Assembly: GCA_002086835.1 (NCBI GenBank)
Contig: MVIG01000035.1
Coordinates: forward strand, 1-53,459
Length of the DNA: 53,459 bases
Origin: Mycolicibacterium porcinum
Lineage (GTDB): Bacteria > Actinomycetota > Actinomycetes > Mycobacteriales > Mycobacteriaceae
Direction: 5' to 3'
The notes below the pieces were generated by a model. The model was not told where the DNA came from and made no database searches. It saw only the letters and a program-made list of their open reading frames with translations. Below are positions 1 to 53,459 of the stretch, one piece after another. The position numbers were made by a program, and so were the translations under genes. Position 1 is the first letter of the stretch, and each line of letters starts with the position of its first letter.

Positions 1-660
1 GGCGGTGCCGTCGTTCATCGCCTTGTAGGACAGGAAGCGGTGCTTGGGCACGAACGCGTCCTTGACCACGACGGTGTTGCTGCCGGTGCCGCGCAGGCCG
101 ACCACGTTCCACACGTCATCGATCTTGTAGTCGCTGATCGGGATCAGGAAGCTGCCGAAGTCGACCGGGCGGCCGTCCTTGATGACCGGGCCGCCGAGGA
201 AGGCCCAGGTGGCGTGGTCACAACCCGACGACCAGTTCCAGGCGCCGTTGACGATGTAGCCGTCGCCGGCCTCGGTCACGGTGCCTGCACCCATCGGGGC
301 GTAGGAGGAGGAGATCCGAACCGAGGTGTCCTCACCCCAGACGTCTTCCTGGGCCTGCTGGTCGAACAGTGCCAGGTGCCAGTTGTGCACACCGATGATG
401 CCGGCCACCCAACCGGTCGAGCCACAGGCGCTGGCCAGCCGCCGGACCGCCTCGTAGAAGACCGTCGGGTCGCACTGCAGGCCACCCCACTGCTCGGGCT
501 GCAGGAGCTTGAAGAAACCGATGTCTTCCAGCGCCTTGACGTTCGCGTCGGGCAGCTTGCGCAGATCCTCGGTCTCCTGAGCGCGCTCACGCAGCGTCGG
601 CAGCAGTTCATCGATGCCGGCCAGAACTGCCTGCACGTCACGCTGTTCAATGGATGTCAC
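1..660 (-). CDS. hsaA: HsaA, 3-HSA monooxygenase oxygenase subunit (partial, 3' end off window)
   Basis: Flavin-dependent monooxygenase of the acyl-CoA dehydrogenase fold. With reductase HsaB it hydroxylates the phenolic secosteroid 3-HSA to a catechol during cholesterol ring degradation. The first 220 residues are present; the family is about 394 residues, so the C-terminal part lies before base 1. Recognised from QPEQWGGLQCDP, GSTGWVAGIIGVHNWH, RISSSYAPMGAG and NGAWNWSSGCDHA, which closely match the M. tuberculosis protein as I recall it. The GTG start at 660 is chosen because GGGAGG lies 7 nt upstream. It is transcribed divergently from kshB, with KstR-type boxes between them. Confidence 0.93.
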   Translation of the reverse strand, partial: MTSIEQRDVQAVLAGIDELLPTLRERAQETEDLRKLPDANVKALEDIGFFKLLQPEQWGGLQCDPTVFYEAVRRLASACGSTGWVAGIIGVHNWHLALFDQQAQEDVWGEDTSVRISSSYAPMGAGTVTEAGDGYIVNGAWNWSSGCDHATWAFLGGPVIKDGRPVDFGSFLIPISDYKIDDVWNVVGLRGTGSNTVVVKDAFVPKHRFLSYKAMNDGTA

Positions 661-719
661 GGAAATGCCTCCCAAGAATCGGACTGCGATGAGCGCGAGC
701 TGACCGCCTAGACAGAGAT

Positions 720-733
720 TAGAACACGTTACG
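720..733. promoter_or_regulatory. KstR operator, hsaA side
   Basis: The sequence TAGAACACGTTACG matches the mycobacterial KstR consensus TnnAACnnGTTnnA except for the last base. It lies 60 bp upstream of the hsaA start, in the divergent hsaA/kshB promoter region. KstR is encoded in the same window, and derepression by cholesterol-derived CoA thioesters is established for this family. Confidence 0.7.
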
Positions 734-788
734 ATTTGTGTCGAGTAGCGGCTTGTAATGAGCGGCTGGACCTGGGCAAGTATGTTTT

Positions 789-802
789 TGTAACCTGTTC
801 TA
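789..802. promoter_or_regulatory. KstR operator, kshB side
   Basis: The sequence TGTAACCTGTTCTA fits the KstR consensus TnnAACnnGTTnnA at every fixed position. It sits 26 bp before the kshB start codon, so repressor bound here should block kshB initiation. Confidence 0.78.
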
Positions 803-828
803 GTTATGAGTGAAGAGAGGGGCCAGCC

Positions 829-1905
829 GTGACTGATGAGCCACTGGGCAGCCATGTGCTGGAACTGCAGGTGAGCGCGGTCATCGAGGAGACAGCCGAC
901 GCGCGGTCTCTCGTGTTCTGTGTTCCTGACGGTCCTGACGGCCCGAGCATCCCTGCCGACCGGTTGCGCTACGCCCCGGGCCAGTTCCTGACCCTGCGGG
1001 TGCCGAGCGATCGCACGGGCTCGGTAGCCCGTTGCTACTCGCTGTCCAGCTCGCCGGTGACCGACGACCAGCTGACGGTCACGGTCAAGCGGACCGCCGA
1101 CGGCTACGCGTCAAATTGGCTGTGCGACAACGCCCACGCCGGCATGCGCATGCACGTGCTGGCGCCGTCCGGGACGTTCGTGCCCAAGGATCTCGACACC
1201 GACTTCCTGCTGCTGGCCGCGGGCAGCGGCATCACGCCGATGATGGCGATCTGCAAGTCGGCGCTCGCCGAGGGGAGCGGCAACGTCGTCCTCATCTACG
1301 CCAACCGCGACGAGAACTCCGTCATATTCGGCGCGACCCTGCGCGAGCTGGCCGCCAAGTACCCCGACCGGTTCACCGTCGTGCACTGGCTGGAGACCGT
1401 GCAGGGGCTGCCCAGCCCCGCCGCGCTGGCCGGGCTGGTCGCGCCCTACGCCTCCCGCGAGGCCTTCATCTGCGGGCCCGGACCGTTCATGGCCGCGGCC
1501 GAGCAGGCGCTGCAACAGGCCGGGGCCGCCGACGAGCGCATCCACATCGAGGTGTTCAAGTCACTCGACTCGGACCCGTTCGCACGTGTGGTCATCGCTG
1601 AAGACGACTCGGCCGACAGCGACCAGGGACCAGCCACTGCCGTCGTCACCCTGGACGGCACCACCCACGAGGTCCGCTGGCCGCGGTCGGCCACGCTGCT
1701 CGACGTGCTGCTGGACAAGGGCCTGGACGCACCGTTCTCCTGCCGCGAAGGCCATTGCGGCGCATGCGCGGTGCTGAAGAAGTCCGGAGACGTCGAGATG
1801 AAGATCAACGACGTGCTCGAACCCTCCGACCTCGAGGAGGGCCTGATCCTGGGATGCCAGGCCACGCCGGTGTCGGATTCGGTCGAAGTCACCTACGACG
1901 AGTAA
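829..1905 (+). CDS. kshB: KshB, 3-ketosteroid 9-alpha-hydroxylase reductase subunit
   Basis: Reductase that passes electrons from NAD(P)H through FAD and a 2Fe-2S centre to the Rieske oxygenase KshA, which opens steroid ring B. The 358 residues show a flavin domain (RCYSLSSSP near residue 69), a nucleotide-binding domain (LLLAAGSGITPMMA near residue 126) and a C-terminal plant-type ferredoxin domain with cysteines 305, 310, 313 and 343. The gene is divergent from hsaA, as in M. tuberculosis Rv3570c/Rv3571. It starts with GTG after GAGAGGGGCCAGCC. Domain layout alone would also fit phenylacetate-type reductases, but the steroid context decides the call. Confidence 0.93.
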   Translation: MTDEPLGSHVLELQVSAVIEETADARSLVFCVPDGPDGPSIPADRLRYAPGQFLTLRVPSDRTGSVARCYSLSSSPVTDDQLTVTVKRTADGYASNWLCDNAHAGMRMHVLAPSGTFVPKDLDTDFLLLAAGSGITPMMAICKSALAEGSGNVVLIYANRDENSVIFGATLRELAAKYPDRFTVVHWLETVQGLPSPAALAGLVAPYASREAFICGPGPFMAAAEQALQQAGAADERIHIEVFKSLDSDPFARVVIAEDDSADSDQGPATAVVTLDGTTHEVRWPRSATLLDVLLDKGLDAPFSCREGHCGACAVLKKSGDVEMKINDVLEPSDLEEGLILGCQATPVSDSVEVTYDE

Positions 1906-1921
1906 CGAGCGGATACCTTTC

Positions 1922-2503
1922 TTGACGATGACGATCAACAGGCTCTCCACAGCGAGCGCGGCAGCAGTGCTGACCGCGGCGGCGCTGGCGTTCCCCGCGT
2001 CGGCCCCGGCCGCCGCGAACTCGGCCGTCACCTCGATCCCCAGCCCGCAGGGCGACATCGAGATGCACGTCAGCGCGGACTGCGCCGGCACCCAGTGCAC
2101 CTTCAACACGCAGGCCAACCTGCTGACGCCGGACGGCCAGATCGGGTTCCCTGGCGACGCGTGGGCACGTCAGACCATCACCCTGCGCAGCACGAACAAG
2201 GACACCTGGCAGGAGGCCTCCTACAGCGCCCCGGCCGGCATGCCCCGGGAGATCAAGGGCTCCAACCACGACAACGTGCTGTCGAAGCTCTACCGCTCGA
2301 CGAACAAGGTCGAGATCTCGGCGACCTACTTCGGCGGCGGGCCCATCGAACGCTTCCGCATCGAGGGCGTGACGACCCCGACCGAGTGGCGGACCGGCCA
2401 GCCGAACACCAAGGATCAGCTCATCATCTGCTCAGTCATCCAGGTGGTGTTCGGAGGAGTCAATCTGACCACGCCGACGGCCTGCACCCAGACCGGCTTC
2501 TGA
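1922..2503 (+). CDS. Exported protein of unknown function (Rv3572-like)
   Basis: A 193-residue protein with an N-terminal signal peptide: a hydrophobic stretch over residues 10-32 ending in Ala-rich cleavage sites. The mature part has four cysteines, consistent with extracytoplasmic disulfides, and no catalytic motif I recognise. It follows kshB by 16 nt on the same strand, so the two may share the KstR promoter. The same position in M. tuberculosis holds the uncharacterised Rv3572. The start is either TTG at 1922 or ATG at 1928. Its end overlaps the convergent SRPBCC gene by 72 bp. Confidence 0.8.
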   Translation: MTMTINRLSTASAAAVLTAAALAFPASAPAAANSAVTSIPSPQGDIEMHVSADCAGTQCTFNTQANLLTPDGQIGFPGDAWARQTITLRSTNKDTWQEASYSAPAGMPREIKGSNHDNVLSKLYRSTNKVEISATYFGGGPIERFRIEGVTTPTEWRTGQPNTKDQLIICSVIQVVFGGVNLTTPTACTQTGF

Positions 2504-2947
2504 CATGTGGCGGTCCACGAGCCTGCGCCACCGGCGGTGCCGGTAGGCGTAGATACCGCGGGCCAGCGCCACCACCACGGACGTGAGCCGGCCGGCGTCG
2601 ATCTCGACGGTATCGCTGTACCGGCACGAGTGATCCGCGACCGGTTCGACGTGCAGCGTATGATCCCATGACCGCAGCACCCCGCCGTATTCATGGGTGC
2701 GGATCGTTCGGGTGCTGTCGTCGACATCGAGAACCTCGATGGTGTGGCGGTAGGCCGGGATGACATGGAAGGCGAACAGCCAACCGGTGCCCCGGTCCCC
2801 GGCCTGGAACGGTTCGGTGCGGCCGGCCAGGGCGGGCACACCGAACAGCCCGCGGCAGACGTAGAGGAACGTCGGGACCTGCTGCATGGCCTGCCACACT
2901 CGTTCGGTGTCGGCGGGCAGAATCGTTTCCACGTGGATGCGCTGCAT
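2432..2947 (-). CDS. SRPBCC (START-like) family protein
   Basis: A 171-residue protein starting MQRIHVETILPADTERVWQ, the typical first strand and helix of polyketide cyclase/SRPBCC folds, which enclose a hydrophobic ligand pocket. The substrate is unknown. The C-terminal 25 residues are basic and polar and overlap the convergent exported-protein gene, so the last segment may be poorly conserved. It is transcribed divergently from a TetR regulator 60 bp away, which probably controls it. As I recall the order, this pair has no counterpart between Rv3572 and Rv3573c in M. tuberculosis. Confidence 0.75.
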   Translation of the reverse strand: MQRIHVETILPADTERVWQAMQQVPTFLYVCRGLFGVPALAGRTEPFQAGDRGTGWLFAFHVIPAYRHTIEVLDVDDSTRTIRTHEYGGVLRSWDHTLHVEPVADHSCRYSDTVEIDAGRLTSVVVALARGIYAYRHRRWRRLVDRHMSEAGLGAGRRRGQIDSSEHHLDD

Positions 2948-3007
2948 GTCACCAATTTTCGAGAGCCTCGCATCGGCTGACTACTCGCTTTTCGCGCGGA
3001 GGTGAGG

Positions 3008-3622
3008 ATGACCCCGACTGACCGGTTCCGTGCACGTAAGCAGCCCAGACAACAGCGCTCGGTCGAGACCCGGCAGGCCATCCTCGATGCGGCTGCTCGC
3101 GTTTTCGCCGAATACGGGTACGCCGCGGGCACCACCAACCGCATCGCCGTCGCAGCTGATCTGTCGATCGGCTCGCTGTATCAGTACTTCCCGAACAAGG
3201 ATGCGATCCTGTCGGCGCTCACCGACGCCCATATCGACGCCGGTACGGCCCTGCTGCGTGAACGCGCTGCCGCAGGTCTGCCCGAGTCACTCGAAGACCT
3301 GCTTCGGCTGTTCGTCCGGGCGACCATCGACAATCACCGCGCCGATACCCGTCTGCACCGCGTGCTGTTCGAGGAAGCCCCTCGGTCGCCGGCCCTGCTC
3401 AACCGGTTGCACCACGTCGAAGAGGACGCCGTGAGCGCCGCAAAAGCCTTGTTGGACAGCCATTCCGACGTGGCGGTCGCCGACACCGCATTCGCGGCGC
3501 GCATGGTGGTCGCGACCGTCGAATCGCTGACTCACCGGTTGCTGGCGTGTGACCAGCCCGCCGATGCCGAACAGCTGGAGGACGGCATAGTGACGATGCT
3601 GGCGTGCTACCTGCGGGGTTAG
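3008..3622 (+). CDS. TetR/AcrR family transcriptional regulator
   Basis: A 204-residue regulator with a TetR N-terminal helix-turn-helix: RQAILDAAARVFAEYGYAAG, then TTNRIAVAADLSIGSLYQYF with the usual YxYFxxK close of the domain. The C-terminal ligand domain resembles AcrR-type proteins. ATG 3008 is preferred over GTG 3002 because GGAGG at 2998-3002 gives a 5-nt spacing to the ATG. It is divergent from the SRPBCC gene, which is its likely target. Its stop overlaps the convergent fadE34 stop by 4 bp. The effector is unknown. Confidence 0.85.
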   Translation: MTPTDRFRARKQPRQQRSVETRQAILDAAARVFAEYGYAAGTTNRIAVAADLSIGSLYQYFPNKDAILSALTDAHIDAGTALLRERAAAGLPESLEDLLRLFVRATIDNHRADTRLHRVLFEEAPRSPALLNRLHHVEEDAVSAAKALLDSHSDVAVADTAFAARMVVATVESLTHRLLACDQPADAEQLEDGIVTMLACYLRG

Positions 3623-5748
3623 CGGGGCAGGCCGAGGAGACGCTCGCCTGCGACGGTCAACAGGATCTGCTCCGTGCCACCGGCGATCGTCAGGCAGCGC
3701 GTGTTGAGGAAGTCGTGGACCTCCTGGTTGCGCACCACACCGCCGCCGTCGGACAGTTCCAGCCGGAACTCCGCCAGCGTCTGGCGGTAGCGAACCCCGA
3801 TCAGCTTGCGGGCGCTGGCCTGCGCACCGGTGTCCTGACCGCTGACCGCCAGCTGCGCGATCCGCTGATCCAGCAGTGAGCCCACCTGGGCCGTCAGGAT
3901 CAGCCCGCCGAGGCGGTCCAGATCGGCCGGATCGACATCCGGCTTCGCGCCGAGAGTCCGCAGCAGCTCCTCCATCGGGTTGCCCAGCGCCGTCCCGCCG
4001 GCCATCGCCACACGCTCGTTGGCCAGCGTGGTGCGGGCCAGCCGCCAGCCGTCGTTGACGGTGCCGACGACCATCTCGTCGGGCACGAAGACGTCGTCGA
4101 AGAACACCTCGTTGAACAGCTCGTCACCCGTGATCTCCCGCAGCGGGCGGATCACGACGCCGGGTGTCTTCATGTCGATCAGGAAGTAGGTGATGCCCTT
4201 GTGCTTCGGAGCGTCGGCGTCGGTACGCGCCAGGCACACCCCCCAGTGCGCCTTCTGCGCCGCAGAGGTCCACACCTTCTGCCCGGTCAGCTTCCAGCCC
4301 GGCTCACCGTTAGGCCCCTCTGCGCGAACAGCTTTCATGCGCAGCGCGGCCAGGTCCGATCCGGCGCCCGGCTCGGAGAACAGCTGGCACCAGGCCAGGT
4401 CACCGCGCAGCGTCGCAGGCACGAACTGGTCGATCTGCTCCGGGCTGCCGTGCTCCAGGATGGTCGGCACCGCCCACCACCCGATCACCAGATCCGGACG
4501 TTCCACCTCGGCCGCGGCGAGCTCCTGATCGATCAGCAGCTGCTCCGCAGGAGATGCGTTGCGGCCGTATGGCTTCGGCCAGTGCGGGGCCAGCAGCCCG
4601 GACTCTGCCAGGGCCACCTGGCGCTTCTCCACCGGCAGTGCGGCCACGTCGGCGACCGCGGCGCTGATCTCCGGGCGCAGACCGGCCACCGATTCCAGAT
4701 CGATACGCAGCTCACGACGCACGCCCTGCTGGGTCAGCGCCGAGACGCGACGGATCCACCGGCGCCGGCCACCGAGCGCATGCGAAATCCCATATGCGCG
4801 ACGCAGATACAGATGCGCCTCGTGCTCCCAGGTGATACCGATACCGCCGAGCACCTGGATGCAGTCCTTGGCGTTGGCCTCGGCCGCATCCACCCCAGCG
4901 GCAGCTGCCACCGCGGCGGCGATCGACAGCTGGGCGTCATCGGATTCCGACACCGCACGCGCCGCGTCGGCCGCCGACACCGAGATCTGCTCGGAGCGCA
5001 GCAGCATCTCGGCGCACATGTGCTTGACGGCCTGGAAGCTGCCGATCGGCTTGCCGAACTGCTCGCGCACCTTGGCGTACTCGGTGGCGGTCTGCAGGGT
5101 CCAGCGCGCCAGGCCGGCGGCCTCGGCGGCCAGCACGGCCGCGGTGATGTCGGAGAATCGCTGCCGCGACACGTCGAGCACCTGCGCGGGCGCGGAATCG
5201 ACAGTGACCCGGGCCAGCGGCAGCGAGAAGTCGGTGGCGGTGAGCAGTTCGATGCTCACCCCGGCGGCGTTTCCGTCGACCAGAACGACGCGGTCCCCGG
5301 CCGGCAGCAACAGCACGCCTGCGGCGTCGGCGCCCAACACGTACTCGGCGGTGCCCGAGACGGTGTCACCATCGAGGCGCAGATCAGCGTCCAGCGCCGC
5401 ACCGGCCGTGCGCTCACCGGCGACCAGGGCCTCCAGCACGGCCTCGTCGGTCACGATCAGGGTGGCCAGGGCCGTGGTGGCCACCGGACCGGGCACCAGC
5501 GCCGCGGCGGCCTCGTCGACCATCGCGCACAGGTCCTCGACCGTGCCGCCGGCGCCACCCTGCTCCTCGGGGACCGCGACGCTGAAGATCCCTAGTTCGG
5601 CGAGACCCTGAAACGGTGCGCGCCAGGCGTCGGGATCAGTTTCACCGGCTCGGACCGCCGCAGCGGTGTCCGTGGCACCGGCCCAGCTCCTTACCAGGTC
5701 ACGGGCGGCAAACTGCTCGTCAGTGATGGTCGCAGACGCGCCGGACAT
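3619..5748 (-). CDS. fadE34: FadE34, steroid side-chain acyl-CoA dehydrogenase (fused two-domain)
   Basis: FAD enzyme that introduces the alpha-beta double bond in CoA thioesters of the steroid side chain. The M. tuberculosis orthologue Rv3573c (ChsE3) acts on the five-carbon C24 side chain. At 709 residues it is about twice the usual length: two acyl-CoA dehydrogenase halves are fused, matching the heteromeric FadE pairs of this pathway. The N-half ends near residue 340; the C-half carries SEPGAGSDLAALRMKAVRAE and the GGTEQILLTVAGERLLGLPR tail. It is divergent from kstR with a perfect KstR operator between them, 45 bp before its ATG. GGAGG lies just upstream of the start. Confidence 0.9.
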   Translation of the reverse strand: MSGASATITDEQFAARDLVRSWAGATDTAAAVRAGETDPDAWRAPFQGLAELGIFSVAVPEEQGGAGGTVEDLCAMVDEAAAALVPGPVATTALATLIVTDEAVLEALVAGERTAGAALDADLRLDGDTVSGTAEYVLGADAAGVLLLPAGDRVVLVDGNAAGVSIELLTATDFSLPLARVTVDSAPAQVLDVSRQRFSDITAAVLAAEAAGLARWTLQTATEYAKVREQFGKPIGSFQAVKHMCAEMLLRSEQISVSAADAARAVSESDDAQLSIAAAVAAAAGVDAAEANAKDCIQVLGGIGITWEHEAHLYLRRAYGISHALGGRRRWIRRVSALTQQGVRRELRIDLESVAGLRPEISAAVADVAALPVEKRQVALAESGLLAPHWPKPYGRNASPAEQLLIDQELAAAEVERPDLVIGWWAVPTILEHGSPEQIDQFVPATLRGDLAWCQLFSEPGAGSDLAALRMKAVRAEGPNGEPGWKLTGQKVWTSAAQKAHWGVCLARTDADAPKHKGITYFLIDMKTPGVVIRPLREITGDELFNEVFFDDVFVPDEMVVGTVNDGWRLARTTLANERVAMAGGTALGNPMEELLRTLGAKPDVDPADLDRLGGLILTAQVGSLLDQRIAQLAVSGQDTGAQASARKLIGVRYRQTLAEFRLELSDGGGVVRNQEVHDFLNTRCLTIAGGTEQILLTVAGERLLGLPR

Positions 5749-5792
5749 GGTGGACCTCCTAGCCCCTAACGCGAGAAGTCCGTGCTTCCCAC

Positions 5793-5806
5793 TAGAACGT
5801 GTTCTA
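5793..5806. promoter_or_regulatory. KstR operator shared by fadE34 and kstR
   Basis: TAGAACGTGTTCTA is a perfect 14-bp palindrome and a perfect match to TnnAACnnGTTnnA. It lies 45 bp upstream of fadE34 and about 144 bp upstream of the first kstR start, consistent with repression of fadE34 and autorepression of kstR. Confidence 0.88.
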
Positions 5807-5899
5807 ATGGTGACAGTGTTCGACCGTCAAGTCGACCCGCATCACAGCAGGACACGTCCGTGTGTTTACCGGCGCGGAGGTGCGTAGAAGGAGATCGCC

Positions 5900-6019
5900 G
5901 TGCGTATCGTTTTCGATGAGGTACGCACCGAGAGGGGGCCACACACCGCATGTCCAGCGCACCACAGCAGGCAGGCAGCGAATCGTCCGGGTCGGACACC
6001 CGACCGCGTGAGGTCCTGA
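5900..6019 (+). other. Possible upstream ORF overlapping the kstR start
   Basis: A 39-codon frame begins with GTG at 5900, 6 nt after the strong ribosome-binding sequence AGAAGGAG (5885-5892). It ends at TGA 6017-6019, 2 nt before an internal in-frame GTG of kstR (6022) where the conserved KstR sequence begins. It is in a different frame from kstR. The peptide starts MRIVFDEVRTERG and has no recognisable domain. It could be a leader that couples translation to the 6022 start, or chance. Confidence 0.35.
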
Positions 6020-6627
6020 ACGTGGCAGTACTCGCCGAATCCGAACTCGGCTCAGAAGCACAGCGGGAGCGCCGCAAGCGCATCCTGGACGCCACCCTGG
6101 CCATCGCGTCCAAGGGCGGCTACGAGGCCGTCCAGATGCGGGCGGTGGCCGAACGCGCCGATGTGGCCGTCGGCACGCTCTACCGCTACTTCCCCTCCAA
6201 GGTCCACCTGCTGGTGTCCGCACTCGGCCGCGAGTTCGAGCGCATCGACGCCAAAACGGATCGGGCCGCCCTCTCCGGTGGCACCCCCTACCAGCGGCTG
6301 AGCTTCATGGTCGGCAAGCTGAACCGGGCCATGCAGCGCAACCCGCTGCTCACCGAGGCCATGACACGGGCGTTCGTCTTCGCCGACGCGTCCGCCGCGG
6401 GCGAGGTCGACCACGTCGGCAAGCTGATGGACTCGATGTTCGCCCGGGCCATGAGCGACGGAGAGCCGACCGAGGACCAGTACCACATCGCGCGGGTCAT
6501 CTCGGATGTGTGGCTGTCCAACCTGCTGGCCTGGCTGACCCGGCGGGCCTCGGCCACCGACGTCAGCAAGCGACTCGACCTGGCCGTGCGGCTGCTGATC
6601 GGCGCCGAGGACAAACCTAAGATCTAG
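5950..6627 (+). CDS. kstR: KstR, TetR-family repressor of the cholesterol regulon
   Basis: Represses the large steroid catabolic regulon and is released by CoA thioesters of cholesterol intermediates. The segment from AVLAESELGSEAQRERRKRI onward is nearly identical to M. tuberculosis KstR (Rv3574) as I recall it; the helix-turn-helix is AVAERADVAVGTLYRYFPSK. The 225-residue frame begins at ATG 5950, but residues 1-24 are low complexity. A GTG at 6022, with GAGG 8 nt upstream, would give a protein of about 201 residues like the M. tuberculosis one. Which start is used is not resolved here. It is divergent from fadE34 across a perfect operator. Confidence 0.93.
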   Translation: MSSAPQQAGSESSGSDTRPREVLNVAVLAESELGSEAQRERRKRILDATLAIASKGGYEAVQMRAVAERADVAVGTLYRYFPSKVHLLVSALGREFERIDAKTDRAALSGGTPYQRLSFMVGKLNRAMQRNPLLTEAMTRAFVFADASAAGEVDHVGKLMDSMFARAMSDGEPTEDQYHIARVISDVWLSNLLAWLTRRASATDVSKRLDLAVRLLIGAEDKPKI

Positions 6628-6630
6628 CGG

Positions 6631-7380
6631 GTGAGCCTTCCCGCCGACCTTCAGGACGCACTGACCCGGGCCGCGCAGGTGCCACGGCTGCTCATCACGT
6701 CCGACTTCGACGGCACGCTGGCCCCGATCGTCAACAACCCCGCCGATGCGCGCCCACTGCGCGAAGGGGCTGACGCGCTGGTGGCGCTGGCGCAACGTCC
6801 GGACACCTCGACCGCACTGATCTCCGGCCGCGCGCTGGCGGTACTGCGGGACCTGTCCGGCATGCCCGCGGCCGTGCACATGGTCGGCAGCCACGGCGCC
6901 GAGTTCGACTCCGGGTTCTCCCATCCGATCGATCGCGCCCTGCTCGACACCATCGCCGACGAACTGAAGGCCATCGCGGCCGGCAGGCCCGGGGTGACCG
7001 TCGAACTCAAACCCGCGAGCGTGGCCCTGCACGTGCGCAACGCCGAACCCGCCGACGCCGAAGCCGCGTCCGCGCAGGCGCTCCGGTCGGCCCAGGCGTG
7101 GGATGCGCAGTTGACCAAGGGCAAGGCCGTGCTCGAGTTCGCGGTGATCACCACCGACAAGGGCGAGGCCATCGACATCCTGCGCGACGAGCACCGGGCG
7201 TCGGCCGTGATCTATTTCGGCGACGACGTCACCGACGAAAAGGCGTTCCGACGGCTGCGCGACGGCGACGTCGGCGTCAAGGTGGGGCCGGGCGAGACCC
7301 TCGCCCGGTATCGGGTCGACGAGCCCGAAGACGTTGTGGCAGCGCTGAAATACCTGTTGCAGGCGCGCGCGGCGGACTAG
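6631..7380 (+). CDS. otsB: OtsB, trehalose-6-phosphate phosphatase
   Basis: HAD-superfamily phosphatase that converts trehalose 6-phosphate to trehalose, the last step of the OtsAB route. Trehalose feeds mycolyl glycolipids and stress protection. The 249 residues show HAD motif I as DFDGTLAP with aspartates 25 and 27, the cap-domain region SHGAEF, and the acidic metal motif FGDDVTDEKAF near residue 205. GTG start 3 nt after the kstR stop, so it may be co-transcribed with kstR. The stop overlaps the convergent LacI gene by 4 bp. Confidence 0.92.
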   Translation: MSLPADLQDALTRAAQVPRLLITSDFDGTLAPIVNNPADARPLREGADALVALAQRPDTSTALISGRALAVLRDLSGMPAAVHMVGSHGAEFDSGFSHPIDRALLDTIADELKAIAAGRPGVTVELKPASVALHVRNAEPADAEAASAQALRSAQAWDAQLTKGKAVLEFAVITTDKGEAIDILRDEHRASAVIYFGDDVTDEKAFRRLRDGDVGVKVGPGETLARYRVDEPEDVVAALKYLLQARAAD

Positions 7381-8477
7381 GCCGGCGGACCCGACGTCCG
7401 GCCGCGCACCACCTCGGTGTCGAGCACCTCGATCACCGGCAGCCCGTCCCGCGGCGGATTGTGCAGCAACTCGCCGGCCCGCCGCCCCTTGGCCACGCTC
7501 GATTGCACCACCGTGGACAGGCCGCGGCGCAACGCCTCCGGCACCCCGTCGAAACCGGTCACCGTCATCTCCCCCGGCACGTAGATGCCGCGTGAGCGCA
7601 GATAATCCATGGCCGACAAGGCCAGCACGTCGGCGGTGCACATCAGCGCCGTGATACGCGGATTGGCTTCCAGTGCCACCTCGGCAGCCGCACCGCCGGA
7701 GGTCGGCAGGTGGTCGTAGCTCTCCACCACCGTCAGCGTGTCCGGCGCCAGACCTGCCGCCGTCATCGCGTCGTACACGCCGTGGATCCGTTCACGCTGC
7801 ACGTGGAAGTGCGGGGACAACACCCGATCCGGGTCCGCCAGTGCGGGTTTCGTGCCGTCATGCGGCCAGTCCCGGCCCAGCCGCATGGTCAACAGGCCGA
7901 TGTCGCGGTGCCCCAGCTCCAGAACGTGCTCGGCCAGTCGCCGCATCCCGCCGCGATCGTCGATGCTGACGCGTGAGACCCCGGGCACGTCTTTCGGCTG
8001 ATCCACCACCACGACCGGCAGGTGCCGCTGACGCACCACCGGCAGATACGGATCGTCGTCGGAGGCCGAATACACCACGAATCCGTCGACGCCGGCCGCG
8101 AGGACCGCGGCCGAGCCGTCCTCGAAGCTGCGGTTGGGCCCGATTGCCACCAGCAGCAGCCCCTGCCCCACCGCCTCGCAGGATTCGGCAAGTCCGGCAA
8201 CGAAATCCAGCGCAGCCGGGTCACTGAACGAGTAGTTGAGCGGCTCGGTGATGATCAACCCGACGGCACCGGCCTTCCGGGTACGCAGGGAGCGCGCCAC
8301 CGGATCCGGCCCGGCGTAGCCCAACCGCTTGGCCGCATCGAAGATCCGGTCGCGAAGCTCGGCGGACAACTGGTCAGGGCGGTTGTAGGCGTTGGAGATC
8401 GTGGTCCGCGAAACCTTCAGTTCAGCCGCCAACGAAGCCAGGGTGGCCCGCCGCGGCGGGTGGGGACTCCTTGGCAT
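7377..8477 (-). CDS. LacI-family transcriptional regulator (Rv3575c-like)
   Basis: A 366-residue regulator: an N-terminal LacI helix-turn-helix (LASLAAELKVSRTTISNAYN, residues 13-32, with hinge helix RLGYAGPDPVARSLRTRK) followed by a periplasmic-binding-protein-like sensor domain. The sugar ligand cannot be read from sequence; neighbouring otsB makes a trehalose or disaccharide link possible but unproven. It starts 11 nt downstream of the znuB stop on the same strand, so it may also be transcribed from the zinc promoter. The M. tuberculosis neighbour of kstR, Rv3575c, is also a LacI protein. Confidence 0.88.
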   Translation of the reverse strand: MPRSPHPPRRATLASLAAELKVSRTTISNAYNRPDQLSAELRDRIFDAAKRLGYAGPDPVARSLRTRKAGAVGLIITEPLNYSFSDPAALDFVAGLAESCEAVGQGLLLVAIGPNRSFEDGSAAVLAAGVDGFVVYSASDDDPYLPVVRQRHLPVVVVDQPKDVPGVSRVSIDDRGGMRRLAEHVLELGHRDIGLLTMRLGRDWPHDGTKPALADPDRVLSPHFHVQRERIHGVYDAMTAAGLAPDTLTVVESYDHLPTSGGAAAEVALEANPRITALMCTADVLALSAMDYLRSRGIYVPGEMTVTGFDGVPEALRRGLSTVVQSSVAKGRRAGELLHNPPRDGLPVIEVLDTEVVRGRTSGPPA

Positions 8478-8488
8478 GCTTTCCGAGG

Positions 8489-9373
8489 CTAGTGGATGGC
8501 CGAATTCCTCACCCGGTCAACCGTCCACACAACCAGCCAGATCCCGCACGCGATCGTGACGATCACGAAGCTCGGCGGCATGTTGAAGATCGCCGACACC
8601 GTCAGGCCGGCCCACACCGATATGACGCTGATCCCGGTCGAGATGGTCATCGCCAGAACCGGCCGCGCCGTCACCATGATCGCCGTCGCGGCCGGGGTGA
8701 CGACGAGCGCGAACAACAGCAGCGTGCCCACGGCCAGCACCGCCATGGTCACCGCGATTCCCAGCAGGACCATGAACAGCACCGACAACGCGCGTACCGG
8801 TATCCCCTTGGCCTCGGCCACCTGTGCGTTGACCGATGCGAACAGCAATGGGCGGAAAACGAATACGACCGTCGCGGCCAGCACGAGCAGCAGCGCGGTG
8901 AAGGTCAGCAGTTGCTGATGCGTGATGGCCAGCAGGTTGCCGAACAACACGTTGGTCAGCGTGGACGAATTCTTGGTCGCCAGCGAGTTGAAGAACAGGC
9001 CGAAGCCGGTGGCCAGGGCCAGCACCGTGCCGGTGGCCACCTCGCGATCGTGAGCCCGGCTGCCCAACGCCCCGATCACGAGCGCGCCGCCGACGCAGAA
9101 CGCGCCGAGGCCCAACCCGACCGGAAGCCCGAGCAGCGCGGCACCGGTGGCGCCGGGCAGACCGATGTGGGCCAGCGCGTGGGCGGCGAACGCGGTGTTG
9201 CGCACGATGACGAAATAGCCGATCAGCCCGGCCGCCAACGCCACCAACGTGCCGCCGATCAACGCGTTGCGCATGAACGCCGAGGTCAGGATCTGCCACC
9301 AGTTGTGCTGGTAGCCCAGCGCCAGACTGCTTTGGGCAAACGTGCCGTGCGCCAGCAGTCCCGCCGACATCAA
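8489..9373 (-). CDS. znuB: ZnuB-type metal ABC transporter permease
   Basis: Membrane subunit of a family-3 (ABC-3) zinc importer. The 294 residues hold about eight hydrophobic segments, with the conserved block AFAAHALAHIGLPGATGAALLG (residues 62-83) that marks this permease family. It overlaps the ATPase gene by 4 bp (ATGA) and is the third gene in the order znuA-znuC-znuB. The Zur-like operator upstream of znuA makes zinc the likely substrate; manganese is a less likely alternative. The AztB permease of AztABCD systems is the closest functional model, given the AztD-like genes nearby. Confidence 0.88.
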   Translation of the reverse strand: MMSAGLLAHGTFAQSSLALGYQHNWWQILTSAFMRNALIGGTLVALAAGLIGYFVIVRNTAFAAHALAHIGLPGATGAALLGLPVGLGLGAFCVGGALVIGALGSRAHDREVATGTVLALATGFGLFFNSLATKNSSTLTNVLFGNLLAITHQQLLTFTALLLVLAATVVFVFRPLLFASVNAQVAEAKGIPVRALSVLFMVLLGIAVTMAVLAVGTLLLFALVVTPAATAIMVTARPVLAMTISTGISVISVWAGLTVSAIFNMPPSFVIVTIACGIWLVVWTVDRVRNSAIH

Positions 9374-10146
9374 CCGCTCCTCATGTACATCTGCCCCAGC
9401 GGGGTGTGGGCCACCTGCACCTTGGTTCCGTAGAGGTGGGTGAGCAGGTCGGCATCGACCACCTCGTCGATGGCCGCGTGGTGAGCGTGCCCGTCGAGCA
9501 GATAGATGGCGCTGTCCAGCACGCTCAGCAGTGGGTTGAGGTCATGGGCGACAACGAGAATCGTCACCCCGAGGTCCTGGTTGAGCCGGGCCAGCAACTG
9601 CACGATCTCGTGCTGGTTGCGCAGGTCGAGCGCGGCCAGCGGCTCGTCGAGGATCAGCATCTTCGGATGTCCGACAAGAGCATTGGCCAGTGCGATGCGC
9701 TGCCGTTGGCCGCCGGACAGTTCCGACAGCCGCATGGTGGCGAACTCGGTGGCCTCGACCGAGGCCAGGGCCTCGTCGACCCGGGCCCGGTCGGCGGCCG
9801 ATGTCCGGGTGAAACCCCACCTGCGCCCGGTGAGTCCCAGGGTCACCGCACCGCGGGCCCTGATGGCCTCCCCCGCGCCCGCCGCGTAGTCCTGCGGGAC
9901 GTAGCCGATCAGGTCGTTGTGCTCACCCGGTGCGCCTCCGAGCACCCGCACCGAGCCCGACGCCGCGGGCAGCAGGCCGAGGATGACCTGCAGCATCGTG
10001 GACTTGCCCGATCCGTTGGAGCCGATGAGCGCGACGATGCCGCCGGTCGGGATCTCGAAGGTGCCCTCCGACCAGATCAGCCGTCCCCCGCGCACGGCGC
10101 TGACGTCGTCGAAGACGAGGGCAGGCGGGTCCGCGCCGGCGGGCAC
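9370..10146 (-). CDS. znuC: ZnuC-type metal ABC transporter ATPase
   Basis: ATPase subunit of the zinc importer, 258 residues. Walker A is GSNGSGKST, the signature is LSGGQRQRIA, Walker B is MLILDEP, and the switch histidine lies in VVAHDL. The GTG start at 10146 is chosen because its G is shared with the znuA stop (TAGTG), a standard coupling arrangement; the longer reading frame to 10200 would run back into znuA. It overlaps znuB by 4 bp. Confidence 0.9.
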   Translation of the reverse strand: MPAGADPPALVFDDVSAVRGGRLIWSEGTFEIPTGGIVALIGSNGSGKSTMLQVILGLLPAASGSVRVLGGAPGEHNDLIGYVPQDYAAGAGEAIRARGAVTLGLTGRRWGFTRTSAADRARVDEALASVEATEFATMRLSELSGGQRQRIALANALVGHPKMLILDEPLAALDLRNQHEIVQLLARLNQDLGVTILVVAHDLNPLLSVLDSAIYLLDGHAHHAAIDEVVDADLLTHLYGTKVQVAHTPLGQMYMRSG

Positions 10147-11120
10147 TAGGCCTGGATTCCGAGCGCTTTGGCGAGCGCCGTCAATTGGTTCACCTGCCAA
10201 GCCTCGAACGAATCCGCTCCCGGCGCCACCGTTTCGGTGACATCGACAACCGGAATGCCCGCGCTCTCGGCGGCGGACCGGATCTGCTTGGGCAGCGAGC
10301 CCTCGGTCTGAGTGTTGTAGATCAGCACGTCGGCACCGTGGTCGGCGAGCAGGCGCAGGAACGCATCCAGGTCGGCCGGTGACGGGTCGGCCTCATTGGA
10401 CGAGGCGGCCTGGTAGCCCGCCGGGGTCGCGTTGACCAGGCCGACGGCGGCCGCCATGTCGTCGAACACGGCCTCCGTCGCGGCGTAGCGCTTCCCGGCA
10501 GCCTTCGCCTTGATGTCGGTGATCAGCTGCTGGTAGGGCTGCATCGAGGTGGTGAACTCTGCGCGTCGCTGCGCGAAGTAATCCCGCGCGTCAGGAGCCA
10601 GCTGGCCCAGTTCCTCGGTGATCGTGTCGGCGACACCGGTCACCGTGGCGGGGTTGTACCAGGCGTGCGGGTTGTTCGAGTGCGCGTGGGCATGGCCGCC
10701 CTCACCGTCGCCATGGTCATGGTCATGGTCGCCGTCGCCGGCCCCGATGGCCGAGACGACGATGGCGTTCGGCGCGGTGCTCTGGGCCAGCTTGGCCGCC
10801 CACTCGTCGTAGTGGCCGCCGTTGATGACCACCAGCTGCGCGCCCTGGAACTTGGCCGCGTCCGCGGGCGAGGGCTCGAAGTCGTGCGGGTCGACCGACG
10901 ACCCGGCCAGCACCGTGGTCACCTTCGCGCAGTCTCCGCCCAGTGCGGACGCGATGTCGCCCCACTGGTCGACGCTGACGACCACGTTGACCGGTGTGGT
11001 CACGCAGTTCCCGGCGGACTCGGGCTGTTGGGTCTCGTCAGAGCCGCACGCGGCGAGGGCGAGTGGGGTGGCCAGCAGGAACGCGGTGGCCACGGCGCGG
11101 AGATTCAGGGGCGGGAGCAC
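10146..11120 (-). CDS. znuA: ZnuA-type zinc-binding lipoprotein
   Basis: Substrate-binding lipoprotein of the zinc importer. It has a signal peptide with lipobox LAAC, a cluster A-1 metal-binding fold, and a His/Asp-rich loop (DGDHDHDHGDGEGGHAHAHS) of the kind seen in zinc rather than manganese binders. Metal ligands include the His in INGGHYDEW and the NPHAW histidine. GTG 11120 gives a clean lipoprotein signal (MLPPLNLRAVATAFLLATPL). The frame stays open to GTG 11156, but that start would place the Zur-like site inside the coding region. No clear ribosome-binding site precedes 11120, so the message may be leaderless. Confidence 0.87.
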   Translation of the reverse strand: MLPPLNLRAVATAFLLATPLALAACGSDETQQPESAGNCVTTPVNVVVSVDQWGDIASALGGDCAKVTTVLAGSSVDPHDFEPSPADAAKFQGAQLVVINGGHYDEWAAKLAQSTAPNAIVVSAIGAGDGDHDHDHGDGEGGHAHAHSNNPHAWYNPATVTGVADTITEELGQLAPDARDYFAQRRAEFTTSMQPYQQLITDIKAKAAGKRYAATEAVFDDMAAAVGLVNATPAGYQAASSNEADPSPADLDAFLRLLADHGADVLIYNTQTEGSLPKQIRSAAESAGIPVVDVTETVAPGADSFEAWQVNQLTALAKALGIQA

Positions 11121-11128
11121 GGCGATAA

Positions 11129-11143
11129 CGATAACCGTTTGCA
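11129..11143. promoter_or_regulatory. Zur-like operator, znuA side
   Basis: CGATAACCGTTTGCA has the same 6-3-6 shape as the other three sites here (half-sites near TGAAAA/TTTTCA). Aligned over 20 bp with the site at 22581-22600 it is identical at 17 positions. It ends 9 bp upstream of the chosen znuA start. Confidence 0.68.
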
Positions 11144-11174
11144 TTAGCGGATGCACGTCCGGATGATGATTTAT

Positions 11175-11189
11175 TGAAAATCGTTTTCA
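11175..11189. promoter_or_regulatory. Zur-like operator, cobW side
   Basis: TGAAAATCGTTTTCA is a perfect palindrome of six-base arms around TCG, lying 13 bp before the ATG of the COG0523 GTPase and next to its AAGGAG ribosome-binding site. Mycobacterial Zur sites are AT-rich palindromes of this type. With the 11129 site it makes a two-operator divergent promoter. Confidence 0.82.
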
Positions 11190-11201
11190 TTAAGGAGTCC
11201 G

Positions 11202-12332
11202 ATGTCCGATCTGCTGCCCGTCACCGTCCTGTCCGGCTTTCTCGGCGCCGGAAAGACCACACTGCTCAACCACATCCTGGCCAACCGCGACGGCAGGCGG
11301 GTGGCGGTGATCGTCAACGACATGAGCGAGGTCAACATCGACGCAGCACTCATCGCGGGCCAGGGGCAGCTCGACCGAACCGAGGAAAAGCTCGTCGAGC
11401 TGACCAACGGCTGCATCTGCTGCACCCTGCGGAAGGACCTGGTGGAGGCAGTCGGCGCGCTGGCGCGACAGAACCGGTTCGACCAGCTGGTGATCGAGTC
11501 GACGGGCATCTCCGAACCGATGCCGGTCGCGGCGACCTTCAGCTGGGAATTCGAGGACGGCTTCAGCCTGGGCGACCTGGCCCGACTGGACACCCTGGTG
11601 ACCGTCGTCGACGCATCGACCTTTCTGACCGAGTTAGCCCGGGGCGAAGCGCTGGCCGAGCGGGATCTGGCCGCAGGCGAGGGGGATGCCCGCAGCATCG
11701 CCGACCTGCTCACCGATCAGGTGGAATTCGCGGACGTCATCCTGCTCAACAAGACCGACCTGGTGAGCCCGGCGACCCTCGACACCGTCCAGACACTGCT
11801 GCGCAGACTGAATCCGACCGCCAAGCTGATCCGGACCGACCACGGCGTCGTCGACATCGGCGAGGTGCTGGGCACCGGCCTGTTCGACCCGGAGGCCGCC
11901 GCCCAAACCCCCGGCTGGGACGAAGAGATCGCCGACGGACACACACCGGAAACCGAGGAGTACGGCATCAGCTCGATGACCTTCCGCTCCGACCGGCCGT
12001 TCCATCCCCAGCGCCTCGGCGACGCGCTCGGTCAGGTGACAAGGGTGTTGCGCAGCAAGGGATTCTGCTGGGTCGCCAGCCGCCCGACGATCGCCGCCAT
12101 CTGGTCGCAGGCCGGCCCGAACCTGGTGATCGAGCCGGCGCAGTACTGGTCGGGGACCGAGATCGCACCCGGTCAGGAGATCGTGTTCATCGGGATCAAG
12201 CTCGACCGGGACGCGATCGACGGACTTCTGCGCTCGGCCCTGCTGACGGATGCCGAACTGGCCGAGGGCGAGCAGGCGTGGATGAGCTACCCCGATCCCC
12301 TACCGGCCTGGAACGTCACGCACTCGCATTGA
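11202..12332 (+). CDS. COG0523 (CobW/ZNG1-type) zinc GTPase chaperone
   Basis: Cytoplasmic G3E GTPase of the YciC/ZigA/ZNG1 class, thought to deliver zinc to client enzymes in zinc starvation. The 376 residues have intact motifs: Walker [12 protein letters not shown] (residues 12-22), metal-binding NGCICCTL (CxCC, near residue 70), NKTD base recognition near residue 185, and a CobW C-terminal domain with [15 protein letters not shown] follows AAGGAG by 5 nt and sits beside a perfect Zur-like palindrome, so induction by zinc limitation is expected. It is divergent from znuACB. Cobalt delivery (true CobW) is unlikely. Confidence 0.9.
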
Positions 12333-12370
12333 GCGACCTGCAAACCCTGGGAGCACATCGAAACTGCAGC

Positions 12371-12403
12371 CAGGGACACAACATCGCCACTGTTGTGTCC
12401 CTG
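12371..12403. terminator. Perfect 12-bp hairpin between convergent genes
   Basis: CAGGGACACAAC and its exact complement flank a 9-nt loop (12383-12391), in the 108-bp gap between the convergent COG0523 GTPase and AztD-like genes. No T-tract follows on either strand, so it may be a non-canonical bidirectional terminator or an mRNA end-stabilising structure. Confidence 0.55.
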
Positions 12404-12440
12404 AGTGCAATCTCGGTGCGGTGCTGAACCTTTGGTGCGG

Positions 12441-13601
12441 CTAGTGTTCGTGGCCGACCGTGCCGCTGAGCTCATTGGGCACCTGATCGAGCGTCACCGA
12501 CGGGCCTTTCTCGCCGGATTCGACATCGACGGCGTGAACCTGCCTGGTGGCCGGGTCGGCGACGAATACGTCGTGGCCGCGGGCGAAAACGCTCGGCCGG
12601 GGCTGCTGCCAGTCGTCGGGCTCGGTCCACGGCTCGACCACCGCGATCGTCTTGACGGTCCGCCCCGATGCCGGATCGATGACGTGGAGATTGCCGTCCG
12701 TACCCAGGATGAGGCCTTCGGCGTGCGGTCCCCGCGCCAGTGACCGGAACGAGTAGCTGACCGACTGCGGCAGCGGCACCAGCCGCAGTTGGTCGGTCAC
12801 GGTGTCGACGAGGGCGAAGCGGTTGGGCCGCTCCAGCTCGGCATCGGGATCGACCTTGTAGTCGCCCAGCGCCACCGGCGAGTCCTGGTGCCCGCGCACC
12901 GTGCCGACCCGGCCATACTCGTCCGGGGCCGCGATCTTGGTGAACGCGCCGTCAGCGTAGGCCAGTACCCCGTTCTCGCAACCGAATACGAGAGTGGAAG
13001 TTTCCACCACCGTTTCTCCGTGGATGCCGGGGCACTCGTTGTTGCGGGCGATCTCGCGATCGGAGGCGTCGAAAGCGACTGCGCCGCTGCGCTCGTCGGA
13101 ATTTCCCTCACTACGCACCCAACTGCCGTCGTCGAGCACGACCGCCACGCCGTGGTGCGGCTCGGGCGCTTTCATACCCCGCATCCGCGGCGCCGCGGCG
13201 GCGATATCGTGCGGGTTGAGCACGGTGATCTCGCCGGACCCGTCGGCGAACAGCACCGTGTGTTCCCCGTGTGCCACGACGTGACCGGGCTCGTCGGCCA
13301 TGAAGGTGGTGTCGGTCAGCCGGCCGGCCGCCGCGTCGAGCAGGCGGAAACCCTGATCGGTGGTCACCAGCACATGCGCGTCGTCACCAGCCGGGTTCAC
13401 CCGCAGGAACCCGTCCAGCGGGAGATCGGCTTTGACCTGCAAGCTGTTGCCGTCCAGCACGTACAGTCCACCGTCGTAGGTGACCACCAGCGGATCGGGT
13501 ATCGGCTCCCGCGCCGCCGGCTGCGATTCGCCACCGCCACAACCGGTCAGCGCCACTCCGAGCGCGCTGACCAGCATGAGGACCTTCGTGGACTTCGGCA
13601 T
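12441..13601 (-). CDS. AztD-like secreted zinc metallochaperone (beta-propeller lipoprotein)
   Basis: A 386-residue lipoprotein (lipobox LTGC after a 20-residue signal) made of repeated beta-propeller strands such as GGLYVLDGNSLQVKADLPLD and GSGEITVLNPHDIAA. Histidine-containing loops (EPGHVVAHGEHT, APEPHHGVAVV, CPGIHGETVV) resemble AztD, the periplasmic zinc chaperone that hands zinc to AztC in Paracoccus. ATG 13601 is preceded by AAGGAGAAC. It is second in a two-gene run behind a related lipoprotein, next to znuACB, so zinc handling outside the membrane is the best inference. A generic propeller protein remains possible. Confidence 0.7.
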   Translation of the reverse strand: MPKSTKVLMLVSALGVALTGCGGGESQPAAREPIPDPLVVTYDGGLYVLDGNSLQVKADLPLDGFLRVNPAGDDAHVLVTTDQGFRLLDAAAGRLTDTTFMADEPGHVVAHGEHTVLFADGSGEITVLNPHDIAAAAPRMRGMKAPEPHHGVAVVLDDGSWVRSEGNSDERSGAVAFDASDREIARNNECPGIHGETVVETSTLVFGCENGVLAYADGAFTKIAAPDEYGRVGTVRGHQDSPVALGDYKVDPDAELERPNRFALVDTVTDQLRLVPLPQSVSYSFRSLARGPHAEGLILGTDGNLHVIDPASGRTVKTIAVVEPWTEPDDWQQPRPSVFARGHDVFVADPATRQVHAVDVESGEKGPSVTLDQVPNELSGTVGHEH

Positions 13602-13627
13602 TCGTTCTCCTTCTCGCTGTTGTGGAC

Positions 13628-14740
13628 TCACCAGCCCGCGGCCGCCAGAAAATCCGGGGTGACATCCGTGCGGTGCGTGCGCACCACCCGTAAGCCGTCC
13701 GCGTAGTCGATTTCGTGCACTGCCCGTGCGGAGGCGTCGTTGACGTAGGCCCGCCCGGCGCCGACCTCGATCACCGGCGCGCCGACGGGAGCGGCGAGCA
13801 GGTCGATGCGGCTGATGTCGGCGCCTGCCGCCACATCGAGGGCGTGCAGTACGCCGTCCCGGGTCAGGGCCAGCACCGTGCTGGCATCGGCGGTGTTGAC
13901 GGCGACCACGCCGGGAAGCCGCATCGAAGCCCAGCGGCGGCCGTTGAGCAGCCATACCTCGTCACCGGCCACCGCCGCCAGAGAATTGCCCTGCCTACGA
14001 AAGCCGAACGGCCCCAACGCTTCGCGCGGTCGCGTCGCGAAGGGGATGCTCTCGACCACCGGCGCTCCGCTGCGACGCGAGACCTTCAGCGCACCGTCGC
14101 GGCAGCCGAGCACGACCGCCCGCCGAAGCACCGCCGCATCGGTGACCGCCGGACAATCTCCGAGCACCGCCGTGGTTTCGGCCTTCTTCGTGACCTGTCC
14201 CCTTTCGGTGACCGTCAACACGTCGTCACCCAATGCGAATGCGGCTGTTGCTTTTTCATGATCTCCGACCCCTGAAGGCGGCATGACCGCGCCCCGCGCG
14301 AAGGCGTCCCGATCCAGCGTTGCGACCGAACCGTCCGCACGGCGCACGACGGCCAGCGCGCCGGAAGCCCGCACCGCGGCGATGCGCCCCTCGATCCGTC
14401 CCACCACCGTCGGCGGTCCGTCGTAGAAGTGCGAATGGTCTCCGTGGTCGAACGTCCACGCCCCGCCGTCGAGGACCGTCGTTCCGGCGTCGCCGTGCAG
14501 GTAGGCGTACCGGCCGTCCCCACTCACGGCATCGACTCGGCCGAACTCCCCCAACCCGGTCTCGGCCTGCCCGGCGACATCAAGCACAGCGGCGGCACCC
14601 GTCGGGCGCTCCACCAGGATCAGGCGCGTCACCGCCCGCTCGGACTCCCGGGGCGACGCGGCGTGCGGGGCGTCCGCAGGGGTGGCGCAACCGGCGGCCA
14701 GCAGGACAACGAGCGTCATCACCCAGGCCCTGTTCAGCAC
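13628..14740 (-). CDS. Secreted AztD-related propeller lipoprotein
   Basis: A 370-residue lipoprotein (lipobox AAGC at about residue 18) with propeller-type repeats and the His/Asp segment FDHGDHSHFYDGPP near residue 94, similar to a metal-binding loop of AztD proteins. It is a diverged paralogue of the gene 26 nt downstream. The GTG start lies 19 bp from a Zur-like site and lacks a ribosome-binding site, so it may be leaderless. Two such chaperones beside one zinc importer is unusual. Their division of labour is not evident from sequence. Confidence 0.65.
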   Translation of the reverse strand: MLNRAWVMTLVVLLAAGCATPADAPHAASPRESERAVTRLILVERPTGAAAVLDVAGQAETGLGEFGRVDAVSGDGRYAYLHGDAGTTVLDGGAWTFDHGDHSHFYDGPPTVVGRIEGRIAAVRASGALAVVRRADGSVATLDRDAFARGAVMPPSGVGDHEKATAAFALGDDVLTVTERGQVTKKAETTAVLGDCPAVTDAAVLRRAVVLGCRDGALKVSRRSGAPVVESIPFATRPREALGPFGFRRQGNSLAAVAGDEVWLLNGRRWASMRLPGVVAVNTADASTVLALTRDGVLHALDVAAGADISRIDLLAAPVGAPVIEVGAGRAYVNDASARAVHEIDYADGLRVVRTHRTDVTPDFLAAAGW

Positions 14741-14759
14741 GCTAAACTCTTATCATTAA

Positions 14760-14774
14760 TGACATTCATTTTCA
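14760..14774. promoter_or_regulatory. Zur-like operator between the AztD-related gene and bluB
   Basis: TGACATTCATTTTCA keeps the TTTTCA half-site and 6-3-6 spacing of the other Zur-like sites in the window; the left arm is degenerate. It lies 19 bp from the lipoprotein start and 47 bp from bluB, so either or both could be controlled. Confidence 0.6.
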
Positions 14775-14821
14775 ATAAGACCTGGGTTCGCCGGCCCTGC
14801 GCCCCCGCATAAGCTCGATCC

Positions 14822-15481
14822 GTGTCTGAGCACGCCTTCAACCCCGACGAGCGCCGCGCCGTCTACCGGGCCATCGCCGAACGTCGCGACATGCGCCGTT
14901 TCGTCCCCGACAGCACGGTGCCGCCCGAGGTCCTCGGCCGGCTGCTGCAGGCCGCCCATGCGGCGCCGAGCGTCGGCCTGATGCAGCCGTGGCGCTTCAT
15001 CCGGATCACCGACGACGCGCTGCGCGGCAAGATCCACGCCCTCGTCGACCAGGAGCGCATCCACACCGCCGACGCCCTCGGGGTCCGCGGCGACGAGTTC
15101 CTGGCGCTGAAGGTCGAGGGCATCCTCGACTGCGCCGAACTGTTCGTCGTCGCCCTCGGCGAGAACCGCGACCGGCATATCTTCGGCCGCCGCACCCTCC
15201 CGCAGATGGACCTGGCCTCGGTGTCCTGCGCCATCCAGAACATGTGGCTGGCCGCGCGCGCCGAAGGACTCGGCATGGGCTGGGTGTCCATCTTCGAGCC
15301 GGCGCCGCTCGCCGATTTGATGGGCATGCCCGACGGTGCCGAGCCCGTGGCGATCCTGTGCCTGGGCCCGGTTCCCGAGTTCCCGGACCGGCCCGTGCTG
15401 GAGATCGAGCACTGGACCGTCGGTCGCCCACTGCCCGAATTCGTGGCGGAGAACGGGTGGCCGGCCGAGGCATCGTCCTAG
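14822..15481 (+). CDS. bluB: BluB, 5,6-dimethylbenzimidazole synthase
   Basis: Flavin-destroying enzyme that turns reduced FMN and oxygen into 5,6-dimethylbenzimidazole, the lower ligand of cobalamin. The 219 residues carry the nitroreductase-fold BluB signatures: RRDMRRFVPD (residues 21-30), APSVGLMQPWRFI, IQNMWLAARAEGLGMGWVSI and an aspartate in QMDLAS, which is likely the catalytic acid. GTG start. It leads a same-strand run (bluB, pxpA, permease, TIGR03943). Its position beside a Zur-like site and near a cobalamin-riboswitch transporter is unexpected for a B12 gene. Confidence 0.92.
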   Translation: MSEHAFNPDERRAVYRAIAERRDMRRFVPDSTVPPEVLGRLLQAAHAAPSVGLMQPWRFIRITDDALRGKIHALVDQERIHTADALGVRGDEFLALKVEGILDCAELFVVALGENRDRHIFGRRTLPQMDLASVSCAIQNMWLAARAEGLGMGWVSIFEPAPLADLMGMPDGAEPVAILCLGPVPEFPDRPVLEIEHWTVGRPLPEFVAENGWPAEASS

Positions 15482-15490
15482 GCTGGTCGG

Positions 15491-16252
15491 GTGGCCGCCT
15501 CCGTGGACCTCAATGCCGACCTCGGTGAGAGTTTCGGCGCGTGGAAGCTCGGTGACGACGAGGCCATGCTCAGGCTGGTCACCAGTGCCAATGTGGCCTG
15601 CGGTTTCCACGCCGGGGACCCGGCAGTGCTGCTGCGCACCTGCCGCGAGGCCGCGGCGCGGGGCGTACGCGTCGGCGCCCAGGTGAGTTACCGGGACCTG
15701 GCCGGCTTCGGCAGGCGCTTCATCGACGTCACCCCAGAGGACCTGATCGCCGACGTGATCTATCAAATCTCTGCGTTGCAGGGGATTGCCCAAGCCGCTG
15801 GCACGACGGTGACGTACGTGAAACCCCATGGTGCGCTGTACAACACGATCGTCGGCCATCGCGAACAGGCTGCCGCCGTCGCGGCTGCGGTGATCGCCGT
15901 CGACCCAGGCCTGCCGGTGCTCGGCCTGTCCGGTTCCGTGTTCTTCGAAGAGGCGAAGCGGCGCGGGCTGCGCACCGTGGCCGAGGCTTTCGCCGACCGC
16001 GCCTACCAGCCCAACGGCGCGCTGGTGTCTCGCCGCGAGCCGGGCGCCGTGCTGCACGACGCTGCCGAGATCGCCGAGCGGGTGTCCGGCATGGTGACGG
16101 CGGGGCAGGTCACCGCAGTGGACGGATCTGTCATTCCGGTGACGGTGGAATCGGTGTGCGTACACGGAGATTCGCCTGGCGCGGTGGAGATTGCCACGGC
16201 GGTGCGCGAGCGCCTGCTCGCCGAAGGGGTCAGGCTGAGCACCTTCGACTGA
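15491..16252 (+). CDS. pxpA: PxpA/YcsF-family 5-oxoprolinase subunit A
   Basis: A LamB/YcsF family protein of 253 residues starting [20 protein letters not shown], with [12 protein letters not shown] and VKPHGALYN, all hallmarks of PxpA. In other bacteria PxpA works with PxpB and PxpC to hydrolyse 5-oxoproline to glutamate using ATP. The partner genes are not next to it here, so it either pairs with subunits elsewhere or has another role. GTG start 9 nt after the bluB stop suggests one transcript with bluB. Confidence 0.9.
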
Positions 16253-16277
16253 CAGGTTCGCCTGGCATGATGGCCGC

Positions 16278-17279
16278 GTGGTGGCAAACCCGGCGGTGCG
16301 GCGTTGGCGGCCGAGTTCCATGCAAGTGCTGGTGGTCGGCGTCATCGCGTTGGCCTTGGCCGGCACCACCCTGCAGGCCTTCGTCGAGAACACCCCCGAT
16401 GTGGCGACGGCGGCCACCGTGTTCTGCGGTGTGTTCGTGCAGGCCCTGCCGTTCCTGGCACTCGGTGTCATCATCAGCGGTCTGATCGCGGTATTCGTGA
16501 CACCGGACCGCCTGGCCAGATGGCTGCCGAAACGTACGGGTGCGGCGATCCTGGCGGCGGGCATCGGAGGCGCAGCTCTGCCCGGGTGCGAATGCGGTTC
16601 GGTTCCGGTGGCGCGCAGGCTTTTCGGCGACGGCACCGACGGTAGCGCGGTGGGCGCCGCGGCATTGACCTTCATGCTCGCGGCACCTGCCGTCAATCCC
16701 GTCGTGCTGGTAGCGACGGCCGTCGCGTTCCCCGGCCACCCCGAGATGGTGGCCGCGCGCTGCACGGCATCGCTGCTGACCGCGCTGATCATGGGTGCAC
16801 TCTGGGCCAGATTCGGCAGCCCGGCGTGGATCACCCGGCGCTTACCCAAGCCACAGCACGGTGAAGGCTCCAAGTGGATGGTGTTCACCGAGGCGGCGCG
16901 CCACGACTTCCTCTCGGCAGCGTCCTACCTGGTCGTCGGCGCGGCTGCCGCGGCCGCGCTGCACGTGCTGGTGCCGACCTGGGTCTACGAGCACCTGGCC
17001 GGCCAGCTGATCCTCGGCGTGATCACCATGGCGGTGCTCGCCGTCGTGCTGGCACTGTGTTCGGAGGCCGACGCGTTCGTCGCGGCCAGCCTCACCATGC
17101 TGCCGCTGCTGCCGAGGCTGGTGTTCCTGGTCGTCGGCCCCGCCGTCGACATCAAGCTGTTCGCGATGCAGGCCGGGATGTTCGGCCGGGCCTTCGCCAA
17201 TCGCTTCGCTCCCGTGACCTTTCTGGTCGCCACCGTCGTCGCGACCGGTGTGGGACTGCTGATCGTGGGGCCGCAGTGA
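16278..17279 (+). CDS. YcgR/YraQ-type permease (DUF318)
   Basis: Integral membrane protein of 333 residues with about eight hydrophobic segments. Between segments it has the strongly conserved PGCECGSVPVARRL of the DUF318 permease family, whose paired cysteines may bind metal or thiols. It overlaps the TIGR03943 partner by 4 bp, a pairing known from B. subtilis ycgR-ycgQ and common in actinobacteria. Transport substrate is unknown; the zinc and cobalt surroundings suggest a metal-linked role. It is the third gene in the bluB run. Confidence 0.82.
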   Translation: MVANPAVRRWRPSSMQVLVVGVIALALAGTTLQAFVENTPDVATAATVFCGVFVQALPFLALGVIISGLIAVFVTPDRLARWLPKRTGAAILAAGIGGAALPGCECGSVPVARRLFGDGTDGSAVGAAALTFMLAAPAVNPVVLVATAVAFPGHPEMVAARCTASLLTALIMGALWARFGSPAWITRRLPKPQHGEGSKWMVFTEAARHDFLSAASYLVVGAAAAAALHVLVPTWVYEHLAGQLILGVITMAVLAVVLALCSEADAFVAASLTMLPLLPRLVFLVVGPAVDIKLFAMQAGMFGRAFANRFAPVTFLVATVVATGVGLLIVGPQ

Positions 17280-17983
17280 GCCGCGAAACCGAGAACGCAC
17301 TGTTGCTGCTGATCGGGGTCAGCACCGGCATCATCACCCTCACCGGCGCCTTCACCCGCTATGTGAAGCCATCGCTGCTTCCCTATCTCGCGGCTACCTC
17401 GCTGCTCTTGATTCTGCTGGCACTGGCATCGATCGTGGCCGACATCAGGCACGGCGGCGACGAACAGCACGCCCAGCACGACCATGCTCATCGGCGAGGC
17501 ACCACCTGGCTGCTGCTCATCCCGGTCGCCCTGCTGGCATTCGTGGTGCCACCGGCGATACGTCCGCAGGCCGCGTCGGTGGCCGAGGTGTCCACCGATG
17601 TTCTGCGGCGACCTTTTCCGCCTCTGCCCGATGGCCGCGCACCGGAAATCTCACTGCCGGACATGCTGGTCCGGATCGCCCAAGACAGTGCCGGAACGCT
17701 CGACAATCGCACTGTCACGGTGTCGGGTTTCACCATGCGCGACGGTGACCGCACGGACCTGGCCCGGGTGGTGATCATCTGTTGCGCCGCTGACGCCCAA
17801 CTGGCCCGCGTCCATCTGTCCGGGCCGGCTGCCGCCGAACTGGCCGGCTATCCGGACAACACGTGGATAAAGGTCGAGGGCACGATCCCGGTGGGGCAGG
17901 GCGATTCGAGCAGAAGCGCCGTCCCGACGATGACGGCCTCGCACGTGATGCGGACGGACCCGCCCGAGCGCCCCTACGCCTAG
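17276..17983 (+). CDS. TIGR03943-family (YcgQ-like) partner of the DUF318 permease
   Basis: A 235-residue membrane protein with two to three N-terminal hydrophobic segments, a His-rich loop (QHAQHDHAHRR, near residue 63) and a soluble extracytoplasmic C-terminal domain with VTVSGFTMRDGD and adjacent cysteines in VVIICCAADAQL. The GTG start overlaps the permease stop (GTGA). The His loop and CC pair are compatible with metal binding, but no biochemical role is established. It ends in a 4-bp convergent overlap with the FhuF-like gene. Confidence 0.8.
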   Translation: MSRETENALLLLIGVSTGIITLTGAFTRYVKPSLLPYLAATSLLLILLALASIVADIRHGGDEQHAQHDHAHRRGTTWLLLIPVALLAFVVPPAIRPQAASVAEVSTDVLRRPFPPLPDGRAPEISLPDMLVRIAQDSAGTLDNRTVTVSGFTMRDGDRTDLARVVIICCAADAQLARVHLSGPAAAELAGYPDNTWIKVEGTIPVGQGDSSRSAVPTMTASHVMRTDPPERPYA

Positions 17984-18639
17984 CCGCGTGGTCTCGTGAG
18001 CGCGCAGTCACCACAGTTGGAGCCGCCGGGCACCCGGTAGTAGAGACAACAACTGCGACGGCGGAAGGTGAGACCACTCAGGTAGCCGGTGCCGCCCAGG
18101 TCTCCTGTCGCCAAAAGGGATTCGGTGAGACTACGGACGTCTTCGGCCAATTCCGGTCGCACCCCGGCGAACTCGTGTGCGGCCGCCACCAGAGCCGCAG
18201 CGGCGTTGCCGTACAGCAGCCGCGGAGCCATCTTGACCCGCAAGCCGGCGGCCAGCGGTTCGAGGTGCTCGGTGATCACCCTGCGGTACAGCTGCTGTGG
18301 CAACCGGCCGTCGACGGGTGTGCCCAACGGGACCGGCAACCGGAGTTCGGTACCGGTGGCATGGCGTTGCAGATCCGCGAGGTCGGGCAGCACGCCGTGT
18401 CGAATGGCGCACGCCAGCAGCGGTGACCACAATCGCGAGGCATGGCTGAACTGGACCAGTGACGCCCCGATGCGCAGATCCGCCGTGCGGTTTCGCGCGG
18501 CGGTTTCGGCGACGAGGTCGGCACACCCCTGCTGATAGCAGTGTTGGACCGGAACCCAGTCAGTCGGATCTCCACCGACGGTGATCGCGAAGAAGCCTCC
18601 GTACGAGGCGATCTCGCGGAGTTGCGCGTCGATGTTCAC
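17980..18639 (-). CDS. FhuF-like 2Fe-2S protein in a B12-riboswitch operon
   Basis: A 219-residue protein ending with the FhuF signature: CC at residues 197-198, ten residues, then CGDC, i.e. the C-C-x10-C-x2-C 2Fe-2S site. FhuF proteins release iron from ferric siderophores by reduction. Here the gene is the last in a four-gene coupled operon (GTGA overlap with the ATPase) behind a cobalamin aptamer. Reduction of an imported corrinoid, rather than a siderophore, is therefore a plausible alternative. No signal peptide; cytoplasmic. Confidence 0.78.
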   Translation of the reverse strand: MNIDAQLREIASYGGFFAITVGGDPTDWVPVQHCYQQGCADLVAETAARNRTADLRIGASLVQFSHASRLWSPLLACAIRHGVLPDLADLQRHATGTELRLPVPLGTPVDGRLPQQLYRRVITEHLEPLAAGLRVKMAPRLLYGNAAAALVAAAHEFAGVRPELAEDVRSLTESLLATGDLGGTGYLSGLTFRRRSCCLYYRVPGGSNCGDCALTRPRG

Positions 18640-19421
18640 CGCCTCGTCACCACCCTGGCGGGGACGGTGACCTGTGGGCTTCCGGTATCGGGGTCCGACG
18701 TGATCCGGGCCTGCACCCCGTACACCTCGGACAGCAAGCGTTCGGTGAGGACGTCGGCCGGCGCCCCCACCGTGACCAGCCTGCCGCCGGAAAGCACACA
18801 GATCCGATCGCAGTACGCCGCAGCGAGATTCAGGTCGTGCAATGCGGCGACCACGGTGGCGCCGGTCTCCCGCAACAGGTGCAGGGCCTCGTGTTGATGA
18901 CGCAGATCGAGGTGGTTGGTGGGCTCGTCGAGCACGATCACGTCGGTACGTTGCGCCAGCGCGCGAGCGATCAACACCCGCTGCTTCTGCCCTCCCGAAA
19001 GCCGGCCGTAGCCGGTTCCGCTCAGGTCGGCGATGTCCAGGGCCGTCAAGGCCGCGTCGATGATCTCGAGGTCCTCGACATGGTCTGCCTCGAAGGATCG
19101 CTTGTACGGGGTGCGCCCCATCGCCACCATGTCGAATACGGTGAGCTCGAAATCGCCGGTGGCTTCCTGCAATACCGCGGCCACCCGGCGTGCGGCCTGC
19201 TTACCCGGCAGCTTCCACACGTCGACACCGTCGACCAGCACCCGTCCCCCACTCGGCCGCTGGGCGCGGTACAGCGTGCGCAGCAGCGTGGTCTTGCCCG
19301 CGCCGTTGGGCCCCACGACGGCGAGCACCTCACCCGGGACGACCGACAACGACACGTCGGCGATCAACGGTGCGCCGCGCACCGACACCGACACCGCCTC
19401 GAACTCCACGGCCGCCGTCAC
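18636..19421 (-). CDS. BtuD/FecE-type ABC transporter ATPase
   Basis: ATPase of a class II importer, 261 residues: Walker [13 protein letters not shown]-loop in AVLQEATGDFELT, signature LSGGQKQRVL, Walker B VIVLDEPTNH, switch His in VVAALHDLNLAA. GTG 19421 is chosen because it overlaps the permease stop as GTGA; the frame is open to 19448. Family members move ferric siderophores, haem or cobalamin; the upstream cobalamin riboswitch favours a corrinoid. Confidence 0.88.
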   Translation of the reverse strand: MTAAVEFEAVSVSVRGAPLIADVSLSVVPGEVLAVVGPNGAGKTTLLRTLYRAQRPSGGRVLVDGVDVWKLPGKQAARRVAAVLQEATGDFELTVFDMVAMGRTPYKRSFEADHVEDLEIIDAALTALDIADLSGTGYGRLSGGQKQRVLIARALAQRTDVIVLDEPTNHLDLRHQHEALHLLRETGATVVAALHDLNLAAAYCDRICVLSGGRLVTVGAPADVLTERLLSEVYGVQARITSDPDTGSPQVTVPARVVTRR

Positions 19422-20434
19422 GTCACGGCCCTTCGTCGCATCAACCACAGGAAGAACGGCCCGCCGGCGAGCGCGGTCAGAATCCCCACCGGAAGTTCCT
19501 CCGGCGCCGCCACGGTCCGGGCCACGATGTCGCAGACCACCAGGAACGCCGCACCCAGCAAGGCGGCGGCGGGCAGCGCCCGGCGGTGATCGGCACCGAC
19601 CAGCAGGCGCACCACGTGCGGCATGATCAGCCCGACGAATCCGATGGTGCCGCTGACCGCGACCATGGCCCCGACCATGAGCGCCACGACGACGAACATC
19701 CCGGCCCGGAAGCGGTGCACGTCCAGCCCGAGCGAAGCGGCTGCCTCCTCACCGGTATAGAGCAGGTTCAGCGACCGGGTGAAAGCCAGCAGCACCAGCA
19801 CGCCGACGAGTACCGCCACCGCGGGCACCCAGACCATACGCCAGGTGGCACCGCCCAGACCGCCGAGCATCCACCGCACGGCCGCCTGCGTCTTGTGCGG
19901 ATCATCTGAGGTGACGATCAGCAGACTGGCCACCGCGGCCAGCACTTCAGCCACCGCGACGCCGGCCAGGATCAGCCGCGCCGTCGTCATCCGCCCACCC
20001 GAGCGGGCCAGGAAGTACACCGCGACGAGCGCGAGGAAGGCTCCGAGGAAGGCCGCCAGCGGCACGGTGAACAGCTGAAGCGCACCGGCGCCGAACACCA
20101 GGATCACCACGGCGCCGACCGATGCTCCCGAGGAGACACCCAGCAGCATGGGATCGGCGAGCGGGTTGCGCACCACCGCCTGCAACGCCATCCCGCACGC
20201 CGCCAGGCCCGCGCCCACCACGGCGCCCAGCACCACCCGGGGCAGCCGGGCGTCGATCACAATGGATTCCCTCACCGCAGGCCAACTCTGCTCCACGAGA
20301 CCGGGGGTGACGGCGTGCACCACGATGGCCCACACCTGCCCAGGCGGGATCGACACCGAACCGATCGCCACCCCTGCGGTCATCGCCGCGAGCAGCAACC
20401 CGGTCAGCGCGGCGAGGGTCATCCGGTAGGGCAT
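19418..20434 (-). CDS. BtuC/FecCD-type ABC transporter permease
   Basis: Membrane subunit of 338 residues with about ten hydrophobic helices and the family blocks RLPRVVLGAVVGAGLAACGM and GTIGFVGLIMPHVVRLLVG, the cytoplasmic coupling region of BtuC-like permeases. ATG 20434 overlaps the upstream stop (ATGA); a GTG one codon earlier is also possible. The operon order (binding protein, permease, ATPase, FhuF-like) and cobalamin riboswitch point to corrinoid uptake, though siderophore use cannot be excluded by sequence. Confidence 0.88.
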   Translation of the reverse strand: MPYRMTLAALTGLLLAAMTAGVAIGSVSIPPGQVWAIVVHAVTPGLVEQSWPAVRESIVIDARLPRVVLGAVVGAGLAACGMALQAVVRNPLADPMLLGVSSGASVGAVVILVFGAGALQLFTVPLAAFLGAFLALVAVYFLARSGGRMTTARLILAGVAVAEVLAAVASLLIVTSDDPHKTQAAVRWMLGGLGGATWRMVWVPAVAVLVGVLVLLAFTRSLNLLYTGEEAAASLGLDVHRFRAGMFVVVALMVGAMVAVSGTIGFVGLIMPHVVRLLVGADHRRALPAAALLGAAFLVVCDIVARTVAAPEELPVGILTALAGGPFFLWLMRRRAVT

Positions 20435-21405
20435 CACGCGAACCGGTCCGGGTGCAGTTGCCGGGCCAGGGCGTCCACCGCCCGGCCCACCCGCACGCCG
20501 ACCACCACCGAGGACAACGGGAGCACCGCGAACCGCTGCTGCGCGACCGCCGGAACATGCTGCAGCAGAGGATGTTCGGTCAGGAAACGCTTCTTGTCGG
20601 CGACCGGCTGGTCTCCGTAGTCATAGATCACGACGACCTCGGGCTCCCGCTCGGCGAACTGCTCGAAGGACACGTCGCCCCACACCTTGGGGACATCGGC
20701 GAACACGTTGACCCCGCCGGCGGCCTCGATCATCAGGTTGCCGATGCCCTTGCCGCCCGAGGTGAACACGGTCGCCTCGCCGCTGTCGTAGACGGCGACC
20801 CGCAGCGGCCGGACCCCGCGCAGCGTGGCCGCGGAATCCGCCAGTTCGCGGTGCAGCTTCTCGATCTGCTGGCCGGCCCGGTCAGCGACACCGAATATCG
20901 TTCCGATGTTGCGGATTTCGTCATCCACGGTGGACATCGTGACGGGCTCGGGGCGGCAGTCCTCGATGTTGAGGTAGGTGTGCACCCCGGCAACGGCCAG
21001 CCGTTGCCTGCCGCGGCCCTCTTTCTCGTCGAACGCGCTGTCCCAGCCGCCGTAGACGAAGTCGGGTTCGACGGCCAGCAGCGATTCGTAGGACGGGTAT
21101 TCCTCGGCCAGCACGGGGACGGTGTCGTAGGCGGCCTGGTATTCGGGCAGGATCCGGTCGTCGAGGTAGGACGTGCCGACCATGGATCTTTCGAGTCCCA
21201 GCGCCAGCAGCATCTCGATGGCGTGCTGGTTGAGGGCGACCGCTCGGGCCGGCGGACGGGCGTAGGTGGTAGTGACGCCGCAATTGTCAACGGTGACCGG
21301 GAATCCCGGCGGCGCGTCGCCTTGGGTCCCGGGCGATGCGGCCGAGCCGCACCCCGAGAGCAGTAGCGCCGACGCCAGTCCGGCGACCATCCAACGAGCA
21401 GCCAT
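20434..21405 (-). CDS. BtuF/FecB-type substrate-binding lipoprotein
   Basis: Class III binding protein of 323 residues with lipobox LSGC near residue 18, then two alpha/beta lobes joined by a long helix. Lobe landmarks: AIEMLLALGLERSMVGTSYL, EPDFVYGGWDSAF and EREPEVVVIYDYGD. ATG 21405 is preferred because GGAGAGG then lies about 12 nt upstream; ATG 21417 would overlap that site. It is the first gene after the cobalamin aptamer (21454-21563), so it is probably a corrinoid receptor. Family members also bind siderophores. Confidence 0.85.
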   Translation of the reverse strand: MAARWMVAGLASALLLSGCGSAASPGTQGDAPPGFPVTVDNCGVTTTYARPPARAVALNQHAIEMLLALGLERSMVGTSYLDDRILPEYQAAYDTVPVLAEEYPSYESLLAVEPDFVYGGWDSAFDEKEGRGRQRLAVAGVHTYLNIEDCRPEPVTMSTVDDEIRNIGTIFGVADRAGQQIEKLHRELADSAATLRGVRPLRVAVYDSGEATVFTSGGKGIGNLMIEAAGGVNVFADVPKVWGDVSFEQFAEREPEVVVIYDYGDQPVADKKRFLTEHPLLQHVPAVAQQRFAVLPLSSVVVGVRVGRAVDALARQLHPDRFA

Positions 21406-21453
21406 GGGCGCACCCATCCTCTCCGGGGAGATCCGCCCCAGTACGTGCGAGGT

Positions 21454-21563
21454 GGCGACTGCGGTGCGTATCTGGCTCTCGACTCGTCAGCGGAGGCTGG
21501 TCGGTCGATCACAGTGGCGGGACCGCGCCGGATTCACACCGGCTTCCACGATCCGCAGTCGCC
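21454..21563 (-). ncRNA. Cobalamin riboswitch upstream of the BtuFCD-like operon
   Basis: On the minus strand the element opens with GGCGACTGCGG and closes with its exact complement CCGCAGTCGCC, an 11-bp P1 stem. Inside it has the B12-box core GCCGGTGTGAATCCGGCG followed by GTCCCGCCACTGTGA and the 3' element AGCCAGA. It ends about 28 nt before the GGAGAGG ribosome-binding site of the binding-protein gene. No T-rich terminator hairpin is visible, so translational control is more likely. It begins only 20 nt after the rpsR2 stop. Confidence 0.92.
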
Positions 21564-21583
21564 CTATCGCCTCGAATGGTAGG

Positions 21584-21847
21584 TCAAGCGGGGCCGACCA
21601 CCGGCAGCAGCGCCATCTCCCTGGCGTTCTTGATCGCCGTGGCGACCTGCCGCTGCTGCTGCGGAGTGAGCCCGGTGATGCGCCGGGACCGGATCTTGCC
21701 CCGCTCACTGATGAAGGTGCGCAGCAGGTGGACGTCCTTGTAGTCGACCTCGGTCACGCCGAGGGCGGTCAGCTGATTGCGCCGCGGCTTCTTGAGGTCG
21801 GTGACCGGCGGGCGCTTCTTGGTGTTCTTCCGGGAATTCGCCGCCAT
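21584..21847 (-). CDS. rpsR2: bS18, zinc-independent (C-minus) paralogue
   Basis: Small-subunit protein bS18, 87 residues, recognised from [20 protein letters not shown] and [20 protein letters not shown]. It contains no cysteine, as expected for the paralogue that replaces a zinc-binding form when zinc is scarce. ATG 21847 shares one base with the rpsN2 stop (TGATG). It is the last gene of the rpmB2-rpmG2-rpsN2-rpsR2 operon and is followed after 20 nt by a cobalamin riboswitch on the same strand. Confidence 0.95.
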
Positions 21848-22152
21848 CACCAGCTCGACTTTCGCACACCCGGAAGTTCACCGCGGTGCGCCATCTCGCG
21901 CACCCGCACTCGCGACAGCCCGAACTTGCGCAGATGCCCGCGTGGGCGGCCGTCGACCGAGTCTCGATTGCGCAGCCGCACCGGGCTCGAATCACGGGGC
22001 AGCCGTTGCAGCGCCGAGACCGCCGCGGCGCGCTCTTCATGGGTGCTGGCCGGATTGCGGATGGCCTCTTTGAGCTCGGCCCTCCGTTCGGCGTAGCGCT
22101 CGACGAGTTTGCGGCGCTGCTCGTTCTTGACGATCTTGGATCGCTTGGCCAT
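21847..22152 (-). CDS. rpsN2: uS14, zinc-independent (C-minus) paralogue
   Basis: Small-subunit protein uS14 in its long 101-residue form. It has [36 protein letters not shown] and [15 protein letters not shown] and no cysteines, so it lacks the zinc ribbon of the short C-plus form. ATG overlaps the rpmG2 stop (ATGA). It is coupled on both sides within the Zur-controlled operon. Confidence 0.96.
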
Positions 22153-22316
22153 CAGCGCTCCTCGCGGAATTCGACGTGGCGGCGGATCACCGGGTCGTAC
22201 TTGCGCAGCACGATCCGGTCCGGGTCGTTGCGCCGGTTCTTGCGGGTGACGTAGGTGTATCCGGTTCCCGCGGTCGATTTCAGTTTCACGATCGGCCGGA
22301 TATCGGTGCTGGCCAT
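22152..22316 (-). CDS. rpmG2: bL33, zinc-independent (C-minus) paralogue
   Basis: Large-subunit protein bL33 of 54 residues, starting [20 protein letters not shown] and ending [10 protein letters not shown], with [18 protein letters not shown] between. The two CxxC pairs of zinc-binding bL33 are absent. ATGA overlaps join it to rpmB2 upstream and rpsN2 downstream, so the four ribosomal genes form one translationally coupled unit. Confidence 0.95.
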
Positions 22317-22552
22317 CAGATCTTCTCTCCTGCGCTACGCAACCGGGCCACCACGGCCTCGATGCCGTCGCGGTCGATCACCTTGATTCCCTTGGCGCTG
22401 ACCCGAAGCCGGATCCGGCGACCCTCGGTGGGCAGGTAGTAGGTCTTGGTCTGGATGTTCGGGTTCCAGCGGCGGCGACTGCGCTTGTGCGAGTGCGACA
22501 CCGTGTTGCCGAACCCGGGCGAGCGCCCGGTGACTTGGCAGTGGGCAGACAT
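22316..22552 (-). CDS. rpmB2: bL28, zinc-independent (C-minus) paralogue
   Basis: Large-subunit protein bL28, 78 residues: [20 protein letters not shown], then [19 protein letters not shown] and [20 protein letters not shown]. Only one cysteine remains where the zinc form has CxxC and a second pair later. It is the first gene of the C-minus operon; its ATG lies about 34 bp from the Zur-like site and faces mrf across a 72-bp divergent promoter. Confidence 0.95.
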
Positions 22553-22585
22553 GGGTCTCCTTCGGATGGGGTAGCCTCACGATAA

Positions 22586-22600
22586 TGATAATCGTTTTCA
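22586..22600. promoter_or_regulatory. Zur operator of the C-minus ribosomal operon and mrf
   Basis: TGATAATCGTTTTCA, with five more matching bases to the left (GATAA from 22581), sits midway between divergent rpmB2 and mrf. Zur control of this divergent pair is established in M. smegmatis, so this is the best-anchored of the four Zur-like sites in the window. Confidence 0.88.
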
Positions 22601-22624
22601 ACAACAACTCGGTTGGGAGGTACG

Positions 22625-23815
22625 GTGCGAACCCCTGTGGTGCTGATCGCCGGTCAAGGTGACAGCGACGGCGTAGCGGAAGAACTGGGCCGCAGGCCGG
22701 GAACGGTGCTGGTGCGCCACACCTTCGACGGTCAGGTGGTGTTGCGGACCGTGTCCGACGGCAGCGGGACATCCGACCTCGCTCTCGAGCTGGCGCACGG
22801 ATGCGTGTCCTGCACGGTCCGCGACGATCTGCTCATCCTGTTGCGGCGCCTGCACCGGCGCAGCGACGTGGAGCGCATCGTCGTGCAATTGATGCCTTGG
22901 CTGGAGGCCGAGCCCGTGTGCTGGGCGATCAACACCATCCGGGTCCACGTCGGACCGGGTTATCTCGACGGGCCCGCGGCCCGCGACGTCGAGATCGAGG
23001 CGGTGATCGCAAGCCTGGACGCGACCGTCTGGCTGCAACAATCCGTCGGCGACGAGGAACTGCCCGACGGACGCACCGTCGCCCAGGTGGTCGTCGGGCA
23101 AGCAGAGTTCGCCGACATGCTGGTGCTCAACGAGCCCGACGCCACCACACTCGCCGTGCTGCGCCGGCTCGCTCCCCGCGCGCGCATCACCGTGGGTACC
23201 GACCGGGTCGAACTCGGTCTGGCACACCTGGAACCGAACAGCCGACGCGGGCGCACCGCGACACCCCACGATCCACTCCTGGCCGGCGAACCACCGCTGG
23301 AACCCGACGACGAGGTCATCATCGTCGAATTCGCCGCGCGCCGGCCGTTTCACCCCATGCGCCTGCACGACGCGGTCGACCGGCTACTCGACGGCGTGGT
23401 GCGCACCCGCGGGCGGGCCTGGCTGGCCAACCGTCCCGCCGATGTCATGTGGATCGAATCCGCAGGCGGTGGAATGCATTTCAGCAACGCCGGAAAATGG
23501 CTGGCGGCGATGGACGCCACCGAACGGGCCTACACCGACCCGGAACGGCTGGCGATCGCCGCGATCGACTGGCACCACGAGTTCGGCGATCGCCACATCT
23601 CGCTGACCGTACTGGTCTGCGGCGCCCGGCCCGGCGAGGTCATCGAGGCACTGCGCGGCGCTCTGCTCACCGACGACGAGCTGGCGCGGCCCGACGAGTG
23701 GGCCCACTATCCCGACCCGTTCGGCGAGTGGCACGAAGAACCCTGTCAGCCCGGAATCGACGAACCCGCGACCTCCGCCTACCAACAAGCCCACCAGGAA
23801 GGGGAATCCCAGTGA
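22625..23815 (+). CDS. mrf: Mrf, ribosome-hibernation recruitment factor (degenerate COG0523 protein)
   Basis: CobW-domain protein of 396 residues. In M. smegmatis Mrf recruits the hibernation factor Mpy to C-minus ribosomes during zinc depletion. GTG 22625 follows GGGAGG by 4 nt. The G-domain looks decayed compared with the COG0523 GTPase at 11202: Walker A reads [15 protein letters not shown] instead of GFLGAGKTT, the metal motif is HGCVSCTV instead of NGCICCT, and base recognition is NEPD instead of NKTD. The C-terminal domain is intact ([13 protein letters not shown]). It overlaps rpmE2 by 4 bp. Confidence 0.9.
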
Positions 23816-24066
23816 AACCCGACATCCACCCCGACTATCACCCCGTGGTGTTCCGGGATGCCGCTACCGGCACCCAGTTCCTGACCCGGTCGACGGCCAC
23901 CAGCGACCGGGCCGTCGAATGGCCCACCCCCGACGGAATCCAGACCTATCCGCTGATCGTCGTCGACGTCACCAGCGACTCGCACCCGTTCTGGACCGGC
24001 TCGGCCCGGCACATCGACTCGGCCGGACAGGTGGAGAAGTTCCGGCGGCGTTACGGCGGGCGCTAG
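23812..24066 (+). CDS. rpmE2: bL31 type B, zinc-independent
   Basis: Large-subunit protein bL31 type B, 84 residues: [20 protein letters not shown], then [29 protein letters not shown] and EKFRRRYG. It has no CxxC pair, unlike zinc-binding type A. The GTG start overlaps the mrf stop (GTGA), so it is expressed with mrf under Zur control. Confidence 0.95.
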
Positions 24067-24081
24067 CCATAGGGTGGGGCC

Positions 24082-25005
24082 ATGCGGCTCAAGCCCGGCA
24101 GACCCGACCTGGCCCCCTACGCGAGGTATTTCGACACGCCGCCGGTCACCGCGCACTCCCCGGTGACCGTCACCTGGGCCGGGGTCAGCACGCTGCTGGT
24201 CGACGACGGTACGTCGGCGGTTCTCACCGACGGATTCTTCTCCCGGCCGGCGTTGCCGAACGTCGTCCTGGGCAAGCTCTCGCCGTCACTGCCCCGCATC
24301 GACGGCAGCCTGGCCCGCCTCGGCATCGACAAGCTCGAAGCGGTGCTGCCGGTGCACACCCACTTCGATCACGCCATGGACTCGGCAGTGGTGGCCGCGC
24401 GCACCGGCGCCCGCCTGGTGGGCGGCACCTCGACGGCCCAGGTCGGCGTCGGCGGCGGCCTCGCTCCCGAGCAGATCGTCACGGTCACCCCGGGCGAAGC
24501 GGTCCCCCTCGGCTCCTTCGCGGTCACGCTCTTCGAATCCGAGCACTGCCCACCGGACCGCTTCCCCGGCGTCATCACCGCGCCCGTGGTTCCGCCGGTG
24601 AAGACCTCGGCGTACAAGTGCGGCGAGGCCTGGTCGACGCTGGTGCACCATCGGGCCAGCGGCCGCAGCGTGCTGATCGTGGGCAGCGCCGGGGCGGTGC
24701 CCGGCGCTCTGGCCGGGCAGCACGCCGAGGTGGTGTATCTGGGGATCGGCCAACTAGGGCTGCAGTCCGAGCAGTACTTCGAGAGCTACTGGGCCGAGAC
24801 CGTGCGCACGGTCGGCGCTCACCGTGTCGTGCTGATCCACTGGGACGACTTCTTCCGCCCACTGCACAAACCGTTGCGCGCGCTGCCCTACGCCGGTGAC
24901 GACCTCGACGTCTCGATGCGAACCCTGACCCGGCTCGCCGACCGCGACGGGGTCAGCCTGCACCTACCGACCCTGTGGGAACGCGCCGATCCGTGGATCA
25001 ACTGA
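24082..25005 (+). CDS. Metallo-beta-lactamase fold hydrolase (Rv3577-like)
   Basis: A 307-residue MBL-fold protein. The metal motif HTHFDHAMD near residue 93 gives the HxHxDH ligands; further likely ligands are ESEHCPP (near 152) and the late VLIHWDDFF histidine. The general arrangement resembles UlaG/NAPE-PLD-like MBL proteins. Substrate unknown. It follows rpmE2 by 15 nt, but belongs to the conserved chromosome order at Rv3577. The stop overlaps the convergent GDPD gene by 8 bp. Confidence 0.85.
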   Translation: MRLKPGRPDLAPYARYFDTPPVTAHSPVTVTWAGVSTLLVDDGTSAVLTDGFFSRPALPNVVLGKLSPSLPRIDGSLARLGIDKLEAVLPVHTHFDHAMDSAVVAARTGARLVGGTSTAQVGVGGGLAPEQIVTVTPGEAVPLGSFAVTLFESEHCPPDRFPGVITAPVVPPVKTSAYKCGEAWSTLVHHRASGRSVLIVGSAGAVPGALAGQHAEVVYLGIGQLGLQSEQYFESYWAETVRTVGAHRVVLIHWDDFFRPLHKPLRALPYAGDDLDVSMRTLTRLADRDGVSLHLPTLWERADPWIN

Positions 25006-25975
25006 GGCGCTGATACGCCGGCGGCAGCGGCAGACCCAGATCGGCCAGCACGCCGCGCAGCCGCGTCGGGTAATCCGTGATGAGGCCGTCGACGCCGTCC
25101 GCGATCAGCGCCCGCATGGAAGCCGGATCGTTGACGGTCCACGGAGTCACCTTGAGGCCCAACGCATGTGCCCGCTCCACGAACCCCCGGTCCACCAGCT
25201 GATACTGAGGGGACAGCACGGTGGCACCCACCGACCTGGCGCCGGCGATCGGATCGGCCTCCAACGCCGGATCGACGCCACCGAGCCACGGAGAAGCGGG
25301 CACCCACGTCGTGTCATCCCACAGCGCCACCCGTGGCATCGACGGTTCGGCCCGCTGCACCAACGGCAGGGTGCGCCAGTCGAAGCTCTGGATGTCCACC
25401 TTGTCGACCTTGCCCGCGGCGCGCACGGCCCCCAGGATCACCTCGACGAATTCCTCTGGGGTTGACGATGTTTCGGGCTTGTCCGCCTCGATCTTCGTCT
25501 CGATGTTGAACCGCACGTCGGCGTGATGGGCGTCGGTCAGCGCGAACACCTCGGGCAGGGTGGCGATCTTGTTGCCGCGCACCACCTCGGCGTCGGGAAA
25601 CCCGCTGAGCAACTTGCCGCAGTCCAGGGTGCGGACCTGCTCAAGGGTGAGATCGTGCACCAACTGCCCGACGTACGGGTATATCGGATCTCCGGGGAAC
25701 GCCGGGCCGGTGTCGGCGCATTTGGTCTCGTCGATCCGCGGGTCGTGCCACACCAGGGGTTGTTTGTCCTTCGTCAGCACGATGTCGAGCTCAAGCGTGC
25801 TGACCCCGAGCTCCAACGACTTCGCGAACGCCCGCAGCGACTCCTCTGTCGTCTCGCCACGTCCGCCGCGGTGCGACTGCAGGTCGAACCCGGCGGGCGC
25901 CGCGGCGGCAGGCGGGACAGACTGGAACGCGGCAGCCAGAGCGAACCACAGGACCATCGAAACGGCAGGACGCAT
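24998..25975 (-). CDS. Exported glycerophosphodiester phosphodiesterase
   Basis: Secreted enzyme of 325 residues that should hydrolyse glycerophosphodiesters to an alcohol and glycerol 3-phosphate. A signal peptide covers about residues 1-26 ([20 protein letters not shown], cut after AAAA). The TIM-barrel GDPD motifs are [32 protein letters not shown] and [23 protein letters not shown] 25975 gives the compact signal; a TTG at 25984 is less likely. Confidence 0.9.
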
Positions 25976-26046
25976 GGTCGGCAACGCTATCGAGCGAGCC
26001 GGGTACGGTCAGGTCCGCGTGGCCCGGCCGCGCGAATCGTCATCAG

Positions 26047-27312
26047 ATGTTCGACTGGCCGAAAGGATCCACGCCGTTGATTCTGGCCCTGGCGCTGCTG
26101 GCCGTCGTGTTGGTGTTCGCGCTGGCGCGACCCGAGGGCTGGCCCGAGGCCGTCGTGGCGATCCCGGCCGCCGGATCGCTGATCGCGCTCGGGGTGATCT
26201 CGACGGACGACGCGCTCGCCGAGGTCCAGAGGCTGCTGCCCGTGGTCGGATTCCTGGCGGCCGTGCTGGTGCTGGCCCACCTGTGTGACGACGAAGGCCT
26301 GTTCCACGCCGCGGGCACGCTGATGGCCCGGGCCAGCAGGGGAGATTCCCGGCGGCTGTTCACCCGGGTGTTCCTGATCGGTGCCACGACGACGGCCGTG
26401 CTGAGCCTGGACGCGACCGTGGTGTTGCTGACGCCGGTGCTGCTGGCGACTGCCCGCACGCTGTCCATACCGCCGCGACCGCATGCCTACGCCAGCGCGC
26501 ATCTGGCCAACTCGGCGTCGCTGCTGTTTCCGGTCTCGAACCTGACGAACCTGTTGGCCTTCGCCGTGGCCGGTTTGTCGTTCACTCAGTTCAGCGCGGT
26601 GATGGCACTGCCCTGGCTGGCCGTCATCGGCGTCGAGTTCGTCATCCTGCGCCTGGTTTTCCGCCAGGAGTTGAACCGCCCGGCCGCCGACGTGGCTCCC
26701 CCGCCGTCCGAGGTGCCGGTGTTCGTGCTCGTGGTGCTGGGTTTGACGCTGGCGGGTTTCGTCATCACCTCGGTGTTCGATGTGTCACCGGCCTGGGCCG
26801 CGCTGGCCGGGGCGGTGGTGCTCGGGGTGCGGAGTCTGACCCAGCACCGCAGCACGGTGGGCGGGATCGCGCGCGCCGTCAACGTGCCGTTCCTGGCGTT
26901 CGTACTGTGCCTTGGCATCGTCGTCGACGCGGTCGTGCAGAACGGCCTCGGCGACGCCATGCGCGGGGTGCTCCCGGCCGGCGACTCGCTGCCCGCGCTG
27001 TTGGGTCTGGCGGCGGTGGCGGCCGTGCTGGCCAATCTGGTCAACAATCTGCCCGCCGTGCTGGTGCTGCTGCCCTTGGTGGCCGGCGCCGGACCCGCAG
27101 CGGTGCTGGCCGTGTTGATCGGGGTCAACGTCGGCCCCAACCTGACCTATGTCGGCTCACTGTCGAACCTGCTGTGGCGCAATGTAGTTCACCGCGAAGG
27201 CCTGCCCGCGCGGTTCACCGAGTTCAGCCGGGTCGGGCTGGCGACCGTGCCGCTCACCCTGGTGGCCGGCGTGCTGGCGCTGTGGGTCGGCCTGCGGCTC
27301 TTCGGCCGATAG
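26047..27312 (+). CDS. ArsB/SLC13-type anion transporter (ArsB2-like)
   Basis: Integral membrane protein of 421 residues with 10-12 hydrophobic segments of the ion-transporter superfamily: [38 protein letters not shown] and [18 protein letters not shown]. Repeated Asn-rich hairpins are typical of ArsB/SLC13 carriers. It corresponds in position to Rv3578 (annotated arsB2). Arsenite export is only suggested, since there is no arsR or arsC beside it; other anions are possible. Confidence 0.85.
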
Positions 27313-27371
27313 TCGACACCGTTAACTTGCCGGTGCCACCCCGTTCGCATTGACCCGGTAGCACGGCAAGG

Positions 27372-28925
27372 GTGAACGACAACACGCAAGTCAGCAGGCG
27401 GACGTTGCTGCTGGTGGGCGGCACCACCGCGATCCTGGGGGCCGGCGCCGGAGTCGCCGTCGACGGTGTGGTCCGGTCGCCGGGTCCGGAGCTCTGGCAG
27501 CGTGAAGACCGCAGCGATGCGCCCCGGGTCGGCGGGCTGCACCTGCAGTACGGCGCCGATGCCTCTTCCGAGGTCGTGGTGTCCTGGCACACCGCCACCC
27601 GGGTCGGCAATCCGCGGGTCATGTTCGGCACGCCGAACGACGGCTTCGGCGAGACCGTCGCGGCCGACACCGTCACCTACCGCGACGGCCAGTCAGGCAC
27701 CGAGATCCGGGTACATCACGCCCGGCTCACCGGCCTGCTGCCCGACACCGACTACATCTACGGCGCGGTACACGACGGCACGAGCCCCGAACTGGGCACC
27801 GCCCGGACCGCGCCGCGCGGCCGGGCCCCGTTGCGGTTCACCAGTTTCGGCGATCAGTCCACGCCGACGCTGGACGCGATGGTGGCCGACGCGTTCGGTA
27901 GCGACAACCGGGGTTCGCCTGCCGCCGGCGATATCACGACCGCAGTCGAGAATGCCCGGCCGCTGTTCAACCTCGTCAACGGGGACCTCTGCTACGCCAA
28001 CTTGTCCGGTGACCGGATCAGAACCTGGTCGGACTGGTTCGAGAACAACTCCCGCTCCGCGCGACACCGGCCCTGGATGCCGGCGGCGGGCAACCACGAG
28101 AACGAACTGGGCAACGGACCGATCGGCTACGCCGCGTATCAGACCTACTTCGCGCTGCCCGATTCCGGCGCGGACGCCGAGCTGCGCGGAATGTGGTACG
28201 CGTTCACCGCCGGCGCGGTACGGGTGATCAGTCTCAACAACGACGACGTGTGCTACCAGGACGGCGGGAACTCCTACGTTCACGGATACTCCGGTGGCGC
28301 CCAGAAACGTTGGCTGGAACGGGAATTGGAGCACAGCAGCACCGATTCCGGTATCGACTGGATCGTGATCTGCATGCACCAGACCGCGGTGTCGACCGCC
28401 GACCGCACCAACGGCGCGGATCTCGGGATCCGCGAGAACTGGCTGCCCCTGTTCGACCGGTACGGCGTCGACCTGGTGGTGTGCGGCCACGAGCATCACT
28501 ACGAGCGCTCACACCCGATCCGCGGCGTGCAGCCGACCGACACCCTCACCCCGATCCCGGTCGACGGACACGGCGACGCCATCGACACCAGCAAAGGCAC
28601 AGTGCATCTGGTGATCGGCGGTGGCGGCACCTCGATCCCGTCGAACCGCATGTTCTTTCCCGAACCCCGCTGCCGCGTGCTGACCGGAGTCGGGGCAGTC
28701 GACCCCGCGCTGCGCAAACGCACACCGCGTTATGTCACCGAAGCCGCCCCGTGGTCGGTGTTCCGGGATCGGGACCACGCCTACGGTTTCGTGATGTTCG
28801 ATGTCGATCCGGGCTCACCGGGAGGCGAGACATCAATCGAGGCAACCTATTTCGCGGTCGACGGCCCGTTCGGCCAGACCACTCCGGTGGATCGCTTCAC
28901 GCTCCGCAAGCCACGGCGAGCCTGA
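27372..28925 (+). CDS. Tat-exported purple acid phosphatase-like metallophosphoesterase
   Basis: A 517-residue phosphatase with a twin-arginine signal (SRRTLLLVGG, residues 9-18), a fibronectin-like N-domain typical of purple acid phosphatases, and a calcineurin-like domain. Metal motifs in order: FGDQS, NGDLCYAN, GNHENE, and GHEHHYERSHP near residue 375. The order and the tandem HxH in the last motif fit purple acid phosphatases. Exported; probably releases phosphate from organic esters. GTG start. The substrate range cannot be inferred. Confidence 0.88.
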   Translation: MNDNTQVSRRTLLLVGGTTAILGAGAGVAVDGVVRSPGPELWQREDRSDAPRVGGLHLQYGADASSEVVVSWHTATRVGNPRVMFGTPNDGFGETVAADTVTYRDGQSGTEIRVHHARLTGLLPDTDYIYGAVHDGTSPELGTARTAPRGRAPLRFTSFGDQSTPTLDAMVADAFGSDNRGSPAAGDITTAVENARPLFNLVNGDLCYANLSGDRIRTWSDWFENNSRSARHRPWMPAAGNHENELGNGPIGYAAYQTYFALPDSGADAELRGMWYAFTAGAVRVISLNNDDVCYQDGGNSYVHGYSGGAQKRWLERELEHSSTDSGIDWIVICMHQTAVSTADRTNGADLGIRENWLPLFDRYGVDLVVCGHEHHYERSHPIRGVQPTDTLTPIPVDGHGDAIDTSKGTVHLVIGGGGTSIPSNRMFFPEPRCRVLTGVGAVDPALRKRTPRYVTEAAPWSVFRDRDHAYGFVMFDVDPGSPGGETSIEATYFAVDGPFGQTTPVDRFTLRKPRRA

Positions 28926-28926
28926 C

Positions 28927-29871
28927 TCAGCGAGTCCGGCGCTGACGGGCGATCTCGGCCAGCACCACACCGGCGGCGACCGAGGCGTTCAACGATTCGG
29001 TCGGCCCGGCCATCGGGATCGAGACCACCGCGTCGCAGGTCTCACGAACCAGCCGGGACAGGCCCTTGCCCTCCGAGCCGACCACCACGACCATCGGTCC
29101 CGAGCCTTCGAGCTCGTCGAGCGTGGTGTCACCACCGGCATCCAGGCCGACCACCTGCAGACCGGCGTCGGCATAGCTCTTCAGCGTGCGGGTCAGATTC
29201 GTCGCCCGGGCCACCGGCGTGCGGGCCGCGGCCCCGGCGCTCGTGCGCCAGGCCACGGCAGTCACCGAAGCCGAACGCCGTTGCGGGATCACCACACCGT
29301 GCCCGCCGAAGGCGGCCACCGAACGCACGATCGCGCCCAGGTTGCGCGGGTCCGAGATGTTGTCCAGCGCCGCCAACAGCGCGGGCTCACCGGATTGCCG
29401 GGCCGCCTTCAGCAAGTCGTCGGGGTGCGCATAGTCATAGGGCGGCACCTGCAGGGCCAGGCCCTGGTGCAGGGTGTTGTTGCTCATCCGGTCCAGGTCG
29501 TGGCGCTGCACCTCCAGGATCGAGATGCCGCGATCGGCCGCGATCTGGACGGATTCGGTGAGCCGCTCATCGGCCTCGGCGCCCAGCGCGACGTAGAGCG
29601 CGGTGGCCGGGACCTTGGCCCGCAGGCACTCCACCACGGGGTTGCGGCCCAGCACCAGCTCGGTGTCGTCGGTCTTCTTGTGCCTGCCCTGCGCCTGACG
29701 CGCGGCCTTGGCGGCCTTCTTTGCCGCCGGGTGGTGCGGACGCTGGTCCGCGCGCGGCGTGGCCCCACGGCCTTCCAGCCCGCGGCGACGCACACCGCCG
29801 GACCCGACCGTCGGCCCCTTCTTGGTGCCCGGCTTGCGCACTGCGCCGCGCCGCTGCGAATTCCCGGCCAT
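28927..29871 (-). CDS. rlmB: RlmB/TsnR-type SpoU 23S rRNA 2'-O-ribose methyltransferase
   Basis: SPOUT methyltransferase of 314 residues, probably methylating G2251 of 23S rRNA. It has a basic N-terminal tail, a substrate-binding domain ([20 protein letters not shown]) and the knotted catalytic domain with [35 protein letters not shown] and [20 protein letters not shown]. Called tsnR in M. tuberculosis (Rv3579c); thiostrepton resistance methylases are close relatives. Its ATG directly abuts the cysS stop at the end of the carD operon. Confidence 0.92.
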
Positions 29872-31308
29872 CTACGCTCCGTTCCCGTCCAGCAGGGCCC
29901 ACTGCGGGCCGTCGGCGGTGTCGGTGACCTCGATGCCGGCCGCCTTGAGCCGATCTCGGATGGCGTCGGCCTCCGCCCAGTCACGATTGGTCCTGGCCTC
30001 GGTCCGGGCAGCCAGCGCCCACTGCACCAGCTCGTCCACGGCAGCCAGGGCGGCCGAGGTCTCGTCGCGGGACTCCCAGCGCTCGTCGAGCGGATCGCAG
30101 CCCAGAATGCCCATCATCGCCCGGATGGCGGTGGCCTGCGCCATCGCGCCCGCGTGATCGCCTGCGTCCAGCGCGCGATTGCCCTCGGCGCGGGCGGCAT
30201 GCACCTCGGCCAGGGCGATCGGTACCGCGAGATCGTCGTTGAGGGCGGCGGCGAACTTCGGCGTCCAGTCACCCACGGCGACGGCGCCGACCCGGTTACG
30301 CACCCGGTGCAGGAAGTCCTCGATGCCGCTGTAGGCCTTCACCGCGTCCTGCAGCGCGTTCTCGGAGAATTCCAACATGGACCGATAATGCGCGCTGCCC
30401 AGGTAATAGCGCAGCTCGGCAGCCCGAACCCGTTGCAGCACAGCCGGAATGGAGAGCACGTTGCCCAGCGACTTGCTCATCTTCTCGCCGCCCATGGTGA
30501 CCCAGCCGTTGTGCAGCCAGTACCGGGCGAAGCCGTCACCCGCGGCGTGCGCCTGGGCGATCTCGTTCTCGTGGTGCGGGAAGACCAGGTCCATACCGCC
30601 GGCGTGGATGTCGAACTCCGCGCCCAGATAGGCCTCGCACATCGCGACGCATTCGGTGTGCCAACCGGGCCGCCCCCGGCCCCAGGGCGTCGGCCACGAC
30701 GGCTCACCGGGCTTGGCGCCCTTCCACAGCGTGAAATCGCGCTGATCACGCTTACCGGTGGCCGCACCCTCGCCCTGGTGCACGTCATCGATCCGGTGGC
30801 CGGACAGCGCGCCGTAATCAGGCAAGCTCAGCACGTCGAAGTAGACGTCTCCGCCCTGCGCGTAGGCGTGCCCCTTCTCGATCAACCGGTCGATGAGCTC
30901 GACCATCTGGGTGATGTGTCCGGTGGCCCGAGGCTCGGCCGACGGCGGAAGCACGCCCAGCGCGTCGTACGCGGCGCTGAACGCCCGCTCGTACGTGGCG
31001 GCCCACTCCCACCACGGCCGGCCCGCGTCGGCCGCCTTGTTGAGGATCTTGTCGTCGATGTCGGTGACGTTGCGGATGAACGCAACGTCGTATCCAGTGG
31101 CGGTCAGCCAGCGGCGCAACACGTCGAACGCGACTCCGCTACGGACATGGCCGATGTGCGGCAAGCCCTGGACGGTGGCACCGCACAGGTAGATCGAAGC
31201 GTGCCCCGGCCGCAGCGGTACGAAATCTCGTACGGCACCCGCCATGGTGTCGTACAGCCGCAAATCGGAGGCAAACCCCGACGCGACAGCTTGAGCGCGA
31301 TCGGTCAC
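29872..31308 (-). CDS. cysS: Cysteinyl-tRNA synthetase
   Basis: Class I synthetase of 478 residues charging tRNA-Cys. Shows the HIGH motif in [11 protein letters not shown], zinc-site residues ([14 protein letters not shown]; the HHENE segment) and KMSKS in [11 protein letters not shown] near residue 278. MshC, the mycothiol ligase homologue, is excluded by the anticodon-binding C-terminal region and by operon context with ispF and rlmB (Rv3580c). GTG start; 19 nt downstream of the ispF stop. Confidence 0.96.
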
Positions 31309-31327
31309 GACGTGCCAGCTTACCGGC

Positions 31328-31804
31328 CTATTCCGCAGGAACCACCAAAGCGCTGGCTATCGCGGCCAATCCTTCACCCCGGCCGGTCAGCCCGAGCCCG
31401 TCCGTGGTGGTCGCCGACACCGATACCGGCGCCCCGATCAGCTCGGACAGCAGCCGCTGAGCCTCGTCCCTACGCGGCCCGATCTTCGGCCGGTTGCCGA
31501 TCACCTGGACGGTGGCATTGCCGATCTCGAAGCCCGCCGCCTGCACCAGTCCGCGGACGTGACGCAACATGTCGGCGCCGGTGACCCCGTGCCATTCCGG
31601 GCGGTCGGTGCCGAACACCGCACCGAGGTCGCCGAGGCCTGCCGCACTGAGCAACGCATCGCACAGCGCGTGAGAGGCGACATCGCCGTCGGAGTGGCCT
31701 GCGCAGCCGTCGGCGCCGTCGAAGAGCAACCCCAGCAGCCAGCACGGGCGGCCCGGCTCGATCGGATGGACGTCGGTCCCCAGCCCGACCCGTGGAATCA
31801 CCAT
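31328..31804 (-). CDS. ispF: 2-C-methyl-D-erythritol 2,4-cyclodiphosphate synthase
   Basis: MEP-pathway enzyme forming the cyclic diphosphate precursor of isoprenoids. 158 residues, family length. Zinc site from [10 protein letters not shown] (Asp and His) and the [15 protein letters not shown] histidine; CDP/substrate loop [20 protein letters not shown] at the C-terminus. ATG overlaps the ispD stop by 7 bp, so the two consecutive MEP steps are coupled. Confidence 0.96.
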
Positions 31805-32469
31805 GCGCCACGCGCCATGACGGCCTCGGCGAGCAACAGGTCCAGCGGGGTGGTGATCTTGAAGGCCAGCGGATCGCCCTCGACGATCTGCACCGGCGTA
31901 CCGATCTGTTCGACGAGCGACGCGTCATCGGTGACCGCACCGGCACCGGCACGTTGGTAGGCCCGCCGCAACACGTCGGTGCGGAAGCCCTGCGGCGTCT
32001 GCACGGCCCGTAAACCGGCCCGCTCTGGCGTACCCAGCACGGCGCCGTTGGCGTCGACCGCCTTGATCGTGTCGGCCAGCGGAAGGCCCGGGACGGCGGC
32101 GGCGTGCCCATTGGCCAGCGCCGCGACCACCCGGGCGATCAGCGAGGGAGGAGTCAAGGCCCGGGCAGCGTCGTGAACGAGGACGAAATCCGGTTCACCG
32201 GCCGCCGCAAGTGCCAGCGCCACCGATTCGGTCCGATCGGCTCCCCCGGCCACGATCCGCGCACGCCCACCGAACACCAGGGTGGATTCATCGGTGAGCG
32301 CGGGCGGTACCGCAACCACGACCTGGTCGATCACCCCTGAAGCCAGCAGCCCGTCCAGGGCATGCTCCAACAGGGGTTTGTTCCCCAGTTTGACGAACGC
32401 TTTCGGTCTGCCCGCGCCTAGCCGCTCACCAGAGCCGGCGGCCGGGACGACCGCGACAGTTGTTGGCAC
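31798..32469 (-). CDS. ispD: 2-C-methyl-D-erythritol 4-phosphate cytidylyltransferase
   Basis: Transfers CMP to methylerythritol phosphate in the MEP pathway. The 223 residues have the nucleotidyltransferase loop [20 protein letters not shown], the [11 protein letters not shown] motif and [10 protein letters not shown] with [12 protein letters not shown] start 6 nt after the carD stop; overlaps ispF. Order carD-ispD-ispF matches M. tuberculosis. Confidence 0.95.
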
Positions 32470-32475
32470 GACGCG

Positions 32476-33261
<786 letters not shown>

Positions 33262-33840
33262 GTGAACCGCTTCGCAATGCGCGCCTCGGCCGGTCTGGCC
33301 GCATGTGGCCTGACCGCAGCCGTTCTCACCGGTTGCAGCGCCGGGCAGGTCTCCCAGACGGCCACCCAGGAGCCCGCCGTCAACGGTGTCAACGCACAGG
33401 CCGGCTCGATCGCGCTGCGCAACGTGCACCTGCGCGCGCCGCAGCAGAAGGACTACGTCGAGCCCGGCTCCGAGGCCGAACTGCTGTTCGTCGCAGCCAA
33501 CGGATCCACCGAGGCACCCAACAAGCTCGTGTCGATCAAGACCACCGTCGGCGACGTGGCACTGACCGGGGATCAGACCATCCCGGCGGGCGGTGTCCTG
33601 GTGGTGGGCGAGCCCGACGGCCAGACCAAGCCGCTGGAGAAGGCCGAGGCCGCCGACGCCGTCACAGCCAAGGTCACCTTGACCAAGCCGGTCACCAACG
33701 GACTGCTCTACGACTTCACGTTCAAGTTCGAAAACGGCGAGACGACTGTGGCCGTGCCGATCTCGGCAGGCGACGCGCCCCGGCGCGACACCACCGGCGA
33801 GGAGCCCGGCGAGGGCGCCGCAGCCGGCGGCCATCACTGA
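33262..33840 (+). CDS. lpqE: LpqE-like lipoprotein
   Basis: Lipoprotein of 192 residues with lipobox LTGC near residue 26. The mature part has a beta-sandwich segment ([46 protein letters not shown]) resembling PCuAC-like copper chaperone domains, and ends in a Gly-rich tail with two histidines. Position between carD and radA is that of LpqE (Rv3584). GTG start after AGGAGGCTT. A copper role is only suggested by the fold. Confidence 0.9.
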
Positions 33841-33920
33841 TCTGACCTACCGCTGACCCGAGGGCCCCGACCGGCGCGTGCACACCGTCGTTGTCGGGGC
33901 CACCGGTTACTGTCACGAGC

Positions 33921-35327
33921 GTGGCCGCTTCGAAAGTACGTTCGCAATACCGGTGCTCGGAATGTCAGCACGCCACCCCCAAATGGGTCGGCCGCTGCGC
34001 CAATTGCGGTACCTGGGGAACGGTCGACGAAGTAGCGACGCTGGCATCGGTGGGCAGCCCTGTCCGACGCTCGGTGGCCCCGACCTCTCCCGCGGTGCCG
34101 ATCACCTCGATCGACCCGGGCATCACCCGGCATTACGCGACCGGGGTCAGTGAGCTGGACCGGGTCCTCGGCGGCGGCCTGGTGGCCGGTTCGGTCACGC
34201 TGCTGGCCGGGGAGCCGGGCGTCGGCAAGTCCACCCTGCTCCTCGAGGTCGCCAACCGCTGGGCCCACACCGGCCGCCGCGCCCTGTACCTGTCCGGTGA
34301 GGAGTCCGCGGGCCAGATCCGGCTGCGCGCCGAACGCACCGGCTGCACGCACGACAACGTCTACCTGGCAGGCGAATCCGACCTGCAGATCGCTCTCGGT
34401 CACATCGACGAGGTCAAGCCGAGCCTGGTGATCGTCGATTCGGTGCAGACCATGTCCACCACCGAAGCCGACGGCGTGACCGGTGGGGTGACGCAGGTGC
34501 GCGCAGTGACGACGGCGCTCACCGGCTACGCCAAGACCGCCGTCGGGGACCCGGCGGTGGCCATGATCCTGGTCGGCCATGTGACGAAGGACGGCGCCAT
34601 CGCGGGCCCGCGCTCACTGGAGCATCTGGTCGACGTGGTGCTGCACTTCGAAGGCGATCACACGTCGAGCCTGCGCATGGTGCGCGGGGTCAAGAACCGG
34701 TTCGGTGCTGCCGACGAGGTCGGCTGTTTTCAGATGCACGACAACGGAATCGAGTGCGTCAGCGATCCGTCCGGCCTGTTCCTGGACCAGCGGCCGGCGG
34801 CGGTGCCCGGCACCGCCATCACGGTCACCCTCGACGGCAAGCGGCCCATGATCGGCGAGGTCCAGGCACTCGTCGCCCCGCCCGTGGGGCCGCCCCGGCG
34901 GGTCGTCAGCGGCATCGACTCGGCCCGCGCGGCGATGATCGGCGCGGTGCTGCAGACCCGTTGCGCCCTGCCGATCGGCAACAACGACATCTACCTGTCC
35001 ACCGTGGGCGGCATGCGGCTGACCGATCCGTCCTCGGACCTGGCCGTTGCGGTGGCCGTCGCCTCGGCCTACCTCGACATCGCGTTGCCGATGAACGCCG
35101 TGGCTATCGGCGAGGTGGGCCTCGTCGGCGATCTGCGCCGGGTCACCGGCATGGACCGCAGGCTGGCCGAGGCCGCCCGGCTGGGATTCACCATTGCCGT
35201 GGTGCCGCCCGGGGTCACCAGCGCGCCCGCGGGGTTGCGCGTCATCACCGTCGATCACATCGGGGCGGCATTACGGGCACTCAAGGACATCGCGATTGCC
35301 AGCAATCAATCTCATCACGGACAATAG
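33921..35327 (+). CDS. radA: RadA DNA repair ATPase
   Basis: Branch-migration ATPase in recombinational repair. 468 residues: C4 zinc finger ([20 protein letters not shown]), Walker [12 protein letters not shown], the RadA-specific [12 protein letters not shown] motif, and a Lon-like C-terminal domain ([20 protein letters not shown]). GTG 33921 gives an N-terminus close to the zinc finger; the frame extends upstream to 33891. It precedes disA by 21 nt; RadA is known to inhibit DisA in mycobacteria. Confidence 0.94.
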
Positions 35328-35348
35328 CGGCCGACCCTAGGAGAGCTG

Positions 35349-36467
35349 ATGGCCGTGAACTCCGGCGCCAGGACCAGCCGCACCGTCGTGCATCTGGCTC
35401 GGCCGACGCTACGAGAGACCCTCGGCCGGCTGGCCCCCGGTACCCCGCTGCGCGACGGCCTGGAACGCATCCTGCGCGGCAAGACGGGCGCGCTGATCGT
35501 GCTGGGCTACGACGACAGCGTGGAGACCATCTGCGACGGCGGATTCGCCCTCGACGTGCGGTATGCCCCCACCCGGTTGCGTGAGCTGTCGAAGATGGAC
35601 GGCGCGGTGGTGCTGTCCAGCGACGGCAGCCGGATAGTGCGGGCCAACGTCCAGCTGGTGCCGGATCCGTCGATCCCCACCGACGAGTCCGGGACCCGCC
35701 ACCGCTCGGCCGAGCGCACTGCGATCCAGACCGGCTATCCGGTGATCTCGGTGAGCCATTCGATGAGCATCGTGACGGTCTACGTCGCCGGGGAGCGCCA
35801 CGTGGTGCCCGATTCGGCGACCATCCTGTCCCGGGCCAACCAGACCATCGCGACGCTGGAGCGCTACAAGGGCCGGCTCGATGAGGTGAGCAAGCAGCTG
35901 TCGACCGCCGAGATCGAAGACTTCGTGACCCTGCGCGACGTCATGACCGTGGTGCAGCGGCTGGAGATGGTGCGCCGCATCAGCCTTGAGATCGACGCGG
36001 ACGTCGTCGAGCTCGGCACCGACGGACGCCAGCTCAAACTGCAACTCGACGAACTCGTCGGCGACAACGAGGCCGCCCGCGAGCTGATCGTGCGGGATTA
36101 CCACGCTCTTCCGGATCCGCCGACGGCCGCCCAGGTCCACGCGACGCTCGATGAACTCGATGCCCTGACCGACAGTGAACTGCTCGACTTCACAACCCTG
36201 GCAAGGGTTTTCGGATATCCGTCGACGGCCGAGGCGCAGGACTCGGCGATGAGCTCACGCGGCTACCGCGCCATGGCGGGGATACCGCGCCTGCAGTTCG
36301 CCCACGTCGATCTGCTGGTCCGCTCGTTCGGCTCACTGCAGGGCCTGCTGGCCGCCAGTGCCGACGATCTGCAGTCCGTCGACGGCATCGGGTCCATGTG
36401 GGCCCGGCACATCCGTGAAGGCCTGTCGCTGCTGGCCGAGTCGACCATCGCCGACCGGCTGGCCTGA
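35349..36467 (+). CDS. disA: DisA, diadenylate cyclase and DNA-integrity scanner
   Basis: Makes cyclic di-AMP from two ATP. 372 residues: N-terminal DAC domain with the [11 protein letters not shown] (DGA) and [12 protein letters not shown] (RHR) motifs, a central helical spine, and a C-terminal helix-hairpin-helix ([19 protein letters not shown]) that binds branched DNA. Follows radA closely, as in M. tuberculosis Rv3585-Rv3586. ATG preceded by AGGAGAGCTG. Confidence 0.97.
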
Positions 36468-36469
36468 GG

Positions 36470-37246
36470 TCAGTTGCCCGGCGTCGGCGTCTCCGCTGCC
36501 GGCGCACCCTCAGGAGCGGGCGGCGCAGGCTGCTGTGGGTTGGCCAGGATGAACGGCACCGGCGCCGATCTGAGATTGCCCAGCTGCACCATCAGGTTGT
36601 ACGTGCCGGGCCCGATCGGCTGGCGCGGCATCGGGCACTGCGGCGCCGACCCCATGCCGGTCCAGGTCACCTCGGTGGTGACCTGCTCACCGGGGTTGAA
36701 GGTCTTCACCAGGGTCTCGTTCGATGGTGCGCAGTCCAGGTTCGACCACAGCCGGTTGTTGTCCAGCGAGTACACGTAGGCGGCCAGCACCGCGGCACCC
36801 ACGTCCCGTTTGCAGGCCACCAGGCCGATGTTGGTCACGACCATGGTGAACTTCGGCTGGTCGCCCACGACATACTCGGGCTGGCTGGTGATGCCCTTGA
36901 CCGCGAGTGTGGAGTCCGGGCAGTCGTCGCCCTCTTTGAGTAGCGGCGGCGGGGTGACGGCGGCCGTCGGCGTGGCCGTCGGCGGCGGCGCATGCTGAGC
37001 CGGCGGCACCACCGGGGTCTTCACCTCGGGATTCTCGCCCGGCAACGGCGTCGGCGGGGCGGCCGCGGCAGAAGGCTCGTCAGCTGACTTGGTCTCTGCT
37101 CCCGAGCTGCTGGTGACGATCACCGCGACGATCGCGGCGATGATCCCCACGACCACCACCGCGATTCCGATGGCCAGCGCACGGCGCCGCCAGTAAATCT
37201 GCGAGGGCAGTGGCCCATGAGGTTCGAGATCTAACACGGCTTTCAC
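36470..37246 (-). CDS. Membrane-anchored protein with Pro/Thr-rich linker (Rv3587c-like)
   Basis: A 258-residue single-pass protein: cytoplasmic N-terminus, one membrane helix (about residues 25-48, ALAIGIAVVVVGIIAAIVAV), a Pro/Ala/Thr-rich linker, and an extracytoplasmic domain with three spaced cysteines and beta strands (PKFTMVVTNIGLVACKRDVG). Immunoglobulin-like fold is suspected from the strand pattern. Function unknown; position matches Rv3587c. It is downstream of canB on the same strand after 66 bp. Confidence 0.88.
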   Translation of the reverse strand: MKAVLDLEPHGPLPSQIYWRRRALAIGIAVVVVGIIAAIVAVIVTSSSGAETKSADEPSAAAAPPTPLPGENPEVKTPVVPPAQHAPPPTATPTAAVTPPPLLKEGDDCPDSTLAVKGITSQPEYVVGDQPKFTMVVTNIGLVACKRDVGAAVLAAYVYSLDNNRLWSNLDCAPSNETLVKTFNPGEQVTTEVTWTGMGSAPQCPMPRQPIGPGTYNLMVQLGNLRSAPVPFILANPQQPAPPAPEGAPAAETPTPGN

Positions 37247-37312
37247 GGTAAGCCCAGGTCATGCCGTGTTGCCCGAGGCAACCCGGCGTGTCGGGCAGCT
37301 CCGGCAATATTC

Positions 37313-37942
37313 TCAGGCTTCGCCGATATTGCCCAGGTGGCTGCGCAGTTCCACGTGACCGTCCGACAGGTGGTACGTGGCGCCGACGATGGCCTGCGTG
37401 CCCGCTGCCAGCCCCTGCGAGATGGCGGCCGACCGCATCTGCAGCTGGTTGACCGTTTCCTTGACGTGGAAGGCCTCGAACTCATCGACGCGGGTCAGGC
37501 CGGAATGCCTGCCCATGAGGATCGACGGGGTGACGCGCTCGACGATGTCACGTACGTAGCCGCCGGGGACCTGACCTTCGTCGAGGGCGGTGATCGCGGC
37601 CTTGACCGCGCCGCAGCTGTCGTGGCCGAGGACCACGATCAGCGGCACCTCCAGGACCGAGACCGCGTACTCGATCGAACCCAGCACCGCGTTGTCGATG
37701 ACGTGGCCGGCGGTGCGCACCACGAACATGTCGCCAAGGCCCTGGTCGAACAGCAACTCGGCGGCAACGCGGCTGTCACCGCAGCCGAACACCACGGCAG
37801 TGGGCTTCTGCCCGTGCGTCAGCTTCGCCCGACGGGCGATGTCCTGGCTGGGATGCTGCGGTTCGCCCGCGACGAAGCGAGCGTTACCGTCCTTGAGTGC
37901 TTTCCATGCGGACACAGGGTTCGAATTGGGCATATCAGTCAT
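37313..37942 (-). CDS. canB: Beta-class carbonic anhydrase (CanB-like)
   Basis: Interconverts CO2 and bicarbonate. 209 residues with the beta-class zinc ligands in FGCGDSRVAAE (Cys, plus the Asp-Arg dyad) and LGHDSCGAVKAA (His and Cys). The starting MTDMPNSNPVSAWKALKDGN is preferred to the longer upstream frame, which is not family-like and would run into mutY. Corresponds to Rv3588c. It is divergent from mutY with a 16-bp gap, so the promoters must overlap coding ends or be leaderless. Confidence 0.95.
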   Translation of the reverse strand: MTDMPNSNPVSAWKALKDGNARFVAGEPQHPSQDIARRAKLTHGQKPTAVVFGCGDSRVAAELLFDQGLGDMFVVRTAGHVIDNAVLGSIEYAVSVLEVPLIVVLGHDSCGAVKAAITALDEGQVPGGYVRDIVERVTPSILMGRHSGLTRVDEFEAFHVKETVNQLQMRSAAISQGLAAGTQAIVGATYHLSDGHVELRSHLGNIGEA

Positions 37943-37958
37943 TCTGCATGAGCCGCCG

Positions 37959-38849
37959 ATGAGCATCGACCCCGGCGAATTAGTAGGTTGGTATGAATCT
38001 GCCCAGCGTGATCTCCCGTGGCGTCGCCCCGGCGTCACCGCCTGGCAGATCCTGGTCAGCGAGTTCATGCTGCAACAGACTCCGGTGTCGCGGGTCGAGC
38101 CGATCTGGCTGGCCTGGATCGAGCGGTGGCCCACGCCGTCAGCCACCGCGGCCGCCGGGCCCGCCGAGGTGCTGCGTGCCTGGGGCAAGCTGGGCTACCC
38201 GCGCCGCGCCAAGCGCCTGCATGAATGCGCGGTGGTGATCGCCGCCGAGTACGGCGACGAGGTACCAACCGACGTCGAGACGCTGCTGACGCTGCCCGGC
38301 ATCGGCGCGTACACCGCGCGTGCGGTGGCCTGCTTCGCGTATTCGGCCAGAGTTCCGGTGGTCGACACCAATGTGCGCCGGGTGGTCACCCGGGTGCTGC
38401 ACGGCCAGGCAGACGCCCCGGCCCGGGCCCGCGACCTCGACGACGTCGCCGCGCTCCTGCCTGATGACGCAACCGCACCGATCTTCTCGGCCGCCCTGAT
38501 GGAGCTGGGCGCGGTGGTGTGCACCGCTCGGTCACCTCAGTGCGGAAACTGCCCGCTGAGCCGATGCCGTTGGCGCACCGCGGGTTATCCCGCAGGGGCC
38601 GTCGTCAAACGGGTGCAGCGGTACGCGGGGACAGATCGCCAGGTTCGGGGCAGGCTGCTGGACGTGTTGCGCGACAGCAGTTCTCCGGTCACCCGGGCCC
38701 AGTTGGACGTGGCCTGGCTCACCGACACCGCACAACGCGACCGGGCTCTCGACTCGCTGCTGGTGGACGGGTTGGTGGAGCAGACCGCGGATGGTCGGTT
38801 CGCCCTGGCAGGCGAAGGTGACGATGCACGCGACGCAGGAGCGCGGTGA
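37959..38849 (+). CDS. mutY: MutY, A/G-specific adenine glycosylase
   Basis: Removes adenine mispaired with 8-oxoguanine. 296 residues: catalytic-domain EFMLQQTPVSRVEPIW, helix-hairpin-helix LPGIGAYTARAVACFAY, catalytic Asp in PVVDTNVRRVVTR, and a 4Fe-4S loop with cysteines spaced x6, x2 and x4 (E. coli has x5 in the last gap). The C-terminal 8-oxoG recognition part is short, ending in a repeat-derived GDDARDAGAR tail (see repeat at 38813). ATG at 37959 lies 16 bp from divergent canB. Confidence 0.93.
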   Translation: MSIDPGELVGWYESAQRDLPWRRPGVTAWQILVSEFMLQQTPVSRVEPIWLAWIERWPTPSATAAAGPAEVLRAWGKLGYPRRAKRLHECAVVIAAEYGDEVPTDVETLLTLPGIGAYTARAVACFAYSARVPVVDTNVRRVVTRVLHGQADAPARARDLDDVAALLPDDATAPIFSAALMELGAVVCTARSPQCGNCPLSRCRWRTAGYPAGAVVKRVQRYAGTDRQVRGRLLDVLRDSSSPVTRAQLDVAWLTDTAQRDRALDSLLVDGLVEQTADGRFALAGEGDDARDAGAR

Positions 38850-38907
38850 GGAACCGAGAATCCAGCACCGAAGGTGACGATGCGCGCGACGCAGGAGCGC
38901 GGTGAGG
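38813..38907. repeat. Direct repeat, 2 x 39 bp, spanning the mutY 3' end
   Basis: Two copies of a 39-bp unit (38813-38851 and 38869-38907) differ at one base and are 56 bp apart start to start. The unit begins CGAAGGTGACGATGC and ends GGAGCGCGGTGAGG. The first copy encodes the last residues of MutY and its TGA stop; the second repeats the same codons and stop downstream. It looks like a tandem duplication or a dispersed mycobacterial intergenic repeat. Confidence 0.9.
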
Positions 38908-38988
38908 GCAACGCCGCAATTACATGAGATCGGCATGAATACGTTCCGCGGCACACCATTTGGGCGTTGCTTCACATAGAACGGAACT

Positions 38989-39294
38989 ATGTCAAGCAAA
39001 TTCTTCGCGACCATTGCGTGTACCGCAATGGGCCTTGGCGTCGGCCTGGGCCTCGCGGCGACCGCCAACGCCGCGCCGGCCGGCACCGGTTCAGCCGCCG
39101 ACACCGTGCGTGACCTGCAAAGCCGCGGCTATCACGTGCAGGTCAACTCCAACGCCAATACGGCCCTGTCGAATTGCCGGGTGACCGGGGTGCACGGACT
39201 GGCCGACTCCAACATCGACGACAACGGGTACCGCATCGACTCGACGCAGCACACCACGGTCTACGTCAACGTGGCATGCCAGCCCGACGGCTGA
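38989..39294 (+). CDS. Small exported protein of unknown function
   Basis: A 101-residue protein with a clear signal peptide (MSSKFFATIACTAMGLGVGL to about residue 28, ANAAP cleavage). The mature 73 residues carry DTVRDLQSRGYHVQVN and two cysteines (SNCRVTGVHG, NVACQPDG) likely joined by a disulfide. Related small secreted proteins are common in mycobacteria and uncharacterised. ATG lies after a short AT-rich leader. It converges on the GlxA-type regulator, with 4 bp between. Confidence 0.82.
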   Translation: MSSKFFATIACTAMGLGVGLGLAATANAAPAGTGSAADTVRDLQSRGYHVQVNSNANTALSNCRVTGVHGLADSNIDDNGYRIDSTQHTTVYVNVACQPDG

Positions 39295-39298
39295 CGCA

Positions 39299-40270
39299 TC
39301 ATGCGGTGACGGCCTCTTCGGTTACGCCACAAGCGAATTGACGCCGGTAGTCCGACGGGGTCACACCGATGAGCCTGCGGAAGTGATGGCGCAGCAGCGT
39401 CGCGGTGCCGAACCCGGCCTGCCCGGCGATCCGGTCGATGTCGAGATCTGACTCCTCCAGCAGCCTGCGCGCGTACAACACCCGCTGGTCGGTGATCCAC
39501 TGCATGGGCGTGGTACCGGTCTCCTCGACGAACCGGCGGGCGAACGTGCGGGTGGACATCGCGGATCGCCGGGCCAGCGTCGTCACCGTGTGCGGCTTGT
39601 CCAGGTTGCTCATGATCCAGTCGAGGTGCGGCGCAAAGCCTTCCGAGCATCGCACCGGGATCGGCTGATCGATGAACTGACGTTGCCCGCCGTCGCGCTG
39701 CGGCGGGACCACCATGCGCCGGGCGATCTTGTTGGTCACCTCGCTGCCGAGTTCGCGGCGAACCAGGTGCAGGCACGCATCGATGCCCGCCGCGGTACCC
39801 GCACTGGTGATCAGGTTTCCGTCGTCGACGAACAGGACGTTGCGGTCCACCTTGGCCGTCGGATACTTGCGGGCCAACGCATCGGCGTGCATCCAGTGCG
39901 TGGTGCACGGCCTGCCGTCCAGCAGGCCCGCGGCCCCGGCGAGAAATGCGCCCGAGCACACGGTCAGGATGATCGAGCCGGCATCGGCGGCGGCCCGCAC
40001 GGCGTCCAGCGCCTCGGGCAGGTAGTCGGAGGTGCCGATGGCCGGGATCGCCACCAGGTCGGCGCCCCGGAGGGCATCCAGCCCATGCTCAGGCGTCAGG
40101 GTGGCCCCGACTGACGTCCGCAGCGGCTTGCCCGGTTCGGGCCCGCACACCTTGAAGTCGAAGTTGGGGACCCCGTCCGCGGACCGGTCGATCCCGAAAA
40201 CCTCGCAGATGACCCCGAACTCGAAAACGGCCAGGCCATCGAGCACCAGCGTGGAGACGCTTCTCAGCAT
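39299..40270 (-). CDS. GlxA-type AraC regulator with DJ-1/PfpI domain
   Basis: A 323-residue regulator: an N-terminal DJ-1/PfpI glutamine-amidotransferase-like domain (VLDGLAVFEFGVICEVFGID; nucleophile-elbow Cys in LTVCSGAFLAGAAGLLDG) and two C-terminal AraC helix-turn-helix motifs (MSTRTFARRFVEETGTTPMQ; IAGQAGFGTATLLRHHFRRL). Such proteins sense small metabolites or stress; the ligand is unknown. It is divergent from a small membrane protein at 40342. Confidence 0.9.
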   Translation of the reverse strand: MLRSVSTLVLDGLAVFEFGVICEVFGIDRSADGVPNFDFKVCGPEPGKPLRTSVGATLTPEHGLDALRGADLVAIPAIGTSDYLPEALDAVRAAADAGSIILTVCSGAFLAGAAGLLDGRPCTTHWMHADALARKYPTAKVDRNVLFVDDGNLITSAGTAAGIDACLHLVRRELGSEVTNKIARRMVVPPQRDGGQRQFIDQPIPVRCSEGFAPHLDWIMSNLDKPHTVTTLARRSAMSTRTFARRFVEETGTTPMQWITDQRVLYARRLLEESDLDIDRIAGQAGFGTATLLRHHFRRLIGVTPSDYRRQFACGVTEEAVTA

Positions 40271-40341
40271 GGCAGTATTTTATCGCACGATGTCAGCGCT
40301 GCCACTGTTGGCGGTATATTTCCCCGACCAGCATTACTGCC

Positions 40342-40584
40342 ATGACTGTTGCACTCGCTCTGATCATCCTGATCGCACCCTTCGCGGTCGCCGCGGCAGT
40401 GGGCTGGGCGGCACAGCGCAGCAATATCCTGCGATTCCGCCTCGACCTGTTCGACATGCCCTTCCAGGCCGGCCAAGCCGACTACGAGGCGTACCGCGCC
40501 GGCCACGACCTCGACGCGATCCGCAGCCGATTCGAGCACCAGCCGTCCTGGCCGAGCGCGGGCGTCCTAGGCGAGCGCCGATAG
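40342..40584 (+). CDS. Small membrane protein of unknown function
   Basis: An 80-residue protein with one N-terminal membrane helix (about residues 3-24) and a charged C-terminal part with ILRFRLDLFDMPFQAGQADY and DLDAIRSRFEHQPSWPSAG. No family recognised. Codon use is in keeping with its neighbours. The last 18 bp overlap the convergent alpha/beta hydrolase gene. It could be a regulated partner of the GlxA-type regulator, which it faces divergently. Confidence 0.6.
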   Translation: MTVALALIILIAPFAVAAAVGWAAQRSNILRFRLDLFDMPFQAGQADYEAYRAGHDLDAIRSRFEHQPSWPSAGVLGERR

Positions 40585-41328
40585 AAACCCGGTGACCGCT
40601 TCGCGGTACACCTCGGGCGCGTCGTCGTGGATCAGGTGACCCGCACCGGGAACGTGCAAATACCTTGTGTCCTTTCCGATCTCGGCCATCTCACGCATCT
40701 GTCCGGGCGGCGCCACCGAGTTGCCCGCCTCGATGAGCAGAGTCGGAACCCGCACGTCGCGCCACTGCTGCCAGTAGTCCCGCGTCCCCCACTGGGCAGC
40801 GATGTCGAGCCACCACTGCGGGTACCCGTGCAGCCGCCAGCCGGTGGCCGTCCGGTCGAATGCCTCCAGGAAGTACCGGCCCGCGACGGGCCCGAACTCG
40901 TCGTAAACCTCCTGCGCCGAACCGAACTCGACGGGGAGGGCGTGCACCCACGGCTCCCACGGCCCGGTGGTGCGGCCCCGGAAATCGGGGGCCATGTCCT
41001 CGACCACCACCGCGCGCGCCAGTTCCGGGCGGGCCGCGGCCAGGCACCACGAATGCAACGCACCCATGGAATGCCCCACCAGGATCGCCGGCCGCCCCAG
41101 CCCGGCCACGGCGTCTCCGAGATCGGCGACGAAACGCTCGGTGCTGATCGGATACGGGTCCACCACATCGCGCCCGCGGTGCCACGGAGCGTCGTATGTG
41201 TAGACCTCCCCCAACCCGGTCAACCAGGGCGATTGGCGTGACCAGGTGCTGCCGCGGCCCATCAGGCCGTGCACCAGAACGATGGGCTCACCGCGGCCCC
41301 CTCGGTGGGTGAGCAGATCTGTGACCAT
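40567..41328 (-). CDS. Alpha/beta hydrolase (Rv3591c-like)
   Basis: A 253-residue alpha/beta hydrolase: oxyanion HG in LVHGLMGRGSTW, nucleophile elbow GHSMGALHSW, acid near TLLIEAGNS, and terminal His in VPGAGHLIHDDAPE. Substrate unknown; the long cap region with several Trp suggests a hydrophobic ester or ketone-enol substrate. ATG 41328 gives the family-like start (MVTDLLTHRGGRGEPIVLVH); the longer upstream frame overlaps mhuD on the other strand and is rejected. Divergent from mhuD by 39 bp. Confidence 0.88.
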   Translation of the reverse strand: MVTDLLTHRGGRGEPIVLVHGLMGRGSTWSRQSPWLTGLGEVYTYDAPWHRGRDVVDPYPISTERFVADLGDAVAGLGRPAILVGHSMGALHSWCLAAARPELARAVVVEDMAPDFRGRTTGPWEPWVHALPVEFGSAQEVYDEFGPVAGRYFLEAFDRTATGWRLHGYPQWWLDIAAQWGTRDYWQQWRDVRVPTLLIEAGNSVAPPGQMREMAEIGKDTRYLHVPGAGHLIHDDAPEVYREAVTGFLSALA

Positions 41329-41367
41329 CCCGTTATCTTGCCGGGCAGCCACGGTAGCCTGAACACC

Positions 41368-41685
41368 ATGCCCGTCGTGAAGATCAACGCCATCGAGGTC
41401 CCGCCCAACGCCGGCCCGGAGCTGGAGAAGCGCTTCGCCAACCGCGCACACTCCGTCGACGACCAGCCGGGATTCCTCGGCTTCCAGCTGCTGCGTCCGG
41501 TCAAGGGCGAAGACCGCTACTTCGTCGTGACGCAGTGGGAAACCGAAGAGGCCTTCCAGGCCTGGGCCACGGGCCGTGCCGCCGAGGCGCACAAGGGCGA
41601 GCACGCCAATCCGGTGGCCACCGGTGCGTCACTGCTGGAGTTCGAGGTTGTGCTGGACGTTGCAGGGCCCGCTGCCCAGGCGTAG
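41368..41685 (+). CDS. mhuD: MhuD, mycobilin-forming haem-degrading monooxygenase
   Basis: IsdG-type haem oxygenase of 105 residues, the exact length of M. tuberculosis MhuD (Rv3592). It opens haem to mycobilins and frees iron. The key residues are present at the same positions: Asn7, Trp66 and the haem-ligating His75. The hallmark segment QPGFLGFQLLRPVKGEDRYF is present. Its end overlaps the next gene, lpqF, suggesting co-expression. No iron box was seen directly upstream. Confidence 0.96.
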   Translation: MPVVKINAIEVPPNAGPELEKRFANRAHSVDDQPGFLGFQLLRPVKGEDRYFVVTQWETEEAFQAWATGRAAEAHKGEHANPVATGASLLEFEVVLDVAGPAAQA

Positions 41686-43024
41686 CCGCGGCCGGACGCT
41701 GCGGCGCACCGTTGGCCTGACGGCCATCACAGCGGTCGCCGCGGCCCTGGCTTGTGGCTGTTCGCCCAGTGTCGCGCCCGCGGCGGAAGTTTCCTACGGC
41801 GCGCACATCGACACCATCACCCCGCCTGGTCTGCGAGCCAAGCAGACCATGGACATGCTCAACTCCGACTGGCCGATCGGGCCAGTCGGCGTGCGCACCC
41901 TCGCCGCACCCGAGAAGGTCGATCTGGTGGGCACCAAGATGGACTCCATCTGGTGGGATCGCCCGTTCAAGGTCACCTCGGTCGACATCGGGGCCGCACA
42001 GGCGACGCTGCACGTGCAGACGTCGTACAACGTCGCCCAGGACATCGAGCTGCGGACCAACGACGTGGGTCTGGTCGACCGCTTCGAGGTCAACCTCGTG
42101 CCCCCGAAGATCGACAAGTGGTCCGACATCGACGCCGAGCTGACCAAGTCGGGTGCCCGGTACTCCTACCGGGTGTCGAAGGTCAACAACGGCAAGTGCG
42201 AGCAGGTCGCGGGCACCAACACCGAGATGTCGCTGCCGCTGGCCTCCATCTTCAAACTGTATGTGCTGCTTGCAGTTTCGGATGCGGTCAAGGCCGGGAC
42301 GCTGAGCTGGGACGATCACCTGACGATCACCAAGGAAGGCAAGAAGCTCGGTTCCGCCGGGCTGGACAAGCTTCCCCCCGGCTCCCAGATCACCGTGCGG
42401 ACCGCCGCCCAGCAGATGATCTCGGCCAGCGACAACATGGCCACCGACCTGCTGATCGGACGGATGGGGCCGGCGGCGGTGGAACGCGCACTGGTGACCG
42501 CAGGCCATCACGATCCGGCCAGCATGACCCCGTTCCCGACCATGCATGAGGTGTTCTCGGTCGGCTGGGGGCAACCCAACCTTCGGGACAAGTGGAAGAC
42601 CGCCTCGCCGGCCGATCGGGTGGCACTGCTGCAGCAGACCAATTCCCGCCCCTACGAACCAGATCCGTACCGGACCCACACCCCGGCCTCCAACGACGGC
42701 CTGGAGTGGTTCGCCAGTGCGGCCGACATCTGCCGGGTGCATGCCGCCCTGCAGGCCTCGGCCTACGGTGCCGCCGCGCCGGTGAAAGACATCCTGTCGG
42801 CGCTGCCGGGCATCGACCCGGATCCGGCGAAGTGGCGCTACATCGGCGCCAAGGGCGGCAACCTGCCCGGCGATCTGACCTTCAGCTGGTACGCGGTGGA
42901 CTACACCGGCCAGCCGTGGGTGTTCAGTTTCCAGCTGAACTGGCCGAAGTTCCGCAGCCCCACCGCGGCGGGCTGGCTGCTGCAGATCGCCAAGCGCGCG
43001 TTCGCCATGGCGCCCGTGGGCTAA
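41660..43024 (+). CDS. lpqF: LpqF-like exported serine hydrolase (class A beta-lactamase fold)
   Basis: Exported protein of about 454 residues: Arg-rich N-terminus, hydrophobic signal and lipobox-like LACGC, then a unique N-domain and a class A beta-lactamase-like domain. Active-site motifs: SxxK as SIFK in MSLPLASIFKLYVLLA, SDN in ISASDNMATDLLIG, and KGG in IGAKGGNLPGD. TTG 41660, inside the mhuD end, is a guess; other TTG or CTG starts nearby are possible. Position matches Rv3593. Enzyme substrate unknown. Confidence 0.87.
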   Translation: MQGPLPRRSRGRTLRRTVGLTAITAVAAALACGCSPSVAPAAEVSYGAHIDTITPPGLRAKQTMDMLNSDWPIGPVGVRTLAAPEKVDLVGTKMDSIWWDRPFKVTSVDIGAAQATLHVQTSYNVAQDIELRTNDVGLVDRFEVNLVPPKIDKWSDIDAELTKSGARYSYRVSKVNNGKCEQVAGTNTEMSLPLASIFKLYVLLAVSDAVKAGTLSWDDHLTITKEGKKLGSAGLDKLPPGSQITVRTAAQQMISASDNMATDLLIGRMGPAAVERALVTAGHHDPASMTPFPTMHEVFSVGWGQPNLRDKWKTASPADRVALLQQTNSRPYEPDPYRTHTPASNDGLEWFASAADICRVHAALQASAYGAAAPVKDILSALPGIDPDPAKWRYIGAKGGNLPGDLTFSWYAVDYTGQPWVFSFQLNWPKFRSPTAAGWLLQIAKRAFAMAPVG

Positions 43025-43137
43025 CTGCTGGTTCGGCGCCAGGCGGCGCTGGTTTCTGCCTCAAGGCTGTGGTCGTCGCCGAATGACAACCTCGGGGTAG
43101 AAACCGTCGTCCCGGTCGACAGCTCCTGCGGTGGAGA

Positions 43138-43689
43138 CTAGCTGCTGCTCCGCAGCGTCCAGGCGTGGCCGCGGTAATTCATGACGGTGCGGCTCATCGG
43201 CGCGATATCGATGCGCCAGAACGATTTTGGCGGGGCATCCAGGGCCACCAGGATGGCGGCCCTGACCACCGCGGGGTGGGTGACGGCGACCAGCCGTCCC
43301 CGCTGGAAGGCCAGGCCGTCCATCCAGCCGTGCACCCGATTGACCAGGTCGACCACGGATTCACCGCCGTGCGGTGCCCGGGCCGGATCTGTCAGCCAGA
43401 CCGCCAGGTCCGCGGGCGCCACGCCGCCGAGCACAGCTCCGCGCCAGCTCCCGAAGTCCAGATCTGCCAGCTGAGGTTCGACCGCCGCCGACAGTCCCAG
43501 CAGTTCCGCGGTCTGGCGGGCCCGTTTCTCCGGCCCACAGTACGCGGCGTCGATGACGCCGAGTTCAACTGCAGCATCAGCCTGGCGGTGGCCCAACGCA
43601 TTCAGAGGTTCGTCGGTGGGAAATCGTCCGGCTGCCGTCGCATCGGTCATGGCGTGCGACACCAACGTCAGCCGGACGACCTCACTCAT
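43138..43689 (-). CDS. Degenerate histidine phosphatase-family protein in the cbt operon
   Basis: A 183-residue member of the phosphoglycerate mutase-like superfamily: AYCGPEKRARQTAELLG, PHGGESVVDLVNRV and VAVTHPAVVRAAI are in place. However, the catalytic RHG motif reads SHA (TLVSHAMTDATAAG), so the phosphate-binding Arg is missing. It starts 6 nt after cbtA, downstream of a cobalamin riboswitch. CobC, the alpha-ribazole phosphatase of B12 synthesis, is in this superfamily, so a B12-linked function is possible but the lost Arg argues against normal catalysis. Confidence 0.8.
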   Translation of the reverse strand: MSEVVRLTLVSHAMTDATAAGRFPTDEPLNALGHRQADAAVELGVIDAAYCGPEKRARQTAELLGLSAAVEPQLADLDFGSWRGAVLGGVAPADLAVWLTDPARAPHGGESVVDLVNRVHGWMDGLAFQRGRLVAVTHPAVVRAAILVALDAPPKSFWRIDIAPMSRTVMNYRGHAWTLRSSS

Positions 43690-43695
43690 CGAATC

Positions 43696-44463
43696 TCACG
43701 CTGCGAGGGACTGCCGTTTGGCCTCGAGCACCTTCGATGCCAGGGCCCCGAACACCAGACCGATCGTCGCCCAGATCACCACCTGAGTGCCCAGCGAGTA
43801 CAACCGGAACTGGTAGAGGTCGTCGGCCGGGAACATCGACGGGGTCTCATGGATACCCGGCAGGATCAGGAAGACCACGGCCATCGACACCACGTAGTCC
43901 GCGGCACCCGCCAGAGCGGCGTTCCACACCCCCAGCTTCGGCGTCAGCCGGCGCGCCAGCACCACCGACCCGACGAACAAGCCCGCAGAGAGCACCACCA
44001 ACAGCAGGTACAGCAAGGTCCGCTGCTGGATGGTCTCCTCCAGGCTGACGGCCGGCGGGTTCGGCGGGTACTTGAGCGCCGGGACGATCCACAGTGAGAC
44101 GAGCATGCCGCCTGCGGTCAGCGCAGCCAGCGCCCGCGCGGACAGGTTGGCCCTGCCGTACAGCGCGCAGAACACGACGGCCAGCAGGGCGCCCATCGCC
44201 ACGCTGAAGATCAGCACGCCGAGGCCCATGCCGATGTTGGATTGCACGCCGCGGGTGAACACCTCGGCGCTCTCGGCGCCGCCGTGCGAATGTCCGCCTC
44301 CGCCGTGCGAATGTTCCGCGGCTTCATGCGCCGCGCCGACACCGTTCTCGAAGTCGATCGCCCGACCGATGATCGGTTCGATCAGCAGCTTCGCCCAGAG
44401 GAAGGCGAACACGCCTGCTAGGGCGCCGGCCAGGATGCCGCGCCCGATGAGTTGTCTTTCCAT
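43696..44463 (-). CDS. cbtA: CbtA-family cobalt transporter subunit
   Basis: Membrane protein of 255 residues with five to six hydrophobic segments. After the first helix it has a His-rich loop (AAEHSHGGGGHSHGGAES, residues 48-65) suited to bind cobalt. It lies directly downstream of cbtB (21 bp). CbtAB are predicted cobalt transporters that regularly sit behind cobalamin riboswitches; here a riboswitch precedes cbtB. Confidence 0.9.
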   Translation of the reverse strand: MERQLIGRGILAGALAGVFAFLWAKLLIEPIIGRAIDFENGVGAAHEAAEHSHGGGGHSHGGAESAEVFTRGVQSNIGMGLGVLIFSVAMGALLAVVFCALYGRANLSARALAALTAGGMLVSLWIVPALKYPPNPPAVSLEETIQQRTLLYLLLVVLSAGLFVGSVVLARRLTPKLGVWNAALAGAADYVVSMAVVFLILPGIHETPSMFPADDLYQFRLYSLGTQVVIWATIGLVFGALASKVLEAKRQSLAA

Positions 44464-44484
44464 TTGTCCGGTTTCTCCGCTGCG

Positions 44485-44700
44485 TCAGTGGCAGGGGAAA
44501 CCGAGCAGGTGGCGGGCGTCGTGCACGAACTCGTGGACGTAGGTGTTGTTGCCGAACACCGACGTCGCACCTTGATCCATGCCGACGAAGTAGAGGGCCA
44601 GCAGCGCCAGGAACGCCGTCAGGGTCAGCCAGAGCACCGCCTTGGTGGCCGACAGGTCGATCGGCCGTGCGTGGCTCTTGCTCGCCTCGGTGGAAGTCAT
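44485..44700 (-). CDS. cbtB: CbtB-family cobalt transporter subunit
   Basis: A 71-residue protein with a single membrane helix (ALWLTLTAFLALLALYFVGM-like segment, residues 22-42) and the CbtB C-terminal His motif VHEFVHDARHLLGFPCH. It works with CbtA in presumed cobalt uptake. ATG is preceded by GGGAAGG 8 nt upstream, within a short palindrome that could mask the ribosome-binding site. First gene after the cobalamin riboswitch. Confidence 0.92.
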   Translation of the reverse strand: MTSTEASKSHARPIDLSATKAVLWLTLTAFLALLALYFVGMDQGATSVFGNNTYVHEFVHDARHLLGFPCH

Positions 44701-44742
44701 CTACTGGTCCTTCCCGGGAATTCGCGTCCCAGTCCGTTTCGT

Positions 44743-44812
44743 GACAGGTAAGGGTCTGACTGTTAACAGTGGCGCGGCCGTCCTGGATTCTCACCAGGTT
44801 CCTTTGCCTGTC
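44743..44812 (-). ncRNA. Cobalamin riboswitch upstream of cbtBA
   Basis: On the minus strand: P1 arms GACAGG and CCTGTC enclose the B12-box core GAACCTGGTGAGAATCCAGG, then GCCGCGCCACTGTTAACAG and AGTCAGACC, the typical 3' element. The listed span is the core; flanking stems may extend it to about 44840. It ends 43 nt before the cbtB ATG, with no T-tract terminator in between, which suggests control of translation start. Confidence 0.93.
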
Positions 44813-44873
44813 GATTACAGCAGCATCCTAACTACCGCGCAGGAGTTCTCCCTACGGCAGGTGTGAAACAGAT

Positions 44874-44915
44874 ATGAAAAACGCCCCCGCCGAAATGGCA
44901 GGGGCGTTTCTCATC
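44874..44915 (-). terminator. Rho-independent terminator of clpC1
   Basis: In the minus direction, a GC-rich hairpin with 13-nt arms (AAACGCCCCTGCC and its partner, one mismatch) and a 5-nt loop is followed by a T-tract. It starts just after the clpC1 stop, so it should end the clpC1 message before the cbt riboswitch region. Confidence 0.85.
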
Positions 44916-44920
44916 TGAAC

Positions 44921-47449
<2,529 letters not shown>

Positions 47450-47468
47450 CGGTGGTTACCTGCTCTCC

Positions 47469-47480
47469 ATCGCTAGCGAT
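47469..47480. promoter_or_regulatory. Palindrome near the clpC1 start (possible ClgR half-type site)
   Basis: ATCGCTAGCGAT is a perfect 12-bp palindrome 20 bp upstream of the clpC1 ATG. ClgR sites in actinobacteria have CGC and GCG arms around a 5-nt centre; here the spacing is shorter, so this is only suggestive. Confidence 0.3.
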
Positions 47481-47684
47481 ACCCGCGTACGGCTGCGTTC
47501 TATCGGTTTTCTCGTAGCCCGCACGTAGTACCTACCGTCCACTCTAATGGGCGGCCGTCCCGGGTGCGGAGGTTGGCGGTCCGTTCCGCAGGGCAGGCAC
47601 CCAGTACGAGCTGTCCACATCTGGTACTGCAGATGAGCAACGCCGCCGGTCGGCGAATCGTTTCCGAAATCCAGGCCTTTCGGG

Positions 47685-47699
47685 TTCGCCACTAGCGAA
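47685..47699. promoter_or_regulatory. ClgR-like operator upstream of clpC1
   Basis: TTCGCCACTAGCGAA has exact inverted arms (TTCGC/GCGAA) around a 5-nt centre, close to the ClgR pattern CGCYNANRGCG with one mismatch. It lies 236 bp upstream of clpC1 and beside the lsr2 terminator. ClgR is known to drive clp genes in actinobacteria; binding here is inferred. The rest of the 313-bp lsr2-clpC1 gap (47450-47762) shows no gene. Confidence 0.4.
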
Positions 47700-47733
47700 A
47701 AACTCCGGACCGGGAATTCTCACCGGTCCGGAG
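47697..47733 (-). terminator. Rho-independent terminator of lsr2
   Basis: CTCCGGACCGG and its exact complement (47703-47713, 47723-47733) form an 11-bp stem with a 9-nt loop. Read on the minus strand, five T residues follow directly. It lies 30 bp after the lsr2 stop. Confidence 0.9.
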
Positions 47734-47762
47734 CTGGCAACTGTTGGTTAAGTTGCGGTCGT

Positions 47763-48104
47763 TTATGTTGCGGCGTGGAAGGCGTCGATGACATCGGCGG
47801 GGATGCGGCCACGGGTGGACACGTTGTGCCCGTTGCGCCGGGCCCACTCGCGGATGGCGGCACTCTGCTCACGATCGATGGCTCCGCGGCCACGGGCCGG
47901 TCCGGCTGCGCGTCCGCGACGGCGACCGCCGACCCGGCGTCCGGCCTCGACCCACTGCTTCAGATCGTTACGGAGCTTGGTGGCATTCTTGGACGAAAGG
48001 TCGATCTCGTAGGTAACACCGTCGAGGCCGAATTCGACCGTCTCATCGGCGGTGGCCTCACCGTCGAAATCGTCGACCAACGTGACGGTCACTTTTTTCG
48101 CCAT
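47763..48104 (-). CDS. lsr2: Lsr2, nucleoid-associated silencer
   Basis: H-NS-like DNA-bridging protein of 113 residues that silences AT-rich, often horizontally acquired DNA. N-terminal dimerisation domain [20 protein letters not shown] with [18 protein letters not shown]-terminal DNA-binding domain [20 protein letters not shown] with the RGR minor-groove motif. Own terminator downstream; 132-bp upstream region is relatively AT-rich, compatible with autoregulation. Confidence 0.97.
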
Positions 48105-48236
48105 TACCCCGCACCGAACCCTTCTGCATACGCATTGGTGACTACGCCTGAGTATCCTGCACCTGCGCCCTAATGTGCCACAAAAACGCACACATTTCCA
48201 ACGACGCGACGATCAAGACGGATCGGTTGCGTGGGC

Positions 48237-49763
48237 TCAGTTACTGTGACGGCGAACAATCGGGAACAAAACCGTCTCCCGAATAGACAAGCCGGTCAAC
48301 GCCATCAACAAGCGATCGATACCCATTCCGGTACCCGTTGTGGGCGGCATCGCGTACTCCAATGCGGCGAGGAAATCGTCATCGAGAACCATTGCCTCGT
48401 CATCGCCTGCGGCCGCGGCACGCGCCTGCGCTTCGAATCGTTCCCGCTGGATCACCGGGTCGACGAGTTCGGAATACCCGGTGGCGAGTTCGAAACGCCG
48501 CACGTAGAGATCCCATTTCTCGGTCACCCCGGGGATGCTGCGGTGGGCCCGGGTCAGCGGCGAGGTCTCGACCGGGAAGTCACGGACAAACGTCGGGGCC
48601 CAAAGCTTCTCCCCCACGGTGTGTTCCCAGAGTTCCTCGACCAATTTCCCGTGTCCGTAGCCTCGATCACGTGGAATCTCGAGCTCGAGTCCATCGGCAA
48701 TACGCCACAAGTAGTCGACTGATGTCTCGGGCGTGATCTCCTCGCCCAGGGCTTCCGACAGCGAGGGGTACATTTCCAATGTGTCCCATTGGCCGTCGAG
48801 ATCGTAGACGGTGCCATCCGGCAATGGCACTTGACGTGTACCGATCGCCTCGTCCGCGACCTCTTGAATAAGTTCCCGCGTGACACGCGCAGAATCGTTG
48901 TAGTCGCCGTACGCCTGATATGTCTCCAACATCGAGAATTCCGGCGAGTGCGTAGAATCGACACCTTCGTTGCGAAAGTTTCGATTCAACTCGAAAACCC
49001 GGTCAAATCCACCGACGATGCAGCGTTTGAGGAACAGTTCCGGCGCAATCCGCAGGTACAGATCTACGTCGAGCGCATTGGAATGGGTGATGAACGGCCG
49101 GGCCGCCGCCCCGCCGGCCAGCGTCTGCAGCATCGGGGTTTCCACCTCGAGAAAGCCGCGCCGTTCCAGGGCCGAACGCACCGCCCTCACCACCGCGACC
49201 CGCTGACGTGCGATGGTGCGCGCCTCCGGACGGACGATGAGATCGACATAGCGCTGACGCACCCGGGCTTCTTCGCTCATTTCCTTGTGAGCAACCGGAA
49301 GTGGCCGCAAGGCCTTGGCCGCCATCTGCCAGGAGTCGGCCAGTACCGACAACTCGCCACGCTTGGAGCTGATCACCTCGCCGTGGACGAACACGATGTC
49401 ACCCAGGTCGACGTCGGCTTTCCACGCATCCAGCGACTCCTGCCCCACCTGGGCCAGGCTGATCATCGCCTGCAACTGCGTGCCGTCGCCCTCCTGCAGC
49501 GTCGCGAAGCACAACTTGCCGGAATTCCGGGCGAACACCACGCGACCCGAGACGCCGACGATCTGACCGGTCTGGGTGTCGGCGGCCAGCTCTGGATAGG
49601 CGGCCCGCAATTCGGCCAAGGTGTGCGTGCGCGGGACGGTCACCGGGTAGGGCTCGCGGCCCTCTGCCAGCAGCCGCTCCCGCTTGGCCTGACGAATCCG
49701 GAACTGCTCGGGAAGGTCGGCCTGGGACTGGGACGCGTCGTCGCGATCGGCTGCTGGGCTCAC
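48237..49763 (-). CDS. lysS: Lysyl-tRNA synthetase, class II
   Basis: Charges tRNA-Lys. 508 residues: N-terminal OB-fold anticodon-binding domain ([20 protein letters not shown]), class II motif 2 region ([20 protein letters not shown]) and motif 3 ([20 protein letters not shown]). GTG 49763 ([20 protein letters not shown]) matches the M. tuberculosis length of about 505; the upstream extension of the frame overlaps the small gene at 49775 and is rejected. Last gene of the pantothenate-lysS run. Confidence 0.96.
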
Positions 49764-49774
49764 AAAATGCCAGC

Positions 49775-49861
49775 TTAAATGAACTCGCCGGCGGACAATT
49801 GCACGCCGACGATGCGGCCGGCCGTCGACCACGGGCCAATGGACCGGCGCCTCAAGGGCAT
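49775..49861 (-). CDS. Small ORF between coaX and lysS (Rv3599c-like)
   Basis: A 28-residue frame: ATG at 49861, TAA stop, sequence starting [21 protein letters not shown]. tuberculosis has a short hypothetical gene of about this size, Rv3599c, at the same place, which is the main support. It lies 11 nt before lysS and could be a leader that couples to lysS translation. No ribosome-binding site stands out. Confidence 0.5.
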
Positions 49862-49916
49862 ACCCGGGTCCCGGTGGGTCAGTGCGCCGCCCCGGGTGTG
49901 CACAACCTCACACCGG

Positions 49917-50732
49917 TCACCTGGCCGGCTTGAGCCGTCCGCGCTGGCTGTCGCGGTTGCGCTCGAACACCAGGCGCAGGCCGTCGAGGGTGAGGTGGCG
50001 GTCGTAGTGCTCCACGGTTCGCAGGTCCGGCAGCACCAAGGGAGCGGTGTAGCCGGTGGCCACCACCGCGACGTCGCTGCCGGAGAACCCGTCGACGTCC
50101 TCGCGGACCCGGTTGACCAGTCCGTCGACCAGGCCGGCGAACCCGAACACCGCACCGGCCTGCATGCACTCCACGGTGTTCTTGCCGATCACCGAACGCG
50201 GACGGGTCAGCTCGACCCGGCGCAGCGCGGCCGAGCGGGCGGCCGCCGCGTCGGAGGACACCTGGACGCCGGGCGCGATCGCCCCGCCGAGGAACTCGCC
50301 CTTGGCTGACACCACATCGACGCAGATCGACGAGCCGAAGTCGACGATGATCGCTGCGCTGCCGTACTTGTGATAGGCGGCAAGGCAATTCACGATCCGG
50401 TCGGCGCCGACCTCCTTGGGGTTGTCGACCAGCAGCGGGATACCGGTACGGACACCGGGTTCGATCAGCACATGCGGCACGGCGGGCCAGTACTGCTCAA
50501 GCATCAGCCGCACCTCGTGCAGCACCGAGGGCACGGTGGAAAGGGCGGTCGCACCTGTCAGTTCGTCGGCCGCATCACCGATCAGGCCGTCGATGGTGAG
50601 CGCCAACTCGTCGGCGGTCACCTCGGATTCGGTCCGGATCCGCCACTGCTGCACCACTTTCGCGTGATCACCCGAACCGGAGATCAGCCCGACGATGGTG
50701 TGGGTGTTGCGGACGTCTATCGCGAGCAGCAT
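49917..50732 (-). CDS. coaX: Type III pantothenate kinase
   Basis: Phosphorylates pantothenate, the first step of CoA synthesis, in the ASKHA fold. 271 residues: phosphate loop [36 protein letters not shown], and [20 protein letters not shown]. In M. tuberculosis the CoaX protein is considered inactive and CoaA is used; the D-F-G-S-S segment here has Ser where active enzymes usually have Thr (DFGTA), so activity is uncertain. ATGA overlap with panD. Confidence 0.93.
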
Positions 50733-51148
50733 CAGCGCGGCGACATCAGTTCGGACGCGTCCGCCGGGACGTACGCCGGGTCGTGACCATGTTCACCGAG
50801 GTCGATCTGCTTGTTGCCGGCATCGACGAACACGATTCGCGGCCGGTACTCGCGAGCCTCGGCATCCTCCATCACGCCGTAGGCGATCAGGATGACCAGA
50901 TCGCCCGGGTGGACGAGATGTGCTGCGGCTCCGTTGATCCCGATCACCCCGGTGCCGCGCTCACCAGTGATGGCATACGTCACCAGCCGGGCACCGTTGT
51001 CGATGTCGACGATCGTCACCTGTTCGCCCTCGAGCAGGTCGGCGGCCTCCATCAGGTCGGCGTCGATGGTCACCGAACCGACGTAGTGCAGGTCGGCCTG
51101 CGTCACCGTGGCGCGGTGAATCTTGGATTTCAGCATGGTGCGCTGCAT
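50732..51148 (-). CDS. panD: Aspartate 1-decarboxylase
   Basis: Pyruvoyl enzyme making beta-alanine for pantothenate. 138 residues; self-cleavage site Gly24-Ser25 in HYVGSVTID, conserved [20 protein letters not shown]. The C-terminal tail ([14 protein letters not shown]) is in the region affected by pyrazinoic-acid resistance changes in M. tuberculosis. ATGA overlaps with both panC and coaX. Confidence 0.97.
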
Positions 51149-52095
51149 CAGTTCCTCCAGGGCAATTCGTGATTGTCGCCGTCGCCGACGCGGGGATGCC
51201 CGTCGATTCCGGCGGACGCTCCGATGTCTACAGAGATGTTGTCCAGCAGCCTGGTCCGGCCCAGCCGGGCGGCCACCAGCAGCCGGGCCTGGCCTTCGCT
51301 CGGTGCTGGACCCAGCAGCGGGTCACGCACTTCGAGGTAATCGACCTCGATCGCCGGGACCTCGTCGAGCACGGCCCGAGCGGCCTCGACCGCCGCTGCG
51401 GCGCCGCCCGCGGCCGCGTACTTGCCCGCCAGCAGGGCTGCCGACAGGGCTCCGGCCTGGTCCCGCTCGGCGGCGTCGAGGTACCGGTTGCGCGATGACA
51501 TCGCCAGTCCGTCGGATTCCCGCACGATGGGCACCCCGACGATCTGGGTGTCCAGGTTCAGGTCGGTGGCCATCTGCCGGATCAGTGCCAGCTGCTGGTA
51601 GTCCTTCTCGCCGAAGAAGGCCCGGTCGGGCCGGACGATCTGGAGCAGCTTGAGCACGACTGTGAGTACGCCCGCGAAATGACCTGGGCGCGAAGCGCCT
51701 TCGAGCTCCACGCCGGCCGGACCGGGTTGCACGCTGGTGCGGGGACCATTCGGATACATGTCCGAACCGGTTGGGGTGAAGGCGATCTCGACGCCTTCGG
51801 CCCGCAGCGCGGCCAGGTCCTCGTCGAGGGTTCGCGGATAGGCGTCGAGGTCCTCGCCCGCACCGAACTGCAGAGGGTTGACGAAGATCGACACCACCAC
51901 GATCGCGCCGGGAACCCGCTTGGCGGCCCGGATCAGCGTCAGATGGCCCTCGTGCAGCGCACCCATCGTCGGCACCAGGGTGACCCGCCGCCCGCTGGCC
52001 CGTAGCGCCCGGGTGACAGCCGCGACATCGGCGGGTGCCGAGTAGACGTTCAGCTCACCGGCGACGAACTTGGGAGGGTTGCTCTGGGTCATCAT
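51148..52095 (-). CDS. panC: Pantothenate synthetase
   Basis: Joins pantoate and beta-alanine with ATP. 315 residues: [16 protein letters not shown] (HxGH), [37 protein letters not shown] and [17 protein letters not shown]. The ATG at 52095 overlaps the stop of the DUF2520 gene (ATGA); a second ATG follows immediately. Operon order DUF2520-panC-panD-coaX as in M. tuberculosis Rv3603c-Rv3600c. Confidence 0.97.
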
Positions 52096-53060
52096 TGACT
52101 CGTTTCCGGACTGGTTTCGGGGCCTGTATCTGAGACCACGGCAAAAACCTCCTTGGGCGCGTGGGCGCGTTGGGCGGTACGCAGCGAATCGGCCCGATAT
52201 GCCTGGGCCAGTTGAGAATCCAATGCGCGCAGGGCATTCAGATGTGCGGCCACCGCTGCGGCGTCACCGCGGGCGACGGGACCGGTCAGTGCGGCCTGGC
52301 CACGTTGCAGGGCGTTCTCCAGCGCGGCCCTGGCCAGGGGACCCACCACCCGTTCGGGCAGGCCGCCGGGCGCATCGCCGACGAGTTCCTGACCGAGCAG
52401 TTCCTGGCCACGCAAGGAGGCCCGCAGCGTGTCGACGGCGTCGAGCACCAGGGTGACCAGGTGGTTGCTGGCGTGCGCCAGCGCCGCGTGATACTGCGTG
52501 CGCGCATACTCGGGCACCCGGAACGGCTCGCCGCCGATCTCCAGCACCAGCGATTGTCCGATCGCGTAGCCCACTTCGTCGGCCGCGGTGATCCCGAAGC
52601 ACGAATCTGGCAGCCGTGCGATGTCCTCATCGGCGCCGGTGAACGTCATCGCAGGATGGATGGCCAGTGGAATGCAGCCGAGCTCCGTCAGCGGGGCCAG
52701 CACCGCGACGCCGTTGGCTCCCGATGTGTGCACCACGATCGTGCCGGGACGCACCACACCGGTGGCGGCCAGCCCGGACACCAGCGACGGCAGCTCGGAG
52801 TCCGGGACGGTCAAGAGCAGCAGTTCGGCCCGTTGCGCCACCTCGGGGACCGGCAGGATCGCGGTGTCGGGCAGCCTGCGCTGGGCGCGCAGCCGCGAGG
52901 TCTCGGAGATCGCGCTGCACGCCACCACCACGTGTTCGACCCGCTCCAGGGCGTAGCCGAGCGCCGTCCCCACCCGGCCCGCCGAGACGATGCCGACGCT
53001 GAGCCTGGCCGGACGCAGTCCCTCAGGCAGGGACCACCCGTTTGCAGGGGGTTGCTCCAT
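52092..53060 (-). CDS. Rossmann-fold DUF2520 protein of the pantothenate operon
   Basis: A 322-residue protein: N-terminal Rossmann domain ([20 protein letters not shown]; GxxxxG nucleotide loop), then a helical DUF2520 dimer domain ([20 protein letters not shown]). The fold is that of ketopantoate reductase and F420-dependent NADP reductases. As first gene coupled to panC, a pantoate-forming or related redox step is the best inference. ATG 53060 is preferred (GAGG 9 nt upstream) over GTG 53075. Corresponds to Rv3603c. Confidence 0.88.
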
Positions 53061-53142
53061 CGCAGGAGACCTCACAGGTTGAATAGGTTTCAGTCGTTCC
53101 AGTCCCGCGTTGCGGGTACCGGACGGTCGTCACGAGACTAGC

Positions 53143-53459
53143 TCACTCCTCGCGACGCCTGCGACGCCCGCCTTCAGCAGGGGCCGACTGAAACCGTGCC
53201 AGCAGCTCGTTCACCGACTGCCCGTCGGCATGGCTCCCGTTCGGCGGCTCGGGCTCCTCGTCGCTGCGGTGCCGCGACGCCCGCCGCCGCGGCGGCTCGG
53301 GCGGCTGCGAGGACTCGGTGGCCAGGGCCGGGGACGGTTGGGCGGCCTCAGGACGACCGGGATCGACGGCCTCTGCCGCGGCGGAGTGCCGACCGCGGGG
53401 CGGTTCAGGAGCCTGACCGGCCGACATCGCGGGGGCCGGGGTGGGTGCCGGTTCAGGAG
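53143..53459 (-). CDS. C-terminal part of an Ala/Arg/Pro-rich protein (Rv3604c-like, partial)
   Basis: The frame is open to the window edge and ends at 53143 with SVNELLARFQSAPAEGGRRR and a final Arg/Glu tail. The visible 105 residues are Pro, Glu and Arg rich and low complexity, likely a cytoplasmic tail. M. tuberculosis Rv3604c, an Ala/Arg/Pro-rich membrane protein, occupies this position. The membrane segments would lie beyond the window. The true start is not in view. Confidence 0.75.
   Translation of the reverse strand, partial: PEPAPTPAPAMSAGQAPEPPRGRHSAAAEAVDPGRPEAAQPSPALATESSQPPEPPRRRASRHRSDEEPEPPNGSHADGQSVNELLARFQSAPAEGGRRRRREE

Follow-up and report, generated by a model that had tools for sequence, protein, structure and literature searches.

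The closest systems described so far are mycobacterial homologues of BtuF, BtuC and BtuD: MSMEG_4560/4559/4558 have been named as such, forming one operon, with their function left open in the available text of that report (PMC8088520), and the btuFCD analogues predicted for M. abscessus and M. smegmatis are treated likewise in the accessible part of a 2025 review (PMC12713380). According to that part of the review, no outer-membrane cobamide transporter is known in mycobacteria, the significance of the NTM btuFCD analogues for other mycobacteria is uncertain, and the decyanation step is unconfirmed in M. tuberculosis (PMC12713380). Another mycobacterial route of cobalamin uptake, BacA/Rv1819c, is presented in the consulted section of its description as an alternative to BtuCD-type systems (PMC3603451). 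Regarding the chemistry, the excerpt available on E. coli FhuF describes a C-C-x10-C-x2-C [2Fe-2S] motif and a potential of -0.36 V at pH 7.4 (PMC8068687), and that on CobR, the co(II)rrin reductase of the aerobic pathway, describes the reduction of the corrinoid cobalt ahead of the adenosyltransferase (PMC7242693).

The locus analysed here lies in a window (the whole stretch of DNA that was analysed) of 53,459 nt and comprises an aptamer followed by four genes. We consider it moderately probable that it is a riboswitch-repressed operon for the import and processing of corrinoids, in which a FhuF-like protein would act as a corrinoid reductase.

The aptamer and its leader

A short-form cobalamin riboswitch aptamer (RF00174) occupies positions 21446..21572 of the minus strand, as identified by the Rfam match, the evidence from paired sites, the fold and R1, a covariance model of our own; its training data were 22 genus-set aptamers, this very site included, and its match here reaches 21582. 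The original prediction of a cobalamin riboswitch ahead of a FecBCD-type operon was borne out in its details: the minus strand scores 43.6 bits with the Rfam model (gathering score 31.5, E 9.7e-8), the claimed full B12-box core agrees with a match over the full length of the model (1-189) and many invariant core columns, the claimed perfect 11-bp P1 is exact, with GGCGACTGCGG (21563-21553) pairing with CCGCAGTCGCC (21464-21454), and Peripla_BP_2, FecCD and ABC_tran genes follow. As a single strand, the aptamer folds at -61.5 kcal/mol, against -47.8 +/- 3.8 kcal/mol for shuffled sequences (z -3.57; 0 of 200 shuffles equally stable). Across 16 operon-type leaders the named structure is paired in 98.3% of the cells, a value that drops to 40-61% when the partners are slid, and two-sided changes are found in 11 cells against 4.6 in shuffles, all within two P1 pairs; in the same 16 leaders, neither the pairs with two-sided changes (2 vs 2.0) nor the pair types (9 vs 10.3) are above the shuffles. 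Membership of RF00174 is reflected in the covariation of P1, the conservation of the B12-box core and its many invariant columns.

Conservation in the leaders also points to a putative expression platform at 21418..21452 (minus strand), composed of CCUC (21452-21449), a hairpin GGGG-CGGAUCU-CCCC (21439-21425) with a loop able to pair with the GUCC of L5 (21523-21520), and the GAGG of the Shine-Dalgarno sequence (21421-21418). The hairpin and the loop pair are kept in 16/16 operon-type leaders, and CCUC/GAGG in all 12 that have letters there; 27 leaders from the recA locus keep the hairpin in all cells and the loop pair in 96%, with CCUC/GAGG in just 79.8%. Taken in isolation, the stretch has a different minimum-energy fold, no stabler than shuffles (z 0.28), so the hairpin is retained for its conservation and not as a simple minimum-energy fold. 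Neither an intrinsic terminator nor a sigma-70-like promoter was found near the leader. At low intracellular cobalamin, this leader would let ribosomes start on the binding-protein gene; bound cobalamin would close the aptamer, and the L5-L13 loop contact would then stabilise the hairpin over the GAGG, resulting in a translational OFF switch.

The transporter genes and their possible substrates

By family matches, the first three genes, all on the minus strand, encode a BtuF-like substrate-binding lipoprotein (Peripla_BP_2, 20434..21417), a BtuC-like permease of the FecCD type (19418..20437) and a BtuD-like ABC ATPase (ABC_tran, 18636..19448), which together give one operon the gene content of a BtuFCD-type system. 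The binding protein more likely starts at ATG 21405 than at ATG 21417, since a relative (L101) lacks the first ATG. The NCBIfam equivalog cut-offs for BtuF, BtuC and BtuD are missed, with scores and cut-offs of 47.3/234, 282.6/461 (NF007081), 230.7/334 (NF003001) and 118.8/281 bits, and the operon is therefore not classed as a BtuFCD orthologue, but as one that would work like it.

The highest NCBIfam scores of the three proteins are instead those of TIGR03868, TIGR03869 and TIGR03873 (205, 302.2 and 257 bits), which would speak for an importer of coenzyme F420-0 if all three were not under their cut-offs (392.4, 437.35 and 372.4). Moreover, in 197 genomes, R1, a mostly mycobacterial model, matched (E <=0.05, ~1.5 kb) at 0/20 loci above the TIGR03868 cut-off and at 5/10 of the examined loci below it, one of these matches being weak. 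With sub-cut-off scores and no aptamer match at true F420-0 loci, this candidate was rejected and we find it hardly credible.

A profile of the binding protein searched against the PDB retrieves E. coli BtuF at 5e-13, although proteins named for iron transport score better (5cr9, 1.2e-27; 4hn9, 2.6e-19), and the top matches have no assigned substrate. The sequence of the binding protein, taken by itself, does not decide the substrate. The best reading is a corrinoid importer, mainly on the strength of the aptamer, given that a binding protein at least 48% identical is present in 14/118 genomes of the genus and RF00174 lies above its cut-off directly before the gene in 14/14 of them.

Could the operon then be a ferric-siderophore importer with a FhuF ferric reductase, placed by chance behind a B12 aptamer? 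The FecBCD fold families of the transporter proteins, the PDB proteins that beat BtuF, the weak TIGR03951 match of the FhuF-like protein (see below) and the upstream ribosomal-protein paralogues, which hint at metal starvation, are all in its favour; such paralogues are subject to Zur control. However, no IdeR box with <=3 mismatches was found in the whole window, no siderophore biosynthesis gene was seen by eye in the neighbourhoods inspected, FhuF genes without a transporter have their own aptamers, and the FhuF clade of the operon is mostly tied to B12 and separated from the other one by a deep split. This candidate was rejected on the lack of an IdeR match, the PDB profile search not contradicting it, and we regard it as decidedly unlikely.

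Elsewhere in the window, a second RF00174 aptamer (44673..44802, minus strand, 37.6 bits) precedes cbtB (44485-44700, named by eye) and cbtA (43696-44463, CbtA by Pfam), a set that probably serves cobalt uptake. Both this site (44673-44802) and the FhuF_C gene (17980-18639) had been overlooked originally. B12 riboswitches also precede cobalt transporter genes, within this same window, and CbtA genes adjoin FhuF in several loci at the order level, both of which would suit an importer of a cobalt chelate or cobaltophore that is repressed by B12 to save cobalt; nonetheless, cbtB/cbtA are already under a separate riboswitch, and we give such an importer only a slim chance. Of the corrinoid or cobalt-related function that had been predicted for the FecBCD-type operon, the corrinoid part stands as the best prediction, while cobalt import becomes less likely because the second riboswitch precedes cbtB/cbtA.

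This genome encodes four ABC_membrane_2 proteins, the class to which BacA belongs. The idea of a riboswitch-gated uptake route beside BacA fits the best reading, a corrinoid importer, but its novelty does not hold: BtuFCD homologues are already in print, in the available text of two publications (PMC8088520, PMC12713380), and the transporter half of the finding is therefore not new.

The FhuF-like protein and its link to B12

More informative, and unexpected, is the fourth gene (17980..18639, minus strand), which overlaps the ATPase gene by 4 nt and encodes a FhuF-like [2Fe-2S] protein, proposed as a corrinoid reductase from its FhuF_C domain, its cysteine motif and its linkage. FhuF_C (PF11575) scores 34.3 bits against 20.5, and the four cysteines of the motif C-C-x10-C-x2-C (CC...CGDC) are invariant in 22 aligned members. 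The protein falls below the cut-off of the siderophore-iron reductase TIGR03951 (36.5 bits vs 63.85), as do four tested members of the other FhuF_C clade, so that this cut-off cannot separate the two clades. Two FhuF_C proteins were found in this genome, the operon copy and one adjoining diol dehydratase genes.

The clades are split with a support of 100/100 in a FhuF_C tree of 77 rows (each trimmed to its last 205 residues, with the '*' at gene ends dropped, and built without L079, six motif-less order-level loci and E. coli FhuF). Of the rows, which were partly picked by linkage, 42/58 are B12-linked on one side and 1/19 on the other; L087 is marked 'none' although RF00174 matches strongly ~2.1 kb ahead of the FhuF match at that locus. 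The last cysteine pair is C-G-D-C in the operon protein and C-x-[ST]-C-P in 19/19 rows of the clade with a single B12-linked row. One FhuF of this latter clade (L233) lies, nevertheless, within an aptamer-led operon.

Within the genus, the FhuF-like gene is found inside the operon stretch in 12/14 of the close operons; in the other two genomes, the sole FhuF-like match is elsewhere (G077) or there is none (G052, 87% complete). The four-gene order was displayed in the window, L035, L042 and L046, and was deduced for L036, L059, L061 and L071 from an equal spacing between the binding-protein and FhuF matches. A wider survey took 80 named FhuF loci (the best 80 of 575, skewed to relatives of the operon FhuF-like gene and without M. 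smegmatis), with aptamers called by R1 and RF00174 run on 21/80; some of these loci overlap the 118 genomes (e.g., L119 and G001:C206, each on a contig of length 71307), and hence the two surveys are not independent of each other. Among these best 80, an aptamer is present in 22/22 loci with a permease upstream and precedes the FhuF gene in 34 further loci that have no same-strand transporter genes, 29 of which correspond to the recA locus and have a gap of 38-69 nt from aptamer to gene. The linkage of FhuF to B12 switches is therefore repeated both with and without a transporter. At L063 the operon-type locus has aptamer and FhuF but no transporter, and its leader ends in the apparent first codons of a binding-protein gene. 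Outside the mycobacteria, RF00174 is above its cut-off near the operon or the FhuF gene in 15/17 named loci, with FhuF-side scores of 71.6-107.5 bits, 36.7 bits at L165 and none at L172 and L174.

It might be argued that the operon imports corrinoids but that its FhuF-like protein merely travels along as a passenger and has a different task, such as releasing iron or repairing Fe-S clusters during cobalt stress. Consistent with this, R1 detected no aptamer in 24/80 of the named FhuF loci (best 80 of 575), and in some genomes the FhuF gene follows the S18 gene (at L044, L052 and L144 it comes after ribosomal-protein genes and no aptamer was found); leader remnants can be recognised by eye in 6/17 recA-locus FhuF loci lacking a detected aptamer. 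Such a passenger role is nonetheless at odds with the stand-alone FhuF genes that carry independent aptamers, with the fusion of FhuF to the ATPase and with FhuF genes that adjoin CobO, CbtA or diol dehydratase genes, and we hold it to be unlikely, if still deserving some weight.

The fusion of ATPase and FhuF is found in 10/10 loci of its group by gene call (1 checked with Pfam), with an aptamer ahead of 7/10 of these operons (none was found in L079, L081 and L086) and CobN adjoining the fusion in L082 (Pfam). In an order-level sample, consisting of the best 40 listed FhuF matches outside the genus, 10/40 loci adjoin CobO, CobB, CbtA or TP_methylase genes or an aptamer. This B12 linkage holds for 9/15 loci of the 'DC' type against 1/19 of the 'SCP' type, with a Fisher p of 0.0015 that leaves out 6/40 loci without the motif (0.00015 if they are entered as non-DC) and is optimistic because the genomes are related. 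Pfam was applied to a limited set of neighbouring proteins, several names having been given by eye from N-terminal residues: CbtA (L208, L213), chelatase/CobO/CobB (L235), CofD (L251), metE (L001), cobN (L077, L078, L083), diol dehydratase (L090, L091) and MRF/pxpA/bluB (L063). For a ferredoxin-like protein, three gene-called and probably incomplete copies gave no Pfam match, and one longer copy matched no NCBIfam model and had no convincing relative among solved structures.

Discussion

If the operon does import and process corrinoids, the binding protein, permease and ATPase would bring them in as BtuFCD does, and the fourth gene, probably translationally coupled, would supply a [2Fe-2S] protein that reduces the cobalt of corrinoids, whether imported or newly synthesised, from Co(III) to Co(II) with removal of the upper ligand, leaving a substrate usable by an adenosyltransferase. 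A potential near -0.36 V would suit the step from Co(III) to Co(II), and not an unaided one from Co(II) to Co(I). As the FhuF-like gene stands repeatedly alone under B12 switches, it becomes a candidate B12-reducing enzyme. Extending this, we lean, by a little, towards the view that the CGDC-type actinobacterial FhuF clade consists of corrinoid reductases and not of siderophore reductases, acting after corrinoids are imported or receive their cobalt and before they are adenosylated, in a step that reduces and may also decyanate them; B12 riboswitches would control these proteins, some mycobacteria would have them joined to the importer ATPase, and in some Streptomyces-/Actinomadura-type loci their electrons would come from a small ferredoxin-like protein rich in cysteine. 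FhuF-like genes under independent B12 switches would give the corrinoid-reducing step a named candidate and, if this is true, B12 and not iron would be the concern of a set of FhuF-like genes in actinobacteria. The link between FhuF and cobalamin riboswitches was not found in the literature searched, the mentions in the available text of PMC7689651 and PMC4531530 being incidental.

Comparison with known systems

Like E. coli BtuFCD, this operon places a binding protein, a FecCD permease and an ATPase behind a B12 riboswitch, and BtuF is a significant, albeit not the best, solved match of its binding protein (5e-13); unlike BtuFCD, it stays far under the equivalog cut-offs and ends in a FhuF-like gene. 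It is possibly the same system as the predicted mycobacterial btuFCD, for which neither a riboswitch nor a FhuF gene is mentioned in the available text of both sources (PMC8088520, PMC12713380). With E. coli FhuF the fourth protein has in common the C-terminal C-C-x10-C-x2-C [2Fe-2S] motif, whereas its score below the TIGR03951 cut-off, its linkage to a B12 riboswitch and its last pair, C-G-D-C, set it apart. Its proposed chemistry resembles that of CobR by function only, since CobR is a flavoprotein and the [2Fe-2S] candidate presented here belongs to a different family.

The window aptamer and its operon

The Rfam cobalamin model (RF00174) matches the minus strand of the window at 21572-21446 over its whole length (43.6 bits against a cut-off of 31.5, E 9.7e-8), and the 11-bp P1 stem is exact, which bears out both the aptamer and the perfect stem originally predicted upstream of the FecB-like gene. 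Folding of this strand gives -61.5 kcal/mol (z -3.57 against shuffles). The pairing of the named structure holds in 98.3% of cells across 16 operon-type leaders from relatives, and 11 cells are two-sided, against 4.6 after shuffling and 0-1 with the partners slid; neither the pairs with two-sided changes (2) nor the pair types (9) exceed the shuffles. Where the Rfam consensus has a long insert of 55 model positions, only 16 letters are present, so that most of the insert is missing and the aptamer looks like the short class, which lacks P8-P12.

The aptamer leads four genes with overlapping adjacent reading frames, all on the minus strand and identified by family matches: a binding protein (Peripla_BP_2, 20434-21417), a FecCD permease (19418-20437), an ATPase (18636-19448) and a FhuF_C protein (17980-18639). 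The ATG at 21405 is the likelier start of the binding-protein gene, because the first ATG is absent in the related locus L101. Upstream lie an S18 paralogue (21584-21847), ending about 20 nt ahead of P1, and an S14 paralogue. At a greater distance from the operon, an MRF-type GTPase gene (22613-23815) and the bluB gene (14822-15481) each score above their NCBIfam cut-offs. Also encoded in this genome are a single CobN, a single adenosyltransferase each of the CobO and the PduO type, and four ABC_membrane_2 proteins, the class of BacA.

A second cobalamin aptamer of the window (44673-44802, minus strand) precedes cbtB/cbtA; the called cbtB start (44700) falls within the match, so that the 3' part of the aptamer would be coding. 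Elsewhere in the genome, tandem binding-protein genes (L004, G000:C37:198532-200669), of a kind present in other members of the genus, follow a sub-threshold RF00174 match (26.8 bits) and are a possible second corrinoid system. The top aptamer score found in this genome, 71.7 bits, belongs to L001 (G000:C47:4557-4796), ahead of a gene that is metE-like by its N-terminus.

Substrate of the transporter

At E ≤0.001, 37 of 118 genus genomes have a protein related to the binding protein; in 14 of the 37, this genome counted, such a relative is at least 48% identical, and in all 14 RF00174 scores above cut-off immediately before its gene. This placement favours the corrinoid importer of the original prediction, although the sequence of the binding protein by itself is not decisive for a corrinoid substrate. 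A PDB search with a profile built from 24 binding proteins ranked proteins with no assigned substrate first (4mlz, 4n01, 4ljs). The iron-named 5cr9 (1.2e-27) and 4hn9 (2.6e-19) came next, ahead of E. coli BtuF (from 5e-13), haem binders (8e-13) and, lower still, the anguibactin binders (2.6e-7). The top NCBIfam names for the transporter proteins are F420-0 transporter models, every score being below cut-off. Our own covariance model R1, trained on genus-set aptamers including that of the window, was applied to loci from 197 class-level genomes: none of the 20 that exceed the F420-0 cut-off has a match within about 1.5 kb, and five of ten sub-cut-off loci examined have one (L270, L271, L272, L278 and, weakly, L274, E 0.0026). 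A search of the window for an IdeR box gave no match.

Distribution of the FhuF-like gene

A relative of the FhuF-like protein is found in 78 of the 118 genus genomes. Among the 14 genomes with a close binding protein, eight have the FhuF-like gene in fourth place in the operon (gene order displayed in four, identical spacing in the remaining four), and in four more (G056, G084, G027, G099) it adjoins the binding-protein gene. In another importer family, FhuF is fused to the end of the ATPase in ten of ten loci by gene call (L077-L086), one of them Pfam-checked (ABC_tran plus FhuF_C); an aptamer stands ahead of seven of these ten operons, and CobN adjoins the fusion in L082 (Pfam). A DUF7676 gene lies 3' of the fusion in L077-L086 (Pfam-checked in L077). 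Several other loci have genes resembling it, and PPE-like genes are close to several of these operons. A further arrangement is the stand-alone gene with its own aptamer.

The best 80 of 575 FhuF relatives, which begin with Mycolicibacterium setense (81%) and extend as far as Streptomyces, Actinomadura and Microtetraspora, were scanned for aptamers at E 0.05. A permease precedes FhuF in 22 of them, all 22 with an aptamer. In 34, an aptamer precedes FhuF and transporter genes are absent from its strand; 29 of these lie at the recA locus (38-69 nt from aptamer to gene), the rest being L129 (39 nt) and L155, L170, L173 and L175 (0.4-0.5 kb). No aptamer was found at this threshold in 24 (17 at the recA locus, four at the window-type locus, three others). 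Among the 17 non-mycobacterial loci of these 80, RF00174 exceeds its cut-off in 15, with FhuF-side scores of 71.6-107.5 bits (36.7 in L165), and gives no hit in L172 and L174; L173 carries two divergent aptamers, one for binding protein, permease and ATPase and the second for the FhuF gene. In eight of the 17, a gene close to the aptamer or to FhuF encodes a small cysteine-rich protein (CRDCCCG...CLDVCE) that had zero matches in the libraries tried and resembles thioredoxin-like ferredoxins by its motif only.

Loss and decay

L063 has an aptamer and FhuF with no transporter, flanked as in the window by MRF-like and pxpA-bluB-like genes, and between aptamer and FhuF are apparent first codons of a binding-protein gene, as if a deletion had removed the body of that gene together with the two genes after it. 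The motif TGTGGCAAyAT, likely a promoter element, recurs at the recA locus: a strict pattern finds it no more than 60 nt upstream of the aptamer in 24 of 29 loci, in 23 of these at 11-16 nt. Of the 17 aptamer-less loci there, 13 have it in the 110 nt before the start codon (full form in 11), and six of the 17 keep leader remnants recognized by eye. Because motif and remnants persist where the aptamer does not, part of the 24 loci without an aptamer are probably secondary losses. In L044, L052 and L144, where neither aptamer nor transporter was found, the FhuF-like gene lies about 20 nt behind the S18 paralogue, as if now under control of the ribosomal-protein operon. Matches in fragments only (G105, G015, G089, G100) suggest decayed copies in some mycobacteria.

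The FhuF family

Two FhuF_C proteins were found in this genome, that of the window and one whose gene adjoins three diol dehydratase subunit genes and an HbpS-like gene (Pfam); diol dehydratase depends on adenosylcobalamin. Outside the genus, 10 of the 40 best-scoring listed order-level loci are B12-linked, adjoining CbtA, CobO, CobB or TP_methylase genes (some named by eye) or lying under an aptamer. A tree of 77 FhuF proteins, its rows partly selected by linkage, has two clades separated at 100/100 support: one of 58 rows (42 B12-linked), usually ending in C-x-D-C, and one of 19 rows (1 B12-linked), ending in C-x-[ST]-C-P. The order-level locus L233, an aptamer-led binding protein-permease-ATPase-FhuF operon, has its FhuF from the 19-row clade, possibly by independent recruitment.

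Proposed mechanism and comparison with known systems

With few exceptions, aligned relatives keep, 3' of P1, a CCUC, a GGGG-CGGAyyU-CCCC hairpin with a loop complementary to L5 (GUCC), and a GAGG Shine-Dalgarno sequence; the same platform precedes the stand-alone FhuF genes, CCUC/GAGG being paired in only 79.8% of cells in the recA-locus set. The hairpin and CCUC/GAGG together would, we infer, form a translational OFF switch, a conditional reading because the free-energy fold of the isolated platform stretch does not back the hairpin. Passages of PMC11260477 report this mode for M. tuberculosis metE and ppe2, and treat class II for the ppe2 switch.

A reductase is required ahead of CobO in the aerobic pathway, according to parts of PMC7242693, and the decyanation step in M. 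tuberculosis is described as unconfirmed in sections of PMC12713380. Mycobacterial BtuFCD homologues are already published, and our literature search, covering portions of PMC7689651 and PMC4531530, found no link between FhuF and B12. The novelty therefore rests on the proposed assignment of the FhuF-like protein as a reductase, a new and testable claim. A potential of -0.36 V suits the step from Co(III) to Co(II). This is the value given at pH 7.4 for E. coli FhuF, whose cysteine motif is identical to that of the window protein (passages of PMC8068687).
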